Source: Streptococcus troglodytae (GTDB lineage: Bacteria > Bacillota > Bacilli > Lactobacillales > Streptococcaceae). From it: DNA of 64,000 nucleotides. The DNA is taken from assembly GCF_002355215.1 (NCBI RefSeq), contig NZ_AP014612.1, positions 62,001 to 126,000 of the forward strand, read 5' to 3'. The position numbers were made by a program, and so were the translations under genes. Shown here one piece after another: positions 1 to 64,000 of this stretch. The first letter of the stretch is position 1. Each line of letters begins with the position of its first letter. The notes under the pieces were generated by a model. The model was not told where the DNA came from, made no database searches, and saw only the letters and a list, made by a program, of their open reading frames with translations.

Positions 1-773
1 TATCTGATTCACGTGTAATTCTAATCAACAGTAGTATTAGGGAATTGATAGGGCGGGTGCTCTCTAAAATAGTAAAAAAGTACTATCTACTTGTTGAGGA
101 GGGAAGTAGTAAATCGGGGACTTATTCATATGAACTTAGAAATGACTCAAAAGCCCAGAAGATATTTTTACATATGGAGAATGGCTGTCGAGGGTTAAGT
201 TCTATAAAAATAGATGAACGGATAGCTTTAAGTGAGATTATCATTTATTTGAGAAATACATCTGATAAATCATCATATTTAAAATTTATCGAGGGAATAT
301 CTCCTCTTAATTTTGATAAAATAGAAATTAGTGGGTATTTATCCGTAATTTTGTTGGAGAATAGAGTTCCTCAACATTTAATTGATGAAATTGGCTATAT
401 TTATACAGAAGAAGATATTGATGTAGGGGAACGGATAAAAGATTTGGATTTATTAACAAAAGATAATATGCAAGTTTTATTCGACTACCCTTATCTGAAG
501 GATATTTATATAATTTTAAAAGATGTAAAAAAGCAGGAAGGTATTAGTGCTGAGGCTATAAATAAACTACAAGAATCTAATTGTTATATTGATGATAGCG
601 ATACTCAAGAAGTCATAGAATCTATCATTGATATTGGCAACCAATATCGTAATAATAAAATTTCAAGGGAAGTGTTTATTAATGAATTTAATAGGCATTA
701 CAAAAACTTAGAGGATGAATCAATATTAGAATTTATAGGTGACTTAATATCTAATGAAATGAAAAGTAATTAA
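1..773 (+). CDS. Unrecognised protein, 5' end outside the window
   Basis: The reading frame is open from the left edge to the TAA at 771-773, so at least 255 residues are present and the true start lies upstream. A TTG at 45 is the first in-frame start codon in view but has no ribosome binding site, so it is unlikely to be the real start. I see no signal peptide, membrane segment or motif I can name. The protein is rich in Ile, Asp, Glu and Lys, and the gene is much more AT-rich than the racemase gene after it, which suggests an accessory origin. Function unknown. Confidence 0.6.
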   Translation, partial: SDSRVILINSSIRELIGRVLSKIVKKYYLLVEEGSSKSGTYSYELRNDSKAQKIFLHMENGCRGLSSIKIDERIALSEIIIYLRNTSDKSSYLKFIEGISPLNFDKIEISGYLSVILLENRVPQHLIDEIGYIYTEEDIDVGERIKDLDLLTKDNMQVLFDYPYLKDIYIILKDVKKQEGISAEAINKLQESNCYIDDSDTQEVIESIIDIGNQYRNNKISREVFINEFNRHYKNLEDESILEFIGDLISNEMKSN

Positions 774-832
774 TCTCAAATGTCATTTCCTGATACAAAA
801 CAATTTACAAAGTTGGTTTTTAAATGAATAAC

Positions 833-1522
833 ATGAAAACAATCGGTCTTATCGGCGGCATGAGCTGGGAGAGCACGACTTCTTATTATCAGCTCATCAA
901 CGAGACAATTAAAAAAGAGCTTGGCGGACTGCATTCGGCTAAAATTCTGCTTTACAGTGTTGATTTTGCGGAGATTGAGCACTATCAGGCCAGCGGTGAC
1001 TGGGCTAAGAGTGCGGAAGTCCTGAGCCAAATTGCCCAGAAACTGGAGCAGGCTGGTGCGGACTTTATTGTCATCTGCACCAACACCATGCACAAGGTTG
1101 CCCCGCAGATTCAAGAGCAAATCACGATTCCGATTTTGCACATTGCGCAGGCAACTGCTGAGGCTCTTCTTGAAAATGGCATTCAAAAAGTTGGTCTCTT
1201 GGGCACCAAGTACACCATGACTCAAGACTTTTACAAGGAAAAGCTGCTTGAAGCAGGGCTTGAGGTGCTGATTCCGGATCAATCAGGCATTACTGAAGTC
1301 AACCGGATCATCTATGACGAGCTGTGCTTGGGAGATATCAAAGACAGCTCAAAGCAAACCTATCTTGCCATCATTGATGATTTGAAAAATGCTGGTGCTA
1401 AAGCCGTTATCCTAGGCTGTACAGAAATTGGTCTCCTAGTCAAACAGGCAGACACAGACCTTCCCCTCTATGACACAACAGCTATCCATGCTCAAAAAGC
1501 GGCAGAATTATCTTTAAAGTAG
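833..1522 (+). CDS. Aspartate/glutamate racemase family protein
   Basis: Amino-acid racemase of the Asp/Glu/hydantoin family, probably a cytoplasmic PLP-independent enzyme. The N-terminus KTIGLIGGMSWEST is the family signature. The two catalytic cysteines are visible in the contexts CTNTMH (about residue 81) and GCTE (about residue 195). Length (about 229 aa) fits the family. I prefer the ATG at 833 because it begins at the conserved MKTIGLIGG; an ATG at 824 adds three residues, and neither has a clear ribosome binding site. Base composition is visibly richer in GC than the gene upstream. It lies 10 bases before the START-like gene and probably shares its transcript. The substrate (Asp or Glu) cannot be decided from sequence. 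Confidence 0.85.
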   Translation: MKTIGLIGGMSWESTTSYYQLINETIKKELGGLHSAKILLYSVDFAEIEHYQASGDWAKSAEVLSQIAQKLEQAGADFIVICTNTMHKVAPQIQEQITIPILHIAQATAEALLENGIQKVGLLGTKYTMTQDFYKEKLLEAGLEVLIPDQSGITEVNRIIYDELCLGDIKDSSKQTYLAIIDDLKNAGAKAVILGCTEIGLLVKQADTDLPLYDTTAIHAQKAAELSLK

Positions 1523-1532
1523 GAGACAACTT

Positions 1533-1937
1533 ATGATAAAATCTAATAGAAAGGCGAGTTTTCCTTATCCTATTGATCAGGTCTGGAAACTTGTAACCGA
1601 CTTGTCCAATCAAACTTGGAGAAGTGATCTCGACCGGTTTGAAAAAGTTGATGAGAGTCATTTTATAGAATACACGAAGGAGGGCATTCAAACGGACTTT
1701 AAAGTGACTAAGGCGGATTTGTACAAGGTTTGGAAGCTAGAATTCAAAAATAAAAATATCCAAGGTACTTGGATAGGAACTTTTCAGTATCAAGATGGAC
1801 AAACCATTCTGGATTTTACAGAAAATGTCACTGTTAAAAACACACTCTTGAAACCATTTGTCTGGTTTTACTTAAGAAAGCAGCAGAAGCAGTATTTTCG
1901 AGATTTGGAGAAAGCATTGTGTTATCTGTCGGTGTAG
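1533..1937 (+). CDS. SRPBCC (START/polyketide-cyclase-like) protein
   Basis: A 134-residue protein with the layout of the SRPBCC fold: an N-terminal strand with a FPYPIDQVWKLVTD segment (strand, then helix), a run of beta strands, and a long C-terminal helix (about 108-130). Proteins of this fold bind hydrophobic ligands in a deep pocket; no ligand can be assigned here. The start is supported by AGGAG a few bases upstream. It follows the racemase closely and likely forms a two-gene unit with it. No signal peptide is visible, so it is probably cytoplasmic. Confidence 0.7.
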   Translation: MIKSNRKASFPYPIDQVWKLVTDLSNQTWRSDLDRFEKVDESHFIEYTKEGIQTDFKVTKADLYKVWKLEFKNKNIQGTWIGTFQYQDGQTILDFTENVTVKNTLLKPFVWFYLRKQQKQYFRDLEKALCYLSV

Positions 1938-1972
1938 ATAGATAAAATAGATTTTTATTAGAGGAGATGACA

Positions 1973-2842
1973 ATGAACCTAGATTTATTTAATGATTTGT
2001 TTAACAATGAAACCAATACTATTGAAACAGATACTTTAAGTATCAGAGAGCACGCAATATCTACTCAAGATGATGTTATACAGATTGATAATATCTCTAT
2101 GATGACAAAAGCAACTTTGAGATTTAAAATCTCTTGGAAAGAAATAATTTTTATATTTATAATGCTAATACTGTTTCCTATAGAGTTTATCCCTAATGTG
2201 ATTCCGATTATTCTTTTGGTTTTGTATGGTTATATTGCTTATAGGCGTTATGAAAAATATCTTAAAACAAGATATTATATAGAATTTAATCTAGGTTCTA
2301 GTAAAAATTCTTATTTATTTTTTGAACAAGAGGAGTTTCGAAATAAAGTATATGATATTATTAAGAAATCTTTTGGAGATAAAAATCAAGTTACTTTTGT
2401 GGACATAAAACATCAACAAATTGGTGGTGAACAACATATTTTTGAAAAAGGCTCATCTAATGCGACAATTTTAGGTGATGATAATGTCATTGGGAATGAT
2501 TTTGGTTCAAGCAATAATGTTGCAATCAAGGGTGATAATAATGTTAACTCAAATAGTGTTAAAGATTCTACTGTGGAAGAATCTAGTATAAATACCAATA
2601 TTGAGTTTCCTTGGGTTAAATTGTTAGAACAATTGCAAACGATTATTAGTAACTCTTCAGAGTTATCTGAACAAACTGTTAAAATTTTAAAGAAATTGCT
2701 TATTGCAGTTGAAAAAAAGGATGAAGATGAATTTACTGTAATTGTTAAAGAAAACGCATCATTTTTCAATCAACAGTTCATTAAAGATCTAATATCTGGT
2801 ACCTTAGGAGGTATCATTTCATCACTTTTATTAGGTAAATAA
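1973..2842 (+). CDS. Membrane protein with GDNNV-type repeats, unknown function
   Basis: The start ATG at 1973 has GAGGAG at 1961-1966; an in-frame ATG at 1967 overlaps that site and is rejected. The protein (289 aa) has four visible parts: a soluble N-terminus of about 45 residues; a two-pass membrane hairpin (about 60-95); a short domain ending in FEQEEFRNKVYDIIKKSF; then a glycine/asparagine-rich stretch with spaced GDDNV, GNDF and GDNNV motifs (about 160-200) that looks like short beta-helical turns. A helical region and a hydrophobic GTLGGIISSLLLG tail follow. The first half loosely resembles small PH-like membrane proteins of the DUF6232 type, but this is weak. AT-rich, just ahead of purB; possibly accessory. 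Confidence 0.6.
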   Translation: MNLDLFNDLFNNETNTIETDTLSIREHAISTQDDVIQIDNISMMTKATLRFKISWKEIIFIFIMLILFPIEFIPNVIPIILLVLYGYIAYRRYEKYLKTRYYIEFNLGSSKNSYLFFEQEEFRNKVYDIIKKSFGDKNQVTFVDIKHQQIGGEQHIFEKGSSNATILGDDNVIGNDFGSSNNVAIKGDNNVNSNSVKDSTVEESSINTNIEFPWVKLLEQLQTIISNSSELSEQTVKILKKLLIAVEKKDEDEFTVIVKENASFFNQQFIKDLISGTLGGIISSLLLGK

Positions 2843-2858
2843 TAATTAAGGAGAAAAT

Positions 2859-4157
2859 ATGCTATCACGTTATTCACGCCCTGAGATGGCGAACATTTGG
2901 AGTGAAGAAAACAAGTACCGTGCTTGGTTGGAAGTGGAAATCTTGGCTGATGAGGCTTGGGCTGAGTTGGGTGAGATTCCTAAGGAAGATGTGGTCAAGA
3001 TTCGCGAGAAGGCGGATTTTGATATTGACCGCATTCTGGAGATTGAGCAGCAAACGCGTCACGATGTGGTGGCCTTTACTCGTGCGGTGTCTGAGACGCT
3101 GGGTGATGAGCGCAAGTGGGTGCACTTTGGCTTGACCTCGACAGACGTGGTGGACACGGCCTACGGTTATCTTTACAAGCAGGCTAACGCTATCATTCGT
3201 AAGGATTTGGATAATTTCCTCAATATCATCGCTGATAAGGCTAAGGAGCACAAGTTTACCATCATGATGGGGCGCACGCACGGTGTTCATGCGGAGCCAA
3301 CGACTTTTGGTCTCAAGCTTGCGACTTGGTACAGCGAGATGAAACGCAATATTGAGCGTTTTGAACATGCTGCTGCTGGCGTAGAGGCTGGAAAAATTTC
3401 AGGTGCTGTTGGGAATTTTGCCAACATTCCACCATTTGTAGAAAAATATGTCTGTGACAAATTAGGCATTCGTGCTCAGGAAATTTCGACTCAAGTCTTA
3501 CCGCGTGATCTGCATGCTGAATATTTTGCAGTGCTAGCCAGCATTGCCACATCAATCGAGCGTATGGCAACAGAAATCCGCGGTCTGCAAAAATCAGAAC
3601 AGCGTGAAGTAGAAGAGTTCTTTGCCAAGGGGCAAAAAGGCAGCTCTGCTATGCCCCATAAACGCAACCCTATCGGCTCTGAAAATATGACTGGGCTGGC
3701 TCGCGTTATCCGCGGTCACATGGTGACGGCCTATGAAGACGTTTCGCTCTGGCATGAACGCGATATTTCTCACTCATCGGCTGAGCGCATTATCGCGCCT
3801 GATACGACCATTCTCATTGACTACATGCTCAATCGCTTTGGTAATATCGTGAAAAACTTGACTGTCTTCCCAGAAAACATGAAGCGCAACATGGGCTCTA
3901 CCTTTGGTCTCATTTTCAGCCAGCGTGCCATGCTGACCTTGATTGAAAAAGGCATGACCCGCGAGCAAGCTTACGACCTTGTTCAGCCTAAGACTGCGCA
4001 ATCTTGGGACAATCAAGTAGACTTCAAACCGCTGCTGGAATCAGATCCAGAGATCACGTCTCGCTTGAGCCAAGAAGAAATCGATGAAATCTTCAATCCA
4101 GTCTACTACACCAAGCGTGTGGATGAAATCTTTGATCGGATTGGATTGGGAGACTAA
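2859..4157 (+). CDS. purB: Adenylosuccinate lyase
   Basis: Catalyses two fumarate-releasing steps of purine synthesis: SAICAR to AICAR, and adenylosuccinate to AMP. The 432-residue protein has the fumarase/aspartase superfamily signature [10 protein letters not shown] (about residues 260-270), with the flexible loop serine, and the [13 protein letters not shown] segment with the catalytic histidine region (about 137-150). Full length for the family. A good AAGGAG lies just before the ATG, and a hairpin terminator follows at 4167-4191. GC content and codon use look like a conserved core gene, unlike the AT-rich gene upstream. Confidence 0.97.
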
Positions 4158-4166
4158 ATACAAAAC

Positions 4167-4191
4167 AAGGCGGCCGATGGCTGCCTTTTGT
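4167..4191 (+). terminator. purB terminator
   Basis: Inverted repeat AAGGCGGCC / GGCTGCCTT (4167-4175 with 4179-4187, one G-U pair) followed by a short T run. It sits 10 bases after the purB stop and immediately upstream of the extended -10 of the next gene. Confidence 0.7.
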
Positions 4192-4206
4192 GCTATAATC
4201 AAGCTA
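4191..4206 (+). promoter_or_regulatory. Extended -10 promoter giving a leaderless start
   Basis: TGCTATAAT (4191-4199) is a perfect extended -10 element. The predicted transcription start, about 7 bases downstream, coincides with the A of the ATG at 4206, so the mRNA would have no 5' leader and no Shine-Dalgarno site. No -35 match is seen at the usual distance. Confidence 0.6.
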
Positions 4207-4862
4207 TGGACAAGAAAATACTTATTCAAACTTTTTATGATCATGCAGACAAAGAGAGGGCGCATGCTATGGCAGTCTATATGCGTGACCAGTTTCCTTT
4301 TCTAGGTCTTTCTACTCCGCTTCGCCGTCAGTTGGAGAAGGACTTTATTAAAGAATCTAAGGCATCTAAGGCGGTTGATTGGGTTTTTGTGGAAGAGTTG
4401 TGGGAACTGCCTGAGCGAGAATTTCAGTACGCTGCTTGTGATTATTTACGGGCTATGCAGATCTTTTTAACGGAAGCAGATCTACCTCGTCTCAAACAAC
4501 TGGTTGTAACCAAGTCTTGGTGGGATACAACAGACAGTTTGGATAGAACTATTGGCAAGATCAACTTTCCCAGTAGTATCGTTGATGCAACTATGTTAGA
4601 GTGGTCCTCTGATGATAACTTTTGGTTGCGGCGCGTGGCAATTGACCACCAGCTTTTACGAAAAGATAAGATGAAGACAAATCTTTTGGAGAAGATTCTT
4701 ATTAACAATCTCAATCAAAGCGAATTTTTCATCAATAAAGCTATTGGCTGGATCTTGCGAGACTACTCTAAAACTAATCCAGATTGGGTTAGAACTTTCA
4801 TTGAAAAGCATAAAAATCAGATGGCCAATTTATCTATTAAAGAAGCTAGCAAATATTTATGA
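4206..4862 (+). CDS. AlkD-like DNA alkylation repair protein
   Basis: HEAT-repeat DNA glycosylase family of the AlkC/AlkD type, which removes alkylated bases. The protein (218 aa) is almost all helical, with repeated helix pairs, and contains the WxxxxDSLDRTIG-like and WSSDDNFWLRRVAIDHQ segments typical of the family (about residues 105-155). A further TTG at 4188 would add six residues but overlaps the promoter, so I start at the ATG at 4206. It appears to be transcribed as a leaderless mRNA (see promoter). It stands alone between purB and comR. Confidence 0.85.
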   Translation: MDKKILIQTFYDHADKERAHAMAVYMRDQFPFLGLSTPLRRQLEKDFIKESKASKAVDWVFVEELWELPEREFQYAACDYLRAMQIFLTEADLPRLKQLVVTKSWWDTTDSLDRTIGKINFPSSIVDATMLEWSSDDNFWLRRVAIDHQLLRKDKMKTNLLEKILINNLNQSEFFINKAIGWILRDYSKTNPDWVRTFIEKHKNQMANLSIKEASKYL

Positions 4863-5249
4863 TAAGCAGCTTATCATATTTTATATCACACGCAAAATAA
4901 CTGCGGGCCAATAGACTAAGCTGAAATTTTGCGAGTCAGTCGTTTTTTAGAGCCTGTATTCATAAGTTCTTTTATTGCGGCCTTGCGGTCGCTTTTAATA
5001 AGCTAACGCTTATTCATAACTAAAATGATTCCTGTAAGTACAGGTTCTAAGTATAAAGGATAAGAAAACAAAGATGAATCGTTTACTGCAAGACTACGCT
5101 TATGACTCATGCTTCCTTTTTGAAACTCGCTGAAAGTGTTGTTCCCAAAAGATGTCAGAAAAAACATATAGAAGTCTAGTAAATTTACTATATTATAGAG
5201 TTATGATAAAATAGTAAAAGTTTAGACAGAGATTATAGGAAAAGGTTTT
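4863..5249. other. Intergenic region with several small inverted repeats
   Basis: No gene is seen. The stretch holds small hairpins: GCGGCCTTGCGGTCGC, AATAAGCTAACGCTTATT and CCTGTAAGTACAGG. The last part, from the AAGCTAACGCTTAT hairpin to GCAGGTTCT-like sequence, resembles the sequence just before ruvB (about 8770-8820), so part of it is probably a dispersed repeat. The comR promoter must lie near 5190-5220 (TATGATAAAAT region). Confidence 0.4.
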
Positions 5250-6164
5250 ATGTTAAAAGATTTTGGGAAGAAAATTAAGAGCCTGAGGTTAGAAAAGGGG
5301 CTGACCAAAGAGGCTGTCTGCCGTGATGAATCGCAGTTGTCAATACGGCAGCTGACTAGAATTGAATCGGGACAGTCTACGCCAACTCTTAATAAAGCTG
5401 TTTATATTGCAGGCCGTTTAGGAGTGACGCTTGGCTATTTAACGGACGGAGAAAATGTCGAGTTACCCAGTCGTTATAAAGAACTAAAATATTTATTATT
5501 ACGAACGCCAACCTATGGCGACCAGCAAAGATTAGCCGAAAAAGAAACCTATTTTGACGAGATTTTTAGTCAGTTTTATGATGATTTGCCTGAAGAAGAA
5601 CAATTGATTATTGATGGTTTACAATCGAAACTAGATATTCATTTTAGTGATAATATCGATTTTGGCGTTGGTATTTTAAATGACTATTTTGATCAGATTT
5701 TAAGAAAAACCAATTATCAGGTCAATGATTTGATTCTGATTGATCTCTATTTTTCCTGCTTAACTGTTAGTGGCTTGGATTCAGCTATTTTTGATTCAAA
5801 AAAATATAATCAATTATTGGAAACATTGCTTAAGCAGGTACATTGTCTTCCATTGGAAGATCTTTTCGTTTTAAATAATGTTTTATTGAATAATTTTGGA
5901 CTCCTCTTAGAATTGAAAAAATATGATTTTGTTAAGCAGCTTATTGCTGTCAGCAATGAAATCATGGCTAGAACTTATGATTTTCAAAAAAAGCCTATTG
6001 TTAATCTTCTGACATGGAAACACTATTTGTTTGTTGAAAAAGATTATGCGCAAGCTAAAAAGAGCTATGATGCTGCTATCTTATTTGCCCAGTTAACAGA
6101 AAACATTAATTTAAGAGAAAATTTGGAGAAAGAATGGCAAAAAGATTCTCAGAACGGGACATAA
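5250..6164 (+). CDS. comR: ComR, Rgg-family competence regulator
   Basis: Peptide-responsive transcription activator of the Rgg/RNPP family. After import by the Opp/Ami permease, the XIP pheromone binds the C-terminal TPR-like domain, and ComR then activates comS and sigX (comX). The 304-residue protein has an N-terminal XRE helix-turn-helix (about 8-65, with LSIRQLTRIESGQSTPTLNK) and a long alpha-helical repeat domain. It lies directly upstream of comS, and its last codons overlap the ComR box. Identity is secured by the adjacent pheromone gene. Confidence 0.96.
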   Translation: MLKDFGKKIKSLRLEKGLTKEAVCRDESQLSIRQLTRIESGQSTPTLNKAVYIAGRLGVTLGYLTDGENVELPSRYKELKYLLLRTPTYGDQQRLAEKETYFDEIFSQFYDDLPEEEQLIIDGLQSKLDIHFSDNIDFGVGILNDYFDQILRKTNYQVNDLILIDLYFSCLTVSGLDSAIFDSKKYNQLLETLLKQVHCLPLEDLFVLNNVLLNNFGLLLELKKYDFVKQLIAVSNEIMARTYDFQKKPIVNLLTWKHYLFVEKDYAQAKKSYDAAILFAQLTENINLRENLEKEWQKDSQNGT

Positions 6165-6199
6165 ATGTCCTGTTCTTTTTTTGAGGGATCATTTATAAT
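6156..6199 (+). promoter_or_regulatory. ComR box and comS promoter
   Basis: The inverted repeat GGGACATAAATGTCCT (6156-6171) matches the ECom box recognised by ComR of the mutans/pyogenic/bovis type. A TATAAT -10 follows at 6194-6199. The box overlaps the last three codons of comR. This makes the comS autoinduction loop explicit. Confidence 0.88.
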
Positions 6200-6231
6200 G
6201 AATAATATCAAAAAGAAAGGAGAATAACAGG

Positions 6232-6285
6232 ATGTTTTCAATTTTAACAAGTATTTTGATGGGTCTTGACTGGTGGGGCTTATAA
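6232..6285 (+). CDS. comS: ComS, XIP competence pheromone precursor (variant)
   Basis: A 17-codon gene reading MFSILTSILMGLDWWGL, with AGGAG about ten bases upstream. The secreted C-terminal heptapeptide is the sigX-inducing peptide XIP. The S. mutans sequence I know is GLDWWSL; here the sixth residue is Gly (codon GGC at 6277-6279) instead of Ser. The two aromatic residues essential for ComR binding (WW) are kept. Location just downstream of comR and a ComR box makes the identification firm. Regulation is by ComR-XIP positive feedback. Confidence 0.95.
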   Translation: MFSILTSILMGLDWWGL

Positions 6286-6621
6286 TAGACAGCCCTTGTG
6301 TCAGATGATGATGTTGAGATAGTGATAACTTGTATTTGCTAACACAGCACAGTAATAAAAAAGAGAAGCAAATTCAATAGGCAGATCACGTTTGACTCAA
6401 GATAAAATCAACGAAGTCTTCGGCAGCAGCTGCAGCATCAAATCTGTGGTATTTTGCTCAGATAGGAAGACTGGATGAACAAAAGTTAAATGCCCTAGCT
6501 GAAAAAGCTAGGGTATTTGATTGAGTAAATCTGACAATGGCATGCTAAAAGGTGTGTATCTCAATGAACACACACCTTCCATTCTATTAATTTTTAAAGT
6601 TCAGGTTAATTGCCAGAGTCA
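6286..6621. other. comS downstream region with remnant frames and two hairpins
   Basis: No intact gene is seen. About 6390-6525 holds overlapping short frames without start signals that look like the tail of a lost gene. Two hairpins are present: CCCTAGCT/AGCTAGGG (6493-6513), likely the comS terminator, and AAGGTGTGT/ACACACCTT (6549-6578), which is followed by a T run on the minus strand and probably terminates the converging secreted-protein gene. Confidence 0.45.
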
Positions 6622-8462
6622 TCAGTTGTTTTCATCACTTGGAGGTGTCCCGTTTCCAGGAAAGGCTGGATGGTGCCCATTTGGAAGGAGCGGAACAGTA
6701 TCTTTTGATACATGCCTGCCTGAAGGATGAGTGGTTGTGTCTTTTGTTGCTTTGATAACTGCTTTATGACCATCAGATGTTGTAACCGTGTAGGTTTTGC
6801 CTGCTTTGATGGTTTTATTTGAAAAGACAACATGGTCAAAGTCTACATCTGCCTTTGTTTTTGCAACGATATGCCCTTTTGAGTCAGTTATAGTAATGGT
6901 ATCACCGGCTAATCCTGAAACAATCGCAGCAATATAAGCTTGTTTGGTTCCCTTTGAGAAGCCTTGAGCAAATCCCATATGACCAATTGCCCAAGTTGTT
7001 CCCCCGGAAGCAAACCCTGTACCATCATAATCAATGGCTGAGCTGTAATCAGTGATCGATTGAATTTTGAGACTGCCACCGGTAATATAGAGATTTCCAT
7101 TTGAATCCACACCGTCATCTTTGCCAATACCGCTGATATTAGCACCAGAAATAACAATAGCAACCTCATTTTCGATATCTTTCTTGCTGTTTTTCAAATG
7201 TGATAGGTCAGCATCGTCTTTTGTTGTCCATTCAGTCGCGTTGATAGCATCATCACCAGCATTGATTGTTATTTGACCCTTTTTTAAATTCACATAGCGG
7301 CCTTCAATTCCTTCAGAGCCAGATGTAATTGTTATGAAAGTTGACCCTTTGACGGTTATCTCGTCGTTAGCTGTAATTCCTTTACTTGTAGAGGTGATTT
7401 TGACAATAGAATCTTTGATCTGGATATCACCTGAATTGACATCGGTATTATCTTCAGCTTGAATCCCATCATCTTCTGCCGAAATGGTAACAGTTGACTT
7501 GTTAATGGAGACGTTTGATGTGGCATTAATCCCATCTTTAGCAGTAGAAGATAGCTCCAAGGTTACTTTATCAGCTTCTAAACTGTTTGCTTTGATAGCG
7601 TGACCAGCTGTACTTGTAACTTTTAAACCGCTTTTCTTTTACTGGAAAGGTAGAGTGCTCCTCCTGTTTCGATTGTATTCTTCAAAGAAGACGAAATAGA
7701 GCTGTCAGATAGGACTTTAATATCTAAATCTCTTGATGAATAAATAGTGGAGTCAGTCAAATTCACTGCATCGAGTTTGAGCTTCACTGTATCCGTTACT
7801 TTATCTGCTACTGATATGCTGTAGCCGCTGGCAGACCCTGTAAGGGTATAAGTTCCTGCAGATGTAATGGTAATGTTTTTTCCATCAATGCTCACACCAG
7901 ATGAAGTTGTTTTTACACCTGTATTGTCAAATTTAATATCTGCTTTTTCAGATTTATCATCTTCTTTGTATTCTTTGACTTCTTCTTCCTCTTCATCATC
8001 ATCTTTATCATATTTTGCTGACTCTAAAGCAGCGACTGATTGAGACTTAACTTGAGCTTCATTACTTGTTATTTCATCGGAAAGTTCATCATCACTTTGA
8101 TCGGCTGACTCAGAAGCTGTTGCGTCATTGTTTGTCTCAGCTTCATTGCTTTCAGAAGCGGCCTCACTGCTTGCTGTGCTGTTTTCTGATGAGGCAGTCT
8201 CAGAAGTCACTTGGCTGTTGTCACTATCATTGCTATCAACTGTCTGAGAATTTGCAGCGTCTGTGTTAGCTGCAGTTGAGGATGTGGTAGTGTTTTCTGA
8301 AGCAGTAACGTTATCAGCAGAAGCAATTTTGCTGCCTCCCAGTAAAACGATAGCTCCTGCTAAGGCAATTCCCGTTACGAGCCCCTTGGAGGATTTGCGC
8401 TTGACATCATGTCCCTTAGCATTTGAGAAAACAGAGCGATTAAAAAGAAATTTTTTACTCAT
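6622..8462 (-). pseudogene. Secreted SMU.63c-like protein, frameshifted
   Basis: Read together, the frames 8462-7623 and 7560-6622 make one secreted protein of about 613 residues. The N-terminus has a long Gram-positive signal peptide ending ASA-DN (about residue 50), then a Ser/Thr/Glu/Asn-rich low-complexity region and an acidic patch. After that come beta-rich repeats with recurring SxxGI, SKGITANDE and DDGV turns of a carbohydrate-binding-like domain. No LPXTG is present. The equivalent of UA159 SMU.63c is reported as an amyloid-forming secreted protein that modulates competence and biofilm, which fits its place beside comRS. The break is one missing base in an A4 run (T4 at 7632-7635 on the plus strand); translation past it resumes in frame with no loss. 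Confidence 0.8.
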
Positions 8463-8868
8463 TGTGGTTTCTAACCCTTCTAAAAAGTATGAATATCAGT
8501 TTTCTTAAAAACATATTCAACTTTAAAAATATAATAAAAAGAATGATAACTTGATCATTCTTTTTTACCACCGTTCTATTATATCAAAATTCAGAAAATT
8601 CACAAGGGCGCTGTCAAAACCTGAATTCCAAACTTTTTAACGGTTTCCTTAGATGATAGGAACGGCAGGATGGCACGCCGCCGTTAGGGCTCTATTGGCT
8701 GTGTTTTATATAGCTTTAGAATGAAGGAATATTATCAATTTGTCCTTCTAAGCACCCCAGCCTCTTTAAGCTGGCGCTTATCTTATAACTAAATTATTTT
8801 TCTGTGAATGCAGATTCTTGGAAAGATTTGTGCTATTCTGCTTACTTCGTTTCTGTTATAATAGTCTT
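8463..8868. other. Intergenic region with dispersed repeat
   Basis: No gene is seen. It contains the promoter of the minus-strand secreted protein on the left, and a roughly 90-base repeat copy at about 8634-8722 that is shared with 61975-62059. A second piece with an AGCTGGCGCTTAT motif resembles 4995-5045. The ruvB promoter is at its right end. Confidence 0.45.
8634..8722 (+). repeat. Dispersed intergenic repeat, family 2
   Basis: The block TTTCCTTAGATGATAGGAAC, then GGCA-GGATGGCACGCC, then CTATTGGCTGTGTTTT aligns with the reverse complement of 61975-62059 over about 85 bases with scattered differences. Non-coding, short, and found next to gene ends. Confidence 0.5.
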
Positions 8869-8869
8869 A
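8855..8869 (+). promoter_or_regulatory. Extended -10 promoter, leaderless ruvB start
   Basis: TGTTATAAT (TATAAT at 8857-8862, with the TG motif at 8854-8855) ends 6 bases before the ATG at 8869, so transcription would start at the start codon. No ribosome binding site is present upstream of the ATG. Confidence 0.6.
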
Positions 8870-9864
8870 TGACTAGAATTTTAGATAACGAACCTATGGG
8901 CGATGAGGAATTTGCAGAACGCACACTTCGTCCGCAGTATTTACAGGAATATATTGGTCAGAATAAAGTTAAAGACCAGCTGAAGATCTTCATTGAAGCA
9001 GCTAAACAACGTGATGAGGCTTTGGATCATGTCCTTTTATTTGGTCCTCCCGGCCTTGGTAAGACTACCATGGCTTTTGTCATTGCCAATGAATTGGGGG
9101 TTAATCTTAAGCAAACCAGTGGTCCAGCTATTGAAAAAGCTGGCGATTTGGTTGCTGTTTTAAATGACTTAGAGCCTGGGGATGTTCTTTTTATTGATGA
9201 AATCCATCGGCTGCCTATGGCTGTTGAGGAAGTTCTTTATAGTGCCATGGAAGATTTTTATATTGACATTATGATTGGTGCGGGAGAAACTTCTCGCAGC
9301 GTGCATTTGGATTTGCCGCCTTTTACTTTAATTGGGGCGACAACACGGGCAGGTATGCTGTCAAATCCTTTGCGAGCGCGTTTTGGGATCACAGGTCATA
9401 TGGAATATTATACAGATATCGATTTAACTGAAATTGTTGAGCGAACAGCGGATATTTTTGAGATGACTATCACCCATCAAGCTGCGTTAGAATTAGCACG
9501 GCGCTCTCGTGGGACTCCGCGTATTGCTAACAGACTTTTAAAACGTGTCCGAGATTATGCCCAAATTATGGGAGATGGTCTTATTGATGATAAAATGACA
9601 GATAAGGCTTTGACCATGCTTGATGTTGATCATGAAGGTCTTGATTATGTTGATCAGAAGATCCTTAAGACGATGATTGAGATGTATCATGGCGGGCCTG
9701 TTGGTCTGGGGACTTTGTCAGTTAATATTGCCGAGGAACGTGAGACCGTTGAAGACATGTATGAACCCTATCTTATTCAAAAGGGATTTATTATACGGAC
9801 CCGCAGTGGACGTGTAGCCACTGCCAAAGCTTATGAACATTTGGGTTATCGTTACACAGAATAA
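8869..9864 (+). CDS. ruvB: Holliday junction branch migration helicase RuvB
   Basis: AAA+ motor of the RuvAB complex that drives branch migration in recombinational repair. The 331-residue protein begins at MTRILDNEP. It has the Walker A motif GPPGLGKTT (about 60-68), Walker B with FIDEIHR (about 105-115), sensor motif GATTRAG, the arginine-finger region NPLRARFG, and a C-terminal winged-helix domain with SGRVATAKA. An upstream in-frame start at 8818 adds residues unlike any RuvB and overlaps the promoter, so it is rejected. The phosphatase gene follows 37 bases downstream. Confidence 0.96.
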
Positions 9865-9901
9865 CAATAGTCATTCTGACAAGAAAAGTTAAAGGAATAG
9901 C

Positions 9902-10327
9902 ATGAAGAAAATTTGTTTTGTTTGTTTGGGTAATATCTGCCGCAGTCCTATGGCTGAATTTGTGATGAGAGAGGCAGCATCCAATGCTAGTCTAGAGATT
10001 GCCAGCCGGGCAACGTCAGGTTGGGAACATGGAAATCCTATTCATCGCGGAACGCAAGGGATTTTTAGAAAATATAAAATTGCTTATGATTCCTCTAAAA
10101 GATCTCAACGAATTAGTTTGGCTGATTTTGCTTACTTTGATTGGATCATTGGAATGGACGAGACTAATGTCTGTGATCTCAAAAGGTTATCTCAAGGACA
10201 ATTTGATGATAAAATCTTTCTTTTTATTGATGGTGGTGTACCGGATCCTTACTATACCGGAGACTTCGAAGAAACTTATCATCTGGTCGAAAAGGGCTGT
10301 CAAACTTGGTTGAAAAAAATTAAATAG
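9902..10327 (+). CDS. Low-molecular-weight protein tyrosine phosphatase
   Basis: The N-terminal CLGNICRS is the CX5R phosphate-binding loop of the family (Cys at residue 8), and the general-acid motif DPYYTG (about 117) is also present. The 141-residue length is standard. In streptococci such enzymes act with tyrosine kinases or influence surface polysaccharide and stress responses. AAAGGAATAG precedes the ATG. It probably forms an operon with the MORN protein and acyltransferase that follow. Confidence 0.9.
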   Translation: MKKICFVCLGNICRSPMAEFVMREAASNASLEIASRATSGWEHGNPIHRGTQGIFRKYKIAYDSSKRSQRISLADFAYFDWIIGMDETNVCDLKRLSQGQFDDKIFLFIDGGVPDPYYTGDFEETYHLVEKGCQTWLKKIK

Positions 10328-10391
10328 TACATCTTGTTATATTTTCAAATTGTAGTAAAATGACATATATGATAAGAAAAATTGAAGGAAT

Positions 10392-10775
10392 ATGATGAGA
10401 AAGATACAGATAACGAGAGAAAAATTAGAGCTGTTAGCAGTTATTGTCATCCTTGTATGCGGTTTATCTGTTTTCACCCTTAAATTTGGGAGTAAAGCAA
10501 CCTTAACTTATGAAGGTGGTAAGATTAACTATACAGGCTATGTCCTCAATCATCGAATGAATGGCCAAGGAAAACTAACTTATCCTAATGGCGATGTTTA
10601 TGAGGGGCATTTTGTTAATGGTATTTTCAGCGGTCATGGCCGCTTCAAGTCCAGCATGGGCTGGTCTTATGTTGGCGAGTTTAAAAAAGGACAAGCAGAT
10701 GGTCATGGGAAATTAACAGCTAAGGACAAAAAAATTTATAAAGGGACATTTAAGCAAGGGATTTATCAAAAATGA
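10392..10775 (+). CDS. MORN-repeat membrane-anchored protein
   Basis: An N-terminal membrane segment (about residues 15-33) is followed by four or more MORN-like repeats (YxGxxxNxxxxGxGxxxxxxGxxYxGxF), for example HRMNGQGKLTYPNGDVYEGHF and a second SGHGRF copy. MORN repeats form extended beta sheets, probably outside the membrane here. The stop overlaps the start of the acyltransferase gene by four bases (ATGA), indicating translational coupling and a joint role in surface modification. The start has GAAGGA upstream; ATG at 10392 or 10395 are both possible. Confidence 0.85.
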   Translation: MMRKIQITREKLELLAVIVILVCGLSVFTLKFGSKATLTYEGGKINYTGYVLNHRMNGQGKLTYPNGDVYEGHFVNGIFSGHGRFKSSMGWSYVGEFKKGQADGHGKLTAKDKKIYKGTFKQGIYQK

Positions 10776-12562
10776 GAATAAAATGGTTTTCTTTTGTTAG
10801 AGTTACAGGGCTGCTTTTGGTGCTGCTTTATCATTTTTTCCAACGAGCTTTTCCGGGCGGCTTTATAGGAGTAGACGTTTTCTTTACCTTTTCGGGTTAT
10901 TTGATTACAGCTCTACTGATTGATGAATTTGCTAGAAATAAGATGATTGATCTTTTAGGCTTTCTAAGGCGGCGCTTCTATCGCATTGTACCGCCTGTTG
11001 TCATTATGGTTTTGGTCGTTTTGCCTTTTACTTTTTTGATTAGGAAGGATTTTGTGGCAGATATTGGCCGCCAAATTGCTTCTGTTCTAGGTTTTACAAC
11101 TAACCTTTATGAAATTTTTACTGGCAGCAGTTATGAAAGCCAATTCATCCCCCACCTTTTTGTTCATACTTGGAGCCTAGCTATTGAAGTGCATTTTTAC
11201 CTTTTTTGGGGGATTCTTGTCTGGTTCTTATCAAGAAAGGTTAAAGACCCTACGCAATTTCGCGGCCTCATTTTTTTGCTTTCAGTTGGTTTATTTTTGC
11301 TGAGCTTCTTCACTATGTTTGCGCGTGCCTTTTTTGTTAATAATTTTTCGACAATTTATTTTTCAACTTTGTCACATATTTTTCCTTTCTTTTTAGGAGC
11401 CATTTTTGCAACGATGTCAGGAATTAGTGAGACAACGAAACGCTTTAAGAAAAATGTGCAGCTCTGGCAAACCAAACGCGTTGTCCTTTTCATGGTTGGC
11501 AGTGCAGCCTTGCTATTTCTGTTAGGATTTATTCTTGACTTTAATAATATAATCACTTATTTATTTGGTTTTGCTTTAGCCAGTCTATTCACAGCTGTAA
11601 TGGTTTATTCCAGCCGTGTCTTAAATGACCAAACGTCACATTTGCAAGAACCTGCTTTTGTTACTTATTTAGCTGATATCAGTTATGGTGTTTACCTTTT
11701 TCACTGGCCTTTTTATATTATCTTTGGACAATTAATGAATAACTGGTTGGCTGTCATTTTTACAGTCCTTTTCTCTCTTATCTTTGCAACGATTTCTTAT
11801 TATGTTGTTGAACCTTATATTGCAGGAAAGCAAGCTGTTTTGTTTGGGCTGGCTATTCCTATTGAGCATTACAAAAAATGGTTCTACAGTTTGGTTGGTT
11901 TATTGACCGTTGTGACTTTAAGTATTGCCTTTACGGCACCAAGTGTCGGTTCTTTTGAAACAGGACTTTTAGTTGATGCGCTCAACCAAGCTGATAATAA
12001 TATGAATCGGACACATACGCTGGCTGCTGGAGACGCAAGTGCTATTAGTGATATCACTGTTATTGGTGATTCAGTTGCTTTGCGCTCAAGTACTGCTTTT
12101 TCTGAACTACTGCCGGAAGCTCAGGTAGACGCGGCAGTTAGCCGTAATTTTGGGAATGCCTATGATATTTTTAAAAATCATATTGATAATAGTACATTAT
12201 CAAAAACAGTTGTTTTAGCGGTTGGCGTTAATTCGGTTGAAGGTTACAAAGATAATATTCAACAATTCATTGATAATCTCCCAGATGGACATCGACTTAT
12301 TATTGTGACTCCTTATAATACTAAAGATGAACGTATTCCAGATATTCGTGATTACGAATTAGATTTAGCAAAGAAATACCAGTTTGTCACGGTAGCTGAT
12401 TGGTATCAAGCAGCTGTGGCACATCCTGAAATTTGGACGGAATCTGATGGTGTTCACTATAATGACAGCAGTGATGAAGGTGCTAAACTTTATGTCGAAA
12501 CTATAAAAAAAGCCATTCAGGCATCTGCAAAGCAGCCTGCTAAAGGGGAAAAACAACCCTAG
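10772..12562 (+). CDS. OafA/YrhL-type membrane acyltransferase with SGNH domain
   Basis: A 596-residue protein with about ten membrane helices of the acyltransferase-3 family. The motif LYHFFQRAFPGGFIGVDVFF near the N-terminus (about 18-40) contains the conserved active-site histidine. A C-terminal extracellular SGNH-hydrolase-like domain (about 420-585) has IGDSVALRS as the catalytic serine block and GVHYNDS carrying the late histidine. Such proteins O-acetylate cell-wall sugars such as peptidoglycan (OatA-like) or polysaccharides. It is coupled to the MORN gene. Full length. Confidence 0.9.
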   Translation: MRIKWFSFVRVTGLLLVLLYHFFQRAFPGGFIGVDVFFTFSGYLITALLIDEFARNKMIDLLGFLRRRFYRIVPPVVIMVLVVLPFTFLIRKDFVADIGRQIASVLGFTTNLYEIFTGSSYESQFIPHLFVHTWSLAIEVHFYLFWGILVWFLSRKVKDPTQFRGLIFLLSVGLFLLSFFTMFARAFFVNNFSTIYFSTLSHIFPFFLGAIFATMSGISETTKRFKKNVQLWQTKRVVLFMVGSAALLFLLGFILDFNNIITYLFGFALASLFTAVMVYSSRVLNDQTSHLQEPAFVTYLADISYGVYLFHWPFYIIFGQLMNNWLAVIFTVLFSLIFATISYYVVEPYIAGKQAVLFGLAIPIEHYKKWFYSLVGLLTVVTLSIAFTAPSVGSFETGLLVDALNQADNNMNRTHTLAAGDASAISDITVIGDSVALRSSTAFSELLPEAQVDAAVSRNFGNAYDIFKNHIDNSTLSKTVVLAVGVNSVEGYKDNIQQFIDNLPDGHRLIIVTPYNTKDERIPDIRDYELDLAKKYQFVTVADWYQAAVAHPEIWTESDGVHYNDSSDEGAKLYVETIKKAIQASAKQPAKGEKQP

Positions 12563-12760
12563 CCATAGTCTTTAGAGGGGCGGTCTTGACTTAAATCAAA
12601 GTGAGAGATAAAGAATAAAGTTGAGGTTTTTTCGTTGTTTTGAGCGATCCTATGCTGATTGGATCAATGAAATTGATTTGAGATTTATAGGTGCTTTCAA
12701 GTTACTAAAGATGTTAGAAGTAATGACATTAAAAAATTGATAAAAAAGGCCTGAATTCGG

Positions 12761-12789
12761 TTTACAAGAGCTTGCTTCTGCGTTATAAT
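12761..12789 (+). promoter_or_regulatory. Strong promoter of the 25-codon gene
   Basis: TTTACA (12761-12766), a 17-base spacer and TATAAT (12784-12789) make a near-consensus sigma-A promoter. The only gene it can serve is the tiny reading frame at 12827. Confidence 0.7.
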
Positions 12790-12826
12790 TGTGGTGACAT
12801 AAGATGTGAGGAATGGAGGATATGGC

Positions 12827-12904
12827 ATGTCTGCTTTGTTTTATGATGCTTTAGCAGCAATTTGGATTTCTATTGCTGGTGTGGATGCTCGTTGGGGTCA
12901 TTAA
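12827..12904 (+). CDS. 25-residue hydrophobic peptide, unknown role
   Basis: A tiny gene with every expression signal: near-consensus promoter, GGAGGA at 12815-12820 six bases before the ATG, and a strong terminator 12 bases after the stop. The peptide starts MSALFYDALAAIWISIAG and ends VDARWGH, giving a short hydrophobic core and a charged C-terminus with WGH. It has no recognisable partner gene; the acyltransferase is upstream and thrC downstream. It could be a signalling peptide precursor, a small membrane-active protein or a type I toxin. I cannot name a family. Confidence 0.6.
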   Translation: MSALFYDALAAIWISIAGVDARWGH

Positions 12905-12915
12905 TATTTTGTGAA

Positions 12916-12945
12916 GGTTGGGACAAAAGTGTTCCAACCTTTTTA
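12916..12945 (+). terminator. Terminator, start of repeat copy A
   Basis: Stem GGTTGGGACA / TGTTCCAACC followed by TTTTT. It ends the 25-codon gene and is also the first part of a dispersed repeat. Confidence 0.85.
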
Positions 12946-13150
12946 TTGTATGGTGGTGTTAGTTTGATGCAGCGGTTGATTGAACTTTTTGCCTCTTGGT
13001 TTTTAGGCTTAAACTTTCAATCGTTTAGGAAATGATGCGCTTAATCCCATGAAGCTCAGTTTGTATCAATACCTCATCCACTTTGCGAAAGGTAGGACGA
13101 TGAAATCAACATCGCAGTTTTATTGCGATTTACCATTACCGATTTTTGAC
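12916..13150 (+). repeat. Dispersed intergenic repeat, family 1, copy A
   Basis: About 235 bases beginning with the terminator hairpin. Blocks shared with copies B, C and D: TTTTTATTGTA, GGTTGATTG, GGTTTTTAGGCT, CATGAAG-TCAGTTTGT, ATCCACTTTGCGAAAG and GATGAAATCAA. Each copy follows a gene end. Non-coding. Confidence 0.75.
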
Positions 13151-13238
13151 TCACTCTCTTTTTTAAATAAATATGAGCAAATTGTCTGATAATTATGGTA
13201 TAATGCTTAAAAAGCTATCTATAAAAAGAGGATGAATC

Positions 13239-14723
13239 ATGACATTAGTGTATCAATCAACCCGTGATGAAAATAATAAAGTAAGCGCCAGTCAGGCTAT
13301 TTTGCAAGGCTTAGCAAGAGATGGCGGTCTTTTTACGCCGACATCTTATCCGCAAGTTGATTTGGATTTTGACCAGCTTAAAACGGCTTCCTATCAAGAA
13401 GTCGCTAAGTTGGTTTTATCAGCTTTTTTGGATGATTTTACAGAAGCAGAATTGGATTATTGTATTGCTAATGCTTATGATGCTAAGTTTGATACACCGG
13501 GCATTGCACCTTTAGTTAAACTTAATGGCCAATATAATCTTGAACTTTTTCATGGTTCAACTATTGCTTTTAAGGATATGGCACTTTCGATTTTGCCTTA
13601 TCTTTTAACAACGTCAGCTAAAAAGCAAGGCATTAACAACAAGATCGTCATTTTAACAGCGACATCCGGAGATACTGGTAAGGCAGCTATGGCAGGCTTT
13701 GCGGATGTTCCGGGAACGGAAATTATTGTCTTTTATCCTAATGGTGGTGTCAGCAAGATTCAAGAATTACAAATGACCACACAGGTAGGAGATAATACAC
13801 ACGTTGTTGCTATTGAAGGAAACTTTGATGATGCTCAGACAAATGTCAAAAAGATGTTCAACGATAGTGATCTGCGAGCAAAACTTTTAGAGCACGGTGC
13901 CCAATTTTCATCGGCAAATTCTATGAATGTCGGTCGCTTAGTACCACAAGTGGTTTACTATGTTTATGCTTATGCCCAGTTGCTTAAGTCAGGTGACATC
14001 AAAAACGGTGATAGAGTTAACTTTACAGTACCAACAGGAAATTTTGGAAATATTTTAGCTGCTTATTATGCACGTCAAATTGGTGTGCCAATTGGCAAAC
14101 TTATTTGTGCTTCAAATGAAAATAATGTTTTGACTGACTTCTTCAAAACAGGGACTTATGATAAGAAAAGAGAATTTCGTGTAACAACCAGTCCCTCAAT
14201 GGACATTCTTGTTTCGTCTAATTTGGAACGCCTTATTTTTCATCTTTTGGGAAATGATTCTGTTAAAACAAAAGAACTCATGCAGGCTTTAGTTGAAAAG
14301 GGTGAGTATACTTTAGAAAAAGCTGATAAGACTATTTTAGATTTATTTGCTGCGGGATTTGCGACTGAAGAAGAGACAGCCGCTGAGATTAAACGTGTTT
14401 ATACCGCTTCGCATTATATTGAAGATCCGCATACAGCAGTTGCTTCGTCTGTTTACCATGCTTATAGGAAATCTAGTGGTGATCAAAGCCCAACTGTAAT
14501 AGCTTCAACAGCTAGCCCTTATAAATTTCCGCGTGTCGTTGTCTCTGCAGTCGAAGGCAAAGATCCAAAAGATGATTTTGCAGCTGTACGTGAGCTGAGC
14601 CGTTTATCAGGTGTGTCAGTGCCAAGGGCAGTTGATGGCCTTGAAACTGCTGAAGTTCGTCATCGAAATGTTGTCGTGGCAGCTGATATGCAAAAAGCAG
14701 TAGAGTCATATTTAGGAATTTAA
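13239..14723 (+). CDS. thrC: Threonine synthase
   Basis: PLP enzyme that converts O-phosphohomoserine to threonine, the last step of the pathway. The 494-residue protein has the PLP-lysine motif HGSTIAFKDMAL (Lys about 111), the phosphate-binding glycine-rich loop TATSGDTGKAA, and PTGNFGN. The length is typical of the longer class of threonine synthases. An extended -10 (TGGTATAAT, 13196-13204) and AGAGGATG lie upstream. No threonine leader or T-box is visible. The gene is monocistronic, bounded by repeat copies A and B. Confidence 0.96.
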   Translation: MTLVYQSTRDENNKVSASQAILQGLARDGGLFTPTSYPQVDLDFDQLKTASYQEVAKLVLSAFLDDFTEAELDYCIANAYDAKFDTPGIAPLVKLNGQYNLELFHGSTIAFKDMALSILPYLLTTSAKKQGINNKIVILTATSGDTGKAAMAGFADVPGTEIIVFYPNGGVSKIQELQMTTQVGDNTHVVAIEGNFDDAQTNVKKMFNDSDLRAKLLEHGAQFSSANSMNVGRLVPQVVYYVYAYAQLLKSGDIKNGDRVNFTVPTGNFGNILAAYYARQIGVPIGKLICASNENNVLTDFFKTGTYDKKREFRVTTSPSMDILVSSNLERLIFHLLGNDSVKTKELMQALVEKGEYTLEKADKTILDLFAAGFATEEETAAEIKRVYTASHYIEDPHTAVASSVYHAYRKSSGDQSPTVIASTASPYKFPRVVVSAVEGKDPKDDFAAVRELSRLSGVSVPRAVDGLETAEVRHRNVVVAADMQKAVESYLGI

Positions 14724-14728
14724 CAGGA

Positions 14729-14960
14729 GGCTGGAACAAAAGTGTTCCGACCTTTTTATTGTATAATGGTTTTCGTTTAACGCAGCAGTTGGTTGGGAAT
14801 TTCGCTTTTTGATTTTTAGCATCAGTCCGCTGGACTGTTGGAGTTTATCTAATCTTATGAAGGTCAGTTTGTGTCAATGCCTAATCCACTTTGCGAAAGC
14901 TAGGATGATGAAATCAATATCGCTTTTTATTATGATTTACTGATTTTTTATAGGTAATCT
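14729..14960 (+). repeat. Dispersed intergenic repeat, family 1, copy B (with thrC terminator)
   Basis: It begins 5 bases after the thrC stop with the hairpin GGCTGGAACA / TGTTCCGACC plus TTTTT. It then follows copy A closely, including the palindrome CAGTCCGCTGGACTG, TAATCCACTTTGCGAAAGCT and GATGATGAAATCAA. The rest of the gap up to the MATE gene (14961-15180) shows no gene. Confidence 0.75.
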
Positions 14961-15180
14961 TAGGGATTTGGATTTACACTATTTTTTGGATGATTTGTAC
15001 AGCAATCATAGAAGTCTGTCCCACTTTTTCATCATATAGGAAGGAAGATGAGAAAGGTTAATGCTTGAATGTGTGATGGATAGAAAGTTTTAATTACTTT
15101 GCTGTGTTTTCAGCAAAGACTGCTTTTTTCTATTGCTTGAAAATTCAATAGCATATGAAAAACCTTTCTACATAATCAAG

Positions 15181-16464
15181 ATGAATCAAAGAAATAAAAT
15201 TATAGAGCTTGCTCTGCCAGCTATGGCAGAAAACTTACTGCAAATGTTAATGGGAGTTGTTGACAACTATTTAGTGGCTCAGCTTGGTTTGGTTGCTGTA
15301 TCTGGTGTTTCGGTTGCTAATAATATTATTACAATTTATCAGGCTATTTTTATTGCACTTGAGGCGGCAGTATCCAGTTTAGTGGCTAAAAGTTTAGGTG
15401 AAGATAACCAAGCCAGAGTGAGGTTTTATCAGTCTGAGTCCGTTGCCATCACATTAATGCTGAGTTTAGTGTTAGGGTTTATATCTTTTGTTTTTGGCAA
15501 CAATATGCTTCATCTTTTAGGAACAACAGATAGTGTCACACAGGCAGGAGGAATTTATTTAGCTATTGTTGGCGGTTTGGTTGTCAGTCTTGGCTTACAA
15601 ACGTCGCTGGGTGCTATTTTGAGAGCACAAGGGAAACCACGTTTGCCTATGTATGTCAGTTTACTAACCAATATTGTTAATGTTATTTTAGCAACTGCAG
15701 CTATTTATATTGGACATTGGGGAATTGTTGGAGTTGCGGCAGCAACAGTTCTTTCACGTTTTCTTGGGACCTTTGTTTTAGCTTGTCAATTACCGATTAA
15801 AGCTATTTTGAGGTCAATGAGAATTAAAATTGACAGGGCCTTCCTAGCCATTGCTTTGCCTTCAGCTGGTGAGCGTTTAATGATGCGAGCAGGTGATGTT
15901 GTTATTATTGCTATTATCGTTAAATTTGGGACAGCGGCAGTAGCTGGAAATGCTATTGGTGAGACCCTGACACAGTTTAATTATATGCCGGGAATGGGGG
16001 TTGCCACAGCAACAGTTATCTTAGTAGCCCATAATTTAGGGCAAGGGCAAAAGAAGGTCATTAAGGAAGTTGTTAGAGAGTCTTACCTTATTGCTACCCT
16101 GTTAATCATGTTGGTGGGAGCTTGTATCCTTTTTGGAGGCAGGTATCTGACCTATCTATTTACCGATAATGAAGCGGCTCTTCAAGCGAGTTTAGTCGTA
16201 TTGTTTTATTCTTTTATAGGAGGTCCTGCAATATCAGGTACCCTGATTTTTACAGCTGCTTGGCAGGGCCTGGGAAAAGCTAAACTGACTTTTTATGCGA
16301 CGACACTTGGTATGTGGCTGATTCGTATTGTTTTAGGCTATTATTTAGGGGTTCATTTAAATCTTGGTTTATCCGGAGTTTGGCTGGCGACCTTAGCAGA
16401 TAATGTTTTTAGATGGCTATTTCTCTATTACTTGTATAGAAAGTATATGCAGAAGATTCAATAA
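15181..16464 (+). CDS. MATE family efflux transporter
   Basis: Cation-coupled multidrug efflux protein with about 12 membrane helices in two related halves: first half about 10-205, second half from the ALPSAGERLMMRAGD segment. It has the ALPAMAENLLQ start and the MGVVDNYLVAQLG segment characteristic of MATE proteins. I choose the ATG at 15181 (MNQRNKI) because it begins the conserved part; a TTG at 15133 would add 16 residues. Neither start has a good ribosome binding site. It is followed by repeat copy C. The substrate is unknown. Confidence 0.88.
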   Translation: MNQRNKIIELALPAMAENLLQMLMGVVDNYLVAQLGLVAVSGVSVANNIITIYQAIFIALEAAVSSLVAKSLGEDNQARVRFYQSESVAITLMLSLVLGFISFVFGNNMLHLLGTTDSVTQAGGIYLAIVGGLVVSLGLQTSLGAILRAQGKPRLPMYVSLLTNIVNVILATAAIYIGHWGIVGVAAATVLSRFLGTFVLACQLPIKAILRSMRIKIDRAFLAIALPSAGERLMMRAGDVVIIAIIVKFGTAAVAGNAIGETLTQFNYMPGMGVATATVILVAHNLGQGQKKVIKEVVRESYLIATLLIMLVGACILFGGRYLTYLFTDNEAALQASLVVLFYSFIGGPAISGTLIFTAAWQGLGKAKLTFYATTLGMWLIRIVLGYYLGVHLNLGLSGVWLATLADNVFRWLFLYYLYRKYMQKIQ

Positions 16465-16510
16465 TAACTTATCCAGTTTATAACAGTCAGCGATAAGGCT
16501 TAAGTAGGAA

Positions 16511-16668
16511 GGTTGGAACAAAAATGCTCCGACCTTTTTTATTATGTAGTGGTTAATTGAAAATATTTATCTAATTCCATAAACATCGGTTCATGTCAAT
16601 ACTTAATCAACTTTAGTTGGAACAGCACAATCGATATCATAATTTCATGATGATTTTCCCTCTTTTTT
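16511..16668 (+). repeat. Dispersed intergenic repeat, family 1, copy C (shortened)
   Basis: Hairpin GGTTGGAACA / TGCTCCGACC plus TTTTTT, then GTAGTGGTTAATTG, ATTCCATAAACATCGGTTCATGTC and ACTTAATCAACTTT. This matches copies A and B with an internal deletion. It serves as the terminator of the MATE gene. Confidence 0.65.
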
Positions 16669-16841
16669 GAATATTTTTCTAGAAAGCAAGGTAACAGAAA
16701 GAAAGCGGTGATCGTCTTATTAAATTTTGCTTCTTAAAAGGAAAATAGACAAAAATCCGAACATTATCATTGTATTTAATATAGAACTTTCAGCTTATTT
16801 ATGCTAAAATAAAAAAACGTAGAAGATATTTGGAGGCTAAT

Positions 16842-17108
16842 ATGAAGGCGATTATTACAGTGGTTGGAAAAGATAGGACTGGAATTGTAGCAGGTGTGTC
16901 AACTAAAATTGCAGAGTTAGGTCTTAACATTGATGATATTACACAGACTGTTTTAGATGAGTATTTTACGATGATGGCAGTCGTATCTTCTCAAGGAAGT
17001 CAGGATTTTGCACAGCTTAGGAAAGAGTTTGAAGCTTTCGGTGAGACCTTGAATGTCAAAATTAATATTCAAAGTTCAGCTATTTTTGACGCTATGCATA
17101 ACTTGTAA
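16842..17108 (+). CDS. ACT-domain protein (UPF0237)
   Basis: A single ACT domain of 88 residues, with the start [24 protein letters not shown] typical of the UPF0237 group. ACT domains bind small ligands, usually amino acids. GGAGG at 16832-16836 selects the ATG at 16842. The next gene (DUF711) begins 20 bases downstream; this two-gene order is common in Firmicutes, which suggests the ACT protein regulates or serves the partner. Confidence 0.92.
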
Positions 17109-17127
17109 GAATAGGAGTTTTAGTCTG

Positions 17128-18465
17128 ATGGATATTAAACAGGTTACCGAAACGATTGCAATGATTGAAGAGCAGAATTTTGATGTTCGGACAATTACCA
17201 TGGGAATTTCGCTTCTTGATTGTATTGATTCGGATATTGAAAAAGCAGCTGAAAAGGTTTATCACAAAATTGTAACCAAAGCTGGCAAGTTGGTTCAAGT
17301 GGGGGATGATATTTCAACAGAACTCGGTATTCCAATTGTTAATAAGCGTGTATCGGTTACACCGATTTCAATTATTGGTGCAGCAACAGATGCGACGGAT
17401 TATGTGCCCTTAGCCAAGGCGCTTGACCATGCAGCAAAAGAGATTGGAGTGAATTTTATTGGTGGCTTTTCTGCTTTGGTACAAAAAGGCTATCAAAAAG
17501 GGGATGAAATTCTTATTAATTCGATCCCAAAAGCTCTTGCCGAAACGGACTTTGTCTGTTCGTCTGTCAATATTGGTTCAACTAAGTCGGGAATCAACAT
17601 GACAGCTGTCCGCGATATGGGACGCATTATTAAAGAGACCTCAGCAGCTTCAGAAATGGGACCTGCAAAATTGGTTGTTTTTGCCAATGCAGTAGAAGAT
17701 AATCCTTTTATGGCAGGAGCCTTTCACGGTGTTGGGGAAGCAGATGTTGTCATCAATGTTGGTGTTTCTGGACCGGGTGTTGTCAAGCGTGCTTTAGAAA
17801 AGGTCCGCGGTCAAAGTTTTGATGTGGTGGCTGAGACTGTTAAGAAAACAGCTTTTAAAATCACCCGTATTGGTCAGTTGGTTGGTAGCTTGGCTAGTGA
17901 GCGTCTTGGTGTCAAATTTGGTATTGTAGACTTATCTCTTGCACCGACGCCGGCTGTTGGCGATTCTGTAGCTCGTGTTCTTGAAGAAATGGGGCTGGAA
18001 ACCGTCGGAACTCATGGGACAACAGCGGCCTTGGCACTCCTCAATGATCAGGTCAAAAAGGGCGGTGTCATGGCTTGTAATCAGGTTGGCGGCCTCTCAG
18101 GCGCCTTTATTCCGGTTTCCGAAGATGAGGGGATGATTGCTGCTGTACAAAATGGTTCTCTTAATCTGGAGAAATTAGAAGCCATGACAGCCATTTGCTC
18201 GGTTGGTCTTGATATGATTGCTATCCCAGCAGATACACCAGATACAACGATTGCAGCCATGATTGCAGACGAAGCGGCTATTGGTGTCATCAATCAAAAA
18301 ACAACGGCTGTTCGTATTATCCCTAAAGGTAAGGAAGGCGATATGATTGAATTTGGCGGTTTACTCGGTTATGCTCCTGTCATGCCGGTTAATAAAAAAT
18401 CATCTGCAGACTTTATTGCGCGTGGCGGACAGATTCCGGCACCTATTCATAGCTTTAAAAATTAA
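17128..18465 (+). CDS. UPF0210 (DUF711/PFL family) protein
   Basis: A 445-residue protein beginning [13 protein letters not shown], with AGGAG about 10 bases upstream. The family has a pyruvate-formate-lyase-like fold, but its reaction is not known to me. Conserved stretches include [24 protein letters not shown] and the glycine-rich [12 protein letters not shown]. Length is full for the family. A longer frame from 17053 overlaps the ACT gene and is rejected. It is followed by a clear terminator. Confidence 0.92.
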
Positions 18466-18471
18466 GTAGAG

Positions 18472-18499
18472 CACTTGCAAGTCTTTTGCAAGTGTTTTC
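18472..18499 (+). terminator. Terminator of the ACT/DUF711 operon
   Basis: Stem CACTTGCAA (18472-18480) / TTGCAAGTG (18486-18494), five-base loop, then TTTTC. Confidence 0.85.
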
Positions 18500-18537
18500 T
18501 TTTAATGTTATAATATAGGCTAGATTGGGAGAGAAAA

Positions 18538-19248
18538 ATGGCAGAAACAAGACTCTATATAGCTAGACACGGAAAGACAATGTTTAATACAATTGGTCGT
18601 GCTCAAGGTTGGAGTGATACTCCTCTTACACAAGCAGGTGAAGAAGGGATACGGGAATTGGGAATTGGTTTAAGGAAAGCCCGTATCCCTTTTAAAGCAG
18701 CTTTTTCCAGTGACAGCGGCAGAACCATGCAAACAATGGAGATTATCCTTCGTGAAACGAATAATGAAAATTTGCCTTATGTACGAGATAAACGCATTCG
18801 AGAATGGTGCTTTGGGAGCCTTGATGGCGGTTATGATGGGGATCTTTTCCAAGGTGTCTTGCCTCGAACAGCAGCTTTTAATACTGGCAAATCCTTTGAA
18901 GAAGTAACTTACCCTGAATTAGCAGCTAGTATCGTTGAAGTGGATACAGCTAATTGGGCTGAACCTTGGCAGATTCTTAGCAAACGTATTTATGATGGTT
19001 TTGAAGCCATAGCTCAAACAGTTGAACAATCTGGAGGCGGAAATACTATTATAGTCAGCCATGGGATGACTATTGGTACTTTTATGTGGCTGATAGACCA
19101 CAAGCAGGAAAAAGCGGCTATTGATAATGGCAGTGTTTCTGTTGTTTCTTATAAAGATAATAAATTTTCTATTGAAACGATTGCAGATATGTCTTATCGT
19201 CATCAAGGAAGAAAAATTTTGGAAGATATTTATGAAGAAAAATTCTAG
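18538..19248 (+). CDS. Histidine phosphatase (phosphoglycerate mutase-like)
   Basis: The N-terminal ARHGKTMFN is the RHG phosphohistidine motif of the superfamily (His about residue 10), and the second catalytic histidine lies in VSHGMTIG (about 173). The 236-residue length fits the broad-specificity group rather than glycolytic GpmA. Promoter TGTTATAAT (18507-18514) and GGGAGAG lie upstream. Its 3' end overlaps the LdcB-like gene by 17 bases. The substrate is not predictable. Confidence 0.88.
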   Translation: MAETRLYIARHGKTMFNTIGRAQGWSDTPLTQAGEEGIRELGIGLRKARIPFKAAFSSDSGRTMQTMEIILRETNNENLPYVRDKRIREWCFGSLDGGYDGDLFQGVLPRTAAFNTGKSFEEVTYPELAASIVEVDTANWAEPWQILSKRIYDGFEAIAQTVEQSGGGNTIIVSHGMTIGTFMWLIDHKQEKAAIDNGSVSVVSYKDNKFSIETIADMSYRHQGRKILEDIYEEKF

Positions 19249-19981
19249 TTTATTAACAATTGTGCTGCAAATAGGTATTATCTTTGTTTTCATTTTGGGC
19301 ATTTATCTTTTTTTACATAAAGGCAAACAAGGGGCACAAGAAAATAAGGCAGGGAACAAAACGCAGCAAGTTGCTGAGACAAAAAAGAGCAAACAAACAG
19401 CAGGCTTACCAAATGTTTCAGCAAATGATTGGGAGTTGGTTTTGGTTAATCGTGATCATATCACTGCTGAAATGAACCCTGATGTGACTGATATTGACGG
19501 CGTTAAGGTGGATTCTCGCATTGCAGAAAATACGAGGAAATTTCTAGCAGCTGCGCAAGAAATTGACTCCAGTGAACATTTGATATCAGGCTATCGCAGT
19601 GTTGCCTATCAAGAAGAACTCTATAATAATTATATAGCTCAAGAAAAAGCCAACAATCCCAGCCTTAACCAAGAAGAGGCGCAAAAACAGGTTCAAACTT
19701 ATTCTCAGCCACCGGGTTCTAGTGAACACCAAACGGGACTGGCTATTGATATGAGTACAGTTGACAGTCTTAATCAAAGTGATACTAATGTTGTTGCCAA
19801 GGTTGCTGCCATTGCGCCTAAATATGGTTTTGTCCTTCGTTTTCCTGAAGGTAAAAAGGATGCTACAGGTATTGATTATGAGGACTGGCACTATCGCTAT
19901 GTTGGTGTTAAATCTGCCAAGTATATGACAAAGCATGATTTAACCTTAGAAGAATATTTAAAAAAATTAAAGGAGAAGTAG
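19232..19981 (+). CDS. D-alanyl-D-alanine carboxypeptidase, LdcB/VanY family
   Basis: Membrane-anchored peptidoglycan carboxypeptidase. The start MKKNSSLLT at 19232 overlaps the upstream gene; a longer frame from 19121 is only a shadow. One N-terminal membrane segment (about 8-28) is followed by a linker and the M15B domain, with SGYRSVAYQ, the zinc-ligand block PPGSSEHQTGLAIDM (His and Asp) and EDWHYRYVG (late Glu and His). All metal ligands are present. In streptococci LdcB trims tetra- or pentapeptide stems. It is grouped with the glucosaminidase gene 3 bases on, a small cell-wall remodelling operon. Confidence 0.92.
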   Translation: MKKNSSLLTIVLQIGIIFVFILGIYLFLHKGKQGAQENKAGNKTQQVAETKKSKQTAGLPNVSANDWELVLVNRDHITAEMNPDVTDIDGVKVDSRIAENTRKFLAAAQEIDSSEHLISGYRSVAYQEELYNNYIAQEKANNPSLNQEEAQKQVQTYSQPPGSSEHQTGLAIDMSTVDSLNQSDTNVVAKVAAIAPKYGFVLRFPEGKKDATGIDYEDWHYRYVGVKSAKYMTKHDLTLEEYLKKLKEK

Positions 19982-19984
19982 ATC

Positions 19985-20572
19985 GTGAGAGCAAGACTCA
20001 AATTTAAGTCTTTTGTTGTAATTGTTTTACTTCTTTTGCTGGTGATTTTGCTTCCGGTTTTGGCAAGTGGAGGATTGGCTGATGCTAACAAAAAAATGTC
20101 AAGTCCTTATAGTCATAAAGAGTTTGTCAAAGAAATTGCTCCAACAGCTCAAAAGTTATCAAAAATCTATGGCGTGAGGAGTTCTATTATTATTGGACAA
20201 GCAGCGCTGGACAGTCATTTTGGCAGTACTTTGCTAGCCAATAAATATCACAATCTTTTTAGCATTGAAGCAAGTCCAGGTCAAGGAGCTGTTCGTTTAA
20301 AAAACCATGAGTACAAGAATGGACGTTGGCAGGAAGTGACAAACCGCTATCTTGTTTATGAATCTTGGAAAGAATCTCTTTATGATTACATGGCTATTCT
20401 ACATGGAAATAAAATTTGGGATAAGGCATTGTATACGACGATGATGACTTCTAGTGGTTATAAAACAGTTGCAAGAGCCTTGCAAGCAGCTGGTTTTAAT
20501 AGTGATCCTAACTATGCGGACAAGTTAATAGCTGTTATAGAGGAAAATAATTTAACAGATTATGATAAATAG
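19985..20572 (+). CDS. GH73-type peptidoglycan N-acetylglucosaminidase
   Basis: A GTG start with AAGGAGAAG upstream. A signal anchor (about 10-28) is followed by a glucosaminidase (LYZ2) domain. It has IIGQAALDSHFGSTLLANKYHNLFSI, which resembles the E-S-x-W-G-S catalytic region with AALDS in place of the usual ALES, and the YDYMAILHGN segment. The 195-residue length is short, a bare catalytic domain with no wall-binding repeats. It probably cuts glycan strands during growth together with the LdcB-like enzyme upstream. The Asp in place of the usual catalytic Glu deserves attention. Confidence 0.82.
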   Translation: MRARLKFKSFVVIVLLLLLVILLPVLASGGLADANKKMSSPYSHKEFVKEIAPTAQKLSKIYGVRSSIIIGQAALDSHFGSTLLANKYHNLFSIEASPGQGAVRLKNHEYKNGRWQEVTNRYLVYESWKESLYDYMAILHGNKIWDKALYTTMMTSSGYKTVARALQAAGFNSDPNYADKLIAVIEENNLTDYDK

Positions 20573-20903
20573 GTATTCTAAAAAACGGTTGAGTTTATTA
20601 GTTTTGGATAAAAGTATATGACTGATGAAACTGCATCGTTTAGAATGCTTTTTTATTGTTTTCAAACTATACTCTTCAAAAATCAAAACGATAGGTTGTT
20701 GTCTTGATAATAAGATCTAATGAGATAATCAGACTTGTCACTAATAGCTACCACTAATTAATGAAATGCTTAGCGCCTATTAACTTTGCCGCCTTGCCTA
20801 GTCTATTTTTTTGATTTTTAGTGAGCATCAATGACATCTGTCATATTAAGGAAATGACAATTGCGAGATGGAAGATAGATAGGGATTTGTTATACTTAAG
20901 CTA

Positions 20904-20917
20904 AGATAGCGCTTACA
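20904..20917 (+). promoter_or_regulatory. Candidate CcpA (cre) site of fruA
   Basis: AGATAGCGCTTACA fits the cre consensus (WGNAANCGNWNNCW) with its central GCGC core. It sits just downstream of a TATACT -10 candidate, where CcpA could block transcription. fruA of S. mutans is known to be under catabolite control. Confidence 0.55.
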
Positions 20918-21014
20918 ATAGTTTAGATAAGCTTTTGAAGCTTAAATACTGACCGACTTAAATATGAAAGAAATGAGGGATAAAAAAATTTCGAGCAGCC
21001 AATTTTAACAGCTG

Positions 21015-21028
21015 TCTGTTTAAACAGA
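21015..21028. promoter_or_regulatory. Perfect palindrome in the fruA leader
   Basis: TCTGTTTAAACAGA is a perfect 14-base palindrome about 40 bases before the fruA start codon. It may be a regulator site or an RNA hairpin near the ribosome binding site (AAAGGAG). Confidence 0.4.
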
Positions 21029-21067
21029 GTTTGTCAGTTTCATAAATTTAAAAAGGAGAGCAAGGAA

Positions 21068-24000
21068 ATGGAAGAAGAAACAGTTTGTAAGAATTGGTTC
21101 ATGCGTAAAAGTGGTAAAAGCTGGATTTTTGGCTTTGCCGTCTTTTTGTGTTAGGTTTGACAACTGCTTTACCGGCAGCAGCTGAAGATATGAGTCCAAC
21201 AACTGCTGCTGATACTGCTGTTACAGAAGTCAGAAGAGAAGACAGCAGTCAGACATCATCTCAAGAAACAGCAGTTACAGAAACGACTCAAGCTGAGGAA
21301 ACTGCTTCAAAACAACTGACCACTCCGGCGGCAGCAGATCAAACTGCAGAGTCTGCTGATAATGACCCCATCAGTCCCTCTGCCAGTGCGAGCAGTCCTT
21401 ATCAAGTGACTGACACGACAGAACCTCAACAAACTCTTACTCCGGCTGACTCTGAACCCCAAGCAAAGGCGGATGTTCAGCAAGCAGCAGACCCTAAGAA
21501 AGAAGAGGCTAACTCTGAGACCAATTTAAAAGATGTCTCACATGATACGAATGGGACTTGGGAAGTACAAGAAGATGGTATTCATTCTAATGCCACTGGT
21601 AAGGGTGATTCTTTCTTGTATTCTCAATCAAGCGGGAAGAACTTTGTCTATGCGACAGATGTTACTTTTAAACAAAACAGCGGTGCAGCAGCTCTTGTTT
21701 TTAGAAGTAACAATGATAGCAGTAACAAAAATATGTATGCGGTTAATGTGGATGTGGGGGGACATAAGGCTAAATTTTGGCGTTGGGTTGACAATAAAGA
21801 TATCCAATTAATTGATGAACGCGATGTGGCACCGACAGCTGATAATCGCTATACTCTTAAGGTTGTGGCGGTTAATAACTGGATTTCTTATTATGTCAAT
21901 GATGTTTTGATGGCTAGCACAGGGGATTATGTCCTTCAAAAAGCTGATAAAGGTCAAAACACTGTCATTCCTGAAGGACACTTTGGTCTTTTGAATTGGA
22001 ATGGCGATATGGTTTTCCAAAATACAAAATTTGCTCTATTGGACGATACAACAGCTCCGCTGATTGATAATATTACAGTAAGGTCTGATAAGGGAAGTGT
22101 CGAAAAACAAGGTCAATTCTTCTCTGAGGAACCCCTTCATATTCAGTATGTTAGCAATGATGCCTCTCAAGTGGGCTTTGACATTGCTAAACATAATCCT
22201 GCAGCTACTGTCACAGTAGAAGATGAGGCTGGTCATGTTTACACAGACCCTTCTCATCTCCCAGTCAACGTAGGCGCTAATTATTTCACTATTAAGAGTA
22301 CAATTATAGATTCATTTGGCCGTACAGTAACATTGACTTATCGTATTAATGTCCACCGTCGGCAAAATGACGAAGTCTATTATAATGAACTTTATCGCGA
22401 CCAATATCACTATTCTGTAAAAGACGGCTGGGCTAATGATCCTAATGGCTTGGTTTATTACAATGGTGTTTATCATCTCTTCCATCAATTTTACGATGAT
22501 ACGAAATGGGGTCCTATGCACTGGGCGCACGCGACCAGTACAGATTTGATTCACTGGAAAGAAGAGCCAATTGCTTTTTACCCAGATTCAAACGGCTACA
22601 TGTTCTCAGGCTGTGCAGTGGTTGACGAACATAATAGTTCAGGCTTATTTAAGACGGCTAAAGGTGGCTTAGTTGCGATTATCACAGCTAATGGAAATGG
22701 ACAGCGCATGGAACTTGCCTATAGTGAAGATGAAGGCAAGACTTGGCAGAAATATGACAAAATTGTAGCCGATTGGTCAAATGACCCATTGCAAAATCAG
22801 GATTTTCGTGATCCAAAAGTTTTTCACTGGAATAACCAATGGTTCATGGTACTAGCAGGGGGTCCGCTTCGCATCTATTCTTCTAACAATTTAAAAGACT
22901 GGAAGGTGGAGTCTACCTATCCTGATCTTCATACAGAATGTCCAGATATGTATCCAATTGTTGCTAATGATGGTGTGCTTAAATGGGTGCTGTCTCGCGG
23001 CGGTCGTTTTTACAAGGTTGGTGATTTCAAACAAGTAGATGGTAAATGGACTTTTATAGCAGATGCTGCTTATAAAGATAAGGATCAGGTCATGAACTTC
23101 GGTAAAGATTCTTATGCTGCTATGACTTACTATGTACACGATTTTGGTACAGAGACCCGACCAACCATTCCAAAATTAACAGAAGTCAACTGGATGAACA
23201 CATGGGAAGATTACTGTAATCTTGTAGCAGATACGGTTGGGCAAGACTTTAACGGTACGTTTAATTTAAACCTTGATCTTGGTCTTATCAATGAAAATGG
23301 TCAGTACATCTTGACGCAAACGCCTGTTAAGGCCTATGATAGTCTTCGTGATGTGAATACTGCCTTGCATTTCAAAGATGTAACAGTAGATGCTAATAAT
23401 ACTCTTTTGAAGGATTTCAAAGGAGATAGTTATGAAATTGTTTCTCATTTCCGACCAGATGAAAAGACCACAAAAGTAGGCTTCAATCTTCGTGTTGGCA
23501 ATGGTCAAGCAACGAAAGTTATTTATGACTTGCAGACAGAAACCTTGTCTATTGACCGTAGTCAGTCGGGTACCATCTTATCTGCTGCTTTTGCAAAGGT
23601 TAATAGTCAACATGTGACTAAAAATGCAGACGGCTCTATTGATTTGCATCTCTATGTTGATCGTGCCAGTGTTGAAGTCTTTTCCAAAAATAATACAGTG
23701 GCTGGTGCTAATCAAATTTTTCCTAATCCAGAAGCTGTAGGAGCCAGTATTATTGTAGAAGGCGGCAAAGCTCAAGCAGATATCTCCGTTTATCAAATGA
23801 AAACGATTTGGACAGATAAGAAAGATACGACAAAACCGGTGGCTATGAACACAACAACTGCGAAAGAGCTAGCCCTTCAAGTTGGTCAAACTCAGGATCT
23901 GCAAGTCTATCTGGCACCAGCAAGTGTTAGGCAAGATGTGGAATGGACGATCAGTGATCCAAGTCTTGTTAGGACAAGTCAAAAGGGTAATGTTCTTCAT

Positions 24001-25338
24001 TTGACCGCTGTGAAAAAAGGAAAGCTTACTGTTACAGCAATTTCTAAAGAAAACTCAAGTCTCAGTAAAACCTTTACGATCAGTATTACCTTAAATAACT
24101 TCAAGACTAACCTCAAGGGCTTGCAATCTGTTACTGGTAAGTGGTATGTTGATGATGAAACGCTCTATGATAGTAATACAGGTTCGAATGATTACTATAT
24201 GGCTTCTCAAAAACCGGGTCTCAAAGAATATGATTACGATATTGATCTCAAATACCAACGTGGTTTAATTAATCTTTTTGTTGCTTCTGGCAATATTGAT
24301 CCGAGTCAAGCATATTCTGTACAATTTGGTGACAGTGAGACTGTTCGGCTTTACCGTTTTGCTGGCGATACCATTGCAGAAACCAACATGGGCAAACGAA
24401 TCAATGATGGTCAATACCACCATATTAAAGTCACAAAAACAAAAAATAGTATAATCATATCAGTAGATGGTCAAGAAGTGATGAGCCATAACTTTGATCA
24501 AGTGGACGCATACTTTAATGATGCTTATGTAGGTCTCGGTTTGTGGGACGGAGCTGTTGAATTTCAAAACTTCTTTGTAACAGATCATGCAACAACTCCC
24601 AAACCAGGTCCTGATCCGAAACCGCAACCAGATGCCCCAGAAGTATTGGATCAAGAAAGGGAATTGATTGACCCTGCAACTGGCGTTCGTGTCATTCTTC
24701 AAAAAGGGGAGCTAGCTTCTATCGTTAGAGTCAAGGTCAGCCATATCGAAACGAATGATGCTCATACACCAGCTGTTCTAAATGCAAAAGACTATGATCT
24801 CTTCAATATCACGCCTATTGATAAAGATGAGAAAGTTGTTGCTATTACGAAACCAGCGACAGTCTTATTGCCAATTGATGCTGGAAAAGTGGTAGATAAA
24901 GTAGTGTATTTACCAAATACGGACAACGAAGAAAACCTTCCGTTTATGATTGTGAGCTTGACAGATAGCAATGGTAAGCAGCAAAATTATGTCCGCTTTA
25001 CAGCAGGACACTTTAGTGAATACGGCTTAGTCTATCAAGCAGAAAACCAAACAAACCCTCAGGATAAAGAAAAGCAAGAAAATGTTGCTGTTTCTTATCC
25101 ATTACATTTAGAACAAGAGGTTAAGGTTTCACCTATTTCACAAAAATATACTGCAAATAAGGCAGCAGATGTCAATATTGTTCAACAAACAAGACCTTTA
25201 GCAATGAGTTCTTCATCTAAAGCAACGCTGCCAGATACTGGTGATCAGAAGACAGACTTAAGTCAATTAGGAGTGTGGGCAATGATTGGTTCATTTCTTG
25301 TAGAAATAGCTGGCTATTTCAAAAAATGCAAGGATTGA
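21068..25338 (+). CDS. fruA: Extracellular fructanase FruA (exo-beta-fructosidase), frameshift in signal peptide
   Basis: Secreted, wall-anchored hydrolase that releases fructose from levan, inulin and sucrose. Signal peptide, then a Ser/Thr/Glu/Ala-rich linker and a laminin-G-like domain. The GH32 core has GWANDPNG (nucleophile Asp), FRDPKV and ECPDMY (acid/base Glu). Behind it lie Ig-like and second lectin-like domains, a proline-rich stretch, and LPDTG with a hydrophobic tail and KKCKD (sortase signal). The true start at 21068 (MEEETVCKNWF) has AAGGAG upstream. A single missing T in the run at 21143-21147 (T5, T6 expected from the usual FVLGL) shifts the frame, so the intact frame only begins at 21148. 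About 1,423 residues after correction. Confidence 0.95.
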
Positions 25339-25358
25339 TTGATTCATTTTCTTAAAGT

Positions 25359-25396
25359 AAACCTCTAGATTTTGACGAGTCTAGAGGTTTGTTTTT
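25359..25396 (+). terminator. fruA terminator
   Basis: Perfect 11-base stem AAACCTCTAGA (25359-25369) / TCTAGAGGTTT (25380-25390) followed by GTTTTT. It lies between fruA and fruB, so fruB expression from the fruA promoter should be partial. Confidence 0.9.
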
Positions 25397-25427
25397 GGCT
25401 AACAGTAGATAGAGGTAGAGGTGTCTT

Positions 25428-26987
25428 ATGCTAAAGAAAAAATTACTTTATTTATTAATCGGTTTAATTGCTTTTCTTGGCTCCTTTAAAATTTATGCTG
25501 GAAGCAGCGAAAGTTCTGAGTATCAGCAAACCAATCATTATAATACACCCAAAGGATTTATGAATGATATTCAGACGATTTTTAAAGGGAATGATGGTTA
25601 CTACCATATGTATTATTTGTTAAATAGTAACTATAAATTGGCAAATGATGGAACAGAATGGTACCATGTGAGAACTAAAGATTGGGAACATTTTGAAAAT
25701 TTAGGAGTAGCTATTCCTAAATTTGTTAATGGTTGGTCAGCAGTAGCAACAGGATCAATTTTTCAAAATAGTAATCAATTTTTCAAAGATTTACCTGCCA
25801 GTGCGATTGTAGCCTACTTTACCAGCTATACTGATACAGGTCAACATCAATATGTCGCTTATTCATTAGATAATGGCAGCAGCTACCAGCCTTACAATGA
25901 TGGTAAGCCAGTTATGACTTCACAAACAAAAGAGCAAAATGCGCGTGATCCTTACATTTGGTATGATTCTAGTTCCAAAAGGTTAATGATGTATCTGGCT
26001 GAGGGCGATAAAATTGGAACTTATGCTAGTTCAGACGGGAAAAATTGGGCTTATCAAGGAGCGACTGTCCTCAATCAATATACCTTAGGTGGAAAAGACT
26101 TAGGTCTTGTGGAATGTCCAAATTTAAAAACTTTTTATGATTCTGCAACGAATACGACGAAACATGTTCTCTTTTTTGGTGCAAATGGCTACCAATATGG
26201 TTCAACAACTGGAACTTATTATATGGTTGGTCATTTAGATACTCAAGGGAATTTTGTGCCAGAGCAAAATGCAGAACGTTTGGATCAAGGATCAGACTAT
26301 TACGGTGCTAACTTTTATCAAGAAAGCAATAGCATCGTTAAGAGTATTGCTTGGATGGGGAATTGGGATTACCTGCAAGGGCAGATTCTTGATGATCAAG
26401 GCCAAGAATCCAAACATTTAGGTTCCCTTAGTTCAGCTAGGGATATTACAATGGTTAAAAGAGATGGTAAATATGTTTTGGAGTCTTACCTTAAAAATAA
26501 CAACTCCAGGACAAACGCTGTTAGCTACCAAAGCAACGCTGATACGGCAAAACTTGCTGATGATGGTTACCATAAAACTTTATTATCGCTATCAAGATGG
26601 CATTCACAAGAGCTATCTTTAAAGTTTCAGGCTAACTCTGATGCTTTGAAGGGCCATATTCGCTTAATTTTCAAACAGGCAGATTCTCAAGTGTCTCTTG
26701 ACTACAATGTTGATAATGGATACTATGAGGTAAAAAGAACCAGTTCAAAAATAGTTGGCAGCCAAAAAGTGAATTACGAACGCTCATATGTTATTGATAG
26801 CCACTGGAGTGGACAAAAAGAACTTAATATTTATCTAGTAGCTGATAAAACCAGTTTAGAATTTGCTCTGCCAAATGGTCAGACCTACTCCATGGTCAAA
26901 TTATCCACTGCCAGTGATATGGACATCGTTATTGAGACGAGCGGAAGCAACCGTTTACAGGCAGATTTAGCTAATTTAGAAACGTAA
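25428..26987 (+). CDS. fruB: Secreted GH32 beta-fructosidase FruB
   Basis: A 519-residue secreted glycoside hydrolase, partner of fruA in fructan use. A signal peptide (about 1-25, ending YAGSS) is followed by a five-bladed GH32 propeller with NTPKGFMNDIQ (nucleophile Asp), ARDPYIWYD and VECPN (acid/base Glu). A beta-sandwich domain fills the C-terminal third. The first motif lacks the PNG that follows ND in most GH32 enzymes, including FruA, which suggests different substrate binding. No LPXTG or membrane tail is seen, so it should be released. It lies 90 bases after fruA across a terminator. Confidence 0.92.
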   Translation: MLKKKLLYLLIGLIAFLGSFKIYAGSSESSEYQQTNHYNTPKGFMNDIQTIFKGNDGYYHMYYLLNSNYKLANDGTEWYHVRTKDWEHFENLGVAIPKFVNGWSAVATGSIFQNSNQFFKDLPASAIVAYFTSYTDTGQHQYVAYSLDNGSSYQPYNDGKPVMTSQTKEQNARDPYIWYDSSSKRLMMYLAEGDKIGTYASSDGKNWAYQGATVLNQYTLGGKDLGLVECPNLKTFYDSATNTTKHVLFFGANGYQYGSTTGTYYMVGHLDTQGNFVPEQNAERLDQGSDYYGANFYQESNSIVKSIAWMGNWDYLQGQILDDQGQESKHLGSLSSARDITMVKRDGKYVLESYLKNNNSRTNAVSYQSNADTAKLADDGYHKTLLSLSRWHSQELSLKFQANSDALKGHIRLIFKQADSQVSLDYNVDNGYYEVKRTSSKIVGSQKVNYERSYVIDSHWSGQKELNIYLVADKTSLEFALPNGQTYSMVKLSTASDMDIVIETSGSNRLQADLANLET

Positions 26988-27018
26988 CAGCAAGAAAGCT
27001 AGGTCTTAAAACGGATTT

Positions 27019-27045
27019 TTAGCACTCAAATAAAAAGAGTGCTAA
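27019..27045 (+). promoter_or_regulatory. CIRCE element 1, also a terminator-like hairpin
   Basis: TTAGCACTC-N9-GAGTGCTAA, a perfect CIRCE operator bound by HrcA, located upstream of the -35 box. It is followed directly by TTTTTT, so as RNA it is also a good intrinsic terminator for fruB. Confidence 0.95.
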
Positions 27046-27062
27046 TTTTTTGTGTTTTTCTC

Positions 27063-27090
27063 TTGACAGAAATTAGGAATGGAGTATAAT
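27063..27090 (+). promoter_or_regulatory. hrcA operon promoter
   Basis: TTGACA (27063-27068), a 16-base spacer and TATAAT (27085-27090) form a consensus sigma-A promoter between the two CIRCE elements. Confidence 0.9.
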
Positions 27091-27102
27091 GGAATCATGA
27101 AG

Positions 27103-27129
27103 TTAGCAGTCGACTGTTAAGAGTGCTAA
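27103..27129 (+). promoter_or_regulatory. CIRCE element 2 (one mismatch)
   Basis: TTAGCAGTC-N9-GAGTGCTAA differs from the consensus in one base of the left arm. It lies just downstream of the transcription start, where bound HrcA blocks elongation. Confidence 0.93.
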
Positions 27130-27161
27130 CTCTATTGATTAATGATGGGAGGTGGACTTAG

Positions 27162-28196
27162 GTGATTACCCAGCGTCAAAAGGATATTCTCAATTTGATT
27201 GTTGAACTTTTTACCAAGACACATGAACCCATTGGGTCTAAAACACTCCAGAATTCAATTGCATCAAGCAGTGCGACCATCAGAAATGATATGGCAGCTT
27301 TAGAAAAGTTAGGACTTTTAGAGAAGGCGCACACTTCCAGCGGTCGTTTGCCCAGTCAAGAAGGTTTTCGTTATTTTGTTGAACATTCTTTGAATCCAGA
27401 TAGTTTGGACGAACAGGATGTTTATCAAGTCATTAAGGCATTTGATTTTGAAGCTTTTCGTTTAGGAGATCTTTTACAAAGAGCCAGTGATGTTTTGGCG
27501 AATCTGACTGGCTATACAGCACTGATTTTGGATGTGGAGCCTAAAAAGCAACGTTTGACTACTTTTGATATTGTTAAGCTTAGTAATCATGATGCCTTAG
27601 CTGTTTTGACTCTAGATGAAGCCAGTCCTGTAACGGTACAATTTGCTATTCCCAAAAATTTTTTGGACAGCGATTTAATGACGGTGGCCAAAATAGCTCG
27701 GGAACGTTTTTTAAATCAAACGGTTCTAGATATTCATTATCGTTTACGAACGGAGCTGCCGCAGATCATTCAGAAATATTTTCCACGAACGGACAATGTT
27801 TTAGATCTATTTGATCACATTTTTAATCCTATTTTTCAAGAAGAAGTTTTTATCTCTGGTAAAATTAAAACTTTGGAATTTGCTGGACTTGACACTTATC
27901 AATTCTTGGAAAATCTACAATCAGTAGCTCTTGAAATTCGCCAAAGCCTTCCTGAAGATGAACTTCATCGAGTTCAAGTTGCTGAGAGTAAGGAAAAGAG
28001 CTTAGTAGATTTAACTGTTATCAGTCAGAAATTTCTCATTCCTTATAGAGGGTTTGGAGTTTTGACAGTAATTGGTCCAGTAGATTTGGATTATCAAAGA
28101 ACAATAAGCTTGATTAATGTTATCAGTCGTGTTTTAGCCGTAAAACTAGGTGATTTCTATCGTTATCTCAATAGCAATCATTATGAGGTTCATTAG
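27162..28196 (+). CDS. hrcA: Heat-inducible transcription repressor HrcA
   Basis: Repressor of class I heat-shock genes; it binds CIRCE and needs GroEL for activity. The 344-residue protein has an N-terminal winged helix-turn-helix (about 1-85, with [27 protein letters not shown]) and a GAF-like dimerisation domain. GTG start with GGGAGG about ten bases upstream. First gene of the hrcA-grpE-dnaK-dnaJ operon, autoregulated through the two CIRCE sites. Full length. Confidence 0.97.
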
Positions 28197-28238
28197 GGAT
28201 GAATTTGTATCTTAAATATAAAGAAAGAAGGTAAAGCC

Positions 28239-28778
28239 TTGTCGAAAAAAGATAAAAAAGAAGAGATCAAGGAAGAAGTAGAAGCAACTGAGCCTACAAC
28301 TGAAGAGTCCGTAAAAGAAGTCGCTGAAGAAACTTCTGAAAACAAGGAGTTGCAAGAAGCACTTGAGCGAGCTGAAGATTTTGAAAATAAATATTTGCGT
28401 GCTCATGCTGAAATACAAAATATTCAGCGTCGCGCTAATGAAGAGCGACAAAGTTTGCAGAGATATCGCTCTCAGGATTTAGCTAAAGCGATCTTACCTT
28501 CACTTGATAATCTTGAACGTGCTCTTGCTGTTGAAGGTTTGACAGATGATGTCAAGAAAGGATTAGAAATGGTTCAGGAGAGTCTCATTCAGGCTTTGAA
28601 AGAAGAAGGTGTGGAAGAGGTTGAACTTGAAAATTTTGATCCTAATTTGCATATGGCTGTGCAGACTCTTGATGCAGATGATGACCATCCAGCAGATAGT
28701 ATTGCACAAGTCCTTCAAAAAGGGTATCAGCTCCATGAACGTTTGTTAAGACCGGCAATGGTAGTTGTCTATAACTAA
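28239..28778 (+). CDS. grpE: Nucleotide exchange factor GrpE
   Basis: Cochaperone that releases ADP from DnaK. A 179-residue protein with a charged, Glu/Lys-rich N-terminus, a long coiled coil (about 40-95, with [17 protein letters not shown]) and a C-terminal beta domain carrying [16 protein letters not shown], the family signature. TTG start with GAAGG upstream. Second gene of the heat-shock operon. Confidence 0.96.
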
Positions 28779-31012
<2,234 letters not shown>

Positions 31013-31511
31013 CCCGAGCTTGAAAATCAGGAGAGTGAGGTAGTTAAGAATGACTAATCACTAAAGTGATTGTCTTTCTCTACAGCAATTGCTATTTGGC
31101 GAATGCCCTAAACGTCTTACTAGTCCGATTTTCGAAAAGTATCATTTCCAAAATCTCACGTCATAACTATAAGCTCAATTAAATTCAGAGGTTGCAAACC
31201 AGCCTCTGTTTTTGGAATTGGCTGACGCAAGAAGGAATTGCTGAGTTGTTCAGAACGACTTCTCAAAATATTACAACTTTCTAAGTTTCAAAGAGAGGAA
31301 CTGAACCCGACCTTCAATTCCTAGAAATAAAATAGCGGAAAGGAAAAGTGTTCGTAACTGAACACGGGCGTTAGGCTGGTGCATTCTACTCATTTTGAAT
31401 GAAACTGAATACGCCTACGACTCTGTAAAAAAGAGAAAACCTCCTAGATACTCTAGTATCTTCGTCGGACTTCTTATTTTCTTTGAGTCGCTTAACGGCT
31501 TAATATCTTAT
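31013..31511 (+). other. dnaK-dnaJ intergenic, structured, no gene
   Basis: About 500 bases without a credible gene. It has a terminator-like hairpin CAGAGG..CCTCTG plus TTTTT (about 31188-31216), and a stem around GATACTCTAGTATC (about 31446-31460). A frame that starts at 31395 and runs into dnaJ has no ribosome binding site and is not counted as an extension. Confidence 0.5.
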
Positions 31512-32658
31512 ATGAATAATCAAGAATATTATGATCGTCTTGGTATCTCAAGGGACGCTTCACAAGACGAAATAAAAAAGCCTATCGCAGGATGTCTAAA
31601 AAATATCATCCAGATATTAATAAAGAACCGGGTGCTGAGGAAAAATATAAGGAAATTCAAGAGGCTTATGATACACTAGGCGATGAACAAAAACGTGCTG
31701 CTTATGATCAGTACGGTCCAGCTGGAGCTAATGGCGGCTTTGGTGATAGTAGTGGTTTTGATAGTTCGGGCTTTGGTGGTTTTGATAGTTCGGGCTTTGG
31801 TGGTTTTGAAGATATCTTTTCAAGTTTCTTTGGTGGCGGAACCTCTAGGAATCCTAATGCACCCCGTCAGGGTGATGATCTTCAATATCGTGTTAATTTA
31901 CAATTAGAAGAAGCTGTTTTTGGAACAGAAAAAGAAGTGCACTATAATCGTGAAGCAAGCTGTCATACCTGTAATGGCTCTGGAGCTAAACCAGGGACTA
32001 GTCCTGTTACTTGTAGCAAATGTCATGGTTCAGGTGTTATCAATATGGACACCCAAACGCCACTTGGTATGATGCGTCGTCAAGTAACCTGTGATGTTTG
32101 TCATGGAACGGGCCAAGAAATTAAAGAGCCTTGTCCAACTTGTCATGGAACGGGTCATGAAAAGCAAAGCCATAAAGTTTCTGTCAAGATTCCTGCTGGT
32201 GTTGAAACAGGCCAGCAAATTCGGTTGGCAGGACAAGGGGAAGCTGGTTTTAATGGCGGCCCTTATGGTGACCTCTTTGTCATTATCAATGTCCTCAAGA
32301 GTGATAAATTCGAACGTGATGGTTCAACCATTTACTATAGTATGGACATTAATTTTGTTCAGGCTGCACTTGGTGATACTGTTGAAGTACCAACAGTTCA
32401 TGGTAATGTTGAACTCGCTATTCCAGCAGGTACCCAGACAGGTAAGACATTCCGTCTCAAAGGTAAAGGAGCTCCGCGTTTGCGTGGAAATGGACAGGGA
32501 GATCAGCACGTTACTGTTAATGTTGTTACTCCAACAAAACTTAATGATGCCCAAAAAGAGGCCCTGCAAGATTTTGCTAAGGCTAGTGGTATAAATCCTG
32601 TTCATCCTAAGAAAAAGGTTTCTTTAATAAAGTCAAGGACGCTTTTGATGAGATGTAG
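31512..32658 (+). CDS. dnaJ: Chaperone DnaJ (Hsp40), two frameshifts
   Basis: Cochaperone that delivers substrates to DnaK. After correction it has a J domain (with the HPD motif in KYHPDINK), a Gly/Phe-rich region, four CxxCxGxG zinc motifs ([32 protein letters not shown]) and the C-terminal peptide-binding domain, ending [12 protein letters not shown]. Two single-base losses break the frame: an A in the run 31574-31579 (expected KKAYRR) and a G near 32617 (expected KKKGFF). Both restore standard DnaJ sequence, so I read them as sequencing errors. The G/F region has a perfect 24-base tandem duplication. Confidence 0.93.
31754..31801 (+). repeat. 24-base tandem repeat in dnaJ
   Basis: Two identical 24-base units (31754-31777 and 31778-31801) encode GFDSSGFG twice in the Gly/Phe-rich region of DnaJ. 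This kind of repeat can change copy number in frame. Confidence 0.85.
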
Positions 32659-32675
32659 AATGCGTTAAATATAAG

Positions 32676-32720
32676 AGCAATCGCAGTTGGCTTGGGCATA
32701 GTCATTACGATTGCTTTTTT
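32676..32720 (+). terminator. dnaJ terminator
   Basis: Stem AGCAATCG (32676-32683) / CGATTGCT (32708-32715) followed by TTTTT. The rest of the gap to truA (32721-32943) shows no gene. Confidence 0.75.
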
Positions 32721-32943
32721 GTTTCTCATAAAAAATCGGCGAATCCTAGGTAGGACAGAATAGGCAGTCACAGGTGTAAGTTAGCGGCAGATAGTATGAT
32801 AATTGGCAGTGATATCCACAGCAGTTGCTATGTTAAGTATGTAAACAAGTTAAGCTCAATTAATGCTTTGATTAAAAAGAAGATTTAACCAACTCTGTCC
32901 CCATACAATTTTTCTGATTGTGTGTTGTTCTTAAATAATTGTC

Positions 32944-32961
32944 ATGCTATAATTTTTCTTA
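32944..32961 (+). promoter_or_regulatory. Extended -10 promoter, leaderless truA start
   Basis: TGCTATAAT (TATAAT at 32948-32953) ends 7 bases before the truA ATG at 32961, so the transcript would begin at the start codon. No ribosome binding site is visible. Confidence 0.55.
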
Positions 32962-33709
32962 TGATACGGTATAAAGCGATTATTTCCTATGATGGCACTA
33001 ATTTTCGGGTTTCCAAAGGCAGCCGCAGATGAGAACAGTGCAAGAGGAAATTGAAAAGACTCTTTTACGTTTGAATAGCGGGCAGGTTGTTAAGGTACAT
33101 GGGGCTGGCCGAACAGATGCGGGTGTGCATGCTTATGGTCAAGTCATTCATTTTGATTTGCCGCAGCAAAGGGATTTAGAAAAACTGCGTTTTGGCCTTG
33201 ATACACAGACACCAGATGATATTGATGTTATTCAGGTTGAACAAGTAGCAGATGATTTTCATGCGCGTTACCAAAAGCATCGCAAAACCTATGAATTTTT
33301 AGTAGATTTGGGGAGACCTAAGAATCCTTTGATGCGCCATTATGCCACCCATTTTCCGTATAAAGTGGATTTTTCAGTTGTTAAAGCGGCTATTAAAAAA
33401 TTACGTGGAACCCATGATTTCACTGGTTTTACAGCGTCTGGTACTAGCGTGGAAAACAAGGTTAGAACAATCAGCCGTGCTACTGTTGAAAAAGACGACA
33501 AGACTGGATTTCTCATTTTTACGTTTACAGGAAGTGGTTTTCTTTACAAACAAGTCAGAAATATGGTTGGAACCCTATTAAAAATTGGCAATGGCCGCAT
33601 GCCGATTGACCAAATTGACAGGATTTTAGAATCTGGGGACCGCAGTCTAGCTGGTCCAACAGCTGCAGGTAATGGACTTTATCTTAAGGAGATTATTTAT
33701 GACGACTAA
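32961..33709 (+). CDS. truA: tRNA pseudouridine synthase A, frameshifted
   Basis: Makes pseudouridine at positions 38-40 of tRNA anticodon arms. The start [15 protein letters not shown] is the standard TruA N-terminus. The frame then loses one T in the run 33002-33005, and the correct frame continues [16 protein letters not shown]. The catalytic aspartate lies in [11 protein letters not shown], and the C-terminal half carries FTGFTASG and [14 protein letters not shown]. About 249 residues after correction. The last 11 bases overlap the kinase gene. Confidence 0.93.
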
Positions 33710-34463
33710 GTATATTTTAGCTATTTCAGGTAACGATATTTTTAGTGGAGGTGGGCTTCATGCAGATCTAGCAACTTTCACAAGCCATCATTTACATGGT
33801 TTTGTAGCAGTGACTTGCTTAACAGCAATGACTGATAAAGGCTTTGAAGTGTTTGCAACAGACAGCACTGTTTTTGGCCATCAGCTCAGTAGCCTCAAAG
33901 ATGTGCCGCTTTCAGGTATTAAGCTTGGTCTTTTGCCTAATGTGGACATAGCAGAGCAGGCTTTGGATTTTGTTAAGGTACATGACGATCTTCCAGTAGT
34001 ACTGGATCCTGTCTTGGTTTGTAAAGAAAGTCATGATGTAGAGGTTAGTGCGTTGAGAGATGAGCTCTTAAAATTTTTCCCTTATGCTGCTGTTATTACT
34101 CCGAATTTGGCTGAAGCTGAATTATTGACGCAAATGCCAATAAAAAATCTTGATGATATGAAGGCAGCGGCCAAATGCCTTTATCATTTAGGTGCTAAAA
34201 ATGTTGTTGTTAAAGGAGGAACGCGGCTGAGTTCAAAACGAGCGATAGATGTCTTTTTTGATGGTGAAAAGGTAGAAATTTTGGATTATCCTCTGCTGGC
34301 AAATAACAATATCGGTGCAGGCTGTACTTTTGCATCAAGCATTGCCAGTCAAATAGTGTTAGGAAAGCCCGTTTTAGAAGCAGTTAAAGTATCCAAAGAA
34401 TTTGTCTATCAGGCTATTGAGCATTCAGATCAATACGGAGTCAATCAACATTATGAAAAATAG
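33699..34463 (+). CDS. ThiD/PdxK-type phosphomethylpyrimidine or pyridoxine kinase
   Basis: Ribokinase-fold vitamin kinase of about 254 residues. The start [19 protein letters not shown] has AGGAG upstream and overlaps truA. Conserved motifs: [31 protein letters not shown] and [15 protein letters not shown] (anion-hole GAGC with catalytic context). It is coupled by overlap to a gene for an ECF transporter S component, so it likely phosphorylates the vitamin that this carrier imports (HMP for thiamine, or a vitamin B6 form). The sequence alone does not decide which. Confidence 0.87.
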
Positions 34464-34916
34464 TAATTTACAAGAAATCAGTCTTTTAGCTATCCTAACA
34501 GCTTTAAGCGTTGTTTTTGGTTTATTTATTAAAATTCCGACACCAACTGGTTTTTTAACGTTATTGGACGCAGGTATTTATTTTACAGCCTTTTATCTAG
34601 GCTCCAAAGCAGCCGCGATTGTTGGTGGCTTATCAGGTTTTTTAATTGATTTGATTGCCGGTTACCCTAATTGGATGTTTGTCAGCTTTTTGGCGCATGG
34701 CTCACAAGGTTACTTTGCTGGTTGGACTGGGAAAAACAATTTTTAGGTCTTGCTTTAGCTTCTCTGTCTATGATTAGTATTTATTTACTCTGTTCCATTC
34801 CTATGTATGGATTAGGAGCTTCAATTGCTGGTGCTTGGGGCAATATTTTGCAAAATTTTTTTGGTATGTTTGTTGGTTATACGCTTAGCCTTGCCTATAG
34901 GCGCGTGAAGCCTTGA
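34453..34916 (+). CDS. ECF transporter S component (vitamin precursor), frameshifted
   Basis: A small integral membrane protein with about five to six helices, starting [19 protein letters not shown], of the ECF S-component group that captures a vitamin for a shared energising module. It overlaps the kinase gene upstream, suggesting uptake and phosphorylation of the same compound. The frame breaks at an A run (34732-34736, one A short; expected GKKQFLGLAL) and continues to 34916. About 154 residues after correction. Confidence 0.82.
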
Positions 34917-34961
34917 TCATCTCTAATTTAGTGATGATAAACGAAAATAAAGAGGTTGAAA

Positions 34962-35525
34962 ATGGATTTAGAAAACTTAGCCGAAGAAACAAGAACTGTT
35001 CTAGCAGATCTCGTTAAACGAAGCAACATCAAGAAAGGACAGATTTTTGTTTTAGGTCTGTCCAGCAGTGAGGTTGCCGGTGGTGTAATTGGGAAGAATT
35101 CTAATCTTGACATCGGAGAAGTTATTGTTAAGACGATTCTTACTTATCTCAATGACAGAGGAATTTACCTAGCGGTTCAAGGGTGTGAGCACCTCAATCG
35201 TGCTCTTGTGGTTGAACGAGAGTTAGCTGATAAAAGAAATTTGGAAATTGTAAATGTCCTGCCTAATCTTCATGCTGGCGGCAGTGGTCAACTAGCAGCT
35301 TTTAAATACATGAAAGATCCTGTGGAAGTTGAAGAAATTGTAGCTGATGCAGGTCTTGATATTGGGGATACTGCTATTGGTATGCACGTGAAACGCGTTC
35401 AAGTTCCTTTGCGTCCTCTCCTAAGAGAACTGGGGGGTGCTCATTTGACGGCTCTTGCCAGTCGACCTAAGTTAATCGGTGGCAGCCGTGCTAGCTATCA
35501 GCCAGATCCTATTCGTAAATTTTAA
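34962..35525 (+). CDS. UPF0340 / TIGR01440 family protein
   Basis: A 187-residue cytoplasmic protein starting [18 protein letters not shown], with AGAGG upstream. Conserved pieces include [32 protein letters not shown] and the C-terminal [20 protein letters not shown]. The family is widespread in Firmicutes with no established reaction that I know. It probably shares the transcript of the truA-kinase-S-component genes and is followed by a terminator. Confidence 0.9.
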
Positions 35526-35561
35526 AATTGTAAAACTGAATTTGGAAATAAGAATAAACAC

Positions 35562-35598
35562 AAAGCCCTCATTAGAATGATTTCTAGTGAGGGCTTTT
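35562..35598. terminator. Bidirectional terminator
   Basis: Stem AAAGCCCTCA-TTAGAA / TTCTAGTGAGGGCTTT (one mismatch) with T and A runs on both sides, placed between the converging UPF0340 and mscS genes. Confidence 0.85.
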
Positions 35599-35695
35599 AG
35601 TGTTTATGGTCTGTTTTGGAAATTATTATCAGCGGTAGTGGTGGGTGTTTAGCTTACATTTATTTTTTAACTGTTGATTTATGATAATAGCCTTC

Positions 35696-36553
35696 TTATT
35701 TTTTAGCAATAGGCATGGCATTAGCTGTTGGCAGGGAAATATGATTTGCCAGCAATGCTTCTTGATAGAGGCGATAAAAAGTATAGTAAATATGATTTTG
35801 CTTGCTATTTTGAACAAAAATATCTATTCGAAAAACGATTTGACCTGTGACAGGAGAGGTCGTTGCTCCTAAGATATTAGGAACACCAACGATTTCAGGA
35901 AACTGACTGATATTGTCTTCGTTGACTTGTTTGATAATGGTAGTTACTTGTCTAAGATTAGTATTAGCATAGATAGGGATATCTATCTGTGCTCGCATAT
36001 CACCGCGTGACAAATTACTGACGATGGTAATATTGCGATTGGGGACGAAATGCAGAGTGCCATCAAAATCACGAATTTGTGTGGTTCGGATGCCAACACT
36101 AGAGACTGTTCCAGAGATTGAACCCGTTGTTGCTCTTAATTTAACGGAATCTCCAACATCAAACTGGCGTTCCAGCAAAATGAAAAAGCCATTTACCAGA
36201 TCGGAAAGGAAACCTTGAGCACCAAGACCAATAGCCACCCCTGCAATACCTGCACCAGCTAGAAGACTTGAAACAGGCAGACCAATAATAGCTAAAATCC
36301 AATATATCAACAGAAAATAGAGACTATAATCCATGATATTATGAAAAAGCTTAATCAAGGTTTTTTGTCGGCCCTGGCTATATCTAGCTAGAGCAGTAGA
36401 TCTCGCAATTGTTTTTTCAAAAAGATAACTAATAACTCTTTTAGCAATAATAAAAACAATGAGCAGAAGCAGAATGGACAATAGTTTTGACGCAAATTCA
36501 AATAAGAGGTTTTCTAAGTTAAAATGGCCAAAATAAGAAGTAATCAATTTCAT
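35696..36553 (-). CDS. mscS: Small-conductance mechanosensitive channel MscS
   Basis: A 285-residue membrane channel that opens under hypo-osmotic stress. There are three N-terminal membrane helices; the pore helix region reads LAGAGIAGVAIGLGAQGFLSDLVNG, a Gly/Ala pattern typical of MscS TM3. The cytoplasmic beta domain with GDSVKLRATTG and FVPNRNI follows. Full length. It faces the upstream operon across a shared terminator and runs away from tig. Confidence 0.93.
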   Translation of the reverse strand: MKLITSYFGHFNLENLLFEFASKLLSILLLLIVFIIAKRVISYLFEKTIARSTALARYSQGRQKTLIKLFHNIMDYSLYFLLIYWILAIIGLPVSSLLAGAGIAGVAIGLGAQGFLSDLVNGFFILLERQFDVGDSVKLRATTGSISGTVSSVGIRTTQIRDFDGTLHFVPNRNITIVSNLSRGDMRAQIDIPIYANTNLRQVTTIIKQVNEDNISQFPEIVGVPNILGATTSPVTGQIVFRIDIFVQNSKQNHIYYTFYRLYQEALLANHISLPTANAMPIAKK

Positions 36554-36863
36554 AAATTTAGTTTATCAAAAAATGAAAAAATAGGGAAATGAATCTGTAC
36601 TGATCCCAAAAGTTGGACGAAGAATCTAATGATTGGGGTGCAGTTCAATCCGCACCCCTACAAGAATTAATTTGACTCTCAATTCTGCTTGAGATGGGAA
36701 AAATGAAAAGGGTTTCATAAAAACTTCTTCTTTTTTGAAAGAAACTAACTTTAATTGCTATTTTCAGAGAGTTTGGAAGTTTTTCAAAAAGAAAAAAACT
36801 TCCAAATTAGCAATAAATATGATACACTGGAAAGGCAAATAAATTTTAAGGAGAAATGACTTC
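36554..36863 (+). promoter_or_regulatory. tig upstream region with a large nested hairpin
   Basis: A perfect 13-base stem, TTTGGAAGTTTTT (36772-36784) with AAAAACTTCCAAA (36794-36806), is nested in an outer stem ATTGCTA / TAGCAAT (36754-36760 with 36808-36814). A -10 candidate TATGAT (about 36818-36823) follows at once, and AAGGAG precedes tig. The hairpin occupies the -35 region, so it may be the terminator of a lost gene or a regulator site. The rest (36554-36750) shows nothing. Confidence 0.5.
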
Positions 36864-38146
36864 ATGTCTACATCATTTGAAAACAAAGCTACCAATCGTG
36901 GTGTTGTTACATTTACGATCAGTCAAGATAAAATCAAACCAGCTCTTGATCAGGCCTTTAATAAAGTGAAAAAGGATTTAACAGCACCAGGTTTCCGTAA
37001 AGGTCATATGCCACGTACAGTCTTTAATCAAAAATTTGGAGAAGAAGCTCTTTATGAAGAGGCTTTAAACAGTATTTTACCAGCAGCTTATGAAGAAGCC
37101 GTTGCTGAATTAGAACTTGATGTTGTCACTCAGCCAAAAGTTGATGTTAAATCAATGGAAAAAGGTAAGGATTGGGAAATTACAGCAGAAGTTGTAACAA
37201 AACCAGAAGTAAAGCTTGGAAATTACAAAAATCTTGAAGTATCAGTAGAAGAATCAAAAGAGGTTACTGATGCAGAAGTTGATGAAAAAATTGAACGTGA
37301 ACGCAATAATTTAGCTGAACTGGTTCTTAAAGAAGAAGCAGCCGTTGAAGGTGATACTGTCGTGATTGACTTTGTTGGTTCAGTTGATGGTGTTGAATTT
37401 GATGGTGGTAAAGGCGATAATTTCTCGCTTGAACTTGGTTCTGGTCAGTTTATCCCAGGTTTTGAAGAACAACTGGTTGGCAAAAAGGCTGGTGAAACAG
37501 TTAAGGTTAATGTCACTTTCCCAGAAGATTACCAATCTGCTGACCTTGCAGGAAAAGATGCAACATTCGTGACGACTATTCATGAAGTTAAGGCCAAGGA
37601 AGTTCCAGAACTTGATGATGAATTGGCTAAAGATATTGATGAAGAAGTTGAAACATTGGATGAACTAAAAGCTAAGTATCGTAAGGAACTGGAAGCTACT
37701 AAAGAGACTGCATACAATGATGCGGTTGAAACAGCAGTTATTGACCTAGCGGTTGCTAATGCTGAAATCGTTGAATTGCCAGAAGAGATGATTCATGATG
37801 AGGTCCAACGTGCGATGCAAGAATTCATGGGGAATATGCAGCGTCAAGGGATTTCACCAGAGATGTACTTCCAATTGACAGGTACAACTGAAGAGGATCT
37901 TCACAAGCAATATGAAGCGGATGCTGACAAACGCGTAAAACAAACCTTGTTATTGAAGCAGTTGCGAAAGCAGAAGGCTTTGAAGCGACAGATGAAGAAA
38001 TTGAAAAAGAAATTTCTGATCTTGCAACAGAATACAAGATGGAAGCTGAGCAAGTGCGTTCCCTTCTTTCACCAGATATGCTCAAACATGACATTGCAAT
38101 GAAAAAAGCGGTTGACGTTATTACTGATTCTGTTAAAGTGAAATAA
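36864..38146 (+). CDS. tig: Trigger factor, frameshifted near the C-terminus
   Basis: Ribosome-bound chaperone and peptidyl-prolyl isomerase, called RopA in S. mutans. The N-terminal ribosome-binding domain has GFRKGHMPR (about 43-51), followed by the FKBP-like domain with [17 protein letters not shown] and the C-terminal helical arms. One base is missing at about 37955 (expected [18 protein letters not shown]). The corrected frame ends at 38146, giving about 427 residues, the usual length. A terminator follows. In S. mutans this gene is linked to stress tolerance and competence. Confidence 0.95.
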
Positions 38147-38151
38147 AAATA

Positions 38152-38183
38152 AAAGCTAGATGGAAGAAACATCTGGCTTTTTG
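38152..38183 (+). terminator. tig terminator
   Basis: Stem AAAGCTAGATG / CATCTGGCTTT (one G-U pair) followed by TT, five bases after the tig stop. Confidence 0.8.
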
Positions 38184-38215
38184 AGTGCAAAAAATGTGAT
38201 TTTTTATGATCTGAT

Positions 38216-39043
38216 ACCCGTGGTGCTAGTTAATCTTTTAGTTCACAAAAAAGTTCATTTGGACTATGCTGTCAGTGACCAAACCGACAGCATAGTCCAA
38301 ATGAACGACTTTAATTATCACTCTAAAACTCATCACTTGCAATACAGCATGAAACAATTGAAACAATTTGTTCTCGATATTATTAGGAATATGCTCCAAC
38401 AGTTTTTCTAGTTCTTCAAGCAGAACTAGGTATCACATCTCAACGAAAATTCTATCGGATGTGTCGATTGTTTATTGGTGATACAGTTCTAGAAAAACTC
38501 GCTTTTATCGTAGAGCTCCGCTATCTCGTTCCTCTGCTAAAATTAATTCACCAATGGATGAGTAAGCAGTTTTTCCATGATGATACGGCTATTATAGATA
38601 GTTTTCCACTTCCACTTTGTCTACCAGCTGGAAATGGGGAAGCAAAGGCATTAAAGGAGCAAGCTGATATTTCCTATAAACCTTCTAAGAAAATGTAGTT
38701 TTATGGATTTAAAGTGCACATACTAGTCATGTGGCAGAAGCATTGATAGAAAACAGCCCATTTCCTTATATTCTAATGGATCTTGGTTACCTAAGCGTGC
38801 CTTTGAAGGCTCGTAAAAGGCATTGCTTTTGGACACCATTACGACAGAATATGGAAGGGGATAAAAAGCACAATCATTGGAAACTGCTAGTTCAACGACG
38901 GACAATTGAAATCAGATTTTTCGTTCTTTGTTCTGCCTTTGGTATCGAAAAAACATTGGCAAGAAGTTTGAAGGGAATTGAACTGTGGGTAGAACAAGTT
39001 GTTTGGGCTTATAATCTAAGATTTCTAAACTAGCACGAGGGGT
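38216..39043 (+). mobile_element. Decayed IS982-family element, copy 1
   Basis: The ends ACCCGTGGTGCTAGTTAATC (left) and AAACTAGCACGAGGGGT (right) are inverted repeats of each other. Inside are broken pieces of an IS982-type transposase, including HHLQYSMKQLKQF, a DDTAIIDSFPLPLC acidic-site segment and KTLARSLKGIELWVEQVVWAYN, with stops and lost segments. It forms the left border of the accessory island; copy 2 in the opposite direction forms the right border. Confidence 0.82.
38253..38306. repeat. Perfect 21-base inverted repeat inside IS copy 1
   Basis: Left arm 38253-38273 (GTTCATTTGGACTATGCTGTC begins it) and right arm 38286-38306 are exact reverse complements with a 12-base spacer. Copy 2 keeps the left-arm region without the right arm, so the right arm arose by local inverted duplication in copy 1. 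Confidence 0.8.
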
Positions 39044-39534
39044 AAACCTTATATTGATTTAATTGAGCAACTTGATAATCCAACTTTGATCATGTTTCTA
39101 AGAACGAATTTGGAACAGATTATAAAAAGATAACCTAACGATGATAAAAGGTACCGAACTACTAAAGTAGTCAACGCCTTTCTTTTGGAAGAATTTAAAA
39201 TAAGAAAGTAAAGTATCTTACCATATAGCTAACTACAACAGTAACAAAAACAAAAATGATAAGCAAATGGCGAGATAAATAATTCTTTTTAACATTGGGA
39301 GCCTCAACATCCTTCATCCTTAATCTACTAGGAAATTTGTGTAAAATAGTATAATTGCAAATATGAAAATAAATAAAAAAAAATCAGATTTGCAAATTTT
39401 TAAAAATTGTTATTAAGAGTGGTATAGTAAAAGTGTAAACAATTTAGTTAGATGTTTGCGATCAGATTATCATAAAGAAAATACTAGTTAGTTCTTTAAT
39501 AATAATCTGAAATCTAAAAAGGAGGACTGACATC
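39044..39534 (+). other. Island left end and upstream region of the peptide operon
   Basis: AT-rich. An extended -10 candidate TGGTATAGT (about 39420-39428) could drive the peptide gene through a leader of about 100 bases. A possible tiny minus-strand gene lies at 39195-39317. Otherwise nothing clear. Confidence 0.45.
39195..39317 (-). CDS. Possible 40-residue single-pass membrane protein
   Basis: The frame starts MKDVEAPNVKKNYLSRHLL and continues with a hydrophobic segment (IIFVFVTVVVSY) and a short basic-aromatic tail. The ribosome binding site is poor: a TAAGG abuts the start codon. It lies inside the island, divergent to the peptide gene. It could be a small immunity or membrane protein, or a chance frame. 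Confidence 0.25.
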   Translation of the reverse strand: MKDVEAPNVKKNYLSRHLLIIFVFVTVVVSYMVRYFTFLF

Positions 39535-39618
39535 ATGAAAAAACTTAGTAAGAAACAATCTCGTATTGTAAAAGCTGGTTGGGTATGTGTTGGTTGGGGC
39601 TTTGTTTGTTGGGGCTAA
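39535..39618 (+). CDS. Double-glycine-type precursor of a Trp/Cys-rich 12-residue peptide
   Basis: A 27-codon gene with perfect AAGGAGG nine bases before the ATG. The first 15 residues, MKKLSKKQSRIVKAG, fit the double-glycine leader consensus LSxxELxxIxGG position by position: Leu -12, Ser -11, Gln -8, Ser -7, Val -4, Ala -2, Gly -1. Cleavage after AG by the C39 protease encoded next would release WVCVGWGFVCWG, with four Trp and two Cys seven apart in a nearly mirror-symmetric order. I know no described bacteriocin or pheromone with this sequence. Neighbours (exporter, ABC immunity pair, two thioredoxin-fold proteins) suggest secretion and disulfide formation. Confidence 0.85.
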   Translation: MKKLSKKQSRIVKAGWVCVGWGFVCWG

Positions 39619-39642
39619 CTAACTAATGCTAAACTAAATTTT

Positions 39643-39673
39643 AGGTGGATAGGCATAAGCTATCCACCTTTTT
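39643..39673 (+). terminator. Attenuator hairpin after the peptide gene
   Basis: Perfect 10-base stem AGGTGGATAG (39643-39652) / CTATCCACCT (39660-39669) with T5. It stands between the precursor and the exporter gene, so the precursor should be transcribed in excess with readthrough into the operon. Confidence 0.88.
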
Positions 39674-39696
39674 AAAATAAAATGAAAGGGACTGGG

Positions 39697-41683
39697 ATGA
39701 AATATCACCATACGATGCAAGATCTTTCCTCAGATTGTGGTTTAGCCGTTGTCAAGTCAGTTTTATTGACGTATGGTAAGTATAATTCCACATCATTTTC
39801 TGGTCAAATCCAAAATTTTAATATCAATCAGGGATTATCCCTTTTAGATATTGAAGAGTTATTAGCTCATTTTGGTATATTTGGTAGTAATTATCAAGTT
39901 GATGATTTTAGTTATTTAAATTTTGAAACCCCTACTATTTTAGTGACAAAAAGGGATGGTATCAATCACTATATTTTGGTTTATGGTCGGCATGGAAATA
40001 AATTAATAGTTTCTAATCCTGACGAAAGTAAGCTTCTATATCAATCTGCTGAAGACATAGAAAATACTTTCAAAGGTTATGCTTACATTGTTGAAGAAAA
40101 TGTTCCTAGGGTTATTAGCCAAGAAAATAATAAGGAGGGGACATTGGGATTTAGGGATAAAGCAAATCTCTTCTTATTAAGTAGTCTTCTTTGGCTTATC
40201 CCTTTATTTATTATATTTTCTATACAATATTTAGTTGTTTATCAATCTAGAAATATGGCCTTACCGCAAATATTTTTAGCTACGATAATTTATCTATTAT
40301 TAATAATTATTTTTTTCATTGATAAACTTAGGTTAGATGATTTGGGTCAAAAGATTACTTTCAATAATAGATTAATTCAAGTTAATAACTTTATGGGAGG
40401 TATTAATAATAAAAAGATTGATCGCCAGCATAACATTTATAATGATTTAATTAAATTTTGGAATAATTTTTATGCTGCAAATAACAATGTGAAAATACTA
40501 ACAATAAAGTATGATTTGTTTTATATGGGTATTTTATTCTGTTTAATTTTGTTTTAAATCCTTTAATTTCTTTTTTACATTAGGCATTTTCTTAATATAT
40601 TTAACAGTATTTATGTTTACTAGGAATCAAAGAAGGAATGTTAATCGAGATTATCTTTCCAAAATAGGTGAACTATCAAACTTTATTGAAGAATTCATGC
40701 ATAATAAGATTGATAGACTTGTTTTCTCAAATAGAAGTGAAGTTGATAGTTACAGCTTGAATCTATTGAAGAAAATTGATACTGCAGATAAGAATCAGAA
40801 AGCAGAGTCAACAAAAGTTTTGGGAATTTATGATATGCTTATCTATCTTGAGTTGATTATTATATTTACATATATCTTATTTTCAGTATACTTTTCTGTG
40901 AAATTATCTGTTACTACTAGCTTGATTTGCTTTGTCCTTGTCTATATTATGTTTAATTTGGCAAGACCTTCTATTCACAAGTTATTAGATATTGAAAAAT
41001 ATTCTTTAAACAAAACTGGAGGATATCAAGATGAAATTGTAAATGGAAGTTCATCAGAATCTGCTCCTTTAATTGAAACAGTCGCTTTAAATAATGTTTC
41101 TTTTATCTATGATGATAGCGACAATGATATTATTAAAAATTTCAGTGCCCTGTTTGAAAATAATCAACTATCTATTATTAAAGGGCAAAATGGTTCTGGA
41201 AAAACTACTTTGTTACATCTATTGATGGGGATTGAGAGACCTAGTGCAGGAGAAATTAAATATTTGGATAAAGGAAAAGTTTACAATGTTAATCAATTTA
41301 ATTTATTGAAACAGGTCTCTTACTACTCTAGTGATGAATATTTAAATTATACTTCGATTGAGAGAAATATCCGTTATAACATTTATAATGATGATTTTAA
41401 AAATAAAATTGAAAATTATTTCAATCTTCCCTTAGATAAAGTAATTTTTTACAATGGGGAAAATTTATCGCTTGGAGAAGGGCAAAAGGTTTTGTTAACA
41501 AGGTGTCTGAATAAGAAAGCCAATATTTATATTTTTGACGAACCGACTACTAATTTGGATACAGATTCCAAAGATAAATTTTATCATTTAGTCAAATCGC
41601 TGAAAGACAAAGCTATGGTAATCATTGTTGCACACGATAATCAATTTGATAGGTTGGCTAATCAAATTATTGAGCTAAATTAA
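39697..41683 (+). CDS. C39-peptidase ABC exporter (PCAT type), frameshifted
   Basis: Bifunctional exporter that cuts a double-glycine leader and secretes the peptide. The ATG at 39697 has GAAAGGG upstream and gives MKYHHTMQDLSSDCG, with the C39 Gln, Asp and catalytic Cys. The catalytic His (DGINHYILVYG) and Asp (SNPDE) follow. Next come the membrane domain and an ATPase domain with Walker A GQNGSGKTT, signature LSLGEGQ (for LSGGQ), Walker B IYIFDEP and switch His (VAHD). Two short T runs (40552-40555 and 40571-40576) appear one base short each; adding them gives a continuous LFLNPLISFFTLGIFL helix. About 660 residues. Downstream of the precursor and its attenuator. Confidence 0.9.
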
Positions 41684-41696
41684 TTGAGGTACTGAT

Positions 41697-42092
41697 ATGA
41701 AGAAGAAAATTATTATTATTTCATTTGTTTTAATTGCTATTAGTGGAATAGCTGCTTTTAAATTGACTCAGAGTGGAAGTGTCAAAATTGGGACTGCTGA
41801 CGGTAATTATAAATCTTTGCCTCTTGGAACATATACAGTTGGTGATGATATAAAGCTAAAAGATGGGAAGTATGCTGTGTATGCTTTGGAGGGAAGTGGC
41901 TCTGTTACTATTGGTGGTAAAAAATACCATATATCCGATCGTTCTTATAAAAAAGCAAAGAAAAAAGGACTACCTGAGAATGCACGATATGGAATTTTAT
42001 ACGAAGATAGTCCAAAAATTATTGTAAAAAAGGGTTCAAAGGTAATAGTCGAAGGAAAACGAAATTTTAGGATTTCGTTTGTCCGAAGATAA
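41697..42092 (+). CDS. Membrane-anchored beta protein of the peptide operon
   Basis: A 131-residue protein: an N-terminal signal anchor (about 5-24), then an extracellular, basic, beta-rich domain with LPLGTYTVGDDIKLKDGKYAV and GSGSVTIGG. This resembles the small GTY-VG-DI-xxGxY domains found in secreted Gram-positive proteins. The C-terminus (SKVIVEGKRNFRISF) looks like a final strand pair. Position 13 bases after the exporter and 12 before the ABC ATPase makes it part of the operon. A role in immunity or in binding the peptide at the surface is only inferred. Confidence 0.7.
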   Translation: MKKKIIIISFVLIAISGIAAFKLTQSGSVKIGTADGNYKSLPLGTYTVGDDIKLKDGKYAVYALEGSGSVTIGGKKYHISDRSYKKAKKKGLPENARYGILYEDSPKIIVKKGSKVIVEGKRNFRISFVRR

Positions 42093-42104
42093 GAGGATTC
42101 ACTT

Positions 42105-42945
42105 ATGTTGGAAATAAAAAACTTGGAAAAAACCTATTCTAAACAACAGGTCTTGAAATCTATTTCAGTATCAGCTAGACAAGGTAAAATTATTGGACTT
42201 GTTGGTGTTAATGGATCAGGAAAATCTACACTGTTAAAATGCATTTCTGGTCTAATTCAAGATTATAACGGTCTAGTGCATTACGATGGGAAAATCTCTT
42301 ACTCTATTGAAAACCCGACTTTCTACAATAATATAACAGTCTATACAAATTTAAAGTTGTTTACTACCCTGTCTGGGACGGTTAGCGAAAAAACTATAGA
42401 TAATATTTTAGAAAAGGTGGGCTTAACCGATGCAAAAATAAAAAGTATCAGAGTTATCATTAGGAATGAAGCAAAAGCTAGCTATTGCTAGGATGATATT
42501 GTCAGGTGGTGATATCTTTTTGCTAGATGAACCGTTTAATGGTTTAGATTATATTACTAAACTTCAGTTGAGAGATATAATTTTGGATTTAAAGGGGGAA
42601 GGAAAATTAATTATTATTTCCTCTCACATTCTAGAAGAACTTGGACAAATTTGTGATACAGTTTGGCACTTAACTAATGGGTTACTAAAGAGTAGTATAA
42701 ATTTGCAAGACAACAATAGAATTTATACGCTTCGTTTTATAGACCAGCCTAATGCTCTTAAATTTTGCCAAGATTATTTCCAAGTAGATTCTTTTTCCAT
42801 AGAAGGTAATATTGTAACTATTAAAATTCCTATTGAGAGGAGTAAAGTTACGAGTGCCATTGAGTATTTGGTGAAGAATCAGTTTATGTTGATAGAATTT
42901 TATGACTCTACCAATAATCTTTTGGATGTCTTAGTCGAAGAATGA
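42105..42945 (+). CDS. ABC transporter ATP-binding protein (immunity type), frameshifted
   Basis: BcrA/LanF-like ATPase. It has Walker A GVNGSGKST (about 35-43), signature LSLGMKQKL, Walker B IFLLDEPFNGLD and switch His (SSHI). The frame breaks near 42430-42445 in a stretch with two A5 runs; the second part reads KVSELSLGMKQKLAIARM. Together with the permease that follows it would pump an antimicrobial peptide away from the membrane, as in the self-protection modules of bacteriocin clusters. About 280 residues. Confidence 0.87.
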
Positions 42946-42955
42946 AAGGGGTACT

Positions 42956-43593
42956 ATGATTCATTATCTAAAGTCAGAATGGCTGAGGTTAAAGAGAAAC
43001 AAATTAATTTTAATCTTTATTGTTTTAGATTTACTTCTTTTTTCTTATCTTTTTTATAAGAAAAAAGCACTTCCATCAGCAAGTAAAATATTTATGATGG
43101 TTAATTTGTTTTTTGTCAGCTGCTCTTTTGTTTTGTCTTTTGGAGAAATTTTAGAAAAAGGGATCATTAGGTATTATTTAGAATATGTGCCTAATCGTTT
43201 TAAATTTATCAATTATATTTTATTAAAGTATGTTGGCTTGTTACTTCTGGTTTGCATGTTTTCTATGTCTTTAATGTCAGGGGATATCGCTGATCAATTT
43301 CTTGTTTATTTGATTTTTTCACTTTTATACTTAATGGTAAACACTATCATTATTATTAATATTGGAAAGGCTGGGATAGGGTTATTATTATCTATAATTA
43401 GTTTATGGATTTTACCGGATTTAGTAAATTATATTTTTAGCAAAACTGGCCTTTTTAATATTCAGTTAGCTTATTATTTATCTCCTAGTACCTTTCAAAG
43501 CATAGGTACCATATATAATTTATTAATTCCTTTTCTCTATATTTTCTTTTTTATCTAGTATCTGTTTACCAATTCAATAGAAAGGAATTCTAA
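42956..43593 (+). CDS. ABC-2 type permease (immunity type), frameshifted at the end
   Basis: A hydrophobic protein with six predicted membrane helices, starting MIHYLKSEWLRLKRNKLIL, the usual amphipathic entry of LanE/BcrB-like permeases. In the given bases it stops at 43558. The T run at 43547-43552 seems one base short; with one more T the frame runs on (FFFYLVSVYQFNRKEF) and stops at 43593, exactly abutting the next ATG. It pairs with the ATPase upstream. Confidence 0.8.
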
Positions 43594-43992
43594 ATGAGGG
43601 AAAAAATATTTCCTATTTTGTTGCTACTATCGTTTGGAGCAATTTTATTCTTGGGAATTAGCTTAATGAACTCGTCTCCTCAACCACAATTTTCAATACT
43701 GAAAGATAATAATATTAAATCTCTACAAGAGGGTGAACTATTATATTATGGAAATACCACTTGCCAAGAGTTTAATAAGGTTTTAAAAACTTATCAAGAT
43801 GAAACGGGAGTAAAAATTTACCATTGGGAAACTACAAATTCTGAAATAGTACAAAAAGCGGCCAACCTAAAAGTATATAAAACTCCGACAACTATTATAA
43901 AGAACCAAAATGGTAATCTGGTAAAAATTGAAGGTTATCATTCGCTCAAACATTTTAAGAAATTTATCAAGAATATGGGGGGTAAAAAATGA
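43594..43992 (+). CDS. Membrane-anchored thioredoxin-fold protein, single Cys (Bta-like)
   Basis: A 132-residue protein with an N-terminal membrane anchor (about 5-25) and a thioredoxin-like domain outside the cell. The active-site region reads YGNTTCQEF: the first Cys is kept, but the partner of CxxC is missing. The cis-proline loop is present (YKTPTTII). Similar proteins in bacteriocin loci are called transport accessory proteins (Bta). The stop overlaps the next gene by four bases (ATGA). A role in disulfide handling of the two-Cys peptide is inferred. Confidence 0.75.
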   Translation: MREKIFPILLLLSFGAILFLGISLMNSSPQPQFSILKDNNIKSLQEGELLYYGNTTCQEFNKVLKTYQDETGVKIYHWETTNSEIVQKAANLKVYKTPTTIIKNQNGNLVKIEGYHSLKHFKKFIKNMGGKK

Positions 43993-44492
43993 AAAAGATT
44001 ATCAAGTTTATTTTACCAATTCTTTTATTAGTCAGTCTGGGGATAAATCTCAATCTAATCTTAAGTAAGAACCCTACAGAAAAATTTCGTAATTCAGAAG
44101 ATAAGAATTTAGAAATATATAAGTATTTGGATAGTATGCAATTAGCAAATTTTGAGGCAAAATATAATACTGGTCAGAAATTAGTGGTATACATAGGAAG
44201 ACCCACTTGTGAGGACTGTAATAATTTTGATAAAATTTTCGTGAAGTATATAAAGCAGTATGATCTTTCCTCTAAAATGATTTATGTTAACGTAGATGAA
44301 TTATATAAAAATAAGTCAAAATGGGAACGATTTAAGCAGACATATGATATCAAAGGGACACCCTCATTGGTTATTTATGAAAATAAGAAGGTGATTTCTA
44401 AATTAGACTTTGAGGAAATGCATGGATTCACTCCTGATGATATAAAAAAATGGATGATGGAAAACAATTTAGCGGAAGAATCAGACAAATAA
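43989..44492 (+). CDS. Membrane-anchored thioredoxin-like oxidoreductase with CxxC
   Basis: A 167-residue protein: an N-terminal anchor (about 5-25), then a thioredoxin fold with the full active site RPTCEDCNNF (about 75-84) and cis-proline KGTPSLVIY. Overlaps the single-Cys homologue upstream. As the last gene of the operon it would oxidise or isomerise the Cys pair of the exported peptide, with the single-Cys protein as partner. No electron-transfer partner (CcdA or DsbB type) is seen nearby. Confidence 0.8.
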   Translation: MKKIIKFILPILLLVSLGINLNLILSKNPTEKFRNSEDKNLEIYKYLDSMQLANFEAKYNTGQKLVVYIGRPTCEDCNNFDKIFVKYIKQYDLSSKMIYVNVDELYKNKSKWERFKQTYDIKGTPSLVIYENKKVISKLDFEEMHGFTPDDIKKWMMENNLAEESDK

Positions 44493-44515
44493 ACAACCTT
44501 CTAAGTATTAACATA

Positions 44516-45401
44516 ACCCGTGGTGCTAGTTAAAAAATCTTGGGTTATAAGCAAAGATAGTCTGATCTAACCAAAGTTTCAGACCTTTTAAGTTTCTTAC
44601 TAATGGTCTTTCCATATCAAATTCAGAGCAGAAAACTGAGAATCGCATTTCAATGATTAACCTTTCAGCTTTGAGCCACCACTGATTATTCTGTTTAGTC
44701 TTTGCCATATTGCGCCTCAAGGGAGTTCAAAAGATTATAGTCTAGTATTAAGGGAACCCCAGTCAGCTTGGACAACAGGAAAGGTCGTGTTCTCAAGCAG
44801 TTCTTCGGCCATCTGACGGTCGTAAACAGAGGCTGGTGTCACAACATAGTTCAAATAAACCCTGACAGGGGTCGCCAGAATACGGTCTTTAAAGCCGTAA
44901 AACCACATCTTTTTTGAAGGATTGCAGGCCACAGTTGCTTGATCCTTAAAATACGAACCTTATAGTTGCGAGCTGGCAAACAAACGGGTATCGGAAAGCT
45001 ATCCATGATGATGATATCATCCTGATGGAATTGCTCGGTCATGCCTTGATGAATGAGCTTCAACAAGGTAATGAGGTAGCGAGCCCTTCAGTAAAATCGG
45101 GTTCGCTTTAAGCCAGTTTTTACAAGAAATATCTGGCATAGCTGATAGAATCGACGTTGAAATTTGATGCCGTGTTCAGCTTGAAGCGATAAAAGGATAA
45201 GAACGGAGCTGTCGCTAATTTTACAATAATTGACATTTCGACGGTGCGTCAGTTCTTTAGGGGCATAGAGTTGATAATAATAGGAGTACATTGCCTTTAA
45301 TTGTTCTATACCATATTGTAAGTGATGCCGTTTCGTATGAACACTTACAGCATCATCCAAATGAACTTTTTTGTGAACTAAAAGATTAACTAGCACCATG
45401 G
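44516..45401 (-). mobile_element. Decayed IS982-family element, copy 2
   Basis: Bounded by ACCCGTGGTGCTAGTTAA (44516) and TTAACTAGCACCATGG (to 45401), the same inverted ends as copy 1 in the opposite direction. The transposase is broken into four frames; pieces include KKVHLDDAVSVHTKRHHLQYG, DDIIIMDSFPIPVCLPA (acidic site) and RNLKGLKLWLDQTIFAYNPRF. It is more complete than copy 1 but still interrupted, some of it perhaps by sequencing errors. Confidence 0.85.
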
Positions 45402-45756
45402 ATAATAATATAATAAAAAGTAGCGTTCATATCTTGTTTTGAGTTTAAAAACCTGTATTGATAAAAAATATTTTATTTATAAGATACTCGTACCTAGTCT
45501 TTAATTTCGAACGGCCTTTTGCATTGTTGTTATAAAAGAAGGCTGATGGGGATTATGCGTAACCTGCGATAGTTGATTTGATGAGATTTACTATCTTAGA
45601 ATTTTAGATAAAGGCACTTCCTTTTTACCAGTTTTGAAAGAAGAATTAACCTTTGACGAACGGCGCTTTTTAGCGTAAAATAATAAGGAACGATATTTAT
45701 AGATAGTCGGTTGTGTAAGCCTTTGGTTTTGGCTGATTATAATAAGGAGAATTACT
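45402..45756 (+). other. rpoE upstream region
   Basis: No gene is seen in these 355 bases. AAGGAG at 45744-45749 belongs to rpoE. A minus-strand frame at 45591-45824 overlaps rpoE and is a shadow. Confidence 0.4.
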
Positions 45757-46341
45757 TTGGAATTAAAAGTATTTGCTGGACAAGAAAAAAATGAATTGTC
45801 AATGATTGAAGTTGCCCGTGCCATTTTAGAAGAACGTGGTCGAGATAAAGAAATGTATTTTAGTGATCTTGTTAATGCTATTCAAGTTTATTTAGAAAAG
45901 TCAGATGCAGACATTCGTGAAGCTTTACCGTTTTTCTATTCAGACTTAAACACAGATGGCAGCTTTATCCCGCTTGGTGAGAATAAATGGGGGCTGCGCT
46001 CTTGGTATGGTATTGATGAAATTGATGAAGAGATTGTGACACTTGAGGAAGATGAAGACGGTGCACCAAAACATAAGAGGAAACGTGTTAATGCCTTTAT
46101 GGATGGTGATGAGGATGCTATTGATTACAGTGATGACGATCCTGAAGATGAAAGTTTTGATACCACTGAAGAGGATGCAGAATATGATGAAGAAGATCCA
46201 GATGATGAAAAGTCCGAGGTTGAATCCTATGATTCTGAAATCAATGAAATCATTCCAGATGAAGATTTAGACGAAAATGTTGATTTAGATGAAGAAGATG
46301 ACGATTATTCTGATGATGAGGAAGAGGAAGAAGGAGAATAA
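45757..46341 (+). CDS. rpoE: RNA polymerase delta subunit
   Basis: Gram-positive RNA polymerase subunit that raises promoter selectivity and recycling. The 194-residue protein has an N-terminal HARE-HTH domain (about 5-95) and a very acidic, disordered Asp/Glu C-terminus (about 95-194), the hallmark of delta. TTG start with AAGGAG upstream. pyrG follows, as in many Firmicutes. Confidence 0.96.
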
Positions 46342-46353
46342 AGGATTTCTTCA

Positions 46354-48087
<1,734 letters not shown>

Positions 48088-48167
48088 TTGATAGAAAAGT
48101 GAGTTCCTTGACACGGCTTTCAGTAAAAAGAATAAAGAGATTCCATGTAGGTTAAACTTTTGCTTAT

Positions 48168-48220
48168 AAAGAAACCCCTTCTTAAATCTCATTTACTAGA
48201 TTTAAGAAGGGGTTTCTTTT
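48168..48220. terminator. Long bidirectional terminator
   Basis: A stem of more than 20 bases, AAAGAAACCCCTTCTTAAATCT (48168-48189) with its complement (48198-48219) and an eight-base loop, with T runs on both strands. It ends pyrG and the converging tiny genes. Confidence 0.92.
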
Positions 48221-48245
48221 TGGGATCATTATTACAGCTAATCGT

Positions 48246-48407
48246 TCAATTCAAAAATGAATAAATCATATTAGCTATTACAAAAATACATTCCAATATA
48301 AAAATTCCAAAACAGAGAAGCTTGACAGTACCGCTTCGGCTATATTTAGAAATTAAGACTAATACTGCGAAACTTAATAGTATGAACGAGTAAATAATAA
48401 ACATCAT
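48246..48407 (-). CDS. Small two-pass membrane protein, immunity-like
   Basis: A 53-residue protein, MMFIIYSFILLSFAVLVLIS then a basic KYSRSGTVK loop and a second helix ending NMIYSFLN. Two membrane helices joined by a positive loop is the usual build of small bacteriocin-immunity proteins. It lies 18 bases after the double-glycine-like peptide gene on the same strand and ends before a shared terminator. Confidence 0.5.
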   Translation of the reverse strand: MMFIIYSFILLSFAVLVLISKYSRSGTVKLLCFGIFILECIFVIANMIYSFLN

Positions 48408-48425
48408 ATATTCAGCTCAATCTCT

Positions 48426-48542
48426 TTATAGTGGCGTATTGTAACTGCCTACAGCGACTGCACCAACCCAACCCTCACCTTGGATTTGTACAAGGCAATC
48501 AGCATCCAAAGATTCAAACTCTTCAAAAACTAAACTATTCAT
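48426..48542 (-). CDS. Bacteriocin-like peptide with double-glycine-type leader
   Basis: A 38-codon gene with AAAGGAG about 8 bases upstream of the ATG. The leader MNSLVFEEFESLDADCLVQI matches the leaders of S. mutans non-lantibiotic mutacins, which begin MNTQAFEQF and run to a GG site. The cleavage site here is QGEG rather than EGGG. The mature part would be short (WVGAVAVGSYNTPL), so it may be a degenerate bacteriocin, a peptide cut down by mutation, or a small signal. A membrane protein gene follows on the same strand. Confidence 0.55.
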   Translation of the reverse strand: MNSLVFEEFESLDADCLVQIQGEGWVGAVAVGSYNTPL

Positions 48543-49010
48543 ACTGAATCTCCTTTAAATAAATATGGTTTCTATACCCGTTATAGTTAAAGAAATTGGC
48601 TGCCAACAAAACGAATACACATATAGTTTAGTTTTTTTAAGAAAAATTCAAGAGGATTCTATCATTGCAATGAAATGTTTATTATTTAGACATTATTATG
48701 TTATTTTTCTGCTTTTTTTAAGTTGTTTGCCATGTGAAGTTATTTAATTAAAAGTTATCATGACCATAATCGGGAAATGCAACTATTTTTTAGCAGCTAT
48801 CTTTGTATTAAATAGCTTGAAGTAATAACAAACTTGATTGTATTAAGTCACTTTGAGTGATGAGATGATTACTATTATTTCAAAGGATTCAAAGGAAAAA
48901 TGTTGATGTTTTATAGAGATATTTTTCAGTATCAAGAGTTCTGATTTTACTTTGGTGGTTTCAATTGGCATTGCTAAGATTTGACACTCAAATGAAAAAA
49001 GCGAAAAAAC
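48543..49010 (+). other. Intergenic region upstream of tRNA-Leu
   Basis: It holds the minus-strand promoter region of the bacteriocin-like pair (candidate TTGTTG-N18-TATAAC read on the minus strand) and no convincing gene. A 60-codon plus-strand frame at 48565 lacks a ribosome binding site. Confidence 0.35.
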
Positions 49011-49012
49011 TC

Positions 49013-49041
49013 TTGACACTATCTTCGTTAGCTGATATAAT
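49013..49041 (+). promoter_or_regulatory. tRNA-Leu promoter
   Basis: Perfect consensus: TTGACA (49013-49018), 17-base spacer, TATAAT (49036-49041). Confidence 0.95.
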
Positions 49042-49057
49042 TTAAAAAGTTGCTATC

Positions 49058-49143
49058 GCGGGGATGGCGGAATTGGCAGACGCGCAAGACTAAGGATCTT
49101 GTGACCGCTTTTGGTCGTGAGGGTTCAAGTCCCTCTCTCCGCA
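49058..49143 (+). tRNA. tRNA-Leu (anticodon AAG)
   Basis: The acceptor stem GCGGGGA pairs with TCTCCGC. The D arm, anticodon stem CAAGA-CTAAGGA-TCTTG, long variable arm (GACCGC..GGTCG type) and T arm GAGGGTTCAAGTCCCTC are all present. The anticodon loop gives AAG (Leu). The long variable arm is typical of tRNA-Leu. CCA is not encoded. Confidence 0.95.
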
Positions 49144-49148
49144 AAGTG

Positions 49149-49175
49149 AGCTGACTGTTCAAGTCAGCTTTTTTT
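49149..49175 (+). terminator. tRNA-Leu terminator
   Basis: Stem AGCTGACT / AGTCAGCT with a seven-base T run. Confidence 0.9.
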
Positions 49176-49300
49176 GTTGCCTAGATTAGTTAGAGAAAAG
49201 GTTGAAACTTTTGATAAGGGCTGGCAATTTTATTGTAAAAGTGATAAAATAAACAACGTAATGGGTTTGACCCAAAAAATATTTAGGAGGCCTTTAAAAA

Positions 49301-50180
49301 TGGCAATCGTTTCAGCAGAAAAATTTGTCCAAGCAGCTCGTGATAATGGTTATGCTGTCGGTGGATTTAACACTAACAACCTTGAATGGACTCAGGCTAT
49401 CTTGCGTGCAGCAGAAGCTAAAAAAGCTCCTGTTCTCATTCAAACTTCTATGGGTGCTGCCAAATATATGGGTGGTTATAAACTTTGTAAAGTTCTTATT
49501 GAAACTCTTGTAGAATCAATGGGAATTACTGTGCCAGTTGCTATCCACCTTGACCATGGTCATTATGAAGATGCTCTTGAATGTATCGAAGTTGGCTATA
49601 CTTCAATTATGTTTGATGGTTCTCATCTTCCAGTTGAAGAAAATCTTGAAAAAGCTAAAGAAGTTGTTGCAAAAGCACATGCTAAAGGTATTTCAGTAGA
49701 AGCTGAAGTTGGTACTATCGGTGGTGAAGAAGATGGTATCATCGGCCGCGGTGAATTGGCACCAATCGATGACGCTAAAGCAATGGTCGAAACCGGTATT
49801 GATTTCTTGGCAGCTGGTATTGGTAATATTCACGGTCCATACCCAGCAAATTGGGAAGGGCTTGATCTTGATCACTTGAAAAAATTGACAGAGGCTGTTC
49901 CAGGTTTCCCAATTGTACTTCACGGTGGTTCAGGTATTCCTGATGACCAAATCCGCGCAGCAATTAAACTTGGTGTTGCCAAAGTTAATGTTAATACTGA
50001 ATGTCAAATCGCATTTGCTAATGCTACACGTAAATTTGCTGCTGAATACGAAGCAAATGAAGCAGAATACGACAAGAAAAACTCTTTGACCCACGTAAAT
50101 TCTTGAAACCAGGTTTTGAAGCTATTACAGAAGCGGTTGAAGAACGTATTGATGTCTTTGGTTCAGAAGGTAAAGCTTAA
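49301..50180 (+). CDS. fba: Fructose-bisphosphate aldolase class II, frameshifted near the end
   Basis: Glycolytic zinc aldolase that splits fructose 1,6-bisphosphate. The true start is MAIVSAEKFVQAA at 49301, with AGGAGG upstream; the open frame from 49174 is longer only by chance. Zinc and phosphate motifs are present: HLDHGHYEDALE, EAEVGTIGGEEDG, GNIHGPYP and LHGGSGIPD. One A is missing from the run 50077-50081 (expected KKLFDPRKFLKPG). The corrected protein of about 293 residues ends at 50180. This gene is needed for growth on sugars, so the break cannot be real. Confidence 0.96.
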
Positions 50181-50210
50181 TTTTGCTGGACATATCAATC
50201 AAGAAAATCT

Positions 50211-51624
50211 CGGCTCATTGTCAACTGTAGTGGGTGACTTATAACGAACACCTAGAGAGAACAATGTTTGTTCTCTCTTTTTTGATGTTCAAAGCGATGA
50301 GGATTTTAGTCTTAAAGTTTTTGAAGTTACGAAAGCCAAAGGCTTGTCGTTTGATGTCTTTGATGAGTTTATTGGCAGCCTCAAGTTTGGCGTTGGAATA
50401 GGGATAGTGCAAGGCATTCATGATATAAATCTTGTACTTCATAAAGGTTTTGAAGACCGTTTTGAAAGTAGGGTTTACCATTGACGTGTTGTCATCAATG
50501 AGTTCAAAGAATTCAGTCGCTCGCTTTTCTTGAAAATGGAATAGTAAGAGCTGATAAAGGTCGTAGTAATAGCGGAGCTCATCCGATAATTCTAGCGTTT
50601 TTTGAACCACTTCACGAGGCGTGAGCGTTTGTCTAAAGGTTCTTGAATAAAAGGATTTATCAGACAGTTTTCGACTGTCTTTCTGAAGAATCCGCCAGTG
50701 GTTTTTCATGGCCCGATAGGGGAGGGATTGCTTGTCAAAACTCTTCATGATGGCAATTCTAGTCGTCATCATAGCCCGGCTTAGGTGTTGAATGATGTGA
50801 AATCTATCGAGGATGATTTGTGCCTGAGGAAATAATTGCTTGATGATAGGGGATATAGCATCCAGACATGTCCACGGTCACAAATTTGACCTGTTCCCGA
50901 ACCTTTCTGGTGTACTTATAGAAATGGTTCTTGATGGTTGTTTGTCGGTTATTTTCAAGGATAGTGACAATCTGTCTTGTCTCAAAATCCTGAGCGATGA
51001 AGGCTAGTTTTCCCTTGTTTCGTGAGAACTCATCCCAGGATAGGACTTTGGGGAGTTTTGAAAACTCTTCAGCGAAGGTGAATTGTTCTAGCTTTCTTTG
51101 GACAGCCGAAACAGAAATGTGTAGTTGTTTGGCGATATCAGTATTGGTCAACTGATCTGTGTGCAGCTGAGTCATCTTATCCCACACCAACTTTGGAATC
51201 TGACAGTTTTTTTGAACGAGAGGCGTCTCAGAAACGGACACTCTACGACAAGTTTTACACTGAAAGCGGCGCTTTTTAAGTTTTAGGACAGTAGGCACTC
51301 CTTGGGCATCGAGGATAGGAAATTTTACTCCTTTTGGAAGTCGTACTTAATCATAGCTCCTTGACAGTGGGTATAAAGAGGAGCTGGGTAATCCAACTTA
51401 GCCTTAATCTCGATACGGGAATGGTACTGCAAGACGAAGAGAATCGTAATATTTTTATCTTTCAATCCGATTAAATCTGTGGTATTTTTAAGATGTTCCA
51501 TATGAGCCTTTCTAATGATGGTTTGGTCGCTTTTCATTATAAGTCATATGGGACTTTTTGTATGCCATCAAAAAGACCCTATAATTTCCAAAGTGGAGTT
51601 ACCCACTACAGATATTATAGAGCC
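50211..51624 (-). mobile_element. ISL3-family insertion sequence (IS1167-like)
   Basis: Bounded by inverted ends GGCTC-(N)-AACTGTAGTGGGTGACT (left) and its complement AGTTACCCACTACAG..GAGCC (right). The transposase on the minus strand is broken into three frames. The first (from 51537) has a zinc-finger-like part with HCQGAMIKYDF, the second (51298-50804) the FSRNKGKLAFIAQD and FVTVDMSG catalytic segments, and the third (50772-50239) the FYSRTFRQTLTPREVVQKTL and SNAKLEAANKLIKDIKRQAFG end. No clear target duplication is seen. Confidence 0.85.
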
Positions 51625-51746
51625 GATTTTTTGTTATAATGAGATAAAATAAGATTTCCAAGCAGAAAATTGATGTGAGACACATATGGTAGAAGCGATG
51701 TTGACATTATTTTTCATGTTTTGTTTGAAGTTTCAAAAGGGAAGGA

Positions 51747-51990
51747 ATGCGCTCTCTACTTACTTGGTTAAGTTTTTTCCCTATGACTGCTTTTACCATC
51801 AGTCTAATGATAGGTTTCTATATTCTCACTCTCATTTTTTGGATATTATTCAAGCCTTTGGTTGTTTTAATTAATTCTTTTGTTGCTTGGTTCACTTGTT
51901 TTCATTGCTATGATAGTGAAAGGGTTATATCATTTGTGGAAATGGAAAGAAAAGAATGAGATTATTAGTTATTTAGTAGAAGAGTTTTAA
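51747..51990 (+). CDS. Small membrane protein, frameshifted, unknown function
   Basis: The frame starts MRSLLTWLSFFPMTAFTIS and has two hydrophobic segments. A T run at 51878-51881 seems one base short; with one more T a third helix follows (FLLLGSLVFIAMIVKGLYHLW) and the protein ends in a basic-acidic tail at 51990 (about 81 residues). The ribosome binding site is too close to the ATG, so the start is uncertain. It sits between the ISL3 element and tRNA-Thr. Confidence 0.4.
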
Positions 51991-52027
51991 ACTCTTGAGA
52001 TTCTTAAAGGATTACTATCTATTTTTG

Positions 52028-52055
52028 TTGACAAAATTTTTAGAAATAGTAAAAT
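52028..52055 (+). promoter_or_regulatory. tRNA-Thr promoter
   Basis: TTGACA (52028-52033), 16-base spacer, TAAAAT (52050-52055). Confidence 0.85.
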
Positions 52056-52065
52056 ACTAATGTTA

Positions 52066-52138
52066 GCCGATTTAGCTCAGCTGGTAGAGCAACGCACTCG
52101 TAACGCGTAGGTCACAGGTTCAAGTCCTGCAATCGGCA
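52066..52138 (+). tRNA. tRNA-Thr (anticodon CGT)
   Basis: The acceptor GCCGATT pairs with AATCGGC. Anticodon stem-loop CGCACTCGTAACGCG gives anticodon CGT (Thr). T arm CAGGTTCAAGTCCTG. Standard 73-base length, CCA not encoded. A terminator AAAGCCC/GGGCTTTTT follows at about 52156-52178. Confidence 0.95.
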
Positions 52139-52554
52139 TAAAAATACAAGATGGAAAGCCCTTGAATTGGGCTTTTTCGCTAATTAAAAGTATTTTGTTG
52201 GGAAATCATAGTAACGTTCTAACAACTTTAAATTCTTGCTCGATTTTTTCTTATAGGGTATACCCATAAACAACTACCAACATAGAAATATCTTTTTGTC
52301 TTAAAATTTTAGCAATGGCCTCTGAATCGATTCCCCAAAACGCTTACCTATCTTAAAGAGAAAATATAGGACATAGAGACCGCTAATTTAATTATAGATT
52401 GAAGAAACATTATTCTTCAATCTTTTTTATATGTCAATTGGTAACCATTTTTCTCAAATATGAAAATTATCGATATTTAATATTCATATTTGAATAAAAA
52501 GTGTTATAGTTATTTTTTGTGATATTATACGTAATAAAGATTTGAGGTGTTAAT
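52139..52554 (+). other. Intergenic region before the minigene operon
   Basis: It begins with the tRNA terminator. A second terminator-like hairpin AGATTGAAGAA / TTCTTCAATCT with T6 lies at about 52395-52428. The minus strand between these reads as a short gene-like remnant without a start. At the right end is a perfect inverted repeat and a -10-like TTATAGT. Confidence 0.45.
52454..52493. promoter_or_regulatory. Perfect 11-base inverted repeat upstream of the minigene operon
   Basis: TCAAATATGAA (52454-52464) and TTCATATTTGA (52483-52493) are exact complements separated by 18 bases. Placed just upstream of the likely promoter, they look like an operator. The Rgg-type regulator encoded at the other end of the cluster is the obvious candidate to bind it (inference). 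Confidence 0.55.
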
Positions 52555-52881
52555 TTGGAACTAGAACAAATGAGAGGTTTTGAAAAAGCTCAATCAAATG
52601 ATGATATAAATGATTTTTTTGATTATTCTTACTCAAAAGTATATTCAGAATTATTAAATGTAGAATTAGAATCACAAATTCGTTTTTTGAAGAATAATTA
52701 TTTAAAAGCCACTTCGAAAAACGATATGACTATTTTAGATTTATGTTGTGGTACTGGTCGACATGTAAAAAAATTAAATGATGAAGGTTACATGGTGGAT
52801 GGTGTCGATATAAATCCCGAAGCAGTAAATACTGCTCAAAAATCAATAATAAACAATAAAGGAAAGGGAATGAGCATATGA
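52555..52881 (+). pseudogene. SAM-dependent methyltransferase, C-terminally truncated
   Basis: TTG start with GAGGTG seven bases upstream. The 108 residues hold the N-terminal part of a class I methyltransferase, including the SAM-binding motif I LDLCCGTGRHVKKL and the acidic end of strand 2 (VDGVDINPEA). The protein stops right after this, missing about half of the usual fold. No continuation is found in any frame, so this is not a simple sequencing slip. The stop codon overlaps the ATG of the first minigene (ATGA). It is either a decayed gene or a truncated leader frame that couples translation to the minigene. Confidence 0.7.
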
Positions 52882-52913
52882 CTACGGAACAAGGTCTCAT
52901 CATTATTGCGTAA
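52878..52913 (+). CDS. 11-residue minigene 1 (MTTEQGLIIIA)
   Basis: The frame ATG..TAA encodes MTTEQGLIIIA. The ATG overlaps the stop of the truncated methyltransferase, so translational coupling is likely; GGAAAGGG lies about 10 bases upstream. It is almost identical in sequence to minigene 2, sharing EQGLIIIA. It has no export leader. An acidic residue followed by a hydrophobic C-terminus is the pattern of Rgg-sensed SHP pheromones, but those come from longer precursors. It could be a peptide signal, a microcin-C-like precursor or a regulatory leader peptide. Confidence 0.6.
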   Translation: MTTEQGLIIIA

Positions 52914-52949
52914 CATTAGGAAAAGTCTATTTGAAGGAGGTGAAGAACT

Positions 52950-52985
52950 ATGGCAGCAGAACAAGGTCTTATTATCATTGCATAA
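52950..52985 (+). CDS. 11-residue minigene 2 (MAAEQGLIIIA)
   Basis: Encodes MAAEQGLIIIA behind AAGGAGGTGA (52934-52943), an almost complete match to the 16S rRNA 3' end, six bases before the ATG. This strength is hard to explain for a chance frame. Eight residues (EQGLIIIA) are identical to minigene 1, and the codons differ only at silent positions, so the protein rather than the DNA is conserved. It lies 42 bases before the MFS transporter gene. Confidence 0.7.
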   Translation: MAAEQGLIIIA

Positions 52986-53027
52986 TACAAATTATTATAA
53001 TATACCTCGTTTTATAATGGAGAATCA

Positions 53028-54245
53028 ATGTTCAATTTTTTTAAGAAAAATAAACTCTTCACTCAACTTGCCAGCATTAATCTCATATCAAAGATTGGAG
53101 ATAAACTATTCTATACAGCAATGCTAACGACAGCAACATCTCTTCCAAATGGAAGCATAGCAGTTATGATAGTATCAGCTTCAGAAACTCTCCCCATCTT
53201 AATTAGTTTATTTTTAGGTGTAGTAGCTGATAGACAAAGGCAAAAACTAAGACATTTGATAGGAAGCTCTATTTTCAGAGCAGTCATGTATATTGGTATA
53301 GGATTTATTTTTAAATATCCTCCAACTTTGATTTTAGTTGTATTTGCCTCCTTATTAAATCTGCTTTCTGATATTAGTGGGAATTACTCAACCGCGCTAT
53401 TTTCACCTTTTACCAAAATACTAATTAAATCAGAAGATATGGAAGAAGCACAAGGTTTTATCAGTGTTGGGACACAACTAGTTACCGTTTTGCAACTTTT
53501 ATTGGTGCATCATTGCTAACCATTTATACAGAAAGTTCATTAGCGATGCTAAATGCCCTCATTTTCCTAATTGTTGCCTTGCTTTACTGGTCGGTTAAGT
53601 CGCCTCTAAAAAACAAGAAGACAAACTAAAATAGTTGAACATGAGAAGACATTTCTAGTTGTTAAAGAAAATTTACGTTCTTTTCTATCTGACAAGATAT
53701 TACTAATTAATCTCATTCAATTAGCAATGCTTAATGGATTTTTTGGAGGTTTAACTCCTATATTTGCTCTATTTATAAAAAGCAATAATGAACTCGTTCT
53801 GTTAAGTAATCCTGTTAAGATTTCTCTCTTATCAGGAATTATGACATTATCTATGATACTTGGAAATAGCTTAACGTCAAAAATGCTTAGAAAATATTCT
53901 ATTTTTCATATCAATATCTGGTCTGACATGATGATTCTCCTAATAGGTGTTGGTTTTAATCTTAATAGTATTTGGATAATCTTCTTAGCTAATAGTAGTC
54001 TTGCCTTCTTATTAGGAATTGTTGCTCCAAGATTTTCTGCTGATGTGGTTAATCGTTACCCAGTCGAAAGAATTGGTGGAATGATTACAACTGTTAACGC
54101 TCTCTTAGTAATCGCCCCCCCATTAACAAGCTTGCTATTTCCGATGCTGTCAACTATTAGTATGCCGCTTGCTTACTCTGGCTTTATTGTTTATGCTTTA
54201 TTATTGATAGTCATTAGTCTATTTCTAGCAAAAAAGAACGCTTGA
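53028..54245 (+). CDS. MFS efflux transporter, two frameshifts
   Basis: A 12-helix major facilitator with the loop motif GVVADRQRQKLRH between helices 2 and 3 (drug-exporter type, distantly Mef-like). GGAG lies five bases before the ATG. Frame breaks at a T run (53488-53491, one T short) and an A run (53608-53613, one A short). Corrected, the frame is continuous through TFIGASLLTIY and KKQEDKLKIVEHEK to 54245 (about 406 residues). Directly behind the two minigenes, so it may export their product or give resistance. Confidence 0.82.
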
Positions 54246-54267
54246 GTTGTCAAGTGTTCTTTTTATC

Positions 54268-55128
54268 TTATAGTAGATTAACAATATTATCTTTGAGAAA
54301 TTCTGCAACATCTTCATGCCCTAGCTCTTCAACATCATGAATATATTTTTTTAAATCTATTAAATGAGTCCCTTTTCCTTCTCGATAGTTTAAAACTTTT
54401 TTTAAAAATATAAGTACGGTCTTTACAAACATGTCTTGATACGTCAGAATCGTTTCTAGATGTTTCATAAAATAGCTAATATAATAATCTTGTTTTCTTT
54501 CTAATAACACAAAGATAATATTTAGCAAAACTAATTGAGTTCGATAGTTATTATTTGGAATGGATAAGTATAATGAATCTCTTTCTATAAAAGCCTTGCC
54601 AAGAAATATAAGGTCACTATCTGATAGTACTTGTAAAGTATTGCCAAAAATGTACAATTCATATTCTGTCCACTCTTCAATGCTATAAAGGTAAGTTGTG
54701 ATGAAATCTTTATCATCGTCTGAGAGAATGTATTGTGGGTTTAAATCATGAATTACACAACGAATAACAAGTTTATTGAGTTTATCATAGACATCATAAG
54801 TTTCGGAATTATCATCATGAATTATTAGAAGCTTTTCAAGGCTTTCAATATCTTTATTGGAATGGTATTTGGAAATTAACTTAGCTTGTTTAAAAAAGGA
54901 ACTGTCTTCATATTGATAATAGACATGCTCAAATTCAGCAAAACTCATGTGTATAGCCGATATTGCAGTCAGTAATTTATCCGCTGACAACATCGTTTGT
55001 CCGTTTTCAAATTTAGATAATTGTGCCTGCGACAATTTATCACTAACTACATCTTTCATTTTCAGACCTCTAGCTACTCGCAGTTCCCTATAAAGCTCTC
55101 CTAGATGAAACGAATCTAATTTAGTCAA
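54268..55128 (-). CDS. Rgg/MutR-family transcriptional regulator
   Basis: A 286-residue protein with an N-terminal XRE helix-turn-helix (about 10-65, with LSQAQLSKFENGQTMLSADKLL) and a long helical repeat domain of the Rgg C-terminal type. Such regulators sense short hydrophobic peptides inside the cell, as ComR does. It converges on the MFS gene, 22 bases away. The two minigene peptides close by (EQGLIIIA) are candidate ligands; this is inference. An inverted repeat CATTTT/AAAATG lies in its upstream region (about 55180-55199). Confidence 0.88.
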   Translation of the reverse strand: MTKLDSFHLGELYRELRVARGLKMKDVVSDKLSQAQLSKFENGQTMLSADKLLTAISAIHMSFAEFEHVYYQYEDSSFFKQAKLISKYHSNKDIESLEKLLIIHDDNSETYDVYDKLNKLVIRCVIHDLNPQYILSDDDKDFITTYLYSIEEWTEYELYIFGNTLQVLSDSDLIFLGKAFIERDSLYLSIPNNNYRTQLVLLNIIFVLLERKQDYYISYFMKHLETILTYQDMFVKTVLIFLKKVLNYREGKGTHLIDLKKYIHDVEELGHEDVAEFLKDNIVNLL

Positions 55129-55326
55129 AATATTATTCCTTTACTTATTGTTAACACCATCTATTTTAGCAAAAAAATAACATTTTGATAATTGAAAATG
55201 ATGTCATATAAAATCAGTATAAGTCTTAATTTCTAACGTAGCTAATTGTTGAGAAATAAAATTAAGATACCATTCTTTGCAAAGAAAAATATTTCTGCAA
55301 TCGGCATAGAGATAAAAAGACTTAAA

Positions 55327-55362
55327 AAAGTAAAGAACATTACGTTTGTTCTTTACTTTTTT
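55327..55362. terminator. RpiR gene terminator
   Basis: AAAAAGTAAAGAACA and TGTTCTTTACTTTTT form a 15-base stem, with T runs on both strands, about 25 bases past the RpiR stop. A minus-strand frame at 55204-55386 spans this hairpin and is not counted as a gene. Confidence 0.9.
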
Positions 55363-55382
55363 GCTTTGAGCTAGATAATCAT

Positions 55383-56132
55383 TCAATTTAAACTAGCGGC
55401 ATAAGCATCTAGGAGAATGCGCGAAAGGATAGAAAGTGGTAAGCGCGAGTGGACTTCATAGTCTGGAAAGTAAGATAGTTCTGTTTTAAAACCTATTAAT
55501 TGTAGTGAGGTTAAATGAGCTAGAGAACTGCTTTCACTAGCGCTCAATAAAATGGTTTTAACCCTATTTTTAATGCAATTTCTGGCAGCATCGACTAAAG
55601 CAACCGTTTCGCCATTAAGGGAAATAAAAAGAACAAGATCTTTTGATGTTAACCGTGCACTGACTGGGCGAATAATATTAGGGTCAGTATGTAATTCGCA
55701 GTATTTATTGAGCAGCTGAAATTTGACGAGCATTTCAGAAGCAATAAGTTCTGAAAATCCCCTAGCAAAGATAATAATGCGCTGTGCCTTTTCAATCATT
55801 AAAATACTTTCTTCTATGGCGGTAACATCCAGTGTATTAAGTGTCCGCATGACTTCTTGATAATTTTTAATGATGGAACGTCTGGTATCTTTTTTTAAAG
55901 ATTTATTAGTTAACACGTGCAGGCTGTTATTTTTCTTTTGTTCTATTTCGTGTTTAAATTCTGAAAAACCGCCATATCCTTTTTTCTTAAGCGTTCTAAT
56001 GATGGTCGCATTTGAAACATTAATGGCTTGACTCAGTTCAGAAATATTCAATTTTCCAATTTCATTGAAATCACGGGTGATATATTGCCAAGTGTATTCT
56101 TCTGTTTCGGTTAATTTCTTGTTGTTTTTCAT
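55383..56132 (-). CDS. RpiR-family sugar-phosphate-responsive regulator
   Basis: A 249-residue protein with an N-terminal HTH_6 domain (about 1-75, with ISELSQAINVSNATIIRTLKKKGYGGFSEFK) and a C-terminal SIS sugar-phosphate isomerase-like domain (about 100-235, with ARGFSELIASEMLVKF and FISLNGETVALVDAARN). It is divergent from the fructose operon that it probably controls, with an inverted repeat between the two. Confidence 0.92.
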   Translation of the reverse strand: MKNNKKLTETEEYTWQYITRDFNEIGKLNISELSQAINVSNATIIRTLKKKGYGGFSEFKHEIEQKKNNSLHVLTNKSLKKDTRRSIIKNYQEVMRTLNTLDVTAIEESILMIEKAQRIIIFARGFSELIASEMLVKFQLLNKYCELHTDPNIIRPVSARLTSKDLVLFISLNGETVALVDAARNCIKNRVKTILLSASESSSLAHLTSLQLIGFKTELSYFPDYEVHSRLPLSILSRILLDAYAASLN

Positions 56133-56170
56133 ATAAGTCGCCTTAGAAAAATTTTTCTTTTTAATGATTT

Positions 56171-56192
56171 ATTTAGAATTTTCATTCTAAAT
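56171..56192. promoter_or_regulatory. Inverted repeat, probable RpiR operator
   Basis: ATTTAGAA (56171-56178) / TTCTAAAT (56185-56192) with a six-base spacer, in the divergent region between the RpiR gene and the kinase gene. Confidence 0.55.
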
Positions 56193-56259
56193 GAAAGTGC
56201 TATCATAAATATACAGGATATGATAATAAATTGCAACTAAATTAGAAAGGAAAACATTT

Positions 56260-57192
56260 ATGGGGATTTATACATGTACCATGAATTTAGCCATTGATTT
56301 ATTTATTGAGACAGAACACCTGTATGAGTCTAAGGTTAATCGTGCTTTATCAGATGATATTCAGGCAAATGGGAAGGGCGTTAATGTTTCTTTCATTATG
56401 AAAAGACTTGGACTTGAGAATACGGCTCTTGGTTTCTCGGGAGGTTTTACAGGAAAATATGTCGCAGACAATTTAGAAGCTGAAGGAATAGCTGCTCCTT
56501 TTGTTGAAGTAGAAGGACTAACACGAATTAATGTCTTTACTAAAGTAAATGCTACCTGTCAGGAATTTAAATTAGTCAATCAGGGACCTTTGGTCAATGA
56601 AGCTGCTCAATGCAGGCTATTACAGCAAATTTCTGAATTTAAAAAAGGAGATTATCTTGTTGTATCTGGCAGCCTACCCAGAGGTGTTCCATCGCAAATC
56701 CTATATGATATTGCTAAATTATGTTACGAAAAGGGTGTTAATCTTATTTTTGATGTGAGTGATTGTATCATTATGGATAGCTTATCATTTCATCCTTTTT
56801 TGTTGAAACCAAATGAGGAGGAATTAGCTACTTGGTTTGGCAAAAATCAATTGGAAGAGGAACAATTGATTTCTTATGCTAAGCAATTAATTGTCAAGGG
56901 AGCGCGTCATGTTCTTTTGTCCTTAGGACAAAATGGAGCTATTTTTGTTGATTCCGACTTCAATGTTTATCAGGCTAATGCTCCTAGAGGAAGGGTGGTG
57001 AACACAGCCTGTGCAGGGGATACTTTATTGGGGACCTTTTTGGCAGGTTTCATCAGACAGGAATCTTTAGAAAAGGTATTAGCAAAAAGTGTAGCTGCTG
57101 GTTCTTCAACGGCTTTTAGAAGTGGTATCACAGACTTTAGCGATGTCAATGAATTAGAAGAACAAATTATGGTTAAAAAAATAAAGGAGTAA
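56260..57192 (+). CDS. 1-phosphofructokinase (PfkB family)
   Basis: Phosphorylates fructose 1-phosphate (or tagatose 6-phosphate) to the bisphosphate. The 310-residue protein starts MGIYTCTMNLAIDLF, has the PfkB pattern VSGSLPRGVPSQILYDIA, and the ATP/anion-hole motif NTACAGDTLLGTFLAGF (GAGD-type, here CAGD, with catalytic Asp). Genes for a fructose PTS follow within 4 bases, so fructose 1-phosphate is the natural substrate. Confidence 0.9.
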   Translation: MGIYTCTMNLAIDLFIETEHLYESKVNRALSDDIQANGKGVNVSFIMKRLGLENTALGFSGGFTGKYVADNLEAEGIAAPFVEVEGLTRINVFTKVNATCQEFKLVNQGPLVNEAAQCRLLQQISEFKKGDYLVVSGSLPRGVPSQILYDIAKLCYEKGVNLIFDVSDCIIMDSLSFHPFLLKPNEEELATWFGKNQLEEEQLISYAKQLIVKGARHVLLSLGQNGAIFVDSDFNVYQANAPRGRVVNTACAGDTLLGTFLAGFIRQESLEKVLAKSVAAGSSTAFRSGITDFSDVNELEEQIMVKKIKE

Positions 57193-57196
57193 GATT

Positions 57197-58597
57197 ATGT
57201 CAGAATTTAAACTTATTGCAGCAACTGGCTGTCCTACTGGTATTGCCCATACGTTTATGGCACAAGAAGCTCTAGAACAAGCTGCCAAGGAAAAAGGTGT
57301 TTCTATTAAGGTTGAAACCCATGGGCAAGTAGGAGTAGAAAATGAATTGACTCCTGCAGAAATAGCAGGTGCCCAAGCTGTTATTATTGCAGCAGACAAG
57401 GATGTTCAAGCAGAACGTTTTGCTGGAAAAAGAGTTATTGAAGTTTCTGTTGCTGATGGGATTAAAAAAGCAGACCAATTAATAGCAGATGCTTTAGCTG
57501 GCAAAGGACAAATTAAAGGTGGCACTAAAATAGAAAATGCAGAGCTTTCTTTAGATGCTGAGGGAGAAAGTTTTGGACGGCAAATTTATAGACATTTAAT
57601 GAATGGTGTTTCCCATATGTTACCGTTTGTTGTTGCTGGTGGTGTTTTGGTAGCTATTTCTTTCTTGTTTGGTATCTATTCTTTTGATCCTAAAAGCGAA
57701 CAATATAATTGGTTTGCAGCACTGCTGAAAACAGATATTGGTGGTGTTGCAATGGGTGTTATGACTCCTATTCTAGCTGCTTATATTGCAGAGTCTATTG
57801 CAAAACGCCCCGGCTTTGTAGCTGGTTTTGTTGGCGGCATGATGGCAGTGAATGGCGGCTCAGGCTTCTTAGGTGGTATTATCGCTGGTTTTGCTGCAGG
57901 TTACATTGTGTTAGGGCTCATGAAACTGTTTGAAAGATTACCAAAATCATTGGATGGCTTAAAGGCAATCTTTTTGTATCCTGTATTTGGTGTCTTTTTG
58001 ACAGGAATGGTTATGGCTGTTGTTAATTCACCTATGGCTTGGGTTAATAAGAGTTTAATGGCATGGCTAGGGGCTTTTGAAAATGCTAATCCATTGGTTC
58101 TTGGTGTCATTGTTGGTTGCATGTGTGCATTTGACATGGGTGGTCCTGTTAATAAAGCGGCCTACGTTACGGGTACGGCTTTACTTGCACAAGGAAATAC
58201 AACTTTTATGGCTGGTGTATCAGCGGCATGTATTACTCCTCCACTCATTACTTTTGTTGCGACCACTGTTTTTAGAAAATACTATGATGAGAATGATCGT
58301 AATGCTGGTTTGGCTAATCTTATTTTAGGATCCACTCATATTACCGAGGGAGCAATTCCTTTTGCAGCTAAAGATCCGCTTCGCATGTTACCAACCTTCA
58401 TGCTAGGTTCCTCTATTGCGGCTGTCTTAACCTATATGTGGAAAGTTAAGGTTCCAGCTCCTCATGGCGGCTTTTTGGTACTGCCAGTTGTTACTCATGC
58501 CTTCCTTTGGGTACTTGCTATCATGATCGGTGCTATAGCGGCAGGTCTGATTATGGGACTCATTCAAAAGTCAAAATATGAAAAAACAAAAGGTTAA
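57197..58597 (+). CDS. PTS fructose-specific IIBC component
   Basis: Fused PTS permease. The IIB domain (about 1-105) has the phosphorylated cysteine in ATGCPTGIAHTFMA. The linker is followed by a IIC domain (about 120-460) with eight or more membrane helices, starting IYRHLMNGVSHMLPFVVAGG, the fructose-family hallmark. Full length at 466 residues. It takes in fructose or a similar ketose and makes the 1-phosphate used by the kinase upstream. The operon continues with IIA. Confidence 0.93.
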   Translation: MSEFKLIAATGCPTGIAHTFMAQEALEQAAKEKGVSIKVETHGQVGVENELTPAEIAGAQAVIIAADKDVQAERFAGKRVIEVSVADGIKKADQLIADALAGKGQIKGGTKIENAELSLDAEGESFGRQIYRHLMNGVSHMLPFVVAGGVLVAISFLFGIYSFDPKSEQYNWFAALLKTDIGGVAMGVMTPILAAYIAESIAKRPGFVAGFVGGMMAVNGGSGFLGGIIAGFAAGYIVLGLMKLFERLPKSLDGLKAIFLYPVFGVFLTGMVMAVVNSPMAWVNKSLMAWLGAFENANPLVLGVIVGCMCAFDMGGPVNKAAYVTGTALLAQGNTTFMAGVSAACITPPLITFVATTVFRKYYDENDRNAGLANLILGSTHITEGAIPFAAKDPLRMLPTFMLGSSIAAVLTYMWKVKVPAPHGGFLVLPVVTHAFLWVLAIMIGAIAAGLIMGLIQKSKYEKTKG

Positions 58598-58611
58598 GAA
58601 AGAGGCAGGCA

Positions 58612-59064
58612 ATGATTGATGAAAATTTGATAAAAATAAATTTAACATTTGAATCTCAGGATGAGGTCTTTCACTACTTAGCAACTTTAATCGTAGACAA
58701 TGGTTACGCTAACAATACAGAGTCTGTTATTCAATCCTTAAAATTGCGGGAATCTGAAGGCACCACGGGTATGATGGAAGGCTTTGCCATTCCTCATGCT
58801 AAAGATAAAAGTATAGTCAAACCAGGTATTGCTATTTTAAAACTTAAGACGGGTGTTGAATGGCATTCCATGGACGAACAGCTAATTAACTATGTTATAG
58901 CACTTTTCATCCCTGAAAAAGAAGCAGGGACAACGCACTTAAAAGTATTATCTCAAGTTGCTCGTTTGCTGGTGAATAAGGCTTTTAAAGAGAGTATTAA
59001 AGAAGCTGATACTGTTTTAGAATTAAAAGCACTTTTCACTGAAAAATTAGATGTAACATCTTAA
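58612..59064 (+). CDS. PTS fructose-specific IIA component
   Basis: A 150-residue PTS IIA of the fructose/mannitol type. The phosphorylated histidine is in [11 protein letters not shown] (about 63), with the conserved VALFIPE-like [20 protein letters not shown] stretch following. It passes phosphate from HPr to the IIB cysteine. Separate IIA and IIBC genes are common in streptococci. AAGAGGCAGG precedes the start. Confidence 0.92.
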
Positions 59065-59081
59065 TCAATGAAAGGAGAATT

Positions 59082-60086
59082 ATGGTTCTATCACAACAAA
59101 AATGTCACTATTTAGCAAAAGTCAGTGATTCAAATGGCATTATTTCAGCCCTAGCCTTTGACCAACGCGGTGCCTTGAAGCGTTTGATGGCACAATATCA
59201 GATGGAGGAACCAACAGTTGCTCAAATGGAAGAACTGAAAGTGCTGGTCTCAGAAGAATTAACACCCTATGCTTCATCTATTCTCCTTGATCCTGAATAC
59301 GGCTTGCCAGCTGCGCAAGCGCGTGATAGGGAGGCGGGTCTCCTATTAGCATATGAAAAAACAGGGTATGATACAACCACAACCAGTCGTTTGCCAGATT
59401 GTTTAGTGGACTGGTCTGTTAAGCGGCTGAAAGAAGCAGGTGCTGACGCTGTTAAATTCCTGCTCTATTATGATGTTGATGGAAATCCACAAGTTAATGT
59501 GCAAAAGCAAGCTTACATTGAGCGCATCGGCTCTGAATGTCAGGCTGAAGCTATGCCGTTCTTTCTTGAAATACTCACTTACGACGAAACAATCTCAGAT
59601 AATTCAAGTGTTGAATTTGCTAAAGTGAAAGCGCATAAAGTCAATGATGCTATGAAAATTTTTTCAGCTGAGCGTTTTGGCATAGATGTTCTCAAGGTTG
59701 AAGTGCCTGTTAATATGTCATACGTCGAAGGGTTTGCTGAAGGTGAAGTAGTGTATAGTAAGGAAGAGGCAGCACAAGCTTTTCGTGAACAGGAGGCTTC
59801 AACAGATTTACCCTATATTTACTTAAGCGCTGGTGTGAGTGCAGAGCTTTTTCAAGAAACGCTTGTTTTTGCGCATGAAGCAGGTGCTAAATTTAATGGT
59901 GTCCTTTGCGGACGTGCCACATGGGCAGGATCTGTTCAGGTTTATATTGAAGAAGGAAAGAAAGTAGCACGTCAATGGTTACGGACTAGCGGCTTGCAAA
60001 ATATTAATGAACTCAACAAGGTTTTAAAAACGACCGCATCACCTTGGACAGAAAAAGTGTCAGTTGGTCCAGTTTTTAAGGAATAA
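59082..60086 (+). CDS. lacD: Tagatose 1,6-bisphosphate aldolase (LacD type)
   Basis: Class I aldolase that cleaves tagatose 1,6-bisphosphate and also accepts fructose 1,6-bisphosphate. The 334-residue protein has [13 protein letters not shown] near the start, DPEYGLPA, and the Schiff-base lysine region [12 protein letters not shown]. Full length. In this operon it would split the bisphosphate made by the kinase upstream. It is a copy separate from the lactose operon, which is not in this window. Confidence 0.9.
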
Positions 60087-60128
60087 TGATAAATCTTATT
60101 GCATGAAAAGCTAAATAGTCATATAAAA

Positions 60129-60160
60129 GAAGGATTGTTCATTATGAATAATCCTTTTTA
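60129..60160. terminator. lacD terminator, bidirectional
   Basis: AAGGATTGTTCAT / ATGAATAATCCTT (one G-T pair) with TTTTT, between the converging lacD and membrane-protein genes. Confidence 0.85.
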
Positions 60161-60165
60161 TGAAA

Positions 60166-61532
60166 TCAACTATTCTTTCTTTTTTGATTGTTGTTGGCTA
60201 GATGGGATAAACGTCGTTTTATCAGACCAATTCCAATAGCCCCAATGAAAATTAGGCAAATGACTCTTGTATAAAAGAAAACAGCTTCTAAATTCTTAAC
60301 ATTTCTGGAGAATGCGTAAGCGCTTAAGGCTGAGTATTGATGTTGACTCCAAGAGACTCCAATCAAAGTTAATAGTAAAATGACTTGTTGCATAATAGCA
60401 CCCAGTCCGTAAAATTTGGAATGAGTAATTCTTCTTTCTAAAAGCGGTAGCGTTTCATCTCTTGTAAATTCTTGGAGAAGGAAATGATTGCCGCTAGCAA
60501 TAAAAGCAGAGCTTAGCAAAATACCTAGGAGATAAGTTGAGGGCCATAAAAGTAATAAAAAACTTGCTGTACTAGCCAGTAAACAAACGATAGTAAAATA
60601 AGATGGGTTTATGATCTGTTGAAATTTCCTTCTGCTTGTCATAGAGAGCATTAAGCCTAGAATAAGCATTGTATAAGAGAGTCCAACCATATACAGTTTA
60701 TCAATAGCTATAAAGTAAATAAGGCTATAGATGACTAAAAAGTTTCTGGCAGCACCAAACCATAAAGTAAATAAAGCTTGTTGAGAAAAATGTAAGGGTT
60801 TAAAAAGCAGACCAATAATGATAAATAAGCAAAGAGAAAGTCCAATATACAAAGCATAGTTTGTATTAGCTGTCTGTTTAAGTAATCTTGTAAAAAAAGA
60901 AAAGAGCAGCATACCAATGGCTGGAAAAAAATGGAGATAAGCCTTTCGTTTTCTTTCAAAAGGAACCTGCTGGCTAAAGTTGGCTTCTTGTTCCAATTGA
61001 CAGATAAAAGCATATGAAGTGAGCAACATAAGCAAAAAGAAAGCAAACACTAAGGTTATGGAAGTATGGCGAAAATATAAAAATAATGAAATAGTGATTC
61101 CTAAAAGAAGATAAGCCCTCACCATTGTTCCTTTATAGGACCATTCATTTTTTCTTTCAACATACTTTTGATTGTCTTGAAAAGTGCCTTGTAATTGGCT
61201 AAACCAAGTCCTACTAAAACAGCACCCAATTCCCAAAATAAAAAGGAAAGATCACCAAAAAAGCAAAGACAAGTTCCCAAAATAGTTAGTAGGAGGCTAC
61301 ATCTTAAAACTTTGTATGGATTTTTCAATTCGCCAAAACCTTGTATGGCAAAGACCCCTGCTTTTTCAAATGCGTATAATAAAACGAAGGGAAGTAAAAA
61401 GTGATACTGCCCATAATGCTGATATAAAAGTCCTGCAAAGATAATGTTTGGAATAATAACAGCACCTTCTGCTAAGGCTTCCCCTAGCGAAGCTGCGATA
61501 GTTTTTATCACGGAGTTCATGGAAGTCACCAA
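60166..61532 (-). CDS. MFS-like membrane protein, frameshifted
   Basis: About 455 residues with about 12 hydrophobic helices in two halves. The first part (61532-61119) begins MVTSMNSVIKTIAASLGEALAEG and the second (to 60166) starts around NEWSYKGTMVRAYLLLG. They are joined by adding one A to an A6 run (plus-strand T6 at 61148-61153; expected KEKNEWSYKG). I see no conserved transporter signature beyond the helix pattern; the start (TTG at 61532 or ATG at 61520) is uncertain. Function unknown. Confidence 0.65.
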
Positions 61533-61659
61533 CTTTCAAAGTTACTACCATTATAATGACTCTTGTTGGAAAGTACAAGTAACCGTTTCAGCATACTGGT
61601 AAATTCCCCAAATAAGTATCAACTGTGTTATTTTAGTCAAGTCAAGAAAACAAAATAGA

Positions 61660-61877
61660 GGGTACTAGGACAAAAGATGATCCATTGTCATGAAATCGTC
61701 ATTTCGATTTTGTTGTCTTGTTTTCGCAAAGTGGATATTTATATAGACTGATATTCATGGAATGAGATAAGCTAGCAGTCTAGTGGACTGTTAAAGGCTT
61801 GAGCCTAAAAACCAAAATGCGAAAATGCCAATCAACCACTGCACAATAAAAAAGGTTGGAACACTTTTGTTCCAGCC
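61660..61877 (-). repeat. Dispersed intergenic repeat, family 1, copy D
   Basis: Read on the minus strand it starts with GGCTGGAACAAAAGTGTTCC and TTTTTTATTGTGCAGTGGTTG. It continues through GGTTTTTAGGCT, CAGTCCACTAGACTG and CCACTTTGCGAAAA. It is the inverse-oriented member of the family also found after the 25-codon gene, thrC and the MATE gene. The rest of the gap (61533-61659 and 61878-61974) shows no gene. Confidence 0.75.
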
Positions 61878-61974
61878 TCAATAAAAGAACCGTTTCCGTT
61901 GTGATAAAAAAGTTTAATGATCAAAAATAATATTGAGAGAATTTCACAACCTTCAATTTAAAGTTTAGAATGAC

Positions 61975-62059
61975 ACTAAATTAGTGCAAAACGCAGGCAA
62001 TAGTTATAAGCGCTGGCGTTTCATTTTGCCATCTCTACCATCCAAGGAAACTGTAAAAA
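61975..62059 (-). repeat. Dispersed intergenic repeat, family 2, second copy
   Basis: On the minus strand: TTTCCTTGGATGGTAGAGAT, GGCAAAATGAAACGCC and CTATTGCCTGCGTTTT, matching 8634-8722. Confidence 0.5.
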
Positions 62060-62122
62060 GACTATGAATACAACTTCTGAAATGATTAAAACACTTTATT
62101 GAATTGTTGTCCCCCAAATTTT

Positions 62123-62965
62123 TTATACTTCTTTCCTTAATCCCAAATAGTGAGCATGAAAAGCGATATGTTTTTCGACAAAACTGGCAATAAAATAATA
62201 ACTGTGATCATAGCCTTCATGCAGATCTAAAATCACATCAATTCCGTTTGCCTCAGCAGCTTGAACAAAAACTTCTGGCTGTAATTGTTCTGGATAAAAG
62301 TTATCTGCTAAGCCTTGATCAATCAAAATCGGTTGTGCCTTTTTCATCTGTGATACAAGTTTGCTGCTGTCATAGGCTGCCCAAGTCTTCTCGTCCTTGC
62401 CAAGATAAGCAGAGAAAGCTTTTTTTCCCCAAGGAACATTGCTCGGATTGACAATAGGTGCAAAAGCAGAGATGGCAGCATAGCAATCTGGATTTTTTAA
62501 ACCGATTTGTAAAGCGCCATGGCCGCCCATACTATGTCCAAAAAGGGACCGTTGATTCGTTACAGGGAAATTCGCTTCAATCAGCTCTGGCAGTTCTTCT
62601 ACAATATAGTCATACATACGATAATGCTGTGACCAAGGGTTCTGTGTTGCATTGAGATAAAAACCAGCTCCCTGTCCTAAATCATAGCTTTCGTCATCAG
62701 CTGCATTCTTACCCCTAGGTGACGTATCAGGGATGACTAAGGCTAAGCCATATTTGGCAGCATACTGCTGAGCACCGGCCTTGGTTGAAAAATTTTCATC
62801 TGTGCAAGTCAAACCAGACAGGAAATAGAGAACAGGCACCTTCTTATCTGCTGCCTGAGGCGGCAGATAAATAGCAAAGGTCATCTCAGTATTGGTCGTT
62901 CTTGACTGATGGCTGTAGCGCTCATGCCAGCCATCAAATATTTTATTTTTTGATAGTTGTTCCAT
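62123..62965 (-). CDS. S-formylglutathione hydrolase-like esterase (FrmB/esterase D)
   Basis: A 280-residue alpha/beta hydrolase of the esterase D family. It has FLSGLTCTDENFSTKAGAQ, the nucleophile in GHSMGGHGAL (Ser about 149), and the catalytic His near HEGYDHSYYF. It lies 10 bases downstream of the class III alcohol dehydrogenase gene, the standard pair for formaldehyde removal: the dehydrogenase makes S-formylglutathione and this enzyme hydrolyses it. Full length. Confidence 0.93.
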   Translation of the reverse strand: MEQLSKNKIFDGWHERYSHQSRTTNTEMTFAIYLPPQAADKKVPVLYFLSGLTCTDENFSTKAGAQQYAAKYGLALVIPDTSPRGKNAADDESYDLGQGAGFYLNATQNPWSQHYRMYDYIVEELPELIEANFPVTNQRSLFGHSMGGHGALQIGLKNPDCYAAISAFAPIVNPSNVPWGKKAFSAYLGKDEKTWAAYDSSKLVSQMKKAQPILIDQGLADNFYPEQLQPEVFVQAAEANGIDVILDLHEGYDHSYYFIASFVEKHIAFHAHYLGLRKEV

Positions 62966-62975
62966 GGCTACCTTC

Positions 62976-64000
<1,025 letters not shown>

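Follow-up and report, generated by a model that had tools for sequence, protein, structure and literature searches.

The 64,000-nucleotide stretch of Streptococcus troglodytae DNA that we analysed (the window) probably carries a mobile cassette for a bacteriocin of 12 residues, which would be exported by a C39 transporter, closed by a disulfide and countered in the producer by ABC and beta immunity proteins. The cassette begins with a peptide gene of 27 codons (ATG at 39535; 39535-39615, plus strand), and the six genes behind it stand in the order claimed by the original prediction, which had, however, missed that the frames of the exporter and of the ATPase are broken. The features are as follows.

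38160..39033, plus strand: degraded transposase-like remnant upstream, read from the sequence
39520..39525, plus strand: ribosome binding site AGGAGG, 9 bases 5' of the ATG, read from the sequence
39535..39579, plus strand: leader MKKLSKKQSRIVKAG, with Leu -12, Val -4, Ala -2 and Gly -1, from the alignment of five relatives
39580..39618, plus strand: predicted mature core WVCVGWGFVCWG and stop, with Cys 3 and Cys 10
39643..39669, plus strand: hairpin separating peptide gene and exporter, with 10 perfect pairs, a loop of 7 and four T behind it
39682..40557, plus strand: C39 peptidase and first membrane part of the ABC exporter (PF03412, 6e-14); the frame ends here
40613..41683, plus strand: remaining exporter (ABC ATPase) in another frame (PF00005, 2e-20)
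41697..42092, plus strand: membrane-anchored small beta protein
42105..42945, plus strand: ABC ATPase of the probable immunity transporter, in two frames (42105-42491 and 42466-42945; TIGR03740)
42956..43558, plus strand: permease of the probable immunity transporter, 33% to the S. sciuri and S. mitis homologues
43594..43992, plus strand: anchored thioredoxin-fold protein 1 (Trx1), weak thioredoxin matches below cut-off
43989..44492, plus strand: anchored thioredoxin-fold protein 2 (Trx2), CEDC (PF20207, 3.5e-8; Thioredoxin_2, 7.6e-7)
44526..45399, minus strand: related degraded remnant downstream, inverted (tblastx E 3e-66 between both flanks)

The 27-codon frame is a real gene, and in each pairwise comparison of the four streptococcal peptide genes (six pairs) dN is far lower than dS. 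The ribosome binding site, described earlier as perfect, was confirmed at 39520-39525, and the core reads as predicted, with Cys 3 and Cys 10 behind an Ala-Gly leader and a predicted length common to five loci. The leader comprises 15 residues and ends in Lys-Ala-Gly. Being hydrophobic and tryptophan-rich, with no charged side chain, the 12-residue core is unlike typical bacteriocins, which are cationic. Class II bacteriocins are also far longer than 12 residues.

Homologues with a 12-residue core were found in S. sciuri, S. mitis, phage vB_Gva_AB1 of the vaginal actinobacterium Gardnerella and a further streptococcus (G200), and in all five loci, including the window, the predicted core follows W-x-C-x-x-W-G-F-x-C-W-x (WVCIGWGFICWG in S. 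sciuri SQ9-PEA, WICIGWGFICWG in S. mitis 1001175st1_H6). The three complete loci, those of S. sciuri, S. mitis and the phage, share an identical order of seven genes with the peptide gene first. The peptide gene of G200 adjoins a broken exporter; by eye, a LanB-like protein (L036) lies upstream of it and looks like part of a separate cluster. Of 335 family genomes, four contain a DNA pattern for GW[VIM]C[VIM]GWGF, all of them exactly although one mismatch was permitted, and none contains the reversed pattern that served as control, so the likeness exceeds chance. A search for similar precursors beside C39 genes had been proposed as a check. The four pattern-matching genomes are the same four that, among 284 genus genomes, match the exporter at E <= 9e-62, with 18 others following at E 6e-17 to 7e-9. 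The peptide had been said to match none known. Consistent with this, the peptide strings retrieved no paper from the open-access literature searched, and the listings and passages returned hold no description of the system; the system does not stand alone, however, since longer relatives exist and one member is carried by a phage.

These longer relatives, with cores of 16-23 residues, occur in ten more genus genomes, keep Cys 3 and end in Cys-Trp-X. Regardless of loop length, every full-length peptide read has Cys as the third and as the third-last core residue, and each of them, the five 12-residue types included, carries Ala-Gly at -2/-1. Leader position -12 is Leu or Met in all read but G252, whose leader carries an insertion. 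At position -8 the four streptococcal 12-residue types have Gln, and Glu stands in most peptides of the 16-residue type, in one from G152 and in that of the phage; no leader read has Leu at -7. The consensus for double-glycine leaders, as given in passages of PMC6959990, is L(-12), E(-8), L(-7). Two loci (L055 in G124 and L059 in G114) keep exporter and ABC module, and neither the ORF list nor a profile search revealed a peptide there; this is the reverse of the exporter-less loci described below and counts against the bacteriocin reading.

Like PCAT1/CtA, ComAB, BlpAB and RtgAB, in which peptidase-containing ABC transporters export double-glycine peptides, the cassette combines a short leader ending in a small pair with an adjoining C39 exporter, and the active-site Gln, Cys and His are common to them and the cassette exporters (PMC6959990). 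It differs from known double-glycine systems in its 15-residue leader, with Gln -8 in four streptococcal types and no Leu -7, in an exporter far below the cut-off of TIGR01193, the usual family (67 of 524 bits), and in a triad Asn in three loci. The original prediction had credited the protease with all catalytic residues. Gln, Cys and His are indeed present in all seven exporters examined, but the triad Asp, found in four including those of S. sciuri and the phage, is replaced by Asn (SNP) in the window, S. mitis and G200. The C39 domain would cut after Ala-Gly and thereby free the 12-residue peptide.

The exporter start at 39697 agrees with the relatives, the product of 40613..41683 aligns to the C-terminal half of intact homologues of 665-690 aa, and more than one frame change separates this part from 39682-40557. 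The breaks in exporter and ATPase are probably assembly errors, since the reading frame also changes within or beside homopolymers in 3 of 16 other comparable window genes, one of them for the class II aldolase, which makes such errors the simpler cause. Alternatively, the cassette could be dead in this strain, with exporter and ATPase as true pseudogenes and the peptide as a relic. The frame changes, the loss of a Cys from Trx1 and the flanking remnants would fit, but the homopolymer changes in those three unrelated genes and the unbroken frames of peptide, beta protein, permease and Trx2 argue against it. We consider this doubtful, a judgement that concerns this strain and does not compete with the likelihood of the other readings. 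From its patchy spread among genomes, its low G+C content (29% versus 37%) and the inverted remnants at its flanks, the cassette looks like a mobile element.

Each of the five loci has a perfect hairpin of 10-16 pairs separating the peptide gene from the exporter, in the phage without a T run. The window hairpin was reached by none of 1000 dinucleotide shuffles, and the counts for the five loci were 0, 3, 0, 0 and 0 of 1000; an automatic scan did not list it. It is a possible terminator or attenuator, and because it follows the peptide gene, the 27-residue precursor would probably be made in excess over the exporter.

The ABC pair had been proposed to confer immunity. In favor of this, TIGR03740 (lantibiotic protection ATPase, LanF) is the best NCBIfam family for both window ATPase pieces and for the intact S. 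sciuri and S. mitis ATPases (156.4 and 163.3 bits), but all remain below its cut-off of 309.75 bits. The phage record names its copy 'lantibiotic transport ATP-binding protein'. The permease matched no Pfam or NCBIfam family, and the beta protein, as modelled, is perhaps cupin-like. Further support comes from loci without a working exporter. It is deleted, leaving two different remnants, in five of the six genomes in which only the 16-residue type was read, while the regulator and the ATPase, permease and beta protein there keep their full length, at 96-98% identity to G262. Of three Gardnerella-phage-type loci, one retains only residues 1-59 and 627-669 of the exporter and is otherwise intact. 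In all, six loci have lost the exporter but retain the ABC ATPase and permease together with the anchored beta protein, the behaviour to be expected if these genes confer immunity, and we infer that this module shields the producer. The five deletions may represent only two events, and at 96-98% identity the loss may be recent, so that the kept genes might merely not have decayed yet.

The peptide might instead be a secreted pheromone that neighbours sense and whose processing and export resemble those of competence pheromones; the ABC module would then be an importer or sensor. Known pheromones do occur among very short C39-exported peptides, and L057, a related locus whose peptides are of the 17- and 23-residue types, encodes a ComR-type regulator (PF18710, 1.5e-64). 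ComR-type bacteriocin loci (ScuR/SarF of S. salivarius; scb of S. pneumoniae) share such a regulator only with this longer-peptide cluster, and none was seen in the window cassette; PMC6703854 and PMC11796350, in the passages available, deal with other loci. The gene lists of the window, S. sciuri and phage cassettes show no histidine kinase or Rgg/ComR-like gene, related loci hold several different peptides each, and disulfide genes and a LanF-like ABC pair would be unusual for a pheromone, which makes this reading unlikely. Helix-turn-helix or sigma-like genes lie farther out in S. sciuri and the phage.

For the bacteriocin, the two anchored thioredoxin-fold proteins would form the Cys3-Cys10 disulfide outside the cell, giving a ring of 8 residues that is preceded by a dipeptide with Trp and followed by Trp-Gly. 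Comparison supports this pathway, as S. sciuri, S. mitis and the phage each encode two CxxC proteins of this fold, but does not support a working pair in the window: its Trx1 lacks CxxC and has one Cys (NTTCQEF, versus SSSCEVCQEF in S. sciuri and S. mitis), the other having been lost through a 9-base in-frame gap. This single Cys, an additional third Cys at the extreme C-terminal end of the G200 peptide and the ability of thioredoxin-fold proteins to reduce as well as oxidise would also suit a bacteriocin without an intramolecular bond, either a covalent dimer or a thiol binder of metal or haem kept reduced by the thioredoxins. We regard this as less likely still, as all full-length peptides have two Cys at a fixed distance from both ends, with an extra one in G200 only, and Trx2 somewhat resembles the PedC/BrcD disulfide isomerases (TIGR01295: 33.2 bits, and 15.8 for Trx1; the cut-off of 120 was not reached). 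Lanthionine rings are excluded for the 12-residue types because none of the five cores contains Ser or Thr. The target of a disulfide-closed bacteriocin would be either the membrane of nearby bacteria or a receptor on their surface.

Pediocin PedC and BrcD systems likewise have a thioredoxin-fold maturation protein beside precursor and exporter, but rely on single-protein rather than ABC-type immunity. A pediocin-like (class IIa) peptide was rejected, as the 12-residue core has no YGNGV box. The LanFEG transporters, whose ATPase family is best matched by the cassette yet below cut-off, have two permease genes (LanEG) compared with one here. Lantibiotic loci also differ in having lanthionine enzymes: among the Pfam and NCBIfam matches listed, the window cassette proteins show no LanB/C/M-type family, and the 12-residue cores offer no Ser/Thr.

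Taken more broadly, the chances are about even that these loci form an undescribed family of ultra-short disulfide-closed rings (12, 16, 17 and 23 residues) with a C39 subfamily of its own, spread over Firmicutes and an actinobacterium, and including phage cargo that would give Gardnerella a bacteriocin and immunity to it. Should the prediction hold, the product would be among the smallest ribosomal bacteriocins known to use a C39 exporter, and with the disulfide as the sole modification needed its synthesis and testing would be easy. Such systems may be under-counted because their precursor genes are short enough to escape annotation; the record of phage vB_Gva_AB1, for example, has no gene annotated at the peptide copy. 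This phage copy points to phages carrying peptide weapons together with immunity between bacteria of the human microbiota.

In the window, the precursor gene encodes MKKLSKKQSRIVKAG / WVCVGWGFVCWG (leader / predicted core, with the predicted cut after Ala-Gly). It is followed by a hairpin that none of 1000 dinucleotide-preserving shuffles reached, and then by genes for a C39 ABC exporter, an anchored beta protein, an ABC-type ATPase and a permease, and by those for a pair of anchored proteins with a thioredoxin fold (Trx1, Trx2).

39535-39615, stop to 39618: precursor gene, AGGAGG upstream
39643-39669: hairpin, ten perfect pairs then T residues
39682-40557 and 40613-41683: exporter, in two pieces
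42105-42491 and 42466-42945: cassette ATPase, in two pieces

The G+C content of the cassette is 29% versus 37% for the window, and related, degraded, mutually inverted transposase-like remnants flank it on both sides; the source genome is 2.1 Mb. By eye, spaced inverted repeats TTGCAAATATGA ... TCAGATTTGCAA lie 5' of the peptide gene at 39355-39395, and similar ones precede that of another streptococcus, G200 (locus L036, upstream of 7233). These might represent an operator for some regulator.

To interpret the broken frames, window genes outside the cassette were compared with the open frames in five 20-kb stretches taken from four related genomes (counted by hand, with antisense matches and the ATPase of the cassette itself excluded). 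Frame changes, all in or beside homopolymers, were found in 3 of 16 comparable genes, and in each the conserved remainder was still readable in another frame.

34402-34916: ECF transporter component, frame change near 34735
36864-38131: trigger factor, frame change near 37940
49300-50180: class II aldolase, frame change near 50075

This suggests indel errors in the window assembly. Because these genes, including the essential aldolase, break at homopolymers, we take the exporter and ATPase breaks as probable assembly errors. One cysteine of the Trx1 CxxC is lost through an in-frame gap of 9 bases (NTTCQEF in the window vs SSSCEVCQEF), a change of a different kind.

Matches to the exporter half at E <= 1e-8 occurred in 22 of 284 genus genomes. 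Four of them, the window's own included, stood at E <= 9e-62 (next best, 6e-17), and a degenerate DNA pattern for the core picked out the identical four among 335 family genomes. The whole cassette, in unchanged order and with intact exporters (665 and 690 residues), is present in Streptococcus sciuri SQ9-PEA (G197) and S. mitis 1001175st1_H6 (G096), with the cores WVCIGWGFICWG and WICIGWGFICWG. In G200 (core WVCIGWGFVCWC) stop codons interrupt the exporter, and the contig is short, ending a little way beyond it. Among the four genes, dN (0.09-0.20) was well below dS (0.55-1.24) in all six pairs. Several features were noted by eye: the G200 contig end resembles a transposase; directly 5' of its peptide (L036:315-6827) lies what appears from sequence to be another peptide-modification cluster, with nitroreductase-like and LanB-like proteins, a peptidase and an ABC pair; and a second inverted repeat, of the ACAGAATAT ... 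ATATTTTGTCTG type, is common to S. sciuri and S. mitis. The membrane anchor of S. mitis H6 Trx2 is a separate short frame just upstream (L037:1243-1721).

L035 (S. sciuri):2767-3006 and the corresponding gap of L037 (S. mitis): second inverted repeat, between peptide gene and exporter
L104 (phage MW387018.1):6715-6795: unannotated precursor gene heading a full bacteriocin-like cassette

A search of 50,697 phage records with the S. mitis exporter gave one match at E <= 1e-20, Gardnerella phage vB_Gva_AB1 (MW387018.1; 53% over 97% of the query). Its ORF53-ORF58 keep the cassette order (exporter, small protein, ATPase, hypothetical protein, two thioredoxin family proteins) at 46-61% identity to S. 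sciuri or S. mitis counterparts where compared, and the ATPase is annotated as 'lantibiotic transport ATP-binding protein'. The phage precursor, MKKLTLEESRSIRAG / WMCVVWGFICWG, lies in an annotation-free gap 5' of ORF53, with AGGAG upstream and, downstream, a hairpin of 12 pairs that lacks a T run. Near-identical phage-type copies occur on two viral contigs, one of which retains only exporter residues 1-59 and 627-669, with the six other cassette products (peptide, beta protein, ATPase, permease, Trx1 and Trx2) full length at 97-99%. A 187-residue, apparently secreted protein 3' of the phage cassette (L104:12421-12984; L109:6353-6916) is present in both viral contigs (84% and 100%); by eye, a secreted phospholipase A2-like protein occupies a similar place in S. 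sciuri (L035:7901-8458). The single match to the S. mitis exporter in 72,556 plasmid records was distant (26%): Weissella hellenica pMBEL1842 (L105:5804-8443) carries this exporter together with a thioredoxin gene and a candidate precursor that is not annotated, MKKLTDTAAQQISAGKKWHWPHFVNVCSKSPFVHRCTWTLQ.

Other loci encode longer cores, including RFCIIGLRYGVGIFCWD, RFCIIGFPGGGGFLCWD, RFCIVGLPKRKGLFCWD and QFCAVSPLGIYGMLTGIGFFCWS, likewise preceded by Ala-Gly. Their exporters are more distant (24-26% over full length; best pair E 1e-47), one type aligning in its C-terminal part only; two near-full-length ordinary C39 exporters gave partial matches only. These loci also have the ATPase, permease and anchored beta protein, three (L056, L057, L060) a Trx protein and several a helix-turn-helix regulator, that of L057 being ComR-type. 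When the 284 genus genomes were searched with a profile built from ten peptides, 18 gave matches at E <= 0.05, of which 14 (E <= 9e-4) belong to the family, four with the 12-residue core and ten others; the remaining four were rejected as chance. The profile added the core QICLYYWYGIGFLCWD, and in a class-wide draw it found 2 of 398 genomes, the window's own and G255. All full-length peptides read have their first Cys at core position 3 and end in Cys-Trp-X. With the exporter alignment as query, a database of 5.8 billion proteins yielded at least five at E <= 1e-40 (scored set, the 7989 candidates with most words in common), two of the five representing 108 and 156 member sequences. The beta protein had 33 matches, its own counted, some from S. 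danieliae and one seen on 163 contigs; Trx2 had 12.

The cassette resembles class II bacteriocin systems in its predicted C39 export and disulfide formation, and its ABC module is of the same kind as in lantibiotic systems. None of its proteins reaches the curated cut-off for PedC/BrcD, for LanF or for TIGR01193, the usual family of bacteriocin exporters. The triad Asp of the C39 site is D115 in PCAT1 (PMC6959990). S. sciuri and the phage retain this Asp, and the other three loci (window, S. mitis, G200) have Asn. Papain also uses Asn at this position. The peptide strings had no match in the open-access literature searched, and within that literature the system appears to be undescribed.

In five of the six genomes where the 16-residue type alone was read (G259, G255, G064, G254, G252), all that is left of the exporter is 32 N-terminal or 155 C-terminal residues, with regulator, ATPase, permease and beta protein full length (96-98% identical to those of G262); the exporter is retained in the sixth, G256. 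Together with the exporter-cut phage-type copy, whose other genes are intact, these remnants are what would be expected of cells that no longer export a toxin but need protection. Against this argument count two loci, L055 and L059, which keep exporter and ABC module and in which neither the ORF list nor the peptide profile revealed a peptide. That the peptide is a pheromone seems rather improbable, as the window gene list shows no sensor or regulator in the cassette. Since, in addition, exporters are lost in this pattern and the ATPase, in intact homologues, scores best with the lantibiotic-protection family (under its cut-off), we favor a bacteriocin system as the likelier reading, in which the peptide would be cut after Ala-Gly, disulfide-bonded and lethal to other cells, with the cassette providing immunity.
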